Source: Brachionus manjavacas (lineage: Eukaryota > Rotifera > Eurotatoria > Ploima > Brachionidae). From it: 64,000 nucleotides of DNA. This document shows positions 1 to 64,000 of the stretch, in pieces; the stretch's first letter is position 1; each line of letters opens with the position of its first letter. The notes beneath the pieces are model-generated. The model was given only the letters and a program-made list of their open reading frames with translations, was not told where the DNA came from and did no database searches. The translations under genes were made by a program, and so were the position numbers. The DNA is taken from NCBI GenBank assembly GCA_019054805.1, contig JAHQIY010000002.1, positions 2,790,001 through 2,854,000 of the forward strand. The letters run 5' to 3'.

Positions 1-1149
1 AATTAAGAAATTGTAGGCTTAAGTAAACGATTCAAGTAGTCAAAATAAAAGTAAAAAGTTAAATTACTATCTTATGCAATTCTAATTTTATGAACAAAAA
101 AACCCATCTTTGTATACCTAACTTGAATTTCTTACGGTTCTTGCTGAAAGACTCTTCGCTTTCCTATTTTGAATTTTCTTGCTTTACAGAACTCGAACTG
201 TATGCAATTTCACGTGTTTTTTTTAAAAGTCCTTTTATTTTTCAGTTTTTAAGTACAGCTATAAGATGACCTAACCCAATTTCAACAACCCCTACTCCTA
301 AGCCTATCGTCAATTAGTCAAAAATTATCTCAATTAATTTATTTATATTTACACATTTTTTAAATTAGTTTCATTGTATTAGGATATTTAAAAAAATATT
401 TTTATTAAATCAAAAACAAAAAAATCTCTATATAAATTAGCTTCTTTCTTCACATTTTTATAAAATTAAAAATTTAATAGCATAAAATAATGCAAAAAAA
501 AATCTATAACCTAAACCTAACCTAACTAAAATTATATTTTTTAGTTAAGCAAACAATACAATAGCCTTTATTAACTTAACTTTTGGTTTAAAAAATTGAA
601 AACTATATTAGTTGGCTTTTCCGCGCTCTTAAAACCCTATATTTAGATTTTTCATACTTGAGCTTGGCACTTTGAAAATAAGAAACAACATGGTCAGGTT
701 TTAAATGTTCAAAACTAGCAAGCTAAATCATGCAACCCAAAAAAAAATGTAATTATTAATTATAAATATTTTTTATATTTTTATTTTTTTTTTGATTTAA
801 ATTATTATTAAGTTGGCATAATTTAGAAAATATTCAAAATTTATTTTTAAATTTAAAAAATATGAAAGATTTGCCTTAAATTATTTATATTTATTTATTT
901 TGTTTTTTTGACTATTTTTTAGGTTTGTTTTGATTATTTTCAAAATTTTTCATTGCTCCTGAGTAAAATTCACAAAATATCTAAATTTTACATTTATTTT
1001 CATCCAATTTAATAAATTAAAAGAGTATAATTTTAATTTTTGATACATATTTTGATTCAATTTTATTTATTTGAATAAAAATTATAAAATTAAAATTTCT
1101 AATAAACTAAATGGATTGCATCAATTTTTAGAAATTTACATTAAACAAC
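1..1149. other. Gene-free AT-rich flank
   Basis: No coding stretch is recognisable on either strand. The sequence is A+T-rich with homopolymer runs. A short telomere-like stretch of CCTAA words lies near 508-527, too short to be a telomere. Any promoter of the NECAP gene must lie here but no motif can be assigned. Confidence 0.6.
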
Positions 1150-2020
1150 ATGAGTCTTCTCGATGTAGATTATGAAAGAGTTCTTTTAGTTAAACCTGAA
1201 GTTTTTGTCTACAGAATTCCACCAAGAACTTCAAATAGAGGATATAGGTTTTATTGGTCAAACTAATCAATTTTTTTATTTTTAAAAATTTTTGCAGGGC
1301 ATCCGAGTGGAAGCTTGATGCCCCCGACTGGAGCGGAAGACTCAGAATTTTGGCAAAAGGAGAAAAATTGATAATTAAACTAGAAGATAAAAACTCTGGT
1401 AAATAAAAAAAAAAAATTAGCTTGAAAAAAAAATGAAATTTTTAAGGAGAACTATTTGCCGCATGTCCAGTTGATGCTTTCCCAAGTTCTGCAGTCGAAA
1501 GTGTAACAGATTCAGCGCGTTATTTTGTATTAAATATCAAAGACGAATCAGGTAGAACTGCATTTATTGGAATTGGATTTGTAGACAGATCTGATTCGTT
1601 TGACTTCAACGTTGCACTGCAAGACCACTTCAGGTATATTCAAATTTTGGCTTAAAAATTGTTTTAGTTGTTTTCTTTAATTAGATATTTGAAAAAAGAC
1701 GAAGAACTTGCCAAACAACCTTCTTTGGATACCGAAAAAAAATTAGATTTGAGTTTTAAAGACGGTCAGACTATAAAAATTAATATCGGAGTAAACCTAT
1801 TTAAATTTTGTTTAGGATAATAAAAATTAATTTCCTTTTTGGTCAGAAGAAAAGTGAGACATCTTCAGGGTCAGTGCCACGACCAAAACCAACCGGATCC
1901 GGCATGTCGATTCTTCTGCCACCGCCACCAGGTTCCAAATCGAACAGAACTCCAACTACACAAACTCAGCAAACGACCTCAAAAGCAAATGCGTCTTCTA
2001 ATCTTTTAGATTTTGATTAA
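1150..2020 (+). CDS. NECAP: NECAP-family clathrin-coat accessory protein (adaptin-ear-binding)
   Basis: Five exons read as 1150-1247, 1298-1398, 1447-1633, 1685-1790 and 1847-2020 give 221 residues. The N-terminal two thirds is a NECAP PHear domain: it opens with a stretch matching [14 protein letters not shown], then [23 protein letters not shown] and [20 protein letters not shown]. In known NECAPs this domain binds AP-2 and accessory proteins during clathrin-mediated endocytosis. The tail (from about residue 165) is Pro/Ser-rich and ends in LLDFD, which fits a clathrin-box pattern (L-hydrophobic-x-hydrophobic-D/E). Vertebrate NECAPs instead end in a WxxF-type adaptin-ear motif. Exon 5 uses the acceptor at 1841-1846, since the earlier AG at 1814-1815 runs into a stop. 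A polyadenylation signal AATAAA lies at 2182-2187. The next gene, EIF2B3, begins 314 bp downstream on the same strand. Confidence 0.93.
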
Positions 2021-2334
2021 ATTCTTTAAAGCTTTTAAGTTTTTAAAAAATTTTTGGCCAAATTTTTGTAGCTAATTTAGACTTGTACTTTTTAATGATT
2101 TAATTTTTGGATTTTGAGCATCATTTTCAGTCAAAGAGATCTACAAAATTTTTTATTTTTATCTAATGCTATTTAATTATTAATAAAGACTAACTTTTAG
2201 ATATTAACTCAAATTATAACTCTAACATTTAATCTTTGCCGAGAAATGAAGTAATTGTTCATTTCATTTAAAAATGATCTTTTTGTTTTTTTAATGCAAT
2301 TAATTTAGATTTAAAAACATAAAATTTAGTTAAA

Positions 2335-4046
2335 ATGGAATTCCAAGCGATTGTTTTGGCCGGTGGTCATGGAAGTCGTTTTGACACATTAACCACTAAC
2401 TGTCCAAAATGTTTACTCCCAATTGGCAATAAGCCTATGATTTGGTATCCAGTCCGAATGCTAGAAAAGGCTGGTTTTACTGGTATTTTAATAACTTCCT
2501 TCTAAATTCTGGTAATCAGTCCTAAATTCTAGACATCAACATCATTACATTTGAGACGATAAAGGGAAAAGTTGAATCAGAACTAAAAAGCCATGGTATC
2601 AAGTCAAGTTTGAATTTAGTTGGAATTAAAGATAATTCGGATGACGATGAATATGGAACAGCTTATTCCTTAAAATTGCTCAAAGATAAAATCACCAAAG
2701 ATTGCATCATAGTAAGTTGTGATCTAATAACCAATTTATGCTTGCAAAAGATGGCGAATTTCTACCGAGTAAACAACGCTTCATTTGTTATGCTTCTTTC
2801 TGACTCTGGTCTACCAAGCTCTGAATTACAAATACCAGGTTCTAGAGAAAAATACACACCTGGTCAGTTTGAGAATCAAATTTAGTTTAAATTTAATCCA
2901 ATATTTTATTTTTTTTAAAGAAAGAGACTTGATTGCTTTGGATACTGAAAAAAATCGAGTTTTGTATTTTACAGTTCAAGAGGATATAGATGAATTAACA
3001 ATTCGGACATCAGTGCTACAAAAGTAAAGCTAAAAATTTAATTTACTGTGTTTGTAAAAATTAAAATTAAAAAAAAAGATTTCCAAAATTCGTATGGACT
3101 AACCGTTTGCAAGATGGTCATCTTTATTTTATTAAAAAATGGTTGATTGATTACATTATCGATAATAATAAGTAAATAAACTGCAGATTAATTTTTTGGT
3201 TTTTGAAATTTTTTAAATTTTTGAAAGAATTTTTTATCTAAAATCGGATTTTGTTCCGTTTATTTGCAAAAAGCAATTTTCTCGGTGCCAAAGACATCAG
3301 AAAGAAACAGAACACGAAAACAATCAAGCGAGCAAAAAGCTTAGCATTTTTGATTTTGTAAAGCAAGATGATTTCGGTTTTTTGATGAACAGATCATCGC
3401 TCAAACATCCAATTTCATGCTACGCCTTTATTCAAGCAGATGGCTTTTGTCTTAGGACTAACAACCTTCCAATTTATGCTGAGGCAAATCGTCAAGTGAG
3501 CTTTTCACATTTTTGATCTTGAAAAAATTTTATATGGATTTTTTTCAGATAATGGGTAAGATAATGCCACATTTTCAACGGGAGAGAACCGAGTCTCTCT
3601 CAAAACAAGATAGGTCTCAAGTAATTGAAGGAAATTAATTTTGAAGCAACATGGTATTTATTTTTTAAAAAGGTAAGCTCCGACAGTATAATTGGGGAAG
3701 GAACAACAATTGGAGAAAAAACTTCAATTAAGCGTTCTGTCATAGGAAAAAACTGCAAAATAGCCAAAAATTGCAAAATTAATAATTCTGTTTTAATGGA
3801 TAATGTACAAGTGGCTGAAGGTGTTATTCTACAAGGCACAATTATTTGTGCGAATTCAAAAATAAATCAGAAATCTGAATTTAAAGATTGTGTTGTGAGC
3901 TACGATCAAGACATCATAACTGCAGGTAAATATCAATTATTTAATAAAGATAATCATTATTTTTAATTAAATTTTAATTAGGAAAATATTCAAATGAAAC
4001 AATTAAAGATGTCGAGAGCTTTATTGAGGACTCGGATTCGGATTGA
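2335..4046 (+). CDS. EIF2B3: Translation initiation factor eIF2B subunit gamma
   Basis: Eight exons (2335-2482, 2533-2862, 2921-3023, 3079-3171, 3228-3495, 3549-3620, 3673-3925, 3982-4046) join in consistent phases to 443 residues, close to the roughly 450 of animal eIF2B gamma. The product is one of the two pyrophosphorylase-like subunits of the guanine nucleotide exchange factor for eIF2. The N-terminus carries the nucleotidyltransferase fold start (IVLAGGHGSRF, then CPKCLLPIGNKPMIWYPV). The middle has a DFVPFICKKQF-type segment, and the C-terminal third is a left-handed beta-helix with hexapeptide turns (IIGEGTTIGEKTSIKRSVIG and following). It ends in an acidic ESFIEDSDSD tail. AATAAA at 4058-4063 directly follows the stop, implying a very short 3' UTR. 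Confidence 0.95.
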
Positions 4047-6728
4047 ACAAATTTTTAATAAAAAATTAGAAACTTGCATTTTTGTAATTTATTTAATTAA
4101 TATCTGTGAAAAAAACTAGATAATTTGGGATACTAAATATAGAGCTTATTTTCAGGACTAATAAAATTAATTCACTATTTTTCACGTCAATTTTGCTTGC
4201 AAAAACTTAATTTAAAGATAAATGTTCAAAATGTCATGAAAGTGTTATTTGTTGGTTAGAAAAAGCTTTATTGAACATACTTAAAATCCGGAAATTTTTC
4301 CAAAAAAATATTTTTTTTTTCACATTTTATAGAGGAAATAACCATAATCTTTTAATATGTTGCAAAATTAGCTAATAGAAATGAAAATTGTTCCCGGATA
4401 AAACCATACCGTCTTTCTATGTTCAAAGATGTTAAAGAAATAATTTTGAAACTTAATAAATAAGCTTTGAGTGTTGGAATTTCTTTACTTAATATATTAA
4501 TTTTTTTTAATTTCGCTAAATTAAAAAAAAATTAGAAATTAATTTCAAAATTTTCACTCTCTTATTCTTTTAATTATATAAAAGCTTCTAACCAAGATTA
4601 TTTTAATCTTATTATTTTTTCTGCTTATTGAAATAAGAATAATGATTAATTATTGAGGTTGAAAATTATCCATTTGAAATTTTTTGTCTGTTTGTTCAAT
4701 TTATTTAAAAAATTTTATAATTAGGGATTCAATTTCTGGAATTTACCAAATTTGGTCTATTATTTTATTTACGTTTTTATAAATTGTAAAAGAACATAAT
4801 CGAAGGCTTTCTTTTTATTTGATAAATTTAAAGCTAAGTTTTATTTATTGATTTTCTAGTTTTCAAAAAGAATTAAATTTTTAACTTTACTATATTCACA
4901 GACTAGCAATAACATTTTTATTATATCATTTGATTAAAAAGATTTATTAGCTTTAATGAAAAAATAATAATTTAAAATTAATATATTTTTATTATCAATA
5001 GAGGAGGATGATAGAGTCATAAACTTTTCTTAATCAAAATAAAAATTTGATTAGATTAATGAAATGGTATAAATTTTCGACAATTATTTTTTAAAAAGTT
5101 ATGCGAAATATTTTGATTGTGCTAAATGCTCTTATGGACCGACTCATTAATTTTTAAAAGGATCAGATTTAAAATATCACAAAATGAAAGGAAACTTTCT
5201 TATTTTTTCTATTAAATTAATTATAAATTGTATTTTAAGATTCTCAGAATTAATAATTCAATAAAAATCTTAACTTAATTACAACTCGCGTTCAAATTAG
5301 TTGTTTTTTTAATCGGTTATCATTTAAGTTTCGCCATGCGATTATTGTTATACGATTAAATCGATTTGGACTTAAAAACTTGTTTAAAATTCTCATTAAA
5401 ATTCTTTTTCATCGAAAATCTATTGAATTATTAATTAATATGACTTTAAGTGAGCTTTCCGAATCGATTCACTAGTCACATAGTTTTTATTCAAGATTTA
5501 AAGTTCAGCTATATATATATTTATAAAGTTCTCAGCGTAATTATCATGAAACCTTTATAACTGAGTTAAATATAAATTAAATCGAATCATTTTTAGTTGA
5601 GGCAAAAAAAATTTTCGATTATTTTATTCTTTAATATTTTTCAATTTTAGTTAATTAAAAGGAAACATTCATGCTAGTTTGGTTGCAAGCTCAGTTTCCT
5701 TTGTAACAAAGGAAAAATTTGCTTTCAATACACAAGTAATTTTCTTTACATCAATTGTAAGTTAGTTAATTAATACATTTGATTTTGTAAACCTTTCATT
5801 CTCTCTTTTCTCGAAAATAGGGCTTGAATTAAAGACTCTTTTTAAAAAAAACTTAAAAATTAGATTTTTTGACATTTACTGTTATTCTTTAAAATATCTC
5901 GAATATCATTGATAATAGGTAAATTATGAAATATATTTTTTTTTGTATTCTTTACAATAATATTTGGTAAAATTTCCAAAAATTTTTATTTTGACAAAAA
6001 AGTTGAGATTAGGCAATTATTTATCATTAGAAAATGAATTAAATCTCCATCGTCAAAATTGCACGTTTTATTTGAAGACATGTTTTCAATGAAGTATTTT
6101 TATAAGATAAATAATTTGTTGTTTATTGTTTTTAATCAATAATTCAATCAATCATTTTATAATAAAAATTACATGATCATTTTATTTATTTAATTAAAAA
6201 ATACAATTCAAAATTTTTGTTAACGAGATAAAGATTTTTAATTAGGGTGAAGTTTCGACCAAAAACAAAAACAGCAAAGATCATTTGCAGATATTTTGCA
6301 CATTTATATTATTTATTTATTTTAAATAATTTGAGGGGAGCCTCGGGCAGCACAGAATGGAACTAAGTCCTTCTTTTTAGCCCAACGAGTGTAAAAAAAC
6401 GAATAAAAATAAAATAAAAAAAAATTACAATAAAAACTAGTTTTAAAAGATATTTTGCACATGATTTTGAGAATTTAACAACTTATGAGACAATATTCAC
6501 AGAATTAATTTTAAAGCTTTTATTAAAAAGCCAGTTTTTTATGTTTTTTTCAGTTATTTTAAAACGAATGTCACAAAAACATATATTGTCAAAAAGATAC
6601 ATATAATAAAAAAAATTATATTTTTCAAAATTTGCTGAATTAGATTAAAAAAAAATATCGACCCTTTCTTTAAAATATCATTTATTTTAGATCAATTTTA
6701 TTGAAAATTAATCACTTTTATTACTAAA
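4047..6728. other. Long intergenic AT-rich region
   Basis: About 2.7 kb without a recognisable gene. Most is low-complexity A/T. The one compositional outlier is a GC-richer patch at about 6331-6390, followed by A-rich AATAAA-type words up to about 6440, described separately. A short TA run lies near 5509-5520. Confidence 0.6.
6331..6440 (+). repeat. Possible retroelement 3' tail
   Basis: A GC-richer block of about 55 bp (begins GAGGGGAGCCTCGGGCAGC) is followed by a short spacer and repeated A-rich AATAAA-like words. This is the shape of a non-LTR retrotransposon or SINE 3' end, but no second copy was seen in the window, so the identity is unproven. Confidence 0.25.
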
Positions 6729-7495
6729 ATGAACAAAGTTTTCTTGTTCGGATTTTTTGTATCCTTAACAATCGCATTTTCTTATGCAAAAGTATTTTTA
6801 CTTAGTTTTTAATTTTTTAAAATTTAAACAATATTTAAAGTATTTGGAAAAGCGATCTCTACATGCTCTCGGAAACCACCAATTCATAAAAAAATCAGGT
6901 AAAATTTTTTAAAACGAATAATAGAAAATTTAAATATTACAAAATCAAAGGTAAAATATATGGACTAAATAAGAGAGGCTTTGACTCACTTGGCGATAAT
7001 CAATTTATAAAACGTGGTGACCACGAATCTTATTTTAATATAATGGATTTTTTAAGTCAAAATAGAAATCATAAAAGAGGCTTTGATTCACTTGGTGATA
7101 ACCAATTCATTAAACGTAATGATGAATATTCTAGTGAAACAGGTCCTTTAGATGAATTATATGAATTATTGGAACAGAATGAAAAGCAAAAGAGAGGATT
7201 TGATTCTCTCGGCGATAACCAATTCATTAAACGTAATGATGAATATTCTAGTGAAACAGGTCCTTTAAATGAATTTTATGAATTATTGGAACAGAATGAA
7301 AAGCAAAAGAGAGGATTTGATTCTCTCGGCGATAACCAATTTATTAAACGCAGTGACCAGCAACTAAATTTTTACTTAAAATTATTGAAAATTTTAGAAA
7401 AAAACAAACATTTAAAAAGAAGTTTTGACTCATTAGGAGATCATCAATTCATCAAAAGATCGAATGAAGAAGTTCCTTCATCGGAAAATATGTGA
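6729..7495 (+). CDS. Neuropeptide precursor with six GFDSLGDNQFI-type repeats
   Basis: Three exons (6729-6791, 6841-6898, 6951-7495) give 221 residues. Exon 1 is a signal peptide (MNKVFLFGFFVSLTIAFSYA). Dibasic sites then release one SLHALGNHQFI, four GFDSLGDNQFI and one SFDSLGDHQFI. Each is preceded by KR and followed by KR or KK, and none has a C-terminal Gly, so the peptides should not be amidated. Spacers are acidic (NDEYSSETGP type). Two adjacent units are a near-exact 117-bp tandem duplication (from 7115 and from 7232). The FDS(L/I)G core and free C-terminus recall the pedal peptide/orcokinin family; this assignment is inference. AATAAA is at 7582-7587. Exon 2 holds the most diverged peptide, so the duplications occurred inside exon 3. 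Confidence 0.88.
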
Positions 7496-7844
7496 ATCAT
7501 TTTTAACAAAACAAATATTTTTTTATAATTAACATTCAAAATTTTTTTTAATCAATTTAAATTTTCGTATTTTCCAAATGTAATAAAAAGATATAAAATT
7601 CATTTCTTGGAATACAAAAATAATTTTCCTGATTAGGTTTTACTTAAAGAATGATTCAAATTTAAAAATTTTCTAATACAAACTTCGAAAATTAAAATCA
7701 TTTTTCGAATAATTTTTTTACAATTTTGTTTCTAAATCACTAACATAAAAATTCAATAAAATTTTTCAAAATAAAACAAAAAAATTAAATCGTATATCGT
7801 AAAATTCGTTTCTGACAAAAGAAATTTTTATTAAAAAAATATTT

Positions 7845-8532
7845 GTAAAAAAAATTGGCCATCAATTAATGGACTGACAAAATAAATTAAATTTTACTGA
7901 CAAAAATGACTAAATCTACTGACAAAAAAACTACATTAGATGACAAATAAATTAATTGACTAATAAAATAATTATTTGAGTGACAAAATAATTTTTTGAC
8001 TAATTAATTATTTTACAACAAATTAATGATTTTGAGGTCACAATAAAAATCAAAATCTTGAACTATAACACCAAAATCAGAAGGAAGCTCTAGACAATTA
8101 TGACAAACCGTTTTGTCTAAATCTCATCATCAGACTATGAGCTAGAGTCAACTATGAGAAAACGTAACAATTTAAGTTCATTCCTTACAATCTCAGAGAA
8201 TTAAATTACTAAATAGCTTTCTTTTTTTTTCGTTATTCACTCCTTGTGAAGCATAGGGTCATTACTTTTGATTTCCACTCAATTCGAACTAAATAGCTTA
8301 ATTAGAACTAAAATAAAATAAAATAAAAATGAATAAAATTTTGTCAGTGCAAAATTATTAAATAGTCATCTCAATATATATATATTTGTCAGTCGTTTAG
8401 TTTTTTTGTCAGAATAATTAGTGTTTTATTGTCAGCTAAAATAGATCAAATTAGTCACCACTTTTAGCTATTTTTGTCATCTTAAAAAAATTAAATTTGT
8501 CACCCCCAAAAAATTTAAGCCAAAAAAATTAG
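7845..8532. mobile_element. Inverted-arm element with repeated TGACAAA words
   Basis: The left arm (about 7862-8030) carries about seven spaced copies of an ACTGACAAA-like word on the + strand. The right arm (about 8340-8510) carries about seven copies of its reverse complement (TTTTGTCAGT-like). The two arms therefore face each other across a 300-bp centre. Arrays of short words in inverted orientation at both ends are typical of subterminal repeats of cut-and-paste transposons. No transposase and no clear target duplication are visible. The centre (8040-8340) is of different composition and may itself be an insert. Boundaries are approximate. Confidence 0.5.
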
Positions 8533-8819
8533 ACTTTTCTTCAATTTAAAAAGTTTCAAAAAAAAATCTATTTTGTATGCGTTAAAACATTTTCCTTATT
8601 TAAACAAGCATGTAACCTAACGTGACATTCATATTCAAAACATGGGTTTAGTCCCTCTTTTACTAAGCCGCTAGCAAATCGTTGAAAATTTTTTGAATTT
8701 TAGGAAAATAAAACTGAGTGAGAGTATATTGAAGGAAGACTTGTTAATCTGGATCAAAATTTAATGATTATTTAATGTTAAATAATTTTTAAGCAATATT
8801 CAAAAATATCTGTAAAAAA

Positions 8820-10470
8820 TTGGAAATTGATGTAATTTTACGGAAATTTACGATTACAAAATTGCATAAATTTGAGGAATTTCCTCTTTTTAATCATTTC
8901 AATTGAATTTAAATCGGGAGATTTTGGAGTAAATTTAACCTCCTGGATTAGATTTTACTTGAGTTGAATATGAAGGAGAGACTTCAATCTGATATTAGAA
9001 TCAGATGAAGAAGAATAACCAATGGGTTATTCGACTATAGTAGTATCATTAGCCGCCAATTGCTGGGATCTGAATTTGTCAAACTTGTCTTTGAATGCAT
9101 TTGTTGATTTTGCAGAAACTACAGTGTCCGGTAGCTCGTTCCATAACGAAGCTACTCTGTTCGTGAAGAAGTTTTCTCTAGGTTTTGACAAGCAAAGTTG
9201 CTTCCTGAGTCTTGGTTTTTTACGTAGATTCATCGATGAGTGATTGATTTTAGGAGTTTGGCTTGAATCTGCGAAGGCATGCAGGTGAACAGTGCTCTGT
9301 TTACTGACAATTTTGAATAGTTGGATTGCATCACCTCTTTTCCTTCTACTTTCAAGCGTAGGGATACCAATTTTTGCTAATCTTGAGAAATAATTGAGAT
9401 TTCTGAGACCAGGCACTAGTTTGGTAGCTCTACATTGGACCTTTTCCAGCCTTTTAATGTCTTTCTTTTGCAAAGGATTCCAGGCTGCTGTACAGTATTC
9501 AAGATGTGGTCTTACAAACGCAGTGAAGAGTCTTCTAAAGTTGTCCGTTGTCCAAAATTTAAAGGCATTTTTGAGTTGAGCAAGGACTCCATTAGCCATC
9601 TGGATTGCCTTGTCTATCTGCTCAGTCCATTTAAGCTTATTATTTATCATGATACCTAAATCTCGTTCCACAGACGTCTGTTCTAATACATGACTGTGTG
9701 AAGCATCTATTTTCATGGTGAAAGGTATTTGAAGGGTGCCTTTTGATCCAAATCGCATAATTTTACATTTCTTTTGGTTAAACTTCATATGCCAAGTGTC
9801 AGCCCAATTAACTATATTGTCAATATCTTCTTGAGCAAGTTTCAGGTCAAGCGAATTACGTATTGTGGAGATAAGTTTACTGTCGTCAGCAAAAAGTTTA
9901 CAAGTATTTCGTACTGATTCAGGCATGTCATTTATGAAAATGATAAAGAGCAACGGTCCAAGGACCGATCCTTGAGGCACACCACTAAGGACCTTTAGCC
10001 ATTTTGAGCTAGATTTACCAACAGTTACTCTTTGCGTTCTATTTGTTAGAAAATCTTTGAGCCAATTAAGAATTTTACCTGAAAAGCCATAGCATTCAAG
10101 TTTGGTCAGCAGTAAGTCGTGTACCACACTGTCGAAAGCCTTGGCAAAGTCAAGGAACACAACTAATGCTTGAAAACCGAGTTAACTTTAAAAATTTTAA
10201 ATTTTTTTGATAATGAGTTTTTTTGTAAATTTTTTCCCATTTGATTAAATAAATGCTGATGTTATGTAAGCTTTATGTTTTGAATCATTATCTTGATAAA
10301 TAATTATTAAAAATTTCTGATTAAGATTAAATTAAAAGATTTTTTAGAATTATATTATAAATAATATTGAAAAATCAATAAATTGCTTGAAGCTTAAGTT
10401 TTCTACTTTCTTTGCCTTTATTAACGAAAAAATTACGTGATTTTACGTAAATTTACGTAATTTGATTTAA
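8820..10470 (-). pseudogene. Tc1-like transposase relic split by a LINE insertion
   Basis: On the minus strand, 10261-10294 reads QDNDSKHKAYI, matching the QDNDPKH signature of Tc1 transposases. Further down, about 8880-8945 reads TPKSPDLNSIEMI, matching the SPDLNPIE catalytic segment (E of the DDE triad). Between them lies the LINE fragment at about 8960-10175, so the retrotransposon landed inside this gene. Outer ends near 10432-10465 and 8825-8860 both hold TTTACG-rich words in opposite orientation, which may be remnants of the terminal inverted repeats. Both halves contain stops. Confidence 0.6.
8960..10175 (-). mobile_element. 5'-truncated non-LTR retrotransposon (reverse transcriptase, CR1/jockey-like)
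   Basis: An open frame runs on the minus strand from about 10175 to a stop at 9027 (about 380 residues). It enters the reverse transcriptase at motif A (DFAKAFDSVVH), followed by the SGVPQGSVLGPLLFIIFIND block and the FADD catalytic box, then the thumb (FVRPHLEYCTAAWNP, LEKVQCRATKLV). It ends with the typical C-terminal module (FFTNRVASLWNELPDTVV). The endonuclease and first RT blocks are missing, as expected for 5' truncation. The frame is intact, so the insertion is fairly recent. It sits in a Tc1-like relic. No microsatellite tail could be seen at its 3' side. Confidence 0.88.
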
Positions 10471-10517
10471 AAAACATCGTGTCAAATCAATCCTGTATCT
10501 CAAGTTTTAAATTTGTT

Positions 10518-10618
10518 TAAATAATAAAAATAATAAAAATAATATAAGTTACAACAAGCTAGCAAGCTTGATTTGCGAAGATGGGAAACAGCAGGATCCC
10601 TTGTATGGTAACTGTGCT
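10518..10618 (-). repeat. LINE 3' tail, diverged copy
   Basis: On the minus strand this reads toward an A/T trinucleotide-like tail (10518-10545) and contains the palindromic AGCAAGCTTG block. The same arrangement, at higher quality, occurs at 56485-56573 and 56761-56854 on the plus strand. This is therefore a third and oldest copy of one LINE family's 3' end. Confidence 0.55.
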
Positions 10619-10784
10619 ATGTACACTTATATGAAATGATATTTTTATTTTGTTGTTTAATCATATTGAGAATTATTTAAAAACAAGATTTTAATGATTT
10701 CTTGGTTTCATCAGATTTAAAGTGGATCAGTTAAGTGAAAGCGAGTAGGCTTGGTCAAGAATCTAGTGAATAACCAGAAAACAA

Positions 10785-11060
10785 GGGACCAGCCGGGGCG
10801 TTAAGAGGAAATAGCATCAGAGCCCAGAGAGAAAGTTACCCAGCTCAAATTAGAAATGATTTTGTGGCTGCAGTAAGTGCCAGACATGTATTTTTCTCAA
10901 AAAGAGTAGTTCGGCATTGGAATAAGTTTCCAGAAAATGTGGTGAAGTCAACCGCTAATTTTAAAATGGCTTTAGAAAAGTTCAATGGAATCGGCTGCTA
11001 CAGCTCTACACGGTCAATTGGCGGTGATGGGCTCAGAAAATCTACATGTTAGGTGTCGCA
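10785..11060 (+). mobile_element. LINE C-terminal fragment, copy 1
   Basis: A short frame (ending in a stop at 11050-11052) reads RGNSIRAQRESYPAQIRND, then FFSKRVVRHWNKFPENVV. This is the C-terminal module found after the reverse transcriptase in CR1-like LINEs, comparable with FFTNRVASLWNELPDTVV of the element at 8960-10175. Everything upstream is missing. Confidence 0.7.
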
Positions 11061-11109
11061 GCTAATATATGCTAACATGTAACATGTAAATCCAACTACA
11101 TAAGATACA

Positions 11110-11555
11110 ACACGGTCATGATCGGATAACATTCATTAATGGGGATCAAAAGCTGGCTTCGGACGGTTTAGACAGCCGGGCAGGAAATACAAGAACTTGT
11201 CATAAAGCGATCGAGCGACAACTTATCCGCAATTGTGGGGTGAGACACAACTTTTTTACAAACCGAACAGCAGGAAATTGGAACACTCTGGATAAAGTGA
11301 CTAAGAGCGTCACAAATACGAACATTTTTAAAAAGAGAATTGACAAGCTACTGAGTTAAAACATTTTATAAAGAATTAATTGTTTGATTTTTGCAAAAAA
11401 AAAAAAGTTATCTAAAAAAAGATTATTTAATAAAATTGGCCGTAGGCTGTTATAGTGGGGCGTCTACGTGCGCCACTACTTGTGGACTCAAGTCTTACAC
11501 AGTATAAATGCTGTGGGAGACTTGTATTGAGACTACTACTACTACTACTACTTTG
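11110..11555 (+). mobile_element. LINE C-terminal fragment and 3' UTR with (ACT)n tail, copy 2
   Basis: The plus strand reads VRHNFFTNRTAGNWNTLDKV and stops at about 11357-11359. It continues into a GC-richer 3' UTR (about 11440-11530) and ends in a (ACT)n microsatellite at 11533-11552. A 3' microsatellite in place of poly(A) is a hallmark of CR1/L2-like LINEs. It lies directly behind a separate C-terminal fragment, so two independent truncated insertions are stacked here. Confidence 0.72.
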
Positions 11556-11559
11556 AGCT

Positions 11560-12570
11560 TTAATAAATTTTAATATTTAATGCGGATGCATTGAATATAC
11601 AACTAAATTTTTGGCAATTGAAGAATTACGAATTAGACTTAGTTATAGTGACCAATGGTTTGATTTGAAATCAACATAAGATCAATTAAACTTTAAATAA
11701 TAAAGTTAAAGCTATTTATTTTAAATTTTTTGAAAATATTCTTTAGTGTCAGAATTTTAATAAAAATATGGTTGTTAAGGGTCATTCGGCCTGAGAGAAA
11801 AAAAAAAGTTGATTTTTTACAGTTTGGTAACACTAAAAATATATTATTTTGTACAAAAATTTGTCCTTTCAATTATTTCCAGAAATATTTCAACTAAAAA
11901 TGCAAAAAAATTGCTACCAATATTTTCCAAACTACCAAACCATCTAATAAATTTTTTTTTACCCACTAAAGAAAAAATTTCCAGGGTTATATATGCTATT
12001 GGAAATGATCGAGTAAGATAGTGCTTTCTTTTTGTTACGCACGAAACTAAATGTATCATCAAGCTTCCGAGAAAAAAGTAAAAAACTCTGTTACCTACTG
12101 CTATCCACAAATGTTCAGCATCAGGATTGTCTGGATCAAATTCTGCTACAAAGCATAAACAAGAAAGTAAATAGATTCGAATTTTGTTATAGAGAAATTG
12201 AAGCTAATGCGAAAGCGTAACAATTATTTTTATCTAGAAAAAATTAAATCTAGAAAAAATAGGATGACTTATTACCTAAACATTTGTTTTTTAACGCACT
12301 AAAAGCCCAATAAGAAGAACTTAGCTTTGGTAAATAGATTTTTCGACATGTTATAAAAACAAAATTGAAAATTTCGACATTCGGTTGCTTTCTTCATCAT
12401 ATATTTTCATTTTTACTAAATAAAGGAATGAAAATTCAATTTCTTTTGCTACTAAAATCAAAATCCTGGACTTTGATAAAATTATTAATTTAAACTTTGG
12501 TGCCATATTAATAATTTTTAAAAAGATTGGTTTTAAAATTCAGTAAGAATATGCAAAAAATTATCAATAT
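11560..12570. other. Intergenic, no gene seen
   Basis: AT-rich sequence with short open frames on both strands that overlap each other and show no family resemblance. Nothing further is supported. Confidence 0.55.
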
Positions 12571-12965
12571 AGTTAAAATATTCAAAATTTTAATGAAATC
12601 GCACGATTTTGAGATTATTTATATAAAATAAAGCTAAAATTAAAAAGAGCAAAACCATAAATTTGATCAAAATTTTGTCTAGTTTATTTGAATAAAAAAA
12701 AACTAACTCTTTTGAAAGTTGTAATTCTTTCAGACCCAGGTATTCAATGATAAAATTGAAGTATTTTTTAAGATCATATATATTGTAAAAGAGGAAAAAA
12801 ATTTCTACACTCAGGTACATATAAAGGATAAGTTAAATTTTTTTTATTTAAATAAACTGGAAAAAATTTTAAACAAATTTATGGTTTTGCTCTTTTTAAT
12901 TTTAGCTTATTGTATATAAATAATCTAAAATCATGCCATTTAATTAAAATTTTGAATATTTTATC
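12571..12965. repeat. Foldback MITE with about 130-bp arms
   Basis: The left arm (12571-12700) and right arm (12836-12965) are reverse complements at roughly 85-90% by eye. They share blocks such as AAGCTAAAATTAAAAAGAGC and its complement and ATAATCTCAAAAT-type sequence, and are separated by a 135-bp centre. The centre (ATTCTTTCAGACCCAGGTAT region) and one arm recur at 22540-22810. No coding capacity. Confidence 0.75.
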
Positions 12966-15728
12966 TAAATTTTAAGCCCTCATCAAGAATAATAAATTTA
13001 AATTTATTCGTTCCTAATAGCACTAATAATCTTAAACCCGAAAAATATTATTGAGGCGGAAACTGATGATCAGATGTTGAACCTGATAATGAAAACGAAA
13101 TGGTCTCAATATATATTTGCCTGTTTTCACAGTTAGTTCAATATATACAATGAACTCAACCTCCTAAGCGCTGGATTAGTGTCTTGATTTAAAGTGTTTT
13201 AAGGTAAATTATTTTTTATTACTAATTATTAGCTAAAAAATAATTTTAAAAAAATTCATAGGCAGTTTAGCATTTCTTTTATTGATATAGATCATTTTAT
13301 ATTTCAGTAAAATTTACCAACATCTAGTTGTTTGAACAATTTTGTCGGCAAGGAAAAATTTTATTACACAAATGTACGATTTATTAAATATTCTTTAAAT
13401 AAAGTTTTGTCTTTTACAATGACATTATAAACAACAAAAAAGTTGCTAGATAAACTTAACATCTCGAGATCAACGAGATGTTAAGTTAATCATTAATGTG
13501 ATATTTTTTAAAAATTGATATTGTGAGTTTTCATACCAAATTTAAAATGGTTCTTTTAAACCCCCAACTCCTTTTTATCAATATTGATACTTAAAAAGTA
13601 AAGAACACGATTTTTAAAAATTTAAACATAGCCTTGACCAAAATATTAATTTAATACTTTTAATTAACCAAATTTTTGGTTAATTAAAAATTATCGATTT
13701 GAAATTTTTAAATTTAATCAAATTTTTTATTTCGAGAAAATATTTCATTTAAATTCTTTACTAAGAACGAAGAAGTACAAAATTTTGATTCAATCATCAT
13801 GAAAAGATAAAAATTTTGGTTAAATATCAATTATTGAAACAAATTGGAATGGACTCATATGAATTTGATCATAGTCAAATTAGTTTATAATTGAGCTTTT
13901 AAAAAGCAATTGGTAAATATCGAGTTTAAAATTGTTCTCTTACTCTTAGCTTTCAAATAATTACTTTTTTTAAACTAAATTCAAAAAAAAATATTCAATT
14001 AAATTTTATGAATCATTTTTTCTAAGATTTTTGATCTAATGATAAAATAAATATTTAAATATTAAAAAATTCAAGTTGTTTTAAAACTTTTTTGCCACTT
14101 TTTACGGTCAAATTATTTTTGTCTATCTTAATTTAAGCAAATTTTTTTCTAATTATTTAAAGATACAGAATAAAGATTAATTTTCAGTTAACATACCTTA
14201 AAATGAATTAATAATCAAAAAGTTCTTTGAAGAATTAAGAAAATAATAAAATTTTTTGAATAAAAGCTCAAGATTAAATAAGATTTTCTTTTTTTGCATC
14301 TCTTATTAATTTTGTGTATCACACGTCCGTGGGTTTATTTGTGTTTAAATATTCTCTTAGCATTACGCATGACATCAAGGTAAATTAACAGATTAAGAAT
14401 GATAAAATCATCTCATTTTATAAATGAGCTATATCTAAAAATTTTAGATTATTTTTCATAATATTTATTTAATATTATTTTGATTTTTTTCATTCTATCA
14501 TAATTTAATTTAAGGCATACTTGGATATTTGTGTTTAAATTTTTTTATTTTGAATCAGGTATTCTCTGTTAGACACAAAAAAATTATAATAAAACAAAAT
14601 AACTAAACCTTTCTAATCGAATACCATATAGAAAAACAAATCAAATTTTTCAGGTAAGTTAATTCGGCAGAATAATGCTCCTGGTCAAAAGAGAAAATTT
14701 TGATTTTTAATTTTTGAAAGTCAACATAATCATGCAAGAAGTGGTCAAATTATTAAAAAATTATAGCAAAACTTTCCAAATAATATAACTATAAATTATT
14801 CAAATGAAAGTTTATGAAAAAAAGAAACCCCACTATAAAGAGATACATTTTTAGTAAATCATTGACATTTTAGTTAAAAATTAGTTGCGTCTAATTGTCT
14901 CAAATACTTTAAGAGAATCTTTCTGAAAGGCTGTGAAAACTTATAAGCTAAAATGTAGTAATTTTTATTGTCTAGTGTTATTTCTAAAGGCAATTTAAAT
15001 TTTTCGAATAAAGGGTTAAGAAAATTTTTAAGATTTTTTTAATAAAATTAACGTATAAATCAGATTAAATATAAATACCAAAAATAAACTAGTTACTTAT
15101 TTTCAGAAAAGAATGAGATTTGTTAACGAATAAGCTCGGATTATTATAGATAATTTAAGATTAAATTTTTATTAAAAAAATTTCAAAAAGTCTAATTACT
15201 GCTCATTTTTTGTCAAATTAGATATAAAAAAAGGCATTTTGGTGGTTAAGTTGCAGCTCGAAATCTAGTTTGTTATGCAATTTAATGAAATAAAAAATTA
15301 AAAATTCAAAACAATTTTTATTAAAATTTATTCTTAGACTTCGTCATTGAATTATACCTAATCTGGCATTTCTCATTCTAAAGATTATAAAAAATAATAA
15401 TGAGAAAATTTACCAAAAAGGTCTTGTTATTTATAAATAAAAAAATACTAACGAGCATTTATTGTCATACCCTCCTTCATTTCTCGATTAATTTTATCAT
15501 TAACATTAATAAAGCGTTCGAAATTCAAGCCTTAGAAATAGTTTGCCAAGCGCTCACATAGTCTAAAGAAAAATTTTCATATTTCAAAATTATGCTCAAA
15601 TTTTGCATCAAATTCATTCGAAATTTTGTAAAGAGTGTTTATCAATTACTAATAATATTTTTGTTAATTTAGTAGATATATGCTTCCACTTGGCAATTGG
15701 TTTTAAATTAATTAAAATTTAAATTACA
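12966..15728. other. Intergenic AT-rich region
   Basis: About 2.8 kb without recognisable coding sequence. A small perfect palindrome, AACATCTCGAGATC...GAGATGTTAAG, lies at about 13458-13486. Nothing else stands out. Confidence 0.55.
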
Positions 15729-17740
15729 ATGGAAATCAATGAAGAAGGTAGTTTTTTTTAATCAAAAAATTTTCTTATTTATTATCAAATAAAATGAAAC
15801 TAAATTAATTTTTCTAGATGTTAAAATTGACAAGTTAAACTTAGACCAGAGTATTTTGGACTCCACCATTGATAAAAATGATATTCCGGATCTCGAGTAT
15901 GACGAAGAAATATCACCACTTGTCGCAGACGGTAATTTACTTATTTCTTTAATTTATTTCATGTTGTTCTAAATGTTCATGTACCGATTAAGTAGTCGAA
16001 AACGATTTACTGTCATTATTAGGTAATAAAAAAACGAAATTTACCGCTTTTTTAAAATAGTTTCACCCTTTGTACTAATTCTAGGTTTAGGCTATAAACC
16101 TTCACTTGTTTGCTTTTAGACTTACCATTCAAAATAAATAGAATATTTTAATATTTTTCTAAAAAGAATCTAAAATTGGCAATAGCCACCTGACATCAGA
16201 TAATTTAATTGATGAAGATTATGAGGCCGAACTGGGCGCTCATGTTTCATTTAGTCCAAGTTTAATCGATGCTGAGAGCGAAAAGAAAGTGAATGATCTA
16301 AAAGAACGCATTGATCGATACGGTATTGTTAATGTTTGTGGAACTGATTTATCAGGACGTCCGATTATTGTCTTGTCAGCAGTAAACTTACCAAATGCAG
16401 ATCAAATTAGTAAAGAAAAAGAAATTTTTCACAGTCATCAGCATTTTTTTGATGTTTTATTAGAGTAATTTTTTAAAAAATCTTACCGAAAGATAGAATT
16501 TTATTTTTTTATTTTTCAGAGTTTTGTGTGGAATTTTAGAAAACTATGTCGAATCCGAGTATACACTTGTGTATTTTCACTATGGGCTAAAAAGTTCCAG
16601 TCAACCTCCTTTTAATTGGTTGACCAAAGTTTACAAAATGCTAGACAGAAAGTAAGCCGAAACTTTTGCAATTTCAGGTTTGATTAATTTTGTAAGGTTC
16701 AAGAAAAACTTAAAGGCTTTGTATGTTGTCCACCCATCAGTGTTATTCAAAGTTTTATGGCAAGTTATACGACCACTTATAAGTTCCAAATTTAACAAAA
16801 AAGTCACATATTGCAGCACTCTGGCTGAATTGGGAGCTCACATTGATTTGAACATTCTAAAAATACATCCTGAAATAAAAATGTAAGAATTTATCTCTAA
16901 ATCTAGGGAGAATAAAGTTCTTTTTAGACATGACGCATCTTTAAAACCAAGAAAGTCAAGTGTGTCGATTGAACAAGTTCAATTCGGACCATTTCAGCAA
17001 TTTAAAGTTCCTTTGCAAAAGTAAAAAAATCCTCAAATCATAGAATAATTTTCTATTTTTTTATTTAGAATTGCCGATGAAAACAAAGGAGATCCGATAC
17101 CTTTGTGCTTAAAAGAAGGGTTTATTTTTTTAAGGAAAAGTAAATTTAGAATTTTAGTTTAAATAAGTTAAAAAAATTAAAAAATTTCCTCCAAGACATT
17201 GATGAAGAGGGCATTTTTCGAAAATCAGGAAGTTATGAAAGGATAAAAGAGATTCAAAACTTATACAATTATGGTCAACCGGTGGCATACCATACATATG
17301 AATATCATGTAGCTGCATCTGTAATCAAGGCTTTTGTTAGAGAATTACCTGAGTCACTTTTAACAGATACAATTTTTAGTGAGATGATGTCCTTACAGGG
17401 TAATTAAGATTAACATTTCTAATTATTAAAAATATGATTACTCATTTTTATCCAAGCTTTGGATATAGTTGATAAAGTAGAGGTCGCAAGAGATCTATTG
17501 AATGCAAAATTACCACCTTTAAACTACAAGGTTCTTAATTATTTAATTTCATTTTTAAATGAGGTTGCTCAGCATTCGGCAAAAAATAAAATGGATGCAA
17601 GAAATTTATCGTACGTTTTTGGACCGAATTTTTTGCGCACTTCAAATGATCCTGAATTTGGTCTTGTCAATATTGAGAAAATTAATAATTTTGTCGAATT
17701 GTTGATAAAATATCATTCCGATATTTTTAGCAAAGATTAA
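15729..17740 (+). CDS. ARHGAP1: Rho GTPase-activating protein with CRAL-TRIO (BCH) domain, p50RhoGAP type
   Basis: Exons read as 15729-15747, 15818-15931, (15996-16022), 16167-16464, 16520-16651, 16697-16882, 16928-17020, 17069-17139, 17196-17399 and 17457-17740 give 475 residues (human ARHGAP1 has 439). The N-terminus is acidic and unstructured. A Sec14/CRAL-TRIO-like BCH domain follows (GIVNVCGTDLSGRPIIVLSA, LVYFHYGL, KNLKALYVVHPSVLFKVLW), then a RhoGAP domain. The arginine finger is R322 in EEGIFRKSG; the conserved FVRELPESLL and NLSYVFGPNFLR blocks are present. The protein should switch off Rho-family GTPases at membranes. The 27-nt exon at 15996-16022 (VENDLLSLL) is flanked by good splice sites and keeps phase whether used or skipped. 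AATAAA lies at 17932-17937. Confidence 0.93.
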
Positions 17741-18009
17741 ATTCAAACCATTTAATTTGACAATAATATTTTGTTTAAATTAGGTTATTCTAGTTATTGC
17801 TGGTGTATAAAAAAAATTTCAATATTCTTTTTTTTAAACTAATTTTCATATTTTAGATAAATTATGTATCGATTTATTTTAACTTTTTTGTTTAAATTAT
17901 TTTATTGTGGATTTTTTTTCAAGACTAATTTAATAAATTAGTTAATTTAACATGAAAAAATAAAAAATTAAAAAAAATCTTGTACGATTATTTTTTTTTT
18001 TTATTCAAT

Positions 18010-18226
18010 TTAACTGATCGGTACAACTTTAATATCGTCAATCTCAAAAACACACAAGTCTTTGGCATGAATGCTTACTCCACTAGCGTGTGCATTTATT
18101 TGTTAATAGCATCTGAAGTTTTCCACATTACATAGATATGATGTGGCTGTGTGAACCAAGTTTTAGCAAAAAATATGACAGATTTTAGTTTAATGCATTC
18201 GATTGAAGATTTATAACTTTGAATTT
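18010..18226 (-). pseudogene. Decayed or terminal exon of an unrecognised protein
   Basis: The minus strand looks coding over about 200 nt. It follows an acceptor-like TTCTTTAG at about 18227-18234, reads AKTWFTQPHHIYVMWKTSDA, and, after one frame change near 18098, reads ASGVSIHAKDLCVFEIDDI and stops at 18010-18012. I do not recognise the family. The frame change suggests a pseudogene or a missed splice; the high content of W, H, C and M is unlike the random AT-rich background. Confidence 0.35.
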
Positions 18227-19016
18227 CTAAAGAATTTTAAAAAGTTGATGAGCTTTTTAATTTGTTTAGAATTTTTAAAATAATATCTTATTATATGGAT
18301 TAAATTGGTTAAATTTTAAATTAAATGGCATAATAACAAAATTGGGAGAAACTCTAAATTGGAACTCCAAGCAATTAGAAGAATAAACAAGTTAAATTAA
18401 TAGTAATAAAGCTGTGAAATTTCTTAAAGCTTTTTGTTTTTTATGAAAATTTTTTTGTTTTGGAATGAAATGATTATATGATCTTGCTGCAATTTCCGTA
18501 ATCTTCCGTATATTTACTTTACTAAAACCAAAAACTGATTAAAATGACTAATTTTGTAGAGAATAATTGTCATCGTGCTAAAATTTACCCCAAAAAAGAC
18601 AAAAAACTTTAAATTCGATTTTCTGAGAAAAAATAATTTTAAATTCTTTTATATGCTCATCATAAATTGTACAAAAATTTAAATGAACTTATTGTTTTAT
18701 ACTTTATTCTATAATTTAGTGTCTAATGAACCTAATGACGACCGATTGTGAAATTTTACAGTAAAAAAATTTACAAATTTTTTAATCAACTTAAATAATT
18801 GATCATGATCAAATTATTATAATAAGTTTTAAGTATGTTTAATTCTTAATCGGTACAGATAAATTTGTTGAAAAAATTAATTTAAAAATACGAATTGAAA
18901 AGATTTTGAGCAACAATCTAACAAGAAAATTTTTCTCTGAATTTGATTTTATTATTAATTATTAAAAATTAAATAAAACTTTTATAATAACAATTTTCGA
19001 TTTTGATATTAGAATT

Positions 19017-19189
19017 TAGAGCTGTATAATAGTCCCAAGTCCGGCCTTTTCTTTGCTCATTAAATTTAAGTCAAAATTTTTATATTTTTTTTTATTCTGG
19101 CCAGATCAATTTTTGCCGTGGGGGGGCTTGTTAAAGTCAGGTTGGGACTTGACTTGAGACTTGTGACTAGTGACTTTTAAACAACTCCG
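19017..19189. repeat. hAT-type MITE, diverged copy
   Basis: Left end TAGAGCTGTATAATAGTC and right end GTGACTTTTAAACAACTCCG are imperfect inverted repeats, close to the CAGAGTTGTTTAAAAGTCAC ends of the elements at 36698 and 37669. The flanking 8-mers TTAGAATT and ATAAAATT agree at six of eight bases, compatible with an aged 8-bp target duplication. The inside contains a GTGGGGGGGC run. Confidence 0.6.
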
Positions 19190-19197
19190 ATAAAATT

Positions 19198-21160
19198 TGT
19201 TTGGAAAACCTAATTTGCCAAAAATTAAATGAATATATGCTTTACTTTTTAGTTCTTCTAATCAAAATTTTATTTTATTATTTTATTGGATTCCGAAAAT
19301 TCGAATGAATAAAGTAAGATTTATTACTGTTCGATTTAAAGAAAGCCAAATTAAAATTTTTTTATTTTTTTTATTTTGAATCTTTATTAGAATAAAAAAG
19401 ACCACAGTCCCTCTTTTGTCTTTTGTTATTTGATAGAGGATTAGAACTTTTAAACTTTAGTTCTAAAATTTGAATATCGGCTTTATTCTATCAGAATACA
19501 CTCCTTGAGATCCTCATGTTGAAGAATTGGCTTACATACCAATCTTAAGAACAACAAGTAAGTTTAAAACAAATATTAATTAATTTAGAACATGCTGAAT
19601 AATTTTATCCAAATTTTTGAACATCAAAAAAAAATTGTGTAATTTATTTCCATAATTTTATAGATTCAAATTTACCTTTGAAACACTATTTCTTTTTTTT
19701 AATTTTAAGTATGGATATATTTATGAATAAATTTTTTTGATGAATTATTAATAAATTAATTAATGTATCATTTGAACATATAATGAATAATAAAAAACTG
19801 TTAAATTTATTTACATAATTTTATCTAAAATTAATTCCTTCATCAAAAAATGTCAGCTATGATTAATATTTTCAATATTTATAATATTCAAATTTTATTC
19901 TCGGTTTTGTGTATTTTAAAAACAATTTATACAAACTTTTGAAAGACTAAAACATTGCTAATTATCTGGATAAAACCGGACTTAGCGCGAAAGTGTAGCG
20001 ATTATTATTATTTTTCTAATAACTTTGGAAAATTGAATTTCTCATTATAAATTTTCTAAACTTACTAATTATTTATAGATATTAAGATTTTTTCTAAATT
20101 TTTTCCATCAAATTTAAAAGCTTCATTTGAAAGAATTCCATGATGTTTACTTTACCAAATTATCAGAAACCCAAAAAAAAATTAAAAATTTCAAAAATAA
20201 AATTCAATAAATTGAAATTAGTAATGAAGGGGTAGATACTGGTTTTCTTAAGAGTTCTGGTAAAATTGTATTTATTCGTTGGATATCAGATTAAAGGATG
20301 CGGGAAAATTTTACTTAATATTATTTATTAATTTTATTTATTGAGAATAAGTCGGCATTTTCAACTAATTTTTATTCTTATAGATGTGTTAATGAAGAAT
20401 ATATAAGAAATTCTGCTAATTACTTAATTTTTTCATATTTTTTGGCCAGTCAAAGTTTGAACCTATTATAGAAGGTGGGGTTTGCGTCTTGTGGTAGAAA
20501 AGTCACTGCAAATTTTTTATCTTATGCTTAAGAAAAATGCTTCTAGTATAAGAATATTTATTTATTTTAGGCATATTTCATTTAGCATCAAAAGAAGTTA
20601 AAGTTTTTGAAGCCACTCCGCTGCCGAAATTGATCAATTTGGCTTTCAGAAATTTTTAAAGATATAGTAAGAAAAAATTTCATCTTATTTTTGTTGACTA
20701 AAGGGTGAACACTGATATAATCGTAATCAGATTGAGTATTGGTAAGACCTTTTTTAAAATTAAAATTTTCATGAAAAAAAAATTTAGAAATTGTTTGATA
20801 GTTTTATTGTTTAAACTAAATGGTTTCTTTCGTTAATTTTTATAAACAGACAAAGAAAAAAAAAATATAAAATCACATTTAAAATTCCAATATATTATTT
20901 ATTTGAATAAAAATTAAATCAAGAAGAAATTATAATTTATTAAGTATTTATAAATGTAAATTATACCGGAGAAAAAATAATTTCAAAAAATATGCCCGAA
21001 TTATTGATTTTAGAATCATTATTTCAATATATATACATGTATTTAAATACAAATCCTACATAAAAATTCAAGTCTACACTACTTTATATTCAAGCTCTAG
21101 ACTATACATATTTAGCATTTTTCTGATTTATAAGAATGAATATTCCATTATTGATCTAAT
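19198..21160. other. Intergenic region upstream of the APP-like gene
   Basis: No complete gene. A patch at about 20450-20660 (+) looks weakly coding: FGQSKFEPIIEGGV before 20510, and SKEVKVFEATPLPKLINLAF ending at a stop near 20660. The two parts are in different frames and no family was recognised. The rest is A/T-rich. Confidence 0.4.
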
Positions 21161-22132
21161 ATGAGTGCTGCACTGATTTTGTTTTATCTTTTTCAAACAA
21201 CTTTTGTTCTGAGTCAAAATTATGTGACCTTTGTTGGTGGCAAAAATCCAAATTCAGACCACGATGCCTATGTGGTACAAGCGAATTGTTCGAATGAGAT
21301 TACTTCTCTTTACTTTGACAATCAGATGAACAAATGGACATTTTCATCTGCAGATCCATGTCTCCGTTCGCTAAATGATATACTTTCTTATTGCCAGCGA
21401 GTTTATCCAAAGTTAAACGTTATAAATATACAATTGGTATCTGAAAAGATTGGTTTCAAAATTTGTGACTCAACATCATGTTCAGCAGTAGAGCATGGAG
21501 CGTTATTTAAATGTCTCTATGGAGCATTTAAATCTAAAACGCAATTACAAGTCCCTGTTAACTGCCAGTTTGAACATTTGGTCAGAAAAAGCGAATGCAA
21601 AACAACAGAAATTTGGGAATATTTGGCAAACCAAAAATGTCAATCAGTCAAGAAGATTTTTTATGTGACAAACTATTCAATGATACAATGGTGCGATGCA
21701 TTTAAAGATGGTATCGGAACTTTCAATGGAATTGAATTTATATGCTGCCCAAAAAAAATAAAAAACCTTCGCATCGAGGATGAAAATATTGACAATGAGC
21801 AATTTGCCACAAACTATTACCCTGATGACGTGGAACTGCCGGAATCCAACAGTCTTCTTTACAATGTTAAATTAATAGATAAACCAAAAAATGATGAAAA
21901 ATTCAATTTAATAGGTTATGCAACAGCATTTTTTCTCATTGGGTTTTTTATGACCGTTTTTGTTTTTATTTTTTATCGAGTTTTTAAGAAAAACCGAAAC
22001 AGAGATATTTTGAGACCAAGACTTGGTCAACATATTGACAAAAATCAAGATTCTCAACTAGATCAGATGCAAATAAATGGATATGAGAACCCAACATACA
22101 AATTTTTTGACGATCAAAATTTATCTCTTTGA
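21161..22132 (+). CDS. APP: Short APP-family type I membrane protein lacking the E2 domain
   Basis: A single exon encodes 323 residues. A signal peptide (about 1-18) is followed by an E1 region. The growth-factor-like part has SADPCLRSLNDILSYCQRVY. The copper-binding-like part has FKCLYGAFKS, a CQFEHL...C...W pattern and FNGIEFICCP. After only about 50 acidic residues comes one membrane helix (about 250-273), then a basic stop-transfer stretch and a cytoplasmic tail with GYENPTYKFF (307-316), the APP NPxY sorting and adaptor-binding motif. Known APP relatives carry a large helical E2 domain between E1 and the membrane; here there is no room for it. The three histidines that bind copper in human APP between the Cys pair are T, I and E here. 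The gene has no introns although its neighbours have many, which could mean retrocopy origin. AATAAA lies at 22186-22191. Confidence 0.88.
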   Translation: MSAALILFYLFQTTFVLSQNYVTFVGGKNPNSDHDAYVVQANCSNEITSLYFDNQMNKWTFSSADPCLRSLNDILSYCQRVYPKLNVINIQLVSEKIGFKICDSTSCSAVEHGALFKCLYGAFKSKTQLQVPVNCQFEHLVRKSECKTTEIWEYLANQKCQSVKKIFYVTNYSMIQWCDAFKDGIGTFNGIEFICCPKKIKNLRIEDENIDNEQFATNYYPDDVELPESNSLLYNVKLIDKPKNDEKFNLIGYATAFFLIGFFMTVFVFIFYRVFKKNRNRDILRPRLGQHIDKNQDSQLDQMQINGYENPTYKFFDDQNLSL

Positions 22133-22413
22133 AAAAGTGTTTTCAATTATTACTTTTTATTTTAAATCAGATATTTTAGTATCATAATAAATAAATTTTT
22201 TAATAAGTTAAATTTTTTTATTTGTTGCTAATTCATTAAAAGATCTGAAAATTCAATTTTTAAATATTTTCTTTTCATATTTTTCATAAGTAGGAAAAAC
22301 AATTGAAAATACGGCAAATTGAAGTTAATGATCAAAACTTAATTGATAAAAATCGTAACAAAAATGATGAAGTAAAGTTCCAGAAATTCAAAACTTAAGT
22401 GCTATCTGAATTT

Positions 22414-22508
22414 CTAATTTTTGACTTGAAATTCGTAATCTCCGTTCGGTGAAACCCTAAATTTCAAATTTTTATTTTTTAGGAGGCTCAAAAAAAATTC
22501 AATTTTAT
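22414..22508 (-). repeat. Dispersed repeat, left copy
   Basis: On the minus strand this 95-bp block (TTTAGGGTTTCACCGAACGG, then AGATTACGAATTTCAAGTCA) matches 27218-27312 on the plus strand. The two copies therefore face each other across 4.8 kb and may be the ends of one composite element. Confidence 0.6.
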
Positions 22509-22529
22509 ACCCAGAGATGTAAAAAAACT

Positions 22530-22810
22530 AGTTTTTTAAAATGTTGTAGTTATTTCAGACCCAGATATTCATTGATAAAATTGAAATTTTTTTTTAAATT
22601 ATTCATATCACTTAAATATATAGTATTAAAAAAAAAATGAGTGTGTCAATTTTTAAATAAAATTTTTTTCACTTAAATCGTATGTAGTCCCAGGGATCAC
22701 TTAAGACGCCAATTTTTTTTAAATATCCTAGACAAAATTCTGAACAAATCTAGGGTTTTATTTTTTTGAATTTTAGCTTTATTTTATACAAATAAATTCA
22801 CAAAATCATT
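22530..22810. repeat. Partial copy of the 12571-12965 MITE family
   Basis: It contains the central TTATTTCAGACCCAGATATT block and the right arm (TTTTAGCTTTATTTTATAC) of the foldback MITE at 12571-12965. The left arm is degraded. The Tc1/mariner element at 22813 begins directly at its right end. Confidence 0.55.
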
Positions 22811-22812
22811 TA

Positions 22813-25277
22813 AGGTGCCCCAAATGATAAACCGTAGTTAGTCAAAAAGCTTTAAATATTAAAAAAAAACTCATTTTAGGGTTTTTCATGATGAAAAATT
22901 TGAATATTTCAAAAAAAAAACGATGGGTAAGCTTATATTTTTGAGCTGGAGGGGGTCCTTTTTTCAAGGATTTTCGCCAGTTTTTCGGATCGACATGTAC
23001 CATAATTTTTTTTTTTAGCTTTTTCTGAAAATTTACATCAAATTACACTAGAAAAATAATTTTTTTTAATAGAAATAAGTTTTTTGAGTAATTGATTGAT
23101 GAAAAAAGAAAAAAAAATCGAAATTTTGCAATTTTGGTCTTTAAAATCTATTCAGACTAGGCGACACTTATGCTAAGCCGAAATTTTTTTTAATTTTAAT
23201 TCTTTGACCAATTTGAAACAAAAGTCAGCTTTTTTTCTCTTTGTTTGTTTAAAATTTCAGTTATAAAACGCGCTAAACAAAACCATATTTTTAACGTTTA
23301 AATTTTTTATTAAGTATTTTTGACATTTTTCATAGAAAATAATTAAAATACATCAAAACTAATTTTCATTATTTAATTTTGTATTAAAATCTTTATTTTT
23401 TTATGGGTTTGAGGGCAACTCCTAGATTTAGCCCCGAATAATTTCGTTAAAACTTCTTGATAACTTGAGTCATTATTATAGTCATTATTATATTACACAT
23501 ATTTAATGTGACCCAAAATCTATTCCAAAGTTTTACATTTAACTTTTTATATTTAAAAAGTCTTAATCCATCTTTAATAAGATCTAAAAGCTTACGAAAA
23601 TCTTGATCATTGTTTTTTCTAACATATGATTTTAAGTAACACCATAGGCCTTCAATTGGGTTTAACTCACAGTGGTATTTAGGACAAAATAACACTTTAA
23701 AGTCATAATCAGGAGCCAGTTTCTGAAGATGTGTATTCTCGTTATTAAAAGCTTGATGTTCTTGCAGTTTTTCCTCAGCTCATCCAATGTCATATCACTA
23801 GATTTAATTCTCATCGATTAATCCAAGTTCTTTACATATATTAATTAAACCTTTTTAATTTCCATTTTCATCTCGGCAAGATAGACTTAATGATAAATTA
23901 AAAAAAATATTCGTTTAACTTAAATTAAAATTACATTTTTTCTTGATCACCTTCCATCCATTTAATTTCGTCATAAATGCAATTAGTACCTGGAAATTTA
24001 TTAAACATTCTTATATCGTAGATTTTTGCCGAATGAGTTCTCGCGTTGTCGACAATCAACTCAACTTGATAGTTTAAAAACTATCGTTTAAAGCTCATCA
24101 AAATAAAGAGTCTTTTGAATTGTTTGAAAATTAGATCATTATCAAAGTACATGTCTTTTTTAGGCTCAATCCATGCATTGGCTGATCAGGGCAAATAGTT
24201 CACAAAGCCATGATCATCTTCTAATTCTGGAAATTTTCCAACTGCTTCATCATACTCTTCTTGATTAAGTTCAAAAGCATCTGTTTGATCATGACACACC
24301 ATAAAAAACGATACCATAAAACTACGACCTTTGCCTTTGTTATAAAATGGAGCCTTTTCCGGAAAAGACCATTTAAATTTTGAAATTTCACCAGAACGAA
24401 AAATAGACTCGTCATGACAAATAAGAATTTTTTGTTTTCTCATTGGTTTTATCCATGAATATTCACCGTTTTCTTTTTTTGGAATATAAAAATAATCTTT
24501 TGAATCGAGTAAATAAGTGATAAATTCTTTCCGATTTTTAAAAACGTCCTCGCGTTCATGGCCTTCAAAATATGGTCGATTAGTATTACTGTATCATTTT
24601 AGCTTCCCATTTTAACAAATCTGCTCGGCAACTTTCTTCTGTTCTTACCAACTCGTCTTGATCAATTTCGACCTCTGGATACAGTTCTCTAAATCTTCTG
24701 TCGTTGAAATTAGCCAAACTTTGAAGATTAAAAACACATTGTTTTAAAGAAGCTTGTGACAGACAAAATGCTCTGGCCTCTTTTTCCAACTCCGGAAACT
24801 TTTCATAAAAAGTAATTCTTTTATAGGACCCACGCTTGTCTCTTAATACTACACACAAATCATCCTCATCGATTATTATCAAGCCCATTCATGACATCTC
24901 CGGATTCCAATTAGTCGTAAAATTGCTAATATTTCTCTTGTAGATTCAAAACTAACGTTTAATAATCGTAAAACTAAATAAAAAATCACACAAAATATTC
25001 AGATATAAATTGAATTCCAAATGCCTAGGCTATCAATTAGTATTGAATTTAAGTTCGCTATATTGTTCCAATTAAACTTTTTTAAAAACATTGAATTCTT
25101 ACCAAAAATAATAAGAATATTAGCAAATTTATGTTGTCTTTTTCAAAAAAACTCAAAGTTCTATATAAAAACTAACTAGAAATTTGAATTCAGCATAAAA
25201 AATTACTCTATGTTTCAAATTTAAAATAATTCTTAAAATTTATTTGGCTAAACTACGGTTTATCATTTGGGGCACCT
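22813..25277 (-). mobile_element. IS630/Tc1/mariner-superfamily transposon with perfect 27-bp inverted ends
   Basis: The terminal inverted repeats at 22813-22839 and 25251-25277 are identical over 27 bp (start AGGTGCCCCAAATGATAAAC). Both ends are flanked by TA (22811-22812 and 25278-25279), the target duplication of this superfamily. The element is 2465 bp and carries one decayed transposase on the minus strand. The ends are intact while the gene is broken, so it could be mobilised only in trans. Confidence 0.9.
23447..24888 (-). pseudogene. Broken DDE transposase (IS630/Tc1/mariner superfamily)
   Basis: The minus strand contains the parts of one transposase in order. The N-terminal segment (24888-24589) ends AKMIQ at a stop. 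A frame change follows, giving NRPYFEGHERED. Next comes ICHDESIF (first D) with GKGRSFMVSFFMV, stopping at a TGA near 24198. After that comes VELIVDNARTHS (second D) around 24030-24062, further stops, and finally LFCPKYHCELNPIEGLWCYL (catalytic E) to a stop at 23447. All three catalytic residues remain visible, but at least one frame change and several stops separate them. It is the only gene of the element at 22813-25277. Confidence 0.85.
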
Positions 25278-27217
25278 TACATTATTTCACGCAAAAAAAA
25301 CGCATCTACAAATAAACGCCTGTTTTCATGCATAAACGCGTAATAATCTTTAACCAAACAGCGTTTTTAACGTGTTTTTAAGATTTTATTAAAATAATGG
25401 CAAAAGATCAAAATATAAAAAAATAAATCAAAAAAGTTGATTTCATACGAAATTTAAAATCTTTTATTATTTTTGAAAGCATAAAAAAATATTTTTAAAA
25501 ATTATATTATTAGATTTAAAAATTATTTGTGTATTAACGCATCGTGATCTTCTTTGTTTTTGAGAGAAAAATGGAGTTATGTGTATTTACGCGCTAAAAT
25601 GAGAGCTCAATATTTTTCAGCAAAAAATAATGAAAGATTGATTTTTTTGATTGATATTTTGACGTAATTATTTTTTCAAAAAAAAAACAATCGTGTTCAT
25701 GAATGGTTTTTAGTGATTTAAATAATATTTTAAGAATTATTGAAATGATCCTTTTTTTTATTTTATAGTAAATTAACCAAAAATAAAAAAAAATAAGAAG
25801 GAAGCGTAATTAAAGTTTTCTCTGAATTTATTATTTGATAAAAGATTCATAAAAGAAAATTTAGTTTTAATCTGACAATTTTTTAATAGACTGGCGAATT
25901 TGGTATTTTACTGGCAAAAAAAAACATAGTGGAGGTATTCGGTTAGAGTTGATCTCTTTAAGCGTTTTTGATTTATTATAATAATGTGTAGGAAAAAAGT
26001 TCTTCATGAATGGAAAAATAATTGGATTAAAGTTTTTGTTGAGCATGCTGATACATCCAATTAAAAAGACAATCCTTGATAGTTGATATAAGTTAAATCG
26101 TAATTGATTCATTGATTAAAACTTCTCATGTATTGACATGTTAAGTTACCAATTGAAACTAACATTTCCTTTTTATAACATTAATCAATCAACTAACATT
26201 AAAATTAAATTTTCATTTTTCTTAAATTTACACTTTTCAACAATTCAACTTTTATTTAAATTTTTTTTATTAGATCAATCTTGTACAAAAATTCGGTCAC
26301 CCTACGAATAGCCAGCTGACTCAGAAACAAACAAACAAGAATATTCAACAACATCACTAACAAAAGCATTACAATGGAAGTCAGTATGATATCAAGAATC
26401 GGTGAATTTGTTAATAGTTTTGTGAGTTTTTTTGTTAAAGACTTAAATTTTTCTAGGGCAACCAATTTATAATCACCGTTTTTTTATTTTTGTTTGACTT
26501 GACATTAATTAATTAATTCAACTTTTAATTTGAAAAAAAATATCTCTTGCTGTATTTTGTTTTTATAATCTATTTCTTTATTTAATTTTTATTATTTTGT
26601 ATTTATTATTTTATTTTTTATAATAAATTCGCCAACCTAGTTACATTCATACCTTTTTTATTAATTTTTTATTAATATGCAAAATAATATTTTTTTATAA
26701 ACTCGATATAACGGGTATTTATTAGTTTATTTTAAGTAAAAAATGAGACGTTTTTATGCATTTTGATGCAGTGTGCTTAAATGCGTCTAAATGAAAGATC
26801 CTATTACACCGAAAGTTATTTAATAAACGCGATTTTATGCTTAGATTTACTCAATTCTACACTTGTTTTTACGCGTAATATTTTGCGTAATTTTAATCTC
26901 GGGAGTACTCTGAGGTCTAATATATTTTTTCACAAGTTCTGTGGCAGTGAGATTATCTTTATTAAAATCATTCGAACTTTCAAGTTTTTTTGTTTAAAAG
27001 ATCAATATCGTATTAAAAACGATGAATTAGCACTGATTTATTTGTTTTTTCTGAATAAGCCTATCGTATTAATTAGATATCGTATTAAAGAAACATCGTA
27101 TTAACAAATAAATTTAACATGTAATAATGTTGGGGATTGTATATTATGAAAAAAAATATCGTTAAAAAGCGAGTTTCGTATTAATCAGCACCGTTATAAC
27201 AAGACTCGACTGTATTA
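25278..27217. other. Repeat-rich interval with ACGC/GCGT words
   Basis: Clusters of AAACGC and ACGCGTAAT words occur at about 25290-25380 and again in roughly inverted arrangement at 26745-26900, hinting at another degraded inverted-repeat element. Two short minus-strand frames lie between: 26256-26465 (69 residues, one hydrophobic segment) and 25867-26112 (81 residues, with a TATAAAAAGG about 65 bp upstream). Neither resembles a known protein, so neither is called as a gene. Confidence 0.4.
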
Positions 27218-27312
27218 GGGTAAGAATAAATTTAATTTTTTTTTCAACCTCCCAAAAAATATGAATTTTAGGGTTTCACAGGACGAAGATTACGAATTTT
27301 AAGTCAAAAAGA
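27218..27312 (+). repeat. Dispersed repeat, right copy
   Basis: Reads GGGTAAGAATAAATTTAAT, then TTTAGGGTTTCACAGGACG and AGATTACGAATTTTAAGTCA. It matches the complement of 22414-22508 with a few differences. Confidence 0.6.
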
Positions 27313-27729
27313 TTCCTAAAATCTGTGAGCCTTTTTTCTATCTTAATTTATTTATGCTTTTCCAAAATGGTAACTAGAAAAGGAATTTCTTTCCATTTTT
27401 TTATATAAATTCGTGCCAATTTTACCTTTGCATCTAAATTTTAAAGTTAAAAAAAAATTCACTTAATTTCAATTTCACTTTATTCCGCATTTTGCTTTTA
27501 ATAATAATTTACGTAAAATATTTAGATTTTAACTTATTTACGCAAAATAAAGTTAATTCATGATTTTTACTTTAGTAAATTATTTTTTTTCAAATTACAG
27601 AATATGCTGAGGTAGTCATACATCTGTATATCAGCTTGAGAACCAAATTAAAATCATATACTTATTAAATCTGCGCTGCATTATGAATCCGAATATTGAA
27701 AAAAAAATATTGAAAGTATTCTGTACAAA

Positions 27730-27955
27730 AGTAATTACAAATGATGAACTCGACAGAAAAACAAAAACCGAGCCGATATGGAGCACAATACGCAGATGAA
27801 GAATTAAGTGGTTTGGGAATGTTTTAAGAATGCAGAATCTCTAGATTTAAAAAATGCAGGAAAACCAAAGATGACTTGTAGAAGAACAGTTGAAAGAGAT
27901 GGAATTCACATGTAGGCAAAGAGAAATTTCCGCAATAGACAGGGTTAATTATTAT
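27730..27955 (+). pseudogene. Relic of a non-LTR retrotransposon C-terminus
   Basis: The frame reads IKWFGNVLRM, then after frame changes GKPKMTCRRTVERDGIHM followed by a stop. These correspond to the WFGHVLRM and GRPxxTWRRTVExD signatures commonly seen near the C-terminus of LINE polyproteins. It is heavily decayed and belongs to a different lineage from the LINE fragments at 9-11.5 kb. Confidence 0.6.
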
Positions 27956-28622
27956 TTTTACTTTTTCATTTATTAAATTTCAAAGATTCTTTTAAATTCG
28001 TGAATTTCAAAAAATAATTCTACGAAAAGGTAGTGAACAAAAAAGAAAATGAATATAAGCTATTAAATTTTTCATTAAAAATTTCCAAAAAAAAATCAAA
28101 AATAGAAACAAAATTATTTTTAATTTAGAAAAATGAAATCATAATTTTTATGAATCTTTAGATTTCCGTAATCTCGTTCATTTTGTTTTTCAAAGCCAGC
28201 ATAATTAAATTTGAATAGTGTGCAATTTTCATTGATGTACTTAGTTTCAAGATTTAGTATGGTATCACCAAATGAACAATAAGTTTTGAATTTTTACACT
28301 TCCATAATTTTCATATTTTTGAAATTACTTGAATAAAAAAACTAAATGAATTGAATGGGACTGACGAGTTAAAGCTATCAAACAAACAAATCCATGCAGT
28401 TGATCAAGAAAATCAAAAAAACTGCGAGAAGCATCCACTTTTTCGAACATGCCTTCTTTTAATAAAAAAAAATTTAAACTTTACTTTCAAATTTCATTTG
28501 AATCCTAAAAATTTTGAAATCTTCCAAAATAACTACGAAAAAAAATATTCGTATTTAGTATTTCGACAGATAATTTTATACTCAATTTGTTTTTGATATC
28601 TTAATTTAATACGAAATTAGAC
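27956..28622. other. Upstream region of the short GIGYF gene
   Basis: AT-rich. A frame at 28351-28596 has a plausible opening (LKLSNKQIHAVDQENQKN) but soon becomes low-complexity. Not called as a gene. Confidence 0.4.
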
Positions 28623-30690
28623 ATGGACGGATCGGGCGCTGATTCGAAACCCACTGCCAATAATCTATCATTTGGCCCCACATGGTTTGATTTTTTTTCC
28701 AAATAAAATATTTTCTTATCTCTTTTTCTTTAAATTTAAAGGTTAAAACAATTTGCCAACCCCGATGGTCAACGAAATCTCGAGCCAGATGGCTTGACTT
28801 TTCAGATGGCAAAGCATCGATATGGACGCGAGGAGATCTTGGCTATTTACAATGCCATTGAGAAAAAACTCCTCTCCAAATCAATGCCAAAGGAGTTAGC
28901 CGACTTTGAAGGTTTTTTTCAAAAACAATTACAGAAACCAATCTTGCTATCTGTTCCAACTACTGAAGAACAGGTTTATAAATTCTTAAAATTTGATTTA
29001 AAATTTTTGAAATTTTTTTTATTTATTAAAGAAATTGATGTCGAGTTGCGTGAATAGTCAAGCTGCCTTGAATGCGTTTAACAAAGCCAAGGGAGCCTCT
29101 TCAGCGGGCAATCGAAGTTCGGAAAGCAAAAAAAATTCCAGAGATGCAAAAGCAAGCAGCAACAAAGGGTCAACTCAAAGCGGAGCTCGCGGTCGCGACA
29201 AAGAACAAAAATCCAAAAAAAATTCAAAAGAATGGCGGAATAACAAAGAGTGGTCTGGAAGCAAAAAATCTAACGATGACAGCTTTAAAAATCGCGCTAA
29301 TGACAACAAGGAATCTCAGCCGGAATGGTTTAATGACGAAGAAATTGAAAAAAAAGATCTCAATGAATCCAAAACGATGACTTTTGATGAAAATGGAAAG
29401 TTTATCATTCAGGACGAATCTGATCAGGACTCGAATGGTAAAACTGAAGCAAACAATGACAGCTTAGGCTCTAGGAGTGTTCGTGATCCGGACGAGAGCG
29501 AATATGATGATCTTGCTTCCAAAATGACTGATATCTTAATAAATGAGACCGAAGATAATTCCGAGATAAATGAGCTCAATCAACAGTTTCAACAGGCCCA
29601 AGCCCAGCTGATGGTCAACAGACTTCAATCAGCGGATTTTTCGGTCAACGATAAATGGTTCTATCTTGACTCGCACAGCAAAACTCAAGGACCTTTCAGC
29701 TCAGAACAGATGGCTAATTGGTTGGCGTCGGGCTATTTTAGCATGAATTTGATGGTAAAACGCGGATGCGATGATAAATTTGTACCTCTAGGATTAATTG
29801 TTCAAAATCTAAATCAAATGAGAGTGCAACAAAATAGCGGCTCATTTAAGACATCTCCAAGCCAGACTAAAATTCATAATTTACCACAAAATTTTGGCAA
29901 ACCAAGCTCAGAGTTTAATGACTCGAATTTAAGCCACATCATTCAGCAATTACAACAAATTCAAGTTCAACAGAAGGCTGCAGTCGCTTCATTGAATACC
30001 CTAGGTGTAAATGCAGTGGCTTCTATTTTGCAAGAGTTGAGAAACAAACAAGAACATTTGATCAGCCAAATAAACATCACCAAACAAAATAGCCCCATTA
30101 TAAACAACATCTTGCAGCAAAGTTTGAATTTGAACACCGGATGGGTAGGCCAAGGACCAGGATCTTTGTCGAATCACCAGCTAGGTGCTGCGGCCAATCC
30201 TTTGAAAGAAAAAATATTGGCTTTGATGGAAATCAAGCGAAAAGAGGAAGAGAAACGACGCATGATCGAAGAAGAGATAAGGTTGAAGCAAGAGGAAGAA
30301 AAGAGACGATTAATGGAAGAAGCTAGGATAAAACAATTGATTATCATGTCCAAATTGGCCAGACAGCAAAATTTAAACATAAACCAAAATCTTCCAAATT
30401 ATCTTGAACAACAAGCATTGGAAAAAAAGATGCTGATGGAACAGATTAAATTGAAGGAAATGTTAAATGCTCAACAAAATGGAATGAACAACGCTATGGG
30501 ATATTATTCTGGTCAACAGTTTTCCTCTTTTAGTAATGATCAATCATTTACGGATTTGTTAAGAAAAGAAAACGAATTCCAGAATGATCAGGGAAAACAA
30601 AATTCAGTCAAATTCTCGGATGATATTGCCGCTCTATCGGCCAAACAAGGATTTTTTGTGCCAAAAAATGACCAAATCATCGAGAGCTAG
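28623..30690 (+). CDS. GIGYF: GIGYF-family protein, short paralogue (GYF domain, 4EHP partner)
   Basis: Exons 28623-28684, 28742-28973 and 29032-30690 give 650 residues. Features in order: FGPTW near the start; the 4EHP-binding segment KHRYGREEILAIY; a KEW...KEW basic stretch; the DDX6-binding-type pair QPEWF...MTFDENGKF (about 197-222); a GYF domain (about 307-352, WFYLDSHSKTQGPFSSEQM through GYFSMNLMVKRGCDDKFVPLG); Gln-rich helices; and a charged coiled coil. Known GIGYFs recruit 4EHP and DDX6 to repress translation. The first two intron positions and phases match the longer paralogue at 42529-48131. This copy has neither the Gly/Arg-rich block nor the conserved C-terminal region, and stops after KQGFFVPKNDQIIES. 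AATAAA is at 30755-30760. A functional paralogue or a truncated one are both possible; the frame is clean. Confidence 0.9.
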
Positions 30691-31060
30691 ATTTAAATTT
30701 AATTTCCGTTTAAAAGTTGCCTTTTTTACATTGTTTTAATTTTTGTATATTCCAAATAAATTTTGTTAAAAAATGAATTTTTTATTGCTAATTAAGCCAT
30801 GGATTGACAATGAACTTATTTTTAACTTACGAATACTTTATTCCTTGGCATTAAAAGTGTTCCTTTGTGTCCTTTACCTTTACAACGTCTCGAACTTTGT
30901 CGTTTTTCGTATAAACATGTTAAATAAAAAACCGAGCCCTGATTTTGAGAATCAGATAAATTAAAAAAAGAGAGGAATTTTTTATATTTTTTTTATTAAC
31001 AGGAAACAATGCAAAGGTCTGCTGACAAAAAGACGCAAAAGGACACAAAAGAATATTTAA
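30691..31060. other. 3' flank of short GIGYF gene
   Basis: A polyadenylation signal at 30755-30760, then AT-rich sequence; no gene seen. Confidence 0.5.
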
Positions 31061-31064
31061 AAGA

Positions 31065-32296
31065 TACCCGGATAGGAAATTACGCCATAAATTTCGCATA
31101 ATTCTTTTTACTTAAGCGTATTACGAGTAATTCTATTTTATTTGTAAAATTACGCCTAATTTTTTTTCGATGAATTAAGAAAAGAATTTATGCGTAATAT
31201 TTATTGCACAAAAACAAATTCGCGCAATTTTAGTCGCAACAAAAAAAACTTAATTTCTTTTGAAACATTAGTCTAAAAAAATTCAAAATATAATTTTTAT
31301 TGATAAAAAAAAAAAATTTTGAAAAATTAATGAACTTAAATAATTGTATTTAATTTCTAAGTTAATTTGATTTTTAATTTTTCTGTTTTAAGGTATATTT
31401 AGAAAGAATTGAACGCCTTGAAAGGATGATCGTACTTCAAAAAGAAGACGATATCGAGGAAGAGGTTGTAATTTATTTGTTATTTCAGTAATCTTTCAAA
31501 GCTTACTAATCCAGCCAGACTGGGAAAGCTTAAAAGTATTTTTTTTTTAATTTAATGTTTTTTTTAGTTGTACTTCTTCTTTTTTGGAAGCAGTGAAGGT
31601 TCGGTTTGAACTATCGAAGAAGCAATTTCCTAAATTATGGAAAGTGGTTAAAAGTTCTGTATTGTAATGTAATAATGTTATGGGCGTCAAATCAAAGCAA
31701 AAATGAAGAGAGAAAGGAAAGATCATAGAAGAAAAGAGAGAAGAGAACGAAAGAAAGCTAAACAAAATAAGAAAATTGAAATGCATGAACAAGAAGATAA
31801 AGACATATAGAAAAGAAACTACCTAGAAAATAAATAGAAAAAAAATTAGAAAAACCATCTTCTAGCTCGAGCAGAGAAAGTTATAGCTCTGATTAACAAT
31901 AATTTGTTTTATTATTAAAAACTTTTTTATATGGTTTTTATTTTAGAATAAAAAATTTGATGGAGAATTTTTTTTTTAATTACACGTAAATAGTCAGTTT
32001 TTTCTAAATTGATTTTTTAAAAACGCGCTGTTTTTATTTTTTTTTGTTTAATTTCACTGGAAATTTTGTTAAATTGTATATGCATTTTGAAAAATTTAGC
32101 AAAATTTTTATCCGTAATTTACGCGTAAAAAAGTGATAGTGAATTACGACAAAATTTGTCTAATTTACGTATCGCTTTTTACGGTTTAATTATTGCGTAA
32201 TTATTTATATTTCTACAACATTTGTTACAAAATTACGCGTAATAATGTTTATATGTAAAAATGCCGTAAATTTATCCGTAATTTATTTACTGGGTA
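31065..32296. mobile_element. TIR element with TTACGCGTAA-rich subterminal arms
   Basis: The left end reads TACCCGGATAGGAAATTACG; the right end, in complement, reads TACCCAGTAAATAAATTACG. Both arms (31065-31215 and 32080-32296) are packed with TTACG/CGTAA words, in opposite orientation overall. The flanks share AAGA (31061-31064 and 32297-32300), a possible 4-bp target duplication. The inside has a short coding-like patch (ERIERLERMIVLQKEDDIEEE at about 31393-31460) and a purine-rich stretch (31690-31880), but no transposase. Confidence 0.6.
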
Positions 32297-32300
32297 AAGA

Positions 32301-32818
32301 GCTCATTGTTTACAGCTCAATTAAGCTACAGAAGTTTTCATTTATTAACAAAAATTTTATTAATGATTATTTTTCAAATTTTATGGGAAGAATGAATTTA
32401 AGCAGGCAGCAATTTGTACAATGATAAATTTTTTTCTTGAAGATTCTAAAAACAAAGTTAACTTTTAATGATTAGTCCTTTATCATAAAATTTTAGTTAT
32501 GATAAATATATCAAGTTTTTGAATTTTAATAAAATTTTTTCATGGCAATTTTAATTTCATCTTTAAAATTTAAATTTTTGTTGAAAATGTTTGGCATTTT
32601 GAAATTAAAATTTAGTTTAATTTTGAACAATAATTTATTATTTTATTTTATGACCGGTTAATTAAATTTTAATAAAAATTTATATGAAAATTTACAATTT
32701 TTGAAAATATATTTTATTCGATTTGCTTTAGGTTTAAAACAAAAGTAATCATATAACCTAATTTAAATAAGATTACATAAAAATTATTTTTAGAAGATGA
32801 AATGAACAATTTACCAAC
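32301..32818. other. Intergenic, AT-rich
   Basis: No gene seen between the TIR element and the last exon of the minus-strand membrane protein. Confidence 0.5.
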
Positions 32819-34768
32819 TTAACTGATGCCATTAAGATTGATTAAATTTTCTCCTTGATTTTTTTCTTTAATTATTATTAACTGTCCATCGTCATGAGCC
32901 ATTCCATCATTGTTATAAATGTATTGTAAATTAGCAAATTCATATTTTTCTTTCTTTTTGCCAGGAAGCTTAAGTGGTGTCTTTGGTGACCACATTATGT
33001 AAAATAAAACAACCACTGATAAAAAATTAACAAAAAATCGTATGCCTTGAAAATTAAAATTTTGAAAAATTAAAAAACAAAAATTTTTTTTAATTATTAC
33101 CTAGAATAAGTCTAAATCGAAATAACTCAGATACAAATGAGCATATGAATATAAGAACCGGCAAATATATAAACCAAACTAAGCAGCATGCTCCATAATG
33201 TAAGTAGAATGTCATGTATTTCTCGACTCTTTCCTCCCTGGAACTGTTATCAAAAAAACTCTCACTTTTGTCAAGACTATCTGTTATGAGAGTTTCATCA
33301 ACAATTTCGTATTCATCATCCGCATCACCAGGACTAAATTCATTTGAATTTTTTGTCAACACAGATGCATTATCATCGTCTTCATCTAAATTATTAGATT
33401 TAGGTTGTTTTTAAAATTGAATAAATAAATAAAAAAATTAAAATATTTTTATTTTATAAAATTTTTACTTAATTCATTTCTCAAAACGGCTGAGTCAACG
33501 TTTCGAAAAGTTTCTTTTAGCTCCAAAAGAAACCATACCATGAATAGAAATCTTGTACCTAATTCTACATAGCCAGCATATGTTTCGTATGAGTTCTTAT
33601 TAAAAATTGAATCTGTCGTTTGCTAAAATTAAAAAAAATGTTATTAATTTTTAATTTTTAAAAGAATATTTAATTTTACCAGTGAGACTAAATGGCTTGT
33701 AATAAGTGTAAACAGGAGCACTGTGCCCAAAATGATTGATTTTTTGTTTACCTTTAACTCCTTTGACCGAATAGTCCATCCTTTGGCTATGCATATCAAA
33801 ATCAAGATTAGGATTGAAATTCCGATTTCTTCCATCAAGTCACCCACAAAAAGCAGAAAATAAACTCCATTTCCATCGAAAGCAAATACCAAAGTGTGTA
33901 TCATGGATAAAAAGCGGCTTATCAGCTCAATTGTGACATAAATGAACAGCAATAGATAAAGATAGTGAAAATGATTTTTAATTCGATGAACAATAAATGG
34001 AAAGATGAAAAAATATATTAAAAATGAGCACAGGTAAATTTCGAATACGTCTTGTAGCTCGTAGGTAAATTGGTACCCAAAGAGAGATTTATGGTCAGAT
34101 TTGGGATTTCCATTTACCAACCAAATATCGTATGCAATTGTGTACGATGGGTTTTTGCCTCCGTTCAACGACTTGTCGTTGCCAATCATGCTTCCAAGGT
34201 CTTTCCATTTGCAGTCATCACGCACGCATGCAACAAGACTTAAATACCAAAATCTTGGTTGATTTACATCCTGAATTTTGTATGTAAATTGATAGCCTGG
34301 AATAACATTTTCCTTCTTGTCTTCGTCATTGCATAACTCATTTCTAAAGCATGGTACATGTCTTATAAAATCAAGTTTGCCATTTTCGTTGCATCCAAAA
34401 AAAAAAGCTTTCTGGTTTGTATTCTCAAACATTAAATTACAAGCGTCAGATCTTGGCCTTATTCGCCTGTGTTCATAGTAGTCGATGAAATAATTGATGT
34501 CCATTGACGTTAGCATTATTTGGAGATTTCGAGGAAGTGGTTTTGTTTTGTTAACGTTCACACCGTCAACTAGCCAAATATTGCCATAAATAAAGCCCCG
34601 AGTTGAGTTCAATTCTATAGTATTGGTCGACTGAATGCCGAAACGGGTTAAGAATTTAAAAAATTCATCAGTTTTAAAAGTTCCTTTTAAATGTAGTCCA
34701 TTTGAAGTCAAAAAAAGCATAAAAAAAGCTAGCCATTTAAAGCATTTCCCAGCTCGATCAAATATCAT
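32819..34768 (-). CDS. GPR180/TMEM145-family seven-helix membrane protein (GOST type)
   Basis: Four exons on the minus strand (34768-33680, 33622-33469, 33385-33101, 33045-32819) give 584 residues. A signal peptide (about 1-24, ending SNGLHLKG) is followed by a beta-rich luminal GOLD-like domain. It has conserved Cys residues (DACNLMFEN, FFGCNENGK, HVPCFRNELC) and a duplicated GYQFTYKIQDV/GYQFTYELQDV phrase. A seven-helix bundle then starts at IYLCSFLIYFFIFPFIVHRI and includes the AKGWTI family signature, YETYAGYVELGTRFLF and WFIYLPVLIFICSF. An acidic loop of about 60 residues (33385-33220) interrupts the bundle before helix 6. The family acts in Golgi or plasma-membrane trafficking and signalling; ligands are poorly known. 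Length favours TMEM145 over GPR180. It is head to head with calcineurin A, with 361 bp between start codons. Confidence 0.87.
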
Positions 34769-35129
34769 CTTTAAACAGCTATATGTTTGTAATTGATCAT
34801 TCTAAATTAAAACTTGATTTTTTATTTAATTTATTATCAATTTAGAAAAAAAATAAATCAGTGAAAGAATTTTTTTTCAAGCTATTTTTTATTTTTTCAT
34901 AATTTTCAGTCAGATTTTGTTTTGTTGGCTTTGAAGTTTCAAATATACGAATGAGTTGTAGCTTGCAATTCAATTTTAAATTATTCAACAATAAAATAAT
35001 AATAATAAAAATAATAATTTGTTGATGACTAATAATAAGACGAAAGTAAAAGTTAATATGCAATTTTAGTCTAAACCTTGGAAACATAAAAAAAAAGAAA
35101 AAATTCAATTTTTTTTATTAAAAAATAAA
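34769..35129. promoter_or_regulatory. Bidirectional promoter interval
   Basis: These 361 bp separate the start codons of two divergently transcribed genes (membrane protein on -, calcineurin A on +), so both promoters must lie here unless 5' UTR introns exist. No specific motif is identifiable; the sequence is A/T-rich. Confidence 0.5.
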
Positions 35130-36690
35130 ATGGGTGTCAAATTGTCTAAAAATAGAAAACTTACTCATCAGAGAATAATTAAATCTGTTCCACCACCGAT
35201 TCGAAGTATATTGCAAATAAAAGATGTTTTTGATAATTTGCTTGATCCTGATATTCCTAACCTAGTAAAGCTTAAAACTCATTTGGAAGGCGAGGGTAGA
35301 GTGGGTCATGATTTGATGATTAAAATTATTGGCATGACAGATAAAGTTTTAATAAAAGAGCCTAATGTCTTGAAGATCGAGCCTCCAGTTACCATAGTTG
35401 GTGATGTACATGGACAATTCTATGATCTTTTGACGATTTTATCTCTTGGCGGACATCCTGATCAATCAAATTATCTTTTTATGGGTGACTTTGTAGATAG
35501 GGGTGTATTTTCTTTTGAGTGCGTATGCTATCTCTTTGCCATAAAAGTTCGCTATCCACAGAAAGTTTATTTACTAAGAGGAAACCATGAGAGTAGACAT
35601 TTGACAAAATTTTTTACCTTCAGAGATGAATGTTTGTTAAAAGCAAACGATGAAATATACCAAAAATTAATGAGCTCTTTTGACTATTTGCCAATTGCGG
35701 CCATAGTAGATTCTAAATTTTGTAATAATTTTCTTTTAATTTACTTTTTTAATATAATTTAATTACCATTGGAGATAAGTTTGTGTCCATGGTGGATTAT
35801 CACCAAGTTTTTCGTCGATTAGTGAACTTGAAAAAGAAGACAGGTTTAAAGAAATACCCAAGTATGGAATTTTATGCGATTTGACATGGTCAGACCCGAT
35901 TGATAACTTTGAACAAATGGATATTGAAGAGAAATCAAGTCTTGAATCAATATCTGATCTGAACAATTTTTTTCGCCATAATTCAATTAGAGGATGCTCA
36001 TTTTTTTACACTAAAAATGCCATAGAAAGATTTTTAAAAGAAAATGATCTAATATCAGTTATTCGGGCTCATCAGGTTCAACGCGAAGGTATTTCTTTGA
36101 GCAGCTGCTTTATAGTCGATCCAGCAACATCCCAGCCAATTGGTTTTCCATCTTTAATTAATATTTTTTCAGCTCCAAACTATTGTGATGTATATAAAAA
36201 TAAAGGTGCCATAATAAAATACGCTGGTGATAAATTTTCAATAAAAATATTTAATGCAGCTGAACATCCATTTGTTTTACCAAATTTTCAGAATGCGTTT
36301 ACTTGGTCTTTACCCTTCATTTTCGAAAAATTTAGTGATTTAGTTTTGGCTATTTTTAATCAAATATCAGATGAAGAAGCTGATGATAAGGAAATTCTTT
36401 TAGGTTCTACAGAAAATAAAAAAATCAAGTTTTCAATAATAGCAAAATTGAAAAAGTTAAGCGAATATAGAGAAAATGTGAAAAAATCAACAAATTTGAA
36501 TCGATCAGAGTTGAGACTTGGTTCATTGACACCAAATACAATGCTTAGGAGAAAATCAAGTGATGCTGATAGAGAATTGTTAAGCGATTTAGAAACTAAA
36601 GGTGTTCAATCATTTGAAGATGCTGATAATTTAGATTCTTTACAATATAAAATTGTTAATTCAGATGACGAAATCAAGGAAAATGCCTAA
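35130..36690 (+). CDS. PPP3C: Calcineurin A (protein phosphatase 2B catalytic subunit)
   Basis: Two exons (35130-35721, 35780-36690) give 500 residues. The intron is 58 nt; acceptor choice is fixed by the CVHGGLSP block. Metal-site motifs are GDVHGQ (91-96), GDFVDRG (119-125) and GNHE (151-154). The calcineurin-specific loop TWSDPIDNFEQ, RAHQVQREG, FPSLINIFSAPNYCDVY and the B-subunit-binding helix FTWSLPFIFEKFSDLVLAIF are all present. Calcineurin dephosphorylates NFAT-like and other targets in response to Ca2+/calmodulin. The C-terminal regulatory tail is divergent: GSLTPNTML is kept, and VQSFEDADNLD resembles the autoinhibitory helix, but the terminal part of that motif is missing and the calmodulin-binding stretch is weakly conserved. 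A hAT MITE begins 7 bp after the stop, with its target duplication starting on the last base of the stop codon. Confidence 0.94.
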
Positions 36691-36697
36691 TATTTTT

Positions 36698-37622
36698 CAG
36701 AGTTGTTTAAAAGTCACAAGTCTTAAGTCAAGTCAAAGTCTTGAATTTGACTTGTTGGAAAAAATTTAAAAAGTACAAGTCTTGACTTTGTAACTTTAAA
36801 GTTATTATTAATTTATTTAAAAAAATTAATTATTGATTAACAAATATTATTAATTAAGAAATGATTTCATTTCATATATTTTATCAAAATAAAGTATTTA
36901 AAGAATTTTAGGATTTTTTTATTTAACTTAAAGATAACTTTTATTTAAAAAAAATGTTTAGTTTTAACTTAAATCTTTAATTTTGATTTTGCAAGTGATA
37001 CACACACCAGGTCTTGAAACAATGATTTTTTCATTGTTTTCTGTACAAAAGAATTTATAAAAAAATATTATTATTATTTAAATGTTTACTTTCGACTATA
37101 AAATCCGTAAAACAAATCTTCAAAATTTCAGATTTCTTAATTTGAATATCAATATTCATTTTTATTTTTAAAATCGTGTTTAAAATTCTCTAAAGTTAAA
37201 TAAGATAAGAATAAATAAATAATAATCAAAGCTTAATTTTATAGAAAATAAAAAAAGAAATATAAATAAGCAAAATTGCAATTAATTTATTTTAAGATGT
37301 AAGTCATTCAAAAAATTTTTTTTTAGAAATCAAACGACATTAATTTGTTTTTTTAAGCACTTAATATTTGAATCGTTATTTAAATTTCTTTAAAGATTCT
37401 GAATATTTGTATAATTTCAGTTCTGACCAACATAGATTATTATATATATTCTGATATAAGCTAAATAAATTGAATCAAAATGAAAATTAAAAATGAGTGA
37501 AAATTGCAACGTAAAAACCATGAAAATATTTTTTAATCAATAATTAATTTCTTTAAATAAATTAATAATAACTTTAAAGTTACAAAGTATAGACTTTTTT
37601 TCGTGACTTTTGAACAAGTCTG
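36698..37622. mobile_element. Non-autonomous hAT-type element with perfect 8-bp target duplication
   Basis: Ends are CAGAGTTGTTTAAAAGTCAC (36698) and, in complement, CAGACTTGTTCAAAAGTCAC (37622). The CAG(A)..TTG start is the hAT pattern. It is flanked by ATATTTTT at 36690-36697 and 37623-37630. It is 925 bp long with no transposase. A polyadenylation signal AATAAA at 36888-36893 inside the element is the first good one after the calcineurin A stop codon. Confidence 0.92.
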
Positions 37623-37668
37623 ATATTTTTATCTTAATCAATTGATAATTTTGGATAAAAGAAAAGAG

Positions 37669-37948
37669 CAGAGTTGTTTAAAAGTCACCAGTCTCAAGTC
37701 AAGTCCAAGTTCGGATTTTTAAATTTTTTTTTCAAAAGTCTGGGCCAAAAATTTTTATTTTGATTAATCAAAAAACAGAATCAAATCGAATAAATAAATA
37801 GCATCGGCAATCCATCAGTCAGAATCACGGACAAATGAAATTTCTGCCGTACCAGGTAGTTATTATTGCGGCCTAGCATGTGTCAATGTTCGAACTTGAT
37901 TTTTTTTTACTGACTTGGCCTATAATTTGGGACTTTTAAACAACTCTG
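37669..37948. mobile_element. Second hAT-type MITE, 280 bp, with perfect 8-bp target duplication
   Basis: Ends are CAGAGTTGTTTAAAAGTCAC and, in complement, CAGAGTTGTTTAAAAGTCCC. It is flanked by GAAAAGAG at 37661-37668 and 37949-37956. It lies 38 bp beyond the first element's duplication and shares its ends but not its interior. Confidence 0.93.
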
Positions 37949-37956
37949 GAAAAGAG

Positions 37957-39562
37957 TGATATAAAATTATTAATTTTAAAAATAAAAATACTTTAAGAAG
38001 AATGGAAATTTTAAAGAAATTATTTTTTTAGAAAATAAAGTAGGTCTTTTTTGTCAGCTCGATGCAAAGATATTTTATGATGTTAGATTTATAATTAAAA
38101 AAATCAAGTAAATTTATCAAATTTTTTAAAAATAATTTAATTGTTATTTTAGAAAATTACTTATTTTTATTTGTTCAAAAATTCTAAATTCTAAAAAAAA
38201 AAGACAATCGAAATTAAATTTAAATTTTTTATTTATTAATTTATTTTCATTTAAACTTATCTATTTGTCATCTACTTTATCTTATCTTTTAATATGATCT
38301 TTTATTTTTAAACTGAATGAACAATAGCTTGGTATTAAATAAAAATTTGTTTTTATTTGCTCGCAAGGCTTTTTAAGAAAATCCGATTATGAATTATTTT
38401 TAATCGATGAAAACAATTTAAATTTTTAATTAAAATATTTATGTTAAAAAACTTTTTATATTTTTTGACTTTTTGTTTATATTCTGATTATTTTAGATTT
38501 AATACTTTTTATTTATAAATTTATGCCCATTCTTTAGCTGTAGTTAATTCTTTGATATGAATCAAATAAAACAGAGTTTTAATCTTTAATTGTAAGGTGT
38601 TCTCATGTAAGCCTTTCATTATAATCTTTGGCTGACATCAGTTATGTTAAAAACCAAATTATTGCCATTGTGAAAAAGAACAGAAACAAAAGATACTCAA
38701 ACTTAAAGAAGAAATATTATTTCACTAAATAAAAGTACAAAAAATGAGATATAATAAATAGAAAATGTTAACAAGTTGTTTTTTTTAGAGCTTTCTTAAG
38801 AAACAATTAATTGGTTTACTTATATAATCTAGTTAGATACTTTTTTGAAACATAATCTATTACGAAGTGACATACAATTTTTAGTACAATTCTTCGTAGT
38901 ACAATTTTTAGTATTTTTGAACATGTGTACAGGACTCATTAATAAATTAATTAAAATTAAAAAGTTTCTAATGAATTAAACTTTCCTTTTTGGCATTTAT
39001 GAGAAAAAGTATAATTTTAGTAATTTTTGTAACAACTTTTGAGCTTTTTTTGAAAATAAAAAAAGGAAGTATTCTATTTGACTAAATTTTTTCATATTGT
39101 TTAATTTTTATGATTTAACTTAAATTATATTTGTTTAATTTTTATTATTTTTTTTACTGGGCAGAAGGAGCTTCACTTAGTATGGGCAGAATGCGCTCAT
39201 TTCGAATGTTAGCTCGAAGCCTTTTTTATATTTAATTTAATTAATAATTATTAAATAAAAAAAAAATTTATCTTTAAAAAAAAATCATTAGTGATAAATA
39301 ATGATTTTAAATATTTTTACAAAATTTGGTTCAATTTGGTCAATTAGAACAAACATTTTTTACTTTTCAAAATTTTGAACATTCTCTTGTGAACACCTGC
39401 TATATCAAAAAAGTTTATTTTATTTAATAATTGACTTTTTTATGAATTAGGTTTTTTTATTGAACAATTTAAAATAGAAATTGACCGTAATTTTCTTAAA
39501 GACTAAAAAAGAAAATCTAATATTCTCAAAAATTTTATTTCTAAAACTTTTAAAATCGGACA
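37957..39562. other. Intergenic, no gene seen
   Basis: About 1.6 kb of A/T-rich sequence. A GC-richer patch at about 39158-39228 (GGGCAGAAGGAGCTTCACTT start) is unexplained and could be an old retroelement tail. Confidence 0.5.
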
Positions 39563-40833
39563 TCAGTTTTGTTTCTTTTCATCTTCATCACTTTCATAGT
39601 CTCTTATATCATCTGTAGCTTTACGATTTTTCAATAATCGGAACAGCATTCGTAAGATTAACTTAAAAAAAAAATAATTTGAATCAAAATTTTAATCATT
39701 AAAAGCCTACATAAAACCAATAGACGTTCAGAAGAAACAATGTAAACAAAAGGCCATTAAAAAGAGGATAAAATTTAGCCCCATTTTTGTAAGCCAATTG
39801 ATAGGCTCTGTGACACGTAATTACCCCACTGGCGTACAATATTTTCAATGGAAACCAGTAAAGTCTGAAAATATACCTTTATCAAGATTTTAAAAATTTA
39901 TCTCATCCCCTTAGAAAAATGAAAATACCATGTAATTGTAAAAGTGCCGAATCCAATGAAAGAGATAGTCTCGTGAAAAGGATGAAATTTCCCATTTCGT
40001 TCTTTCAAATACACATTACATTTAGTGAACTCCAGCAAAAGATCATTCACATCGTGAAAAAAAAGCACCAAAATACCAAATCTATGGAACCTTAAATTGA
40101 AAATTTAAGATATTAAAACTTTGTTGCCATGAAAATAAAATATTACCTCAAACCGTAAGATCCGACCAGCAAAGTTACGGTCACAAAATGATGAACTAAC
40201 ATTATAACAAAGTCTTTTCGCCAAGCATCCATGAAAATAGTTGCATAAATTGAATGAATGTAAAAACTAGCTTCGGCCAAGTAGATGACTTTTATATCAT
40301 ATGGAACTTGGGTTTCGTTAAGCCAACCTAAATTGAATAATTTTAAATCAAGAAAAATTTTTAAAAAATTACTCACCATCAAACAAATTCGCTGGATACT
40401 TAAAATAGTCATATTTAAATGTGAGCAAGTAGCATGTGTAAAACCAAAAACCTGTGTAAATAATTGTTTTCCATAAGCTTTCCGGAAATTTTTCTCTGTC
40501 CGATTTTTTGTCTATTTTCAAATTGGCAATTAATCGCTAAAATAAATTTAAATCATAAATTAGATAAAAAATCTAACTTTCATTTACCTTGCATATAAAA
40601 ATTTCAAAAATGTACCGCACTAAAGTAAAGCCAATTACCAAATAAATAGTTGATAAGAGTTCTTCATATGGAAAGCGATAGTATTGGGAAAATTCTTGAA
40701 AAAATGTTTGGGGAAAGCTATAATTTTCCCAGTTGTTGTCTTCAAAACGATAGTGCCATTTGATTGCTTTGTAAACTCCAACAACAAGATCAGTATAACC
40801 CGGATTTGTTGTGTAACCAAAATCTATGCTCAT
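39563..40833 (-). CDS. CERS: Ceramide synthase (LAG1/CerS family)
   Basis: Six exons on the minus strand (40833-40588, 40536-40377, 40327-40147, 40090-39929, 39876-39711, 39661-39563) give 337 residues. The enzyme N-acylates sphingoid bases to (dihydro)ceramide in the ER membrane. The LAG1 motif is complete: His pair 181-182 in VHHFVTV and FFHDVNDLLLE (H208, D209, D212). Upstream is WKTIIYTGFWFYTCYL; downstream are several hydrophobic helices (TCHRAYQLAYKNGAKFYP between them). No homeobox-like domain is present between the first helix and the TLC domain, unlike most vertebrate CerS. The tail is acidic (DYESDEDEKKQN), like the CK2-regulated tails of other CerS. Exon 5 starts at 39876, since using the later AG would create a stop. 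Confidence 0.93.
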
Positions 40834-42528
40834 AATTCTTTTTTTAAAATGATTTTAAAAAATAATTATTTTAATAATTTAAATTTAGCCAAAGTGTTAA
40901 GCTAAAATCGTTCGAGCGTATGATATTAAAAAACAAAACTAGTTTTTCTAAATCAATTAAAACTAAAATTTGACTTTTAATTCTTTGTTATAAATTATTT
41001 TAATCTGGGTTATATTTGCTAAGCTTTAATTTCTTGTAATTTTGATGTCAAAACATGTCAATCTAGAAAAAATGTATCATTTTAGCTCTTGAATAAAACC
41101 CTTAGGGAATTGAGCAGATTTTTGATTATTTTTGTTTGAGCTTGAAGAAATATATTTTTTCTATATTTTATCTTCACCTTTAGTCCTAGCTTTGGTTTAT
41201 CATAGTCCTAATTTAAAAAAAATATAAATTAAAGTCACATAAAAAAATCCTATGATAATTCATTTTTGATCACTTTGCCAGTATACCTGAAAATTATTTT
41301 TCTATTGTCATAAATAATTTCTAAAATTTTTGATCGTTTGGTTGAAAAATTTTGAATGATTCGCCTTTTTGCATAATTTTTTAAAATTTTCGAAAATTTT
41401 TTTTTTCATTTTTAACAATAAATATTTAACATAAATTCTTAAAATAAAGTTTTTGATATTTCTAGAACCATAAATTGATCAAAAAAATTTTAATGCAATT
41501 TTTTGTTTAATTCAATAACCCAAGACCAACATTTATACAAAAAAAATTAAAATTTTCTCATTTTTGTAAATAAATTTGTTATTCTAATGGATATATTTTT
41601 TTCTCGTTGGATACTACATTCTCATTTTTAATGCTATAGTAACCATAGTTAGCTAATACGAGTTAAATTATTTTTCTCAGTTATATATAAATATCGGAAA
41701 AGTAATTTACGGAGAGGAGTCTGAAAGTTTTTATGGTAGCTATACACATTTGAACAATTGCAATTATTTATTTTATTTTGTAATATCCAAAGTAATAACA
41801 GGAAAAAATTGGCACGTAAAATCTAGATTATTACCGAGAAAAAAATATTTTTTTCAAGCATTTTTTTTACATAATTTTCATAGAATTTTTCCAACCATTA
41901 TGGCTTTTTTAATTTCTAAGCATATAATCAATTAAATTTAATGATTGAGATAAAAGAGACAGTTAGTAAATTTTTTAAAACAGAAATCTTAGTGAACTAA
42001 ATTTTCAAGTTCATTATTAATTTTGACTTTAAACGAGATAAAAAAAAATCTTATTTTTAATTTATTTAAATTTTCAAAAATGTCAAAAGGAAATATTAAT
42101 AATAATAATCAATAAAGATCAAAAATAAATCAAAAAAAAAAAAATAATTAAACATGTTTTAAAAATGATACTGTGTGAATTTTTAAGGTTCGTTGAAGAA
42201 CTTTGGTGCAATATGAACATCGAGACATAAATAATTGATACAATACCATAAGACCTAGTAACGCGAAAAAAAACTCATCTACTGAACAAATAAAAAAAAG
42301 ACAACAATTTACTAAGAGTCAACATAGAATTTAACCAATTTAAACATTTGCATGACTCGAATGGTGTTTGCCAAACCGGTACGGAACTAATAATGTCTAA
42401 TATTCAGTCTCTAGGATCGCTCAATTTTTTAATTTAAAATAACATTTTTATTTTCGATTTTAAAAGAAAGCAAAAAATGTGAAGTTAATTTTTTGAAAAA
42501 AAATTTCCTTTTCATTAAAAAAAATTAT
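40834..42528. other. Intergenic, no gene seen
   Basis: A/T-rich, holding the ceramide synthase promoter on the right-hand strand and the 3' flank of the long GIGYF gene. No repeat or coding signal is convincing. Confidence 0.5.
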
Positions 42529-45500
42529 CTACAACATATCAATATCGCCGCGGTTTTTCAAACTAGGATCAGGCTGAACGGTGAAACCTAGTAATTGACT
42601 ATCTAATTTTTGACCTTTGGAACGTCTTTTTTGCTTTTGTTTTGTCGAAAAGCTGCCTTCACGTAGATTAAATTGAGATGACGGATCATCATGGAGTTGT
42701 TTGGAATTAGTTTGCTGACTGAGCTGCAAAGGAAAAAGATGTAAAATAATTTATCAATATTTTTGTCATCTAAAATATTTTTTTCTTTCACATTTAGACT
42801 AAACCATTTAAATACAAAATTAAATTGATACATCTAATAAAATTGCTCTTGAAAAGTATTATTTTCACAATCCTCAAAATTTAAAAAAGTTTTTTTGAAT
42901 ATTTTAGATTTCTAAACAAAATTTGGAAATATGTTTTTTACTTGACTCTCTCTGTTGATAAAAAATTGCTGTGCAAAGTCTTTTGCTTGTTTAGATTCTC
43001 CTAAATAATTGATAACATAATCTTCTATTTCAGCACAAGTTTCTATTTCACGTAGAAAGTTTACAAAAGTTGGAATGTGCACTTAAAAGATAAATAACCA
43101 TTCAAACTTAATAAATAGTTAAATACGATGTTTTGGTTTACAATCTGCCTGGAAGTCTTTGAGCTGATCATGACACCATTTCATGAACTCTTCAGAAATG
43201 GTCATGTTATGCAAAATTTTTTGCTGAATCGATGCGTTTTCTTGTAATTTTTTGTTTGTTTTTTTTTCAGGCTCTTTGGGTTTTGCTTTAACTTGACTGT
43301 GTTGTTTTGGATTTAATTGCTTGGGTTTTGTTTCGCTGACCTCAGTCCAGAATCCTTCATTGTTGTCAGTTGTCTGTGGCTTAGGGTTATTATTAGTAGT
43401 ATTGGCCCATGAAGTCCATGGTTGTTTGGAGGAACTTTGTTGAACTGACTTAGATTGAGATTTTTGAGCAGCAGCAACAATTTTTTCAGTATTTTTTTGT
43501 TCTGTTTGAATGTTTGTCAACGAAACTGTCTGTGAGGAGCCAACATTCGGCGGCGATTGTTGCTGGCCCCGGAAAAGACTGCTCCATGTACTACTCGAAC
43601 TGTTTTGTTGTTGATTTAGTGCTTCAACTTGTTTCATTTGTTCAATCATTTTTTGCTCAAGAGCCTGTTGCTCTAAGACAGACTTGAGGTTTACATTTGG
43701 AAGTAAGGCAGCTTGTTGTTTAGCCCATTGTGCATGTGAAGGCAATTTGAGTTTATTAAGCTGCTCTTGCTGTAGTTTTTGCTTTTGTCTTTCAAATTCT
43801 GCTTGCTTTCGGATCATTTCTGCTTGCTGTTCCATTTCACGTTTTCTCTCAGCCTCTTCTTGCTGTTGCTTTTGTAATCTTTTGTAAAATTAATTTATTT
43901 AATTAAATATTTAAGTTCATAGGCTAAAGAAATAGTTTTACGTTCACTAATTAATTTCAATAAAAATTAATGTTTACTACAAATATAATAATTTATACCG
44001 TAACTTTTGACGTAACAAATTCTAAACTTCATTATAATATTAGGAAATAAAAATAAATATGCTATTTTCTATTTCGAAAATTAAAATTTATTTTCTTTTT
44101 CTTAAATTGATTACAATTTTTTCTCAAATATGTAAAATTTTCCCATAAAATCAGTTTAATAATTCAGATATACTAACCATTACCAAAAAAGCAAAGAAAT
44201 TTTTGAGTATCAATTCAAATATTTAATAATTTTTTTGAAAAAAATTTTAAATTTGGTTTTAAATTTTTTTGCTCACCAGAGAAAATAAAAAAGAAAATAA
44301 AATGTAAAAAAGTTATTTTAATGTGATTAGAAAAAAACACCTTATTTTGTTTAAATTCTAGGATGAAAAACTTTTTTATCTGTTTTCTTTTTTCTTTTTA
44401 TGGCATTATGAATTTTCATACATGTTTTACAAGAAAGATTCCATATTCTTTATTTGAATATAATCTAGAATTCAGTGTTCTTTTGATTGAATGGTGCTTT
44501 AAATATAACAATTCTAGACAAACTCACTCAATAAAATATCGACTATTTTTACCTAATAATCTCTTCTTATTTTGTGTGTTAAATTATTTTAATCATTTAT
44601 ATGTATTTAACAAACTGAATTATTAAATTGTCTTTTAAATTTTCCTCTCCTTTTTTATTTATTATATTAAATTTCAATTTGGGACTTAAACTTTAATTAA
44701 ATAAATAAATAAATAAATATGACTTTTGGATGAAAATGACTTTTGGATAATTTATTTTTCTGAAAATGTAAAATTTAACCGCATGGTATAAACGATTAAA
44801 AATTTTTTTTTTATAAATTGATTAATTTCCTATTAATTTAATATCAAATTTTTTTAATTATCAATTTAAATTGAAGCTTTTTTTTATATTAAATGAAATC
44901 ACAAAATTCAGGACTATTTGAATGTAAATTAATGTATAAATTCATTACTACTGAATTTTGTCATTCTTTTTTTTATTTTTACTTTTATTCTATGCTAGCT
45001 GATTATTTTAACATATAATTAAATTGAATTTTAAAATTGCAAAACCAATTAGTATAGATCATAAAAACAAAAAAAAGACACTACAAAATATTGATATTTT
45101 ATTCAATTGTCAATAATTTCATAAAAATCAAAGTGTATTTTTAATTTTTGAATTTATTTTTTTGTGAAAAATATTTTTTTTAATTTCGTATACCAACAGA
45201 GTTCATAAATCTCAATTTTATGAAATTTAATTAGCGAAAAAGAATTAAAGTTTGTTGAAAATTCAATTACGCGCTTTTACACTCAAGTTTAAACTTGGTA
45301 ACTTTTTTTTTTCTCTAATATTAAATTAACACCCTAATGTGGAACTTTTTTTTGATTTAATTTTATATCCATTTCAATTTTGACATAAAGTGTTTGGTTA
45401 AGATTCTACGGATTTAAGCCTAAAAATTCAATATTAAAAAAAAAATTTAATAAATTTTTAAAGGTTTTTTATCTTTAGATTTCACAATCATAAAAATCCT

Positions 45501-48131
45501 TATCTACTATTTCTTGTCCTTGGATCTAATGAATGTTTATTTGGGGAAAAACTTACAGTTCCAATTTTTTTTGCTCTTCTTTTTGTTTTTTAAGCTCTTC
45601 TGCTTTTTTTCTGTCCTCTTCTTTCTTTTTTTTTATTTCTTCATTGCGTTTTTTTTCCTCTTCTTGAAGTTTGATTATTTCTAGTAGTTTTTTCTTTTGT
45701 TGTTCTTTTCTCATCTCTTCACGTACTCGGTCCTCGTCGGCTCGTTTGGCAGCTTCTTCTTGCTGCTGTCTAAACTTTGCTTCTTCTTGCCTTCGTCTTT
45801 CCTCCTCCTCCAACTTAAACTTCATCTGTTGCTCTTTCTCCAATTTTCTCCTCTTTTCCTCTTCCATTTTAGTTATTTCGAACAAAGCCTGAATTTTGTC
45901 CTTTATCGGATGAGATTCCGTATTGGAATTTATCTGATGATGACCAAGCATCATATTTGCCTGGCTCATTAGCGGGTTCAAATGACCCAGTGTGTTGGTG
46001 TTTCCTTGTATCAAGTGGTTCATGGGCGAAATGGATGACGGAGGAGTCGGATTCAAATTAGGACTAATTCTAGCTTGTTGCTCTTTCCAAACAGACTGGT
46101 TGGGCAGTGCAGCATCTAAGATAGCCGGGTCCAGCCCGGTAAAAACTTCGCCTTGTTTTGATTTCAAATTCAAATTGCACTGATTTATCAAGGCTTCTTG
46201 CTTTTTGCGTAGTTCATTTAAATTGCTTAAGACACCATTTACTCCTAGAGTTGCCAGAGATGCCACCACCGCTTTTTGCTGAAGCTGAATCTGCTGTATT
46301 TGCTGAATAATATTGTTCAAGTTGGTCGTATTTTGGCCGGCCTTTTGCTGACTGGCTATGTATGCTTGTAGCAGGTGGTAATTTTGAGGTAAAAACTGGG
46401 TTTGCTGAAACATTTGAATTTGTTCATGCGACCATTGCTGTGAGCTTGAAGGGGCTTGTGTGGGGATGGTTTTAGATGGCGAGGAGAATGGCATTCGGCC
46501 GAGATTTTGGCTCAAAACACCCAATGGCACAAATTTTTCGTCACAGCCTCGTTTGACCATCAAATTCATGCTAAAATAGCCTGCAGTGAGCCAGCCCGCC
46601 ATCTGTTCCGAGCTAAACGAGCCTTGTATTTGATTCTGAGGATCCAAATAAAACCAACGCTCTGCTTCCGGGTGATCCATTGACACTGACACTAGCTTAG
46701 GATCAGCACTTTGCACAATACTATTCGGCAAAGTCAACAAGTTTGCTTGATTCTGTTTTTGTTCATTAGCATCACCATTTGGTGCTTCGTTGATGACGGC
46801 CTGAGTCATCTTTTCGGCCAATTCGTCCGCGTCCTTGTTATTTAAATCGTTGACTTTGTTATTTACTTTTTGTGCTTCGACCGGCCTATTTTCTTTGTCC
46901 TCTGTCATTTCTTTTTCTTTTTTTTCTTCTTTGACCGGCACAAATTTTCCACTTTCGTCAAATGTCATTCTTTTTTGCATTTCGTCCGGATTGGTTTTTT
47001 GCATCTCGTCATCATCGTCCATCAGCCATTCGGGATGTGGTTCACACTTTTCATAGGTTTTATTTTTGGTGTCAGACTTTCTAAAACTCGACCATTCTTT
47101 GCCATTTCTCCACTCTTTCTTACTTTTATTGTCACTTTTCAAATCAGTTGACGAACCGGAATTTGCCGCGGCATTTTCCGACTCGCACGCTTCTTTTTCG
47201 TCTGGCGTCAGGTCTTTCTCGTCGATTTCTTCGGTTTCCGATATGGACGCCTTGCTTCTCCAATTTTCATCAGCCATTGCTCTTGAGTAGTCTTTTTTGG
47301 GGCCTGCTTCGCGTTCCTCCCAGTTGGCAGAGCGATTATACGATCCCCGGCTGTATCCACCTCGGCCTCCGCCTCTAGTGGAACTGCTGACTGGTATCGG
47401 GTTGCCGTCCTCGTCTAGCGCAGGAGGCTTACCCGCATGACTGTGAGCATCGCTTCCTCCGCGACCCCTGCCTCTACCACGACCACCAGCGCCCCTCTCC
47501 CCTCCGTAAGGGCCGCGGCCCGCTTGACCGCCAGAATTTGCCCCGCGGCCTCCGCGACCTGCGCCGCCTCTGGACGGGCCTGTTTCGCCGCCCCGACCTC
47601 CACTTCCTGGCGGGCCACCTTGAAGCTTACTGTAAGCCACCAGAGCCGCAGCGCTGTTTACACAAGTTGATAAATATTTCTTAATAAATGATAAAATGAA
47701 ATAAATTTTTTTCTTTAATTTTTATTAAAATTCCAAGTACTTGTTCTTCTTGACTAGGCTGAGACAAAAGAACCGGTCTTTGCAGGTCTTTTTTGAGTAA
47801 GTCTTCGAATTCTGCAAAAAGAGCATTAGATGGTGGTTGATCGAATAAAACTTTTTCAATTGCTTCATAAATAGCGAGCATTTCTTCGCGGCCATAGCGA
47901 TGCTTGGCTAATTGAAAAGTGAGACCGGGTGACGGTGGCAAAACAGACATTTTTGTGCTGTCACCACTCGACAGTTGTCTTAACCTGCTCAAAAACACGT
48001 CATCAATTAGTTTTAAACAAGGGATAAAAAAAAAGAAAGCAAATTTACCAAGCTGGACCAAATGTGAGTCCACCAGTGTCGGCTGTCTTAGTCGAGGATA
48101 TTTTTATTAATTCACTATTAGATCCTTCCAT
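42529..48131 (-). CDS. GIGYF: GIGYF-family protein, full-length (GYF domain, RGG box)
   Basis: Six exons on the minus strand (48131-48049, 47984-47741, 47679-45557, 43878-43127, 43081-42942, 42723-42529) give about 1178 residues. Order of features: FGPAW; the 4EHP-binding segment KHRYGREEMLAIY (about 55-67); an RGG box (about 130-188); the DDX6-type motif HPEWL...MTFDESGKF (about 325-355); the GYF domain (about 450-496, WFYLDPQNQIQGSFSSEQM to FVPLG), which binds PPGL-type proline motifs; Gln-rich helices; a long charged coiled coil; and the conserved C-terminal helices (IPTFVNFLREIETCAEIEDYV). It ends with SQLLGFTVQPDPSLKNRGDI, equivalent to the LLGFSV-type end of vertebrate GIGYFs. It should repress translation and trigger mRNA decay with 4EHP. 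The 1678-nt intron at 43879-45556 is exceptional here; an extra exon inside it cannot be excluded. Confidence 0.93.
43879..45556 (-). other. Unusually long intron of the long GIGYF gene
   Basis: At 1678 nt this intron is about thirty times the local norm. It is A/T-rich, with a (TAAA)n microsatellite at about 44696-44718 and no recognisable exon or nested gene. Phase joins correctly across it (CT|A). Confidence 0.6.
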
Positions 48132-49746
48132 TTTCATTGTTTGTGTGTTTAATAAATATTTTGAAATTGATAAAAATTCTGTCAAATTAGAAAATATAAA
48201 TCAAAGGTGTGCAAAGTGCCATTTTTTCTTTTATTTTCAGTTTTTGTTACTAATTTAGAAGAATTTGGAAAAAAGTTGAGCTGAGCTATTTTCGCCTAGC
48301 TCGGGTAGAAATCGACGTGAAAATTAAAATTTTATTTTTATTAATTTTGCCATGGTTGTTTATGTGTTCTTTGCTAGTCTTAACTAAACCAAATAGAATT
48401 TTTAAATGGAGAAAGAGAAAAACATGCAGCCAATTCTAAATGAATAAAGATGAATCTATAAACATTGTAGCGCACACATAAAAAACATATAAACATATAG
48501 ACGATTTTTATATACCCCAGTATATTTTATGAAGAAAAAATTTGCAATTCTTGCTTTTACCATAGTAGACACACAACATATGCATCTGATGATCGTTGTG
48601 ATTATAATAAATTTTAATAATAGAATAGAGAAATTATTTGCATGTTTGTGCAAAAGGGCCCTTGTCGCTAACAGATTTTTTTAGTTCCGCAAAAAATTCT
48701 CAAACAGAATTTCGTCAACTAAATAAATGAATCTTTAATCTATTAAGTAAAAATAACCTTAACTTTAAGGCTTTCTATATTATTCTATGAATTAAATTTT
48801 TTTTAGCTATTTAATTTTAGACATAATTTTTTAGTTTTTTAAAATATGAATAAAAATTTTAACTATTAATTTACACGATCAAAAATTAACCAAATAAATA
48901 AAATCTTGATAATTTTTTCAAGAAATAGAATTATTTTAATTAATTTAGCTAAAGCGGCCAATTTTTATTTGTATTATCCGGATAAAATAAAAATTATAAA
49001 AAGAATGCCGTTGAATTTTCAAATCATTTAGTTTGCTGTGAAACTGACAAAGCTTTTATTTTTGACTTGATATAAAGAAAAACATACAACACTCAAAAAA
49101 CAATATAGTAATCGTAAAAAACATTTAAAAATTTATCATTTTTATCAAGTCCTTGAAATCAAGACTTGAATTTCTCAAGGAAAAAAATAACGAAATCAAA
49201 TTATCAAAAATGAAAAAGTAAAGTTGTTAAAAATTAGAAACAAAATCGTTTTGTTAAAGAACATAAAATTTAATTGGCATATTGTCTCAATGTTGGCAGT
49301 ATTTGTCTCTTTTATCTACCTGCCGCTTCGTTAAATATCTTGAAGGTACTTGTTCTCTTTCTTAAATCCTTCAACATTATGTATTCTGCACAATCCATTA
49401 GAACGTCAATACTTTAATTAATATTTAATTCTAAATTTTAAAAGGCAAGCCTAGTATTTCTTATTAGTTCTTATAAGAAATATCTGGAAATTAATAATAT
49501 TTAATTATTTACTTTATTTTTCTTATGTTTTAAATAAAAATTCAGAATGAAAAAATCTTTTGTGCGAATTATTTTTAAAGATCGTTCGATTATCTTATAA
49601 TAAAATCTTTCAAATTTATCTAGAGATCTTACAAGATCTTACAAGTGAATCAACATCTTAAATTACTTTTTGAAATCAATTCAAAATTCAATCTTTGAGC
49701 TTGAAAATTTAGATAAAGTTAGATATATTTAATGGTTATTTCTAAG
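48132..49746. other. Intergenic, upstream of the long GIGYF gene
   Basis: A/T-rich. Short frames at 48064-48258 and 48456-48653 have no recognisable content. The GIGYF promoter should lie here. Confidence 0.5.
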
Positions 49747-50231
49747 ACACGGACCCATACTTATCTCCCCTGGAAATTCTATGCCACTTATCCTCCACTA
49801 TTTTTCTAGTAACACTTTCGTTTCTAGTAAAAAAAGTCAAAGAACAAAATTATTAAATTAAGGATCAATTAACTTTGTGTTCTTTTTACTTTTATCAAAA
49901 CTTTTGAATCGTGAAAAAAATTGTGACGAAAAATCGTCTAATGTATAATTCTCAATAAGTCAATGAACTTGCTACCGTATTTAGAAGATCTAAATTTTCA
50001 CTTTTCAATTCTGCCATTTTACAAAAATTTTCAGCTAAAAATTCTATTAAATTATTTTTAATATTTATTTCTAATGTAAAAGCATAATTTTAAAATAAGA
50101 GATTTAAAACGGAATGAAGACCGACCCGAATGTGTCAGAGCTTAAATTTTGGTTCTGTGAAAGCTGATTAAATTTTGTACTTGAAAAATGGTGGTGGAGA
50201 ATTTCTTGGGGAGATAAGTATGGGTCCGTGT
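49747..50231. repeat. MITE with 24-bp GC-richer inverted ends
   Basis: The left end (49747-49770, begins ACACGGACCCATACTTATCT) and the complement of the right end (50208-50231) are identical over 24 bp. Similarity is looser for a further 35 bp (AAATTCT...CCACTATTTTTC versus AAATTCTCCACCACCATTTTTC). It is 485 bp with no coding capacity. No exact target duplication is visible; both flanks contain TTATTT. Confidence 0.8.
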
Positions 50232-50833
50232 TTTATTTAAAACTGGAGGTCTGTGCCTTAAAAATTTTTAAAGATTTTTTTGAATTCAGTTATTTTCCAT
50301 CTTTTTCCTTCTTTCTGTAATTTGTCCGAATCCGCGATCAATTTATTCATTTTAATAATTTAAATTATTAAAATATTATAATTATAGGCACTTGTTAGCT
50401 AAATTTTAATGCAAATGCTAAATCATTTTTATTTTTTTTTAAATAAAGGGGGAATGGAAGAATTTCTTTTCAGACTTTTGTATAAGAAAAATTGACTTGC
50501 TAAATTTTTTAAATTTAAACTTCAAATTTTGACTTAATACAAAAGTGAAATTAACAATTAATTTAGCTATTTATTTTCAAATTGTCATTTAAAAAACTTT
50601 TTTAGATAAAATTCTTTATTAATTTTGAGATTATTAAAAAAAATAGAATCTTTTTAAATTAAATTGAAAAAAAGTGAATCTTTATATTTTTTACAATTAT
50701 TACCTTAAAAATGTCATCAAGATTAATTTATTTCTATCAGCCTAGAAATAATCTATTTTAAAAATAACAACTATTTGTAAATAAAACTCACCATAAATGG
50801 TCATTTTATTGATGTATTTAGGAAAATTAAAGA
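50232..50833. other. Intergenic 3' flank of LysM gene
   Basis: A/T-rich. The complement of TTTATT at 50805-50810 gives a minus-strand polyadenylation signal just after the LysM gene's stop. Confidence 0.5.
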
Positions 50834-51619
50834 TTAAGGCATCAAGTGATGCTCCTTTAGATAAAGTATTCTATAAAAAAATATACTTAAAGGCAATAGA
50901 ACCACAATTACAACAGCTATTATTAAAATATCTCGAACGTTTAGATTGAAAATACCTTTGGCTCTTATATCAGATCTTATCTCTCTGTAGTATGTCGGGT
51001 TAGCAACTTGAATTAAATTTTGATCTTGAACACTATTTTTAAGTTGATCATTGTGGTTTTTTAACGTTTCAATTTTGTGGTCAAATTTTCTAAAAAATCT
51101 TTTAGCTTGTCTAGCTTGTTTAGATTTTTTTACATCTTGTTCGTTGATAACTCTCGATTCTTTAAGAAGAGCTGTTTCCAGACTGGACGAGTTGACTTCA
51201 GAATTTGCATTAGTTTCCATTTCATATTTGGAATTTAAATTATTTGTTTGATTATTATCCTCAGACGATTTATCGTCCTCACTTTCAATACTATTTGTTT
51301 CAAGATGAACGGATAGTAAATTACTACTATTAAGTCGAGTGATCGGGTAATCGGCAATTTTGAGCTGGTTGACAAATTTTTCAGAATAGTATGAATTTGG
51401 TTTTATGGGTATCTTCACCACCTTAAGTGCATATACGTCTCGTTCATTTTGAAGACAGTTAATCCGCTTCAGATCAGCAATAGAAATACCAAATTTCATT
51501 GATATTGTATGCAATGTTTCATCCTCTTTTAAGCTATAATCAATATACAGATATTGAGCCAAGCTTGTTTCTTTAATGTCTCTAAAATTTGACTCTTTAG
51601 GACGAAACCTATTGCTCAT
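50834..51619 (-). CDS. LysM-domain membrane protein, LYSMD3/4 type
   Basis: A single coding exon of 261 residues. A LysM domain lies at about 26-72 (DYSLKEDETLHTISMKFGIS, then ADLKRINCLQNERDVYALKVVKIPIK). This matches the vertebrate LYSMD3/4 pattern in which DIKRVN and ALRSIKIPVK are kept. A long polar, low-complexity middle follows, and one transmembrane helix near the C-terminus (about 230-253, ILIIAVVIVVLLPLSIFFYR). LYSMD3 has been linked to chitin recognition in vertebrate cells; role here is inferred only from domain architecture. The ATG at 51619 is preceded by TTTTTGTTTAG, which could be the acceptor of a 5' UTR intron. It lies 181 bp downstream of Ku70 on the same strand. Confidence 0.85.
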   Translation of the reverse strand: MSNRFRPKESNFRDIKETSLAQYLYIDYSLKEDETLHTISMKFGISIADLKRINCLQNERDVYALKVVKIPIKPNSYYSEKFVNQLKIADYPITRLNSSNLLSVHLETNSIESEDDKSSEDNNQTNNLNSKYEMETNANSEVNSSSLETALLKESRVINEQDVKKSKQARQAKRFFRKFDHKIETLKNHNDQLKNSVQDQNLIQVANPTYYREIRSDIRAKGIFNLNVRDILIIAVVIVVLLPLSIFFYRILYLKEHHLMP

Positions 51620-51800
51620 CCTAAACAAAAAGAAATAAATGACTAAATTTTATTTTTTAATAAAAAGGCTATTAATTCCTTTATTTGAGTGAATAATATT
51701 TTTTTTTGAAAAAATTTATTGAAAATTAAAATTCAGATTTACAATCTTTGCACAAATTAAATTTTTCAGTCTAAATATTTTTGCCATTCAACAATTGAGG

Positions 51801-54757
51801 TTAAGAAAGACCCAGATAGGCATTTATTTCTCTTATTAAATCATCTTTTTTTGAACCCTTTGCCACAATTTTTTGCTCTTTCATAAATTCTTTTAATTTG
51901 GCTACGGTTTGCTTTCCAAGCTTAAAATAATTTTAATTAAAATTTTGTTTCTTCATTCTTTTAAGTCATTTTTAGCCATTGTCACCGTCAAATGTATGTC
52001 CTATTTATTTTCTTGTCTAATTAAACTGCGCATCATAGGTAAAAATATAAAAAAATATGAAAGAAAAATAAACATAAAATCAATTTATTAATTACATAAA
52101 AAAATAGATTTAAAAATATTAAACTTAATGATGTATTGAAAGTGGAAATTTTTTTGTTAAAATTTTGCTTTTAATTTTTTAAACTATTTTTTAAGATGAA
52201 TTTTCATTTCTTATAGATGTTATTCAAATTTTTGCATTTAATTTTGATAAATGAATAGAGAAATGAGGCATCTAATGGATCAAAATTTATAAAACTTGAC
52301 AAGCATTCATATATTTAAATTCGCGACCAAGTTATTAGCAATTAAATTTTTAATTTTTGTTCCTTTTTTCAAAAAGATAAATCTGGTGGCATAAATCAAA
52401 AATGACTATATTTTATTTAAGTTCGTTTTCTAAAAAAATATGAAATTGCTTACTCTTCCAGCTTTTGCTTCTGATAGTATATCTAAATCTTCATTATTTT
52501 TGTTTTTTTTTATCAAAACTCCTCCTGATTCATCAGTCTAAAATTCGAAGAATTTTAAATTTTGGACATTTCATACAGTAAATTTAATTACTTTTCTCTT
52601 CGATTTGGCTTGAGCTGGTTTTTCTGGTAACCTCAACTCGGATATTATTTCGTCAAGAAAAGGTCCAGCTCTTTTCTCTATCCGAGAAAAATCAGGTAAA
52701 GTCAAATCTTCGACATGCTCAGTTTCTTCTCTGGCTAAGGCTATAGCTTCGATTTCAAACCAAAGTTTTTGTAAAGCAGGGTTTTTAAAATTTTCTGGAC
52801 TATATTTAAACTTGAGTTTATTTATGCATTTGGTGAATAATTCTAAAACTTCTGGATTTTCTGTGAAACAAAAATTTTTATTTATTTTTCTTAGTATAAT
52901 TTTGTACTTCTTGTTTCTACGATTCTGTCAATTTGACGAATATCATCAGCAAATGGCAAAAACAAAACATGAAAACCTGCCGGTACAATTTGAATTTTTT
53001 CTTCAATCTGCTCTTGCTGAGGACATAATGCAACCAACCTAGAAGGTGTATTAACTCTGGTTATCATTTCACAAAGAACATATTTTTCTTTTTCTAAGCA
53101 TTTTTCGAGCAATGCCCTGAACAAAGTTGTACTGCCTTCAATCAACTATAATTATGTTTAAAATATTTTGTTTAATAAAATTCCGTTTATTTACTTTCTC
53201 ATCTGGGTATAAAAAATGACCTGGCTTTACATACATGTAAGGTTTAATTGTCTTCAAATCCTTAAAACCGATTAGTTTAAGTCCAGGATTACCAAAGCGT
53301 TTGATTGATTTTATTTCATCCTGCTCGAATGCAATTCTTTTGCCAAATATATCTAAGGCTAGCTTTGTATCAGACGCAAAAAGTATTTCTCCTGTGTCCT
53401 AAATGATAACCATAGAGAACAAAAATTTACATTTTAATTAGTTAGTAGCTACCGGGTTAAATCGTCGAGTTACAGTTTTAGTCTCAACATTGGTCTTCTT
53501 ATCAAGTTTTATTTTAGATGGTTTTGCACATTCTCTAACTAAGTTGAATCTGTTTAAGCAAAATTAGAATATTTTTATCAAAATTTTTATTAGAGTAAAG
53601 TCATTATACTTACACACTACATGATATTGACAAATTGTTGTCAAATTCTAAATTCAAATGAGTATAGGGCCTTCGTTTATGATCCTTTGATCTCACACTA
53701 AAATGCTTAATGTTTCCCTGAATTAAAAAATTAGGAAAATTTTACGTTTTTTCTAGTTCTTCAAAATTTTCTGCAGGATCAGGGAGAATTTTGATGTCTT
53801 CTTCGGAAAGCATTAAAGCGTCCTAAAAAGTTTTTTAAATTAATAGCTAAAATTTTTTAAAGCAAAATTACAGCATAGAATTTTGAATAGTCAAATTTTT
53901 CACTTTCAAGAACTACTGGAACAACTTCTAAAATAATACCAATATCATATAAATCTTTAGATTTATTTTTGGCTAGTTTTTCCAAAGTTTTGTCATTTTC
54001 GTGAGGATGATCTCTACGAGTAAAAAGCATTATACGCCTTGTGTCTAATTTTTGAGTTCTGAACAAGAAAAAAATTATTGTTAAATTGATCAGCTAAGTT
54101 TAACTAACATTGAGGAGAACATATTTGAACACCACCAAAAAACCTTATCAAGCGAAAAGTCATTGCTATTGCCGTAGTGTTGGCGAAAATTTTTGAAATC
54201 AAAATCTTGAAAATTTGTGTCAAAAAAAAACGAAATTAATAAATGATTTAAAAATTACTTAAGCTAAATTTTTCGATTTCTTTTATTCGTTCAGCACTGG
54301 GTTGATCCAGATCCTAAATACAAAATTAAGTTACGACATTAAGAAGATGTATTTACTTGTAGAGTATAGATGTGAGGAAAGTCCTCGCTAGTGTTGTTTT
54401 GTTCGGTTCCGAAAAAAACAATTCCTAAAAAATCTTTATCGCTTCCATAAATTTTTTGCTGGTAGATATTTTGAATTGCCTTTTAAACCAAAATTAAGCA
54501 TTCGATTTCCCTAAAAGAAAACCTTAATTTACTTTCATGCATTTTTCAAATAGGGTCTTGTCTTCAGACTGTGCTTTGGCAAACATACTCGGTGAGCAAT
54601 CAACTAGAAACAAAGTGCTATCTCGTAATGAACCAATCTTAAGTGTTTTTAAAAGGATGCTAAAATTGGTTATTTAATTTAAAATTACTGCAAAAGAGCT
54701 AAATTGATCTTCATTTTGCTCGTCGAAATCATTTTCGAATCCGAATGTGTCATCCAT
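51801..54757 (-). CDS. XRCC6: Ku70, DNA double-strand-break repair subunit
   Basis: Fourteen short exons join in consistent phases (54757-54689, 54637-54533, 54479-54357, 54313-54259, 54205-54109, 54058-53872, 53822-53746, 53697-53614, 53549-53453, 53398-53195, 53145-52908, 52860-52592, 52537-52454, 51920-51801) to 602 residues; human Ku70 has 609. The N-terminal vWA-like domain has STLFLVDCSPSMF and RRIMLFTRRDHPHEND. The Ku core follows (FGNPGLKLIGF-like phrase, EGSTTLFRALLEKCLEKE, VPAGFHVLFLPFADDIRQ). A SAP domain ends the protein (about 563-602, TVAKLKEFMKEQKIVAKGSK). Ku70 pairs with Ku80 to load end-joining factors on broken DNA. Intron 7 needs the acceptor at 53698-53700 to hold phase, giving 48 nt. 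Intron 13 (533 nt) is the only long one. A polyadenylation signal in complement lies at 51715-51720. Confidence 0.95.
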
Positions 54758-55530
54758 CAGGAAGAAAAAATATTTGATTTTATTTTTTGAATATTTTTGA
54801 TTGAAAAAAATTGTAGTTGTCAGAAAAATTTTCTTGTCATATACATGTTTGAGCAGGTTTTTTCAAAATTTTACTAGAATTTATTATTAAAACAAATCAC
54901 ATATTTGCTACGTCTCAATATTTAGAAATTATTATAATTTTAATCATTTTTTAAATTTTTGGTATTAATTATAACAATCTGGAATACCAAATTTAAAATT
55001 TTCAAAATAATCTTTACTATTCAATTTGTAATTTTTAATTATTTTTCATTTTTTACATTTTTTGAATAAAAAAAAAAAAATGATAACTTAAAAATTGTTA
55101 CAAACTATCTCTTATTAAAAATTAAAGCTTAAAAATCTTTTATTCTTTAAATGCTTTTCAAATACAGCACTGATTTGCTACAAGGATTTGATGATAATTT
55201 ACGTAAATTAACGTTATATGAGGTAAAAAAATGTAGTAAAATTACAGCTGCCAAAAAGGTTAGATTTTTGCTTTTTTATTGTTCCATTGAAAACTTGAAT
55301 TTCCAATTTTTTCGATTAAATTTTCCAAAAAAGAAAAAATTATGTGATTTTACGTAAAATTTTGTAAAAGTCTATTTTAACATGTAATATTTGGTAAAAA
55401 ATAGTCTATTTGTATTTGTTTTTTTATATAATGCATTTCATTTAATTTCATTTCAAATCATTTCAATTGGGCTCAAATCTACTCAACAGATCTAAGAATT
55501 TTGAATAAAAGGATTCAATCAAACTGAGAA
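54758..55530. other. Intergenic region upstream of Ku70
   Basis: A/T-rich. TTTACGTAAA words occur at 55198-55208 and 55350-55360. At about 55440-55490 the minus strand reads VDLSPIEMI, a possible trace of a Tc1-like DLNPIE motif. No gene. Confidence 0.4.
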
Positions 55531-55915
55531 AAAAGGGTTTTGTGAAATTTAGTACAAAATGATAAAAAGAACAGAAAAAATGTTAAAAATTGAATAATCT
55601 TTTTTCATCTTTTTTTTTTAACGTTTAAAAATAAGTTCTATGAATGCAGCAAAGTGCAACATTCAAAGTTGCATCAAATGTCAAGTTCTGCTAAATTTGC
55701 AGAGTTAAGCAGAAATTAAATTTCACTATAATCGAGAGTAGTGCATTTTGCAGAGATTTTGCATATCATTAGCAGACATAGAAAGTTGATGTAACTTTGA
55801 ATGTTGCACTATGTTATATTCACAGAATTTATTTTAAACCTATAGAAAGAAAAACTTATTCAATTTTTTCATTTTTTTTTTGTTCTTTTGTACTGAACTC
55901 CACAAAACCGTAAAA
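55531..55915. repeat. Foldback element with about 140-bp inverted arms
   Basis: The left arm (55531-55676) and the complement of the right arm (55785-55915) match along their length: GGGTTTTGTGAAATTTAGTAC with CGGTTTTGTGGAGTTCAGTAC at the outer ends, and GTGCAACATTCAAAGTTGCA with GTGCAACATTCAAAGTTACA at the inner ends. The loop of about 110 bp holds TTTGCAGAG words in both halves. No coding sequence. Confidence 0.78.
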
Positions 55916-56484
55916 GGTGATAAATTAAAACTAAGTAATTTACACGTTTGAAAAAAAAATAGATAATTTTTTTTATAAATTTATAAAAAAATTAAAAGTT
56001 GCTATAATTAAACTGACGTCCGGCCTGTACTTCATAACTGGTTAACGTCTAACCTTTCTTTATGTACATTCTTGTAACTATATATTAGAAATTTTCTATC
56101 TTTATTTTAAATTTGTAAATTTAATTAAATGTTAAAAAAAAAAAAAAAAAAAATAAATAAATGCTGTAACACATGTAACAATCTATTACAATTTAAGTCT
56201 TCTTAACATTCATTTATTTAGCTAATTTTTTTTTTTTTTTTTTAAATCATATAATCAATAATCAATTGTAACTAACTATTTATGTAATTAATCATCTCTT
56301 AGTTTTTAATACTATTGAACCATTATTTAATTCATTTTTTATTTATTTCTTATTCATGACTAATTTTTTGAATTACTTTTAATCTACTTAATCACATTAA
56401 TCTGTATAATCTCTCGTATTCGTCTTGTACCTCAGTTTCGTCTCTGTTACTTTCATTGTAGTTGCTTAATTAATCTCTCGATTT

Positions 56485-56573
56485 TTGCGCAATTAGCTAC
56501 CATAGATGGCTTCCGAGTAAGTCATCTCCGCAAGCTCGCTTGCTGTAGCTTTTTATTATTATTATTATTATTA
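56485..56573 (+). repeat. LINE 3' tail with hairpin and (ATT)n, copy A
   Basis: Conserved block GCGCAATTAGCTACCATAGA, then TCATCTCCGCAAGC, a GCAAGC/GCTTGC hairpin, TGTAGC and an (ATT)n tail at 56553-56573. The 3' hairpin plus microsatellite is typical of CR1/L2-like LINE 3' ends. The coding part is absent. Nearly the same sequence recurs 188 bp downstream. Confidence 0.75.
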
Positions 56574-56760
56574 CTTGGCATTTAAACTGTAATCTTTTAT
56601 TATGTAATTCTATTTCTGTATTTTTGCATATTTTTCCTTTGTAAAATTCTTGTACATAATACTTACTTAATTCCACTCAATACTTTCTTAGATTAAATTA
56701 AACAATGACTCTTACTGAAGTAAAAAAAAAATGTATTTGTCTGTTATTTTCCATCATTTC

Positions 56761-56854
56761 TGCGCAATTTCGGCTACCATAGATGTCCTCTTAGTAGGTC
56801 ATCTCCGCAAGCTTGCTTGCTGTAGCTTATTCTTATTATTATTATTATTATTAC
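56761..56854 (+). repeat. LINE 3' tail with hairpin and (ATT)n, copy B
   Basis: Same block as copy A (GCGCAATTTCGGCTACCATA, TCATCTCCGCAAGCTTGCTT, GTAGC) and an (ATT)n tail at about 56834-56854. Two insertions of the same family within 400 bp in the same orientation. Confidence 0.75.
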
Positions 56855-57340
56855 TTAATTTTTAAAACATTTGATTCAAATTATCAATTTTTAAATTATT
56901 ATTTGATTTTTTTCAAAATTTAAGTTGCTCTATAAATTTTATTTAATTTCGAATTTGATTTCAAAATTGAAAAAACAAATTTAAATTCAAATTTATTTAA
57001 TACTTAAAATTTTGTTTCGAATAATTTTGCTTTGATACTAATTTTTCAATAGTCTTTAAAAATTTTGTATTTATTCAAGTTTCAAATTATGTACAAAAAA
57101 TTAATTCGATTTCACTGGTATAAACAATTTGAATAATACTATTTTTATAGATAAAATCAATTAATAATAAAATATGCCTTTTAAGTTAAAGCATTTTTGA
57201 ATGTCAAAGAGAAAACTTTCAGAATTGTTTAAAGATAGCTTTTTATTTATTCAAGGTATTTATTTTTATTTGAATTTTTTTTAGGGTTAAAATAATATAA
57301 TAATATATCAAAATATGTATTAAGAAATAAAATTAATTTC
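56855..57340. other. Intergenic, no gene seen
   Basis: A/T-rich 3' flank of the minus-strand gene at 57341-58698. No signal found. Confidence 0.5.
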
Positions 57341-58698
57341 TTAGTTCCTCGCAGAAGGCTGTCTTACTTCGCTTCTACTTGAATTTCTGCTTGAATTAAT
57401 TCTTTCTTTTTTTTGTTCCTCGTCATTATTTTCATCAGTTTCTCTTGCACTTTTCTTTTGATCATTTTTGCTGCTTCTGTTAGTCACATGTCCTTCTTTT
57501 TGATTCTCTTCTGGATTTTCATTAGACTCATTTTTGTTGCTTCTATTAGTCACATGTCCTTCTTTTTGATTCTCTTCTGGATTTTCATTAGACTCATTTT
57601 TGTTGCTTCTATTAGTCACATGTCCTTCTTTTTGATTCTCTTCTGAATTTTCATTAGACTCATTTTTGTTGCTTCTTACTGATCTGGCACTGTTCAATTG
57701 ACTTCTAGCTGTCTTTTGCGAATTTTCCCCTTCTGTTTCTTCCAAATGCTTTTAAACTAAATAGAACTAAAATATTTCTTTTGTATTAAATTTTACATTT
57801 AATTCAAGTTTTAGGCTTTCTTGTTCTTTGTTTTCAACCTAATGAAAATAAAAATTAAACTAAATTAAAAACTTATTACAAAATAATTCCAAAAATACCT
57901 CGTTGCTAGTCAAAGTTTCAACTGGAGGGGGATCAATATTTTCCTTTAAAAAAATGGTTAGAATAAACGAAAAGAGTTCATTTGAAGTATGTTTGTTAAT
58001 TTAACTTAATTCTTCGATCTTTTTAAACAAAAAAATTAAAGGTAAAACTAAGGAGTGTATATCAAATGAATAAAGAATATAAAATTTTAATGAAACTTAA
58101 TTTTATTTGACTGTATTTTTCTAATTACTTATCCTCTTTATAAAATTCTGTTTTTACTCTCTGTTTTTTTTTCTTTTTTTTCTTTTCATCGTCTTCATGG
58201 CGTTTAAATTGAAATATAATTAAAATAATTATAATTTAACAATTAGTCTAAGAAAAAAGGTAAATTCACTTTTTGAAAATTGAGTTTGAAGTATAAAAAT
58301 TTTATCAATTTTGGCAGGACTAATTTAAAAAAAAAATGTCTAAACTCTTAATTAGTTTTACTCAAAATTAATTACTTTTTAATTCAAACAAAAATTGACG
58401 CAATTAATTAAAAAATTTAAAGAACTAATTCTTACCACTTTTTCAGCAGCCTCATTTTCATTAGATAATCGAGCAGATTGAGCACGATTAACTGGTTCAT
58501 TTTCTTTATTTTTTGCTGACCCAACTCTTGCAGAGCTTAATCTAGAAGGTGCTTTGACTTCCTAGAAAAAAAAGACTTATTCGTAATCAATTCAATTTGC
58601 TCAAGATTAGAAATTTTATCTAACTTGAAAAGCAAATTACATTGTCCACTATATTTTATAAAAAGCTTCACCAAAAAAAGTTAAATTACCTCAGACAT
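57341..58698 (-). CDS. Low-complexity hydrophilic protein with tandem 22-residue repeats
   Basis: Five minus-strand exons (58698-58690, 58561-58436, 57943-57899, 57838-57797, 57748-57341) all join in phase 0 and give 209 residues. No family is recognised. The protein is almost wholly E, N, K, S and R, with no hydrophobic segment, so it is probably disordered. SAR/SARL/SVRS words recur at both ends. The last exon contains three 66-bp tandem repeats (57481-57678) encoding NKNESNENPEENQKEGHVTN units. The 9-nt first exon (ATG TCT GAG) is inferred from the following donor. An additional phase-neutral microexon encoding KKKKKKQR could lie at 58154-58177. It is divergent from the oxidoreductase at 59090, with 391 bp between starts. 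Confidence 0.65.
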
Positions 58699-59089
58699 AG
58701 TGTTTAAAAATTCACTCAATTTTCAATGAAATTTTTTTAATGATTTTTAAAAGTTAATGTTTGATTTTAATTTATAAACTAATAAATTTACCGTTGCCTA
58801 AGATTCAGTTTTGATTTTGGTTCTTTTACTCTAAACTTAGTATTATTTGTTTGATTTTAGAAATTAAAAATTATAATTTTAAATTTTAGAAAATAAGTTC
58901 TACCTTTTTTTTTACCAATAAACTTCAAAATATAATTTTATTACTTTTATTAAATTAAGTGTACGTGGCACTTTAAATGTGTTTTTACCATTACGATTTG
59001 TAACATGGTAATTTAGAAAGAAATCAAATTTAATTTGCAATTTAAATTGCTATTTTCTAAAACTAAAAGTATTTCAATTAGAAAATAAA

Positions 59090-60487
59090 ATGAAATTTGT
59101 GTCCATTTTGGTAGTGGGTTGTGGCAACAGAGGCGAAGTGTATGCCTCGTATGCATTGAAGCATCCGGACAGAGCCAGAGTGGTTGCCATTGCCGAGCCA
59201 CGAGTTCATTTACGCAGAAAATTTAAAGAAATCCATGAACTCACAAATGAGAGATACATTTTTTCCGATTGGCGTGATATAATCGAGTTGGATGAACGTG
59301 TTGCTGACTGTGCCATCATCGCTTTGCAAGACAAATTTCACCAAGAGGCTACGATCAATTTCATTAAAAAAGGCTATCACATTCTTTTAGAAAAACCTAT
59401 GGCAACTCTTTTAGATGACTGCTTCCAATTAGCATCTACTATTCGCTCATATCCATCACAGATCAATGCAGTATGTCATGTTCTAAGATATCTGGGACCT
59501 TGCACCAAAATGAAAAAATTAATTGACTCAGGTTTTATTGGAAATGTTGTGAATATAAGCCACACAGAGCCTGTTGGTTTCTATCACTTTGCCCATTCGT
59601 TTGTTCGCGGAAATTGGAATAATGAGTCAAAGAGTTCTTTTTCATTGCTAGCAAAGTGTTGTCATGATATTGATTTGATTATGTATTGGATGGAGGGCAA
59701 AAAATGTACTCAGGTACAGTCATTTGGATCATTGAACCATTTCAAGAAATCAAATGCGCCAGAAAACTCGGCAGACTTATGCATGAAATGTCCAGTTGAA
59801 TCTGAGTGCTGTTATTCTGCCAAAAAGATATATCTCTCCGGAGATCCTTCTAGATGGCCAGCTAAAGTTGTTTTGAATTCAGAAATTCAAAACATCTTTG
59901 AAAAAGAGTCAGATATTGAAGATTTATTTGTGAATAAGAGCTTGGCTGAAAAAGTTGAACTACTTAAAAAATGTCTTAGTCATGGTTCAACCCAATATGG
60001 TCGTTGCGTTTATAAGATGGCAGATAATGATGTATGCGATAATCAGACAGTCAACTTGCAATTCGATGATGGCTCTACTGCAACAATGACCATGATAGCT
60101 TTTACCAAAGACATATGCACTAGAAAAACTAAGATTTATGGCACTAAAGGCATGCTTGAGTGGGATGATGCTGCCCTGTATAATAAAGTTATCTATACTA
60201 ATTTTTTAAACAATACATCTGAGATAATAGATTGTCAGAATGAGTTTCATGTTGATGCAATGAATGTGAATGAAAATATTAAATTAGATGGACATGGTGG
60301 GTCTGATTACTATTTGATGGATGCGTTCATTGAAGCTTGCATCAAAAAAGATAAATCTCTAGTATTAACTGATTTTGAAGACTCATTTAAAAGTCACTTA
60401 ATAGTTTTTGCTGCTGAATATAGTCGTGTACACAATCAAATAATAAATATTGATGATTTTTGTAAAAATAATAGCATAAATATATAA
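59090..60487 (+). CDS. Gfo/Idh/MocA-family oxidoreductase
   Basis: A single uninterrupted exon of 465 residues. The N-terminal Rossmann fold has VVGCGNRGEVYASYAL (nucleotide site, 8-23), then AEP after the second strand and the family EKP motif (ILLEKPMATLL, E101-P103), where Lys is catalytic in relatives. The C-terminal alpha/beta domain has CHDIDLIMYW (His192/Asp195 region) and a Cys cluster (CMKCPVESECCYSA, 231-244) known from bacterial members of this subgroup. Substrate is likely a sugar or inositol derivative with NAD(P), but it cannot be read from sequence. Absence of introns, in a window where most long genes have many, and the bacterial-type Cys cluster raise the possibility of horizontal acquisition. 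Confidence 0.85.
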   Translation: MKFVSILVVGCGNRGEVYASYALKHPDRARVVAIAEPRVHLRRKFKEIHELTNERYIFSDWRDIIELDERVADCAIIALQDKFHQEATINFIKKGYHILLEKPMATLLDDCFQLASTIRSYPSQINAVCHVLRYLGPCTKMKKLIDSGFIGNVVNISHTEPVGFYHFAHSFVRGNWNNESKSSFSLLAKCCHDIDLIMYWMEGKKCTQVQSFGSLNHFKKSNAPENSADLCMKCPVESECCYSAKKIYLSGDPSRWPAKVVLNSEIQNIFEKESDIEDLFVNKSLAEKVELLKKCLSHGSTQYGRCVYKMADNDVCDNQTVNLQFDDGSTATMTMIAFTKDICTRKTKIYGTKGMLEWDDAALYNKVIYTNFLNNTSEIIDCQNEFHVDAMNVNENIKLDGHGGSDYYLMDAFIEACIKKDKSLVLTDFEDSFKSHLIVFAAEYSRVHNQIINIDDFCKNNSINI

Positions 60488-62067
60488 CTTAGACTTTTTA
60501 ATTTTTTTAATTTTAAATCAAATATATCAATTTGTCCATAGGATTTAGATGCTTATTAATTTTTGGATTTTTTTCCAAAATCACTTGTTTTTAAGAAATT
60601 CCATATTTAAGCAATATAAAGCATATTAAAGCATATTACTCTATTTTCAATTACAATACCAATATCTTTATATTCTTAATTATTAATTTTTAATTAATAT
60701 TCTCAATTGGATTTAGATCGAAAATATTGGCTGAGCTTTAGCAGTTTTGATAAATAAGAAAAAAAAATTCAAATTGGATAGTGTCTCTTCAAAAGATCTG
60801 TTGGTAATAGTAATAGTCACTATTCTGATACAAAACTCAGGGCATACTTATGTATAAAACCGATATTTGAAATAACACAAGATCTTCTCTTAAAATATTA
60901 AAATTCAAGTATTTTGGTCTTAACTTTTGAACAAATAGTCAAAATTTAGTGATATATATTTTTTTAATCTTTGTTTAAATATCTATTAAACGGTTTATTA
61001 AAAACTCACAATCTGAAATCTATTTGAAATTTTTTAATATCAAATTCAGACGGTTAAAAATCAAAATTTAAAAATTTTTAGAAGAGCATTCTATTGAAGG
61101 CTTCAATGACGATGGGTTTCTTTTAAATTTAGTTTCGTAATTTTTTTTTCGTAACATTTTATAGAAATGATTTTACAATTAAAGGTTTACATAAATTTTA
61201 AGGTCAGCTTGTATATTTTTTTATTGTTTTAAAATTTTTTTTTTAAATATTACAAGATTTTGCCAAAATTAATCAAAAATAGTGTTATTTTACGAATGAA
61301 ATAGTAATATTTATGTAAGAAAAGATAAATATTAGTAAAAAATTAAAAAAAAGGTTAAAAATTCTAAAACTAAATTTTTATTTTTCATTTTCAAAAAACA
61401 TTTTTATTATGGCCGTAAGATTTTTGTAGGCTAAAAATTGCTTAATTTCAATGTTATTTTACTGAAAAGGACTTGGACAGTGTTTTCAAATTTTTTCGGC
61501 CACCATATGGAAAAAATAAAAATATAGTATTTGATCAATTTGATTGATAAAATTTGTTTTTTAAAACAGATTTTAGTTTGATGAAAAAGAAAAGAATTTG
61601 TATTAACGAATTGTTTTTTGTAAGAGCTCTGAATTGCGCTTAAATAACTTTGAATTTAACATATTGTTCAGTGTTTCACAAAACGCAATTCTATAAGTTA
61701 AATCTTGTGATATTTTTTATCTAATTTGAGACTTAAAGATGATAAAAATTAAATTTTCTGTATTTTTTGTCAAATTCAAATGTGACTTAAAATAATTAAT
61801 AAAGTCCGACTTGATAAAGTATTTGTCTTTCCTTTCGACTTTTGAACAGCTTTGGCAAAATTAACTAAATTAAATAATGCACTCCAGGAGCTATGAGCAA
61901 TGAGATTTAAACTATTTAAATTAAATTATTTAAATTGATTTCACCTTTACTTTTTATTTTTTATTTTTTTTGGAAAGATAAATTTTATCCATTTTGTGAT
62001 AAAAAGGTCTGATAATAAATAAAAAAAACTTATTTAAAGAATACGGATAGTCAAAAAATTTAATATC
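60488..62067. other. Intergenic with possible transposon traces
   Basis: Near 60690-60735 the minus strand reads FDLNPIENI, a trace of a Tc1-like transposase, without surrounding support. Near 61835-61856 the sequence GACTTTTGAACAGCTTTG resembles the right end of the hAT MITE family. No gene. Confidence 0.35.
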
Positions 62068-62604
62068 ATGGTAACTTGTCTCTCGTATTCTAACTCTTAT
62101 GGAGAGTATTTTTATTTATTTGCTTGTCCGAATTACTGTTGTGGGACATGTACAAGTAAATACTGCTGCTCTTCATATATTTTTAGTTTAAATCAAACAA
62201 GATGTAACGATTACATAAACGATAATTCTCATTCGAATAAATTCTCACATTTTGTGAATTTTTTTTTCCCTATTTTTGCTTTTTTTTTATTACTTACCTG
62301 CTGTATTATGGTATGCCGTGTTGCATGCAAAAGGAATCAAAGTTCTTCACAAAGCAATCTAAATAGCCACCCTTTAATACATGTTCCAAGTTATTTGATT
62401 AACAAAAAAATTTGTTTTGAGTTTGAATATTTTTTTTTTAAAGTAAATCAAAGAACAGCTAATACAATGAATACACACCATATGCAACAGATTCATGTAA
62501 TAACTCAACCAAATATTGAACTGCCACCTTCATATGAATCATTGTATAACTCAAAATCTGATGTATTAAGAAATCAAAGGACAATAAACATCAATCAAAT
62601 ATAA
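62068..62604 (+). CDS. Small Cys-rich single-pass protein with PPxY motif (Shisa/WBP1-like)
   Basis: The open frame encodes 178 residues. If the 54-nt T-rich stretch at 62390-62443 (GTTATT...TTTTAAAG) is an intron, as its length and pyrimidine tract suggest, the product is 160 residues and stays in frame. The N-terminal Cys cluster FACPNYCCGTCTSKYCCSS has the paired-Cys spacing of Shisa-like and related proteins. One membrane helix follows (FVNFFFPIFAFFLLLTCCIMV), then a polar tail with ELPPSYESL, a PPxY motif for WW-domain ubiquitin ligases. No signal peptide is visible at this ATG, so an upstream exon carrying one is probable. The family assignment is tentative. Confidence 0.6.
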   Translation: MVTCLSYSNSYGEYFYLFACPNYCCGTCTSKYCCSSYIFSLNQTRCNDYINDNSHSNKFSHFVNFFFPIFAFFLLLTCCIMVCRVACKRNQSSSQSNLNSHPLIHVPSYLINKKICFEFEYFFFKVNQRTANTMNTHHMQQIHVITQPNIELPPSYESLYNSKSDVLRNQRTININQI

Positions 62605-63150
62605 AATTTATGAAAATTTAAACATCTAAATAAACTTAACATTAAATTTAAATTATTTTTGCAGAGTAAAATTACAATCTTTGAAGCTTAATTATTAAAA
62701 TTATTTTTTAATTCACAAAGTTTTAATGATATAAAAATTTTAGGATAAATATAAGCAATATTTGGATAATTTTTAAATGGGTATTTATAATAATCATTTG
62801 GATGCTAAAAAATAATTATTTGAATATGCATTTATTATTAATTTTTTTATAAAATAATCAAAAAATGAGTTTAAAAAAATTGAATTACATTGACAACTTA
62901 AAATGTTAACAAGGTGGTCCACTTTCGCCTTAGCTTTTCTCAATTTATTTATGGATTAGAAAATTATGCACTAAGTAATCTGGATATAAAAAAATTCAAA
63001 CAGCGTCGAGGACAATGATAAAAAGAATGATAAATTAAAAAAAATGATAATAGAATGATTAATTTTAAAAAAAATTCACACTCTACAAATCTCCTTTTGA
63101 CTCTTGGTTTTGGAAAAATGGAATAGAAGCTGATGAAAGAAAAATTAGAA
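62605..63150. other. 3' flank, no gene seen
   Basis: A/T-rich; leads into the decayed hAT transposase. An element boundary could not be placed. Confidence 0.4.
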
Positions 63151-63189
63151 TTCTTAAAAGTGCTTTACTAATTATGATCTAACGAAAAA

Positions 63190-63720
63190 AATTTTGGAAG
63201 TCCTAGAGAAATGCTATAGTGCGACTAAAAAATTAAATAAACAATCCAGCCTACGAAAGATAGCTGAGTATTTAGAGTGTGATGAACTTGATTTTGATGC
63301 CCTAATTCCACTGCTTAACTAAAAATTAAAAGAAGTTACAAAACAAAGTAACAATGGTATTGGTGATTTAATATGAACATTCCTAGAAAATATTGAGAGT
63401 GAAACTTACAGAAAAATGCTAGAAGAATTAACGAAATCCTACTAACAAAAAAGGAATTATAATATTTTCGACGGATAAAAAATTTATTACATTTACTTAA
63501 CTACTTTTAAATAAAGTTAATTTCAAATGCGGAGGCAGAGAGAACTTTTTCTGTTTCAAAAAGAATAAAAAATTGTCTCCAAAGCAGGACTGGTCAAGAA
63601 AGATTAAATAAAATAAGCCTGTTGAATATTGAGTCATCTGAATTACAAGAAATTGACATTTACAAAATTGTTGTTATTTTTGCTAGGCAAAAGAATAGAA
63701 GACTTAAATTTTTTTTCAAT
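63190..63720 (+). pseudogene. Decayed hAT transposase, C-terminal part
   Basis: The plus strand reads SLRKIAEYLECDELDFDALI, then after stops NAEAERTFSVSKRIKNCLQ followed by GQERLNKISLLNIESSEL (about 63520-63650). The latter is the hAT dimerisation domain (pattern S-AERxFSxLKRIK...R...QERL..L..L.IE). The upstream part contains several stops. It is the only hAT coding trace in the window and could be of the lineage that moved the MITEs at 19, 36.7 and 37.7 kb. Confidence 0.75.
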
Positions 63721-64000
63721 ATTTTATTTAATTTTGTTTAATTAATTAAATTTTTCCAATTAATTTTAATTTTTTGCTCTCTTTTGTTTTGAATTTTGTA
63801 AATAAAATAACATTTTCTTAAAATAATGATTTTAAATTGATGGATTGAAGTGAGTTTGTTTTAGAAGTTAGCTTTTATCAAGTTCTTGTAGATGTGGTTT
63901 GAACAATAATTTAGGGTCAAGCTTTATACCATGAAAGGTCGTGTTTGAGTCTAAGGGAATCAATAACACCAGTAATGTGTGTTTTAGCCTGTATTTATTA

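Follow-up and report, generated by a model that had tools for sequence, protein, structure and literature searches.

Whether a receptor of the APP family can do without its E2 domain is the question raised by a gene in a stretch of 64,000 nucleotides of the Brachionus manjavacas genome (hereafter the window; C2:2790001-2854000 of an assembly of 114,169,980 bases in 61 contigs). The division of labour among E1, E2 and the cytoplasmic tail of APP is disputed, in a family that also takes in APLP1/2, C. elegans APL-1 and Drosophila APPL. E1 and E2 are described as features common to this family in passages from several papers (PMC3660159, PMC3098799, PMC4155875). An earlier note, made from the sequence of the window, had read the gene as a minimal APP with E1, a membrane helix and an NPTY tail and with no E2. 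Pfam, phmmer and hydropathy analyses agree with that reading and resolve the gene into the following features:

21161..22132 (+): APP-family coding sequence without E2, single exon, 323 amino acids (open reading frame, Pfam, genome search)
21161..21217 (+): probable signal peptide, residues 1-19 (hydrophobic N-terminus judged by eye)
21278..21556 (+): growth-factor-like domain (GFLD) of E1, APP_N, residues 40-132 (Pfam; 6 cysteines)
21560..21751 (+): copper-binding-domain (CuBD) fold of E1, APP_Cu_bd, residues 134-197 (Pfam; 6 cysteines)
21752..21907 (+): linker of about 52 residues at the expected place of E2 (APP_E2 unmatched in the protein)
21908..21985 (+): transmembrane helix, about residues 250-275 (hydropathy; model pLDDT)
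21986..22129 (+): cytoplasmic tail with NGYENPTYKFF (APP_amyloid at residues 296-317; motif pattern)

The 323 residues are encoded by a single uninterrupted frame without internal stops, which an in-frame TGA (21152-21154) closes just upstream. When the whole window was shuffled 20 times by mononucleotide and read in the three forward frames, stop-free runs reached at most 157 codons, compared with 323 in the APP reading frame. The GC content of the coding sequence is 0.327, against 0.226 in each 1000-base flank, and AATAAA/ATTAAA motifs occur at three places in the 3' flank, beginning 54, 58 and 103 bases from its start. The coding sequence lies in one piece, whereas the matches to presenilin, PEN-2 and nicastrin in the same genome are split, and its lack of introns sets it apart from the human APP gene, which we take to contain them. 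Scans of the window for Rfam families and tRNAs returned no matches. A spliced-leader sequence of bdelloid rotifers was likewise unmatched when up to 2 mismatches were allowed.

To place the protein, we compared it with domain profiles and with known structures. All three Pfam matches were above the family cut-off: APP_N (E 2.4e-11), APP_Cu_bd (E 2.1e-12) and APP_amyloid (E 3e-10), the last covering only positions 31-52 of the 52 in its model. In a phmmer search of the PDB, human APP770 was the best match, with an E-value of 2.6e-21 over two stretches, E1 and the tail; 24 of the 27 distinct sequences found at E <= 1 were APP-family proteins, fragments or APP-containing fusions and the other three were FtsX chains. 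E1 is identical to human APP at 48 of 149 aligned residues. It consists of a GFLD and a CuBD that hold all 12 cysteines of the protein (residues 43, 67, 78, 102, 107 and 118 in the GFLD; 135, 146, 160, 178, 195 and 196 in the CuBD), and each of the 11 human E1 cysteines in the aligned range is paired with a cysteine; C43, which lies outside the alignment, probably corresponds to human C38 by its position. The likeness to human APP thus takes in an E1 with matching cysteines, a single membrane helix and the NGYENPTYKFF tail with its NGYENPTY adaptor motif. The earlier observation that GYENPTYKFF is perfectly kept holds for the motif itself, but the seven residues that follow it, DDQNLSL, differ from what we take to be the human C-terminus.

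Hydropathy, taken in windows of 19 residues, peaks over residues 250-275. Structure prediction, proposed earlier as a check, was run with AlphaFold on the whole single sequence and gave a mean pLDDT of 45.2; the membrane helix was the only confident part (model helix 247-279, block means of 80 and 91 over residues 251-270), while the rest of the model was poor, and the fold of E1 therefore rests on sequence. Hydropathy and the model helix, together with the signal peptide judged by eye, fit a single-pass type I membrane topology.

The protein lacks E2, which sets it apart from human APP. No match to APP_E2 was found in the 323 residues by a Pfam scan at E <= 1. It had been claimed that E1 ends at about residue 200 and the helix begins near 250, leaving no room for E2; the measured boundaries bear this out, with E1 ending in the CCP of residues 195-197, the membrane helix starting at about residue 250 and only about 52 residues between them (net charge -5 over residues 199-249). 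The Pfam model of E2 has 190 positions, and E2 therefore cannot sit inside this reading frame. The gap could in principle be an assembly artefact, in which a true gene with E2 lost a segment in frame near 21760-21900. The linker does hold the start of a weak short direct repeat (D4, 20 nt, 80%; copies at 21783 and 22029), but this is the only direct-repeat pair that starts there and its partner copy falls in the tail region. Moreover, the reading frame is open across the junction, E2 is matched above the cut-off nowhere in the 61 contigs, and the APP gene is found only once among them, all of which makes such a loss highly improbable.

We then asked whether the genome holds a second APP gene with E2, as the earlier note had proposed to check, and found none in the assembly. 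The whole protein matched one place. APP_N gave a single match at E <= 10, above the cut-off, and APP_Cu_bd and APP_amyloid gave two matches each, of which one was above the cut-off; in all three cases the match above the cut-off was the APP gene, and the others (L007 for APP_Cu_bd, L005 for APP_amyloid) fell below it. A degenerate DNA pattern for NGYENPTY likewise occurred at one place in the genome, the codons at 22076-22099, and its reversed control at none. The assembly yielded no APP-family gene other than the one at 21161-22132 (+). These results bear on a further explanation, that the gene is an intronless, E2-less retrocopy or truncated paralogue and that a full-length APP gene was missed. 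Its coding sequence in one frame, beside presenilin, PEN-2 and nicastrin matches split into pieces, would suit such an origin, but the three profiles (above their cut-offs), the protein search and the tail pattern each lead to this gene alone, and we regard a missed parental gene as quite improbable. A retrocopy may instead have replaced its parental gene, which could explain the missing introns while leaving the architecture unchanged.

E2 itself was not found above the cut-off by a profile search of the 114,169,980 bases. One match below it was returned, at C3:4599287 (E 0.152 genome-wide). Scanned singly, the frame at this place (181 residues) matched APP_E2 with an E-value of 0.0023 and a score of 18.1 bits, short of the 22.2 set as cut-off. 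In all, 12 families matched this frame at E <= 0.5, every one below its cut-off and SlyX better than APP_E2, and a frame with an endonuclease/exonuclease domain above the cut-off lies nearby on the same strand. We rejected the match as an E2 on these grounds; the simplest account of it is a coiled coil from a retroelement. An E2 elsewhere in the genome, too divergent or too broken up by introns for the Pfam model, has several points in its favour besides this match: introns break matches up, the synapomorphy counts in part of one study (PMC3660159) make E2 the most variable region of APP, and the search was controlled with 14 non-animal genomes (of which only Bacillus subtilis matched, below the cut-off) and no animal positive control. 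However, the same method recovered other intron-split genes, and the continuous APP reading frame itself has no room for a hidden E2; we consider this explanation unlikely. Searches for relatives of the protein with a single-protein query, which reaches close relatives only, confirmed none of 22 matching stretches in a collection of genome contigs and not the one stretch that matched the pattern in a collection of viral contigs, neither collection being of animals.

We also looked in the same genome for genes of the APP pathway. Profile searches gave matches above the cut-off for all four gamma-secretase subunits: presenilin (three of four matches), nicastrin (two of two), Aph-1 (two of two, overlapping) and PEN-2 (two of two). 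The long Aph-1 match reads through nine stop codons and one of the presenilin matches through one, which we take to be introns. PTB domains were matched ten times, always above the cut-off, and the frames of two of them were compared with the PDB. In one frame (L018), all seven matches at E <= 0.001 were Fe65-family chains or fusions that contain such a chain. The other (L014) matched 55 PDB sequences, with the Mint/X11 PTB-PDZ as the best (E 1.2e-85) and other PDZ proteins next. Judged by these matches, genes for the four gamma-secretase subunits, an Fe65-like adaptor and a Mint-like adaptor are present. Shedding and gamma-secretase cleavage of the protein, and binding of Fe65 and Mint to its tail, are predictions that agree with the presence of these genes.

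The earlier note had also proposed that the gene separates the roles of E1 and the tail from E2-mediated dimerisation and heparin binding. This is partly supported, since E2 is gone but several other sites that are present in human APP differ as well. At the positions of human K99, R100, R102 and K103, which we take to form the heparin loop of the GFLD, the E1 alignment shows D, a gap, S and T, and a basic heparin loop is not found. Copper ligands are given as H147, H151 and Y168 in the CuBD and H108 and H110 in the GFLD in the relevant part of one paper (PMC5281630). Here, H147 is replaced by T, H151 by E and H108 by V, while Y168, M170 and H110 are kept; the CuBD triad of ligands thus reads T, E, Y. 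The chain 2m05 ('Beta-amyloid-like protein'), presumably nematode APL-1 and compared over the CuBD only, carries Y and K in place of the two histidines. The loss of H147 and H151 is therefore not special to this APP, and it is not a firm defining feature. When the alignment of the tail is extended without gaps, the phosphorylated threonine (T743 of APP770 and known as T668, in the numbering that we assume) probably faces a lysine, K294. A Thr site conserved across APL-1, APPL and vertebrates is described in part of one paper (PMC3098799). By contrast, the edge strand of E1 that contacts contactins, as reported in part of a further study (PMC8808184), is partly kept: S124, L127, V129, P130 and E183 are identical in the two proteins, with changes at A126 (T) and L128 (Q) and one inserted residue. 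Given the changes in copper ligands, heparin loop and probably tail threonine, function may have drifted, and the gene is, as aligned, not a clean deletion of E2. The changed ligand residues might also be expected of a non-functional relic drifting towards loss. Such a relic would hardly retain the 12 cysteines of E1, the NGYENPTYKFF tail or 323 open codons amid flanks of 22.6% GC, and we find this extremely improbable.

We propose, with good confidence, that the gene encodes a single-copy, E2-less APP receptor that works through E1 and its tail, as the best explanation of these observations. The protein would be a pared-down type I membrane protein in which a short acidic linker joins E1 to a membrane helix and a YENPTY tail. 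E1 would most likely be the ligand-binding head, with Slit or contactin-type partners as the best candidates, although these are guesses carried over from mammals and birds. The ectodomain would probably be shed within the linker and the remaining stub cut by gamma-secretase, and the tail would recruit Fe65-like and Mint-like PTB adaptors and the endocytic machinery. Functions that depend on E2, namely E2 dimers and the binding of heparan sulphate and metals by E2, would be absent or supplied by other proteins. E2 was presumably lost rather than primitively absent. An artificial construct offers a parallel: mammalian APP without E2, which retains E1 and the tail, still bound Slit2, and Slit2 was co-precipitated with E2-less but not with E1-less APP, according to the part of the study that describes these experiments (PMC5534435). 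According to the same source, binding of Slit to APP promoted shedding and the recruitment of Fe65/Pak1 (PMC5534435).

In the literature searched, much of it covered in extracts, we found no report of an E2-less APP or of a rotifer APP, and one may exist in print. The closest precedent in these texts for E2 reduction is cAPPL of the crab Chasmagnathus, reported to be missing the stretch between E1 and E2 and also the N-terminal part of E2 (PMC2940927). That sequence is a partial cDNA in which the rest of E2 is still there, and its authors add an alternative cause in the same passage (PMC2940927). Placozoan and tardigrade APP homologues are divergent invertebrate members like this one, but are said in the text available to lack the YENPTY motif that is kept here (PMC11405698).

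An animal genome in which the one detectable APP has no E2 would offer a natural test of whether signalling by the tail requires E2 dimerisation and the binding of heparan sulphate and metals; with a single copy, the redundancy that hampers work in mice does not arise. In C. elegans, the extracellular part is by itself enough for viability (PMC3098799, PMC4155875), whereas in mice on an APLP2-null background the tyrosine of YENPTY is essential (PMC3098799), both as stated in sections of these papers; thus, the important part differs between animals. An APP that keeps E1 and the tail and lacks E2 bears on which part matters in which animal. We speculate, nearly evenly divided and leaning slightly against, that one animal lineage with a single APP that has lost both E2 and the E1 residues that bind heparin and copper points to an ancestral indispensable core in which a protein-binding E1 head is coupled to Fe65/Mint signalling and needs no heparan sulphate, metals or E2 dimers.

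In addition, we observed several other features in the window. Fragments of a DDE_3-type transposase, both below the family cut-off, lie at 23450-24443 (-), starting about 1.3 kb beyond the APP reading frame on its 3' side, and a reverse transcriptase reading frame (RVT_1) lies at 9027-10160 (-). Two GYF-domain genes of opposite orientation, 29035-30690 (+) and 45553-47640 (-), stand about 15 kb apart; by eye they resemble each other near the GYF domain and may stem from a local duplication. The N-terminal part of the second falls within the block 46001-48000, with a GC content of 0.457 compared with 0.21-0.34 in the remaining 2-kb blocks. A reading frame with a Shisa_N domain occupies 62068-62604 (+), and another at 57341-57745 (-) consists mostly of repeated NRSNKNESNENPEENQKEGHVT-like units. 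Finally, the reading frame at 7043-7495 (+), which had no Pfam match at E <= 0.001, resembles a neuropeptide precursor: it holds four near-identical units flanked by KR, three of FDSLGDNQFI and one of FDSLGDHQFI, similar to what we take to be the orcokinin-like FDSIG peptides.
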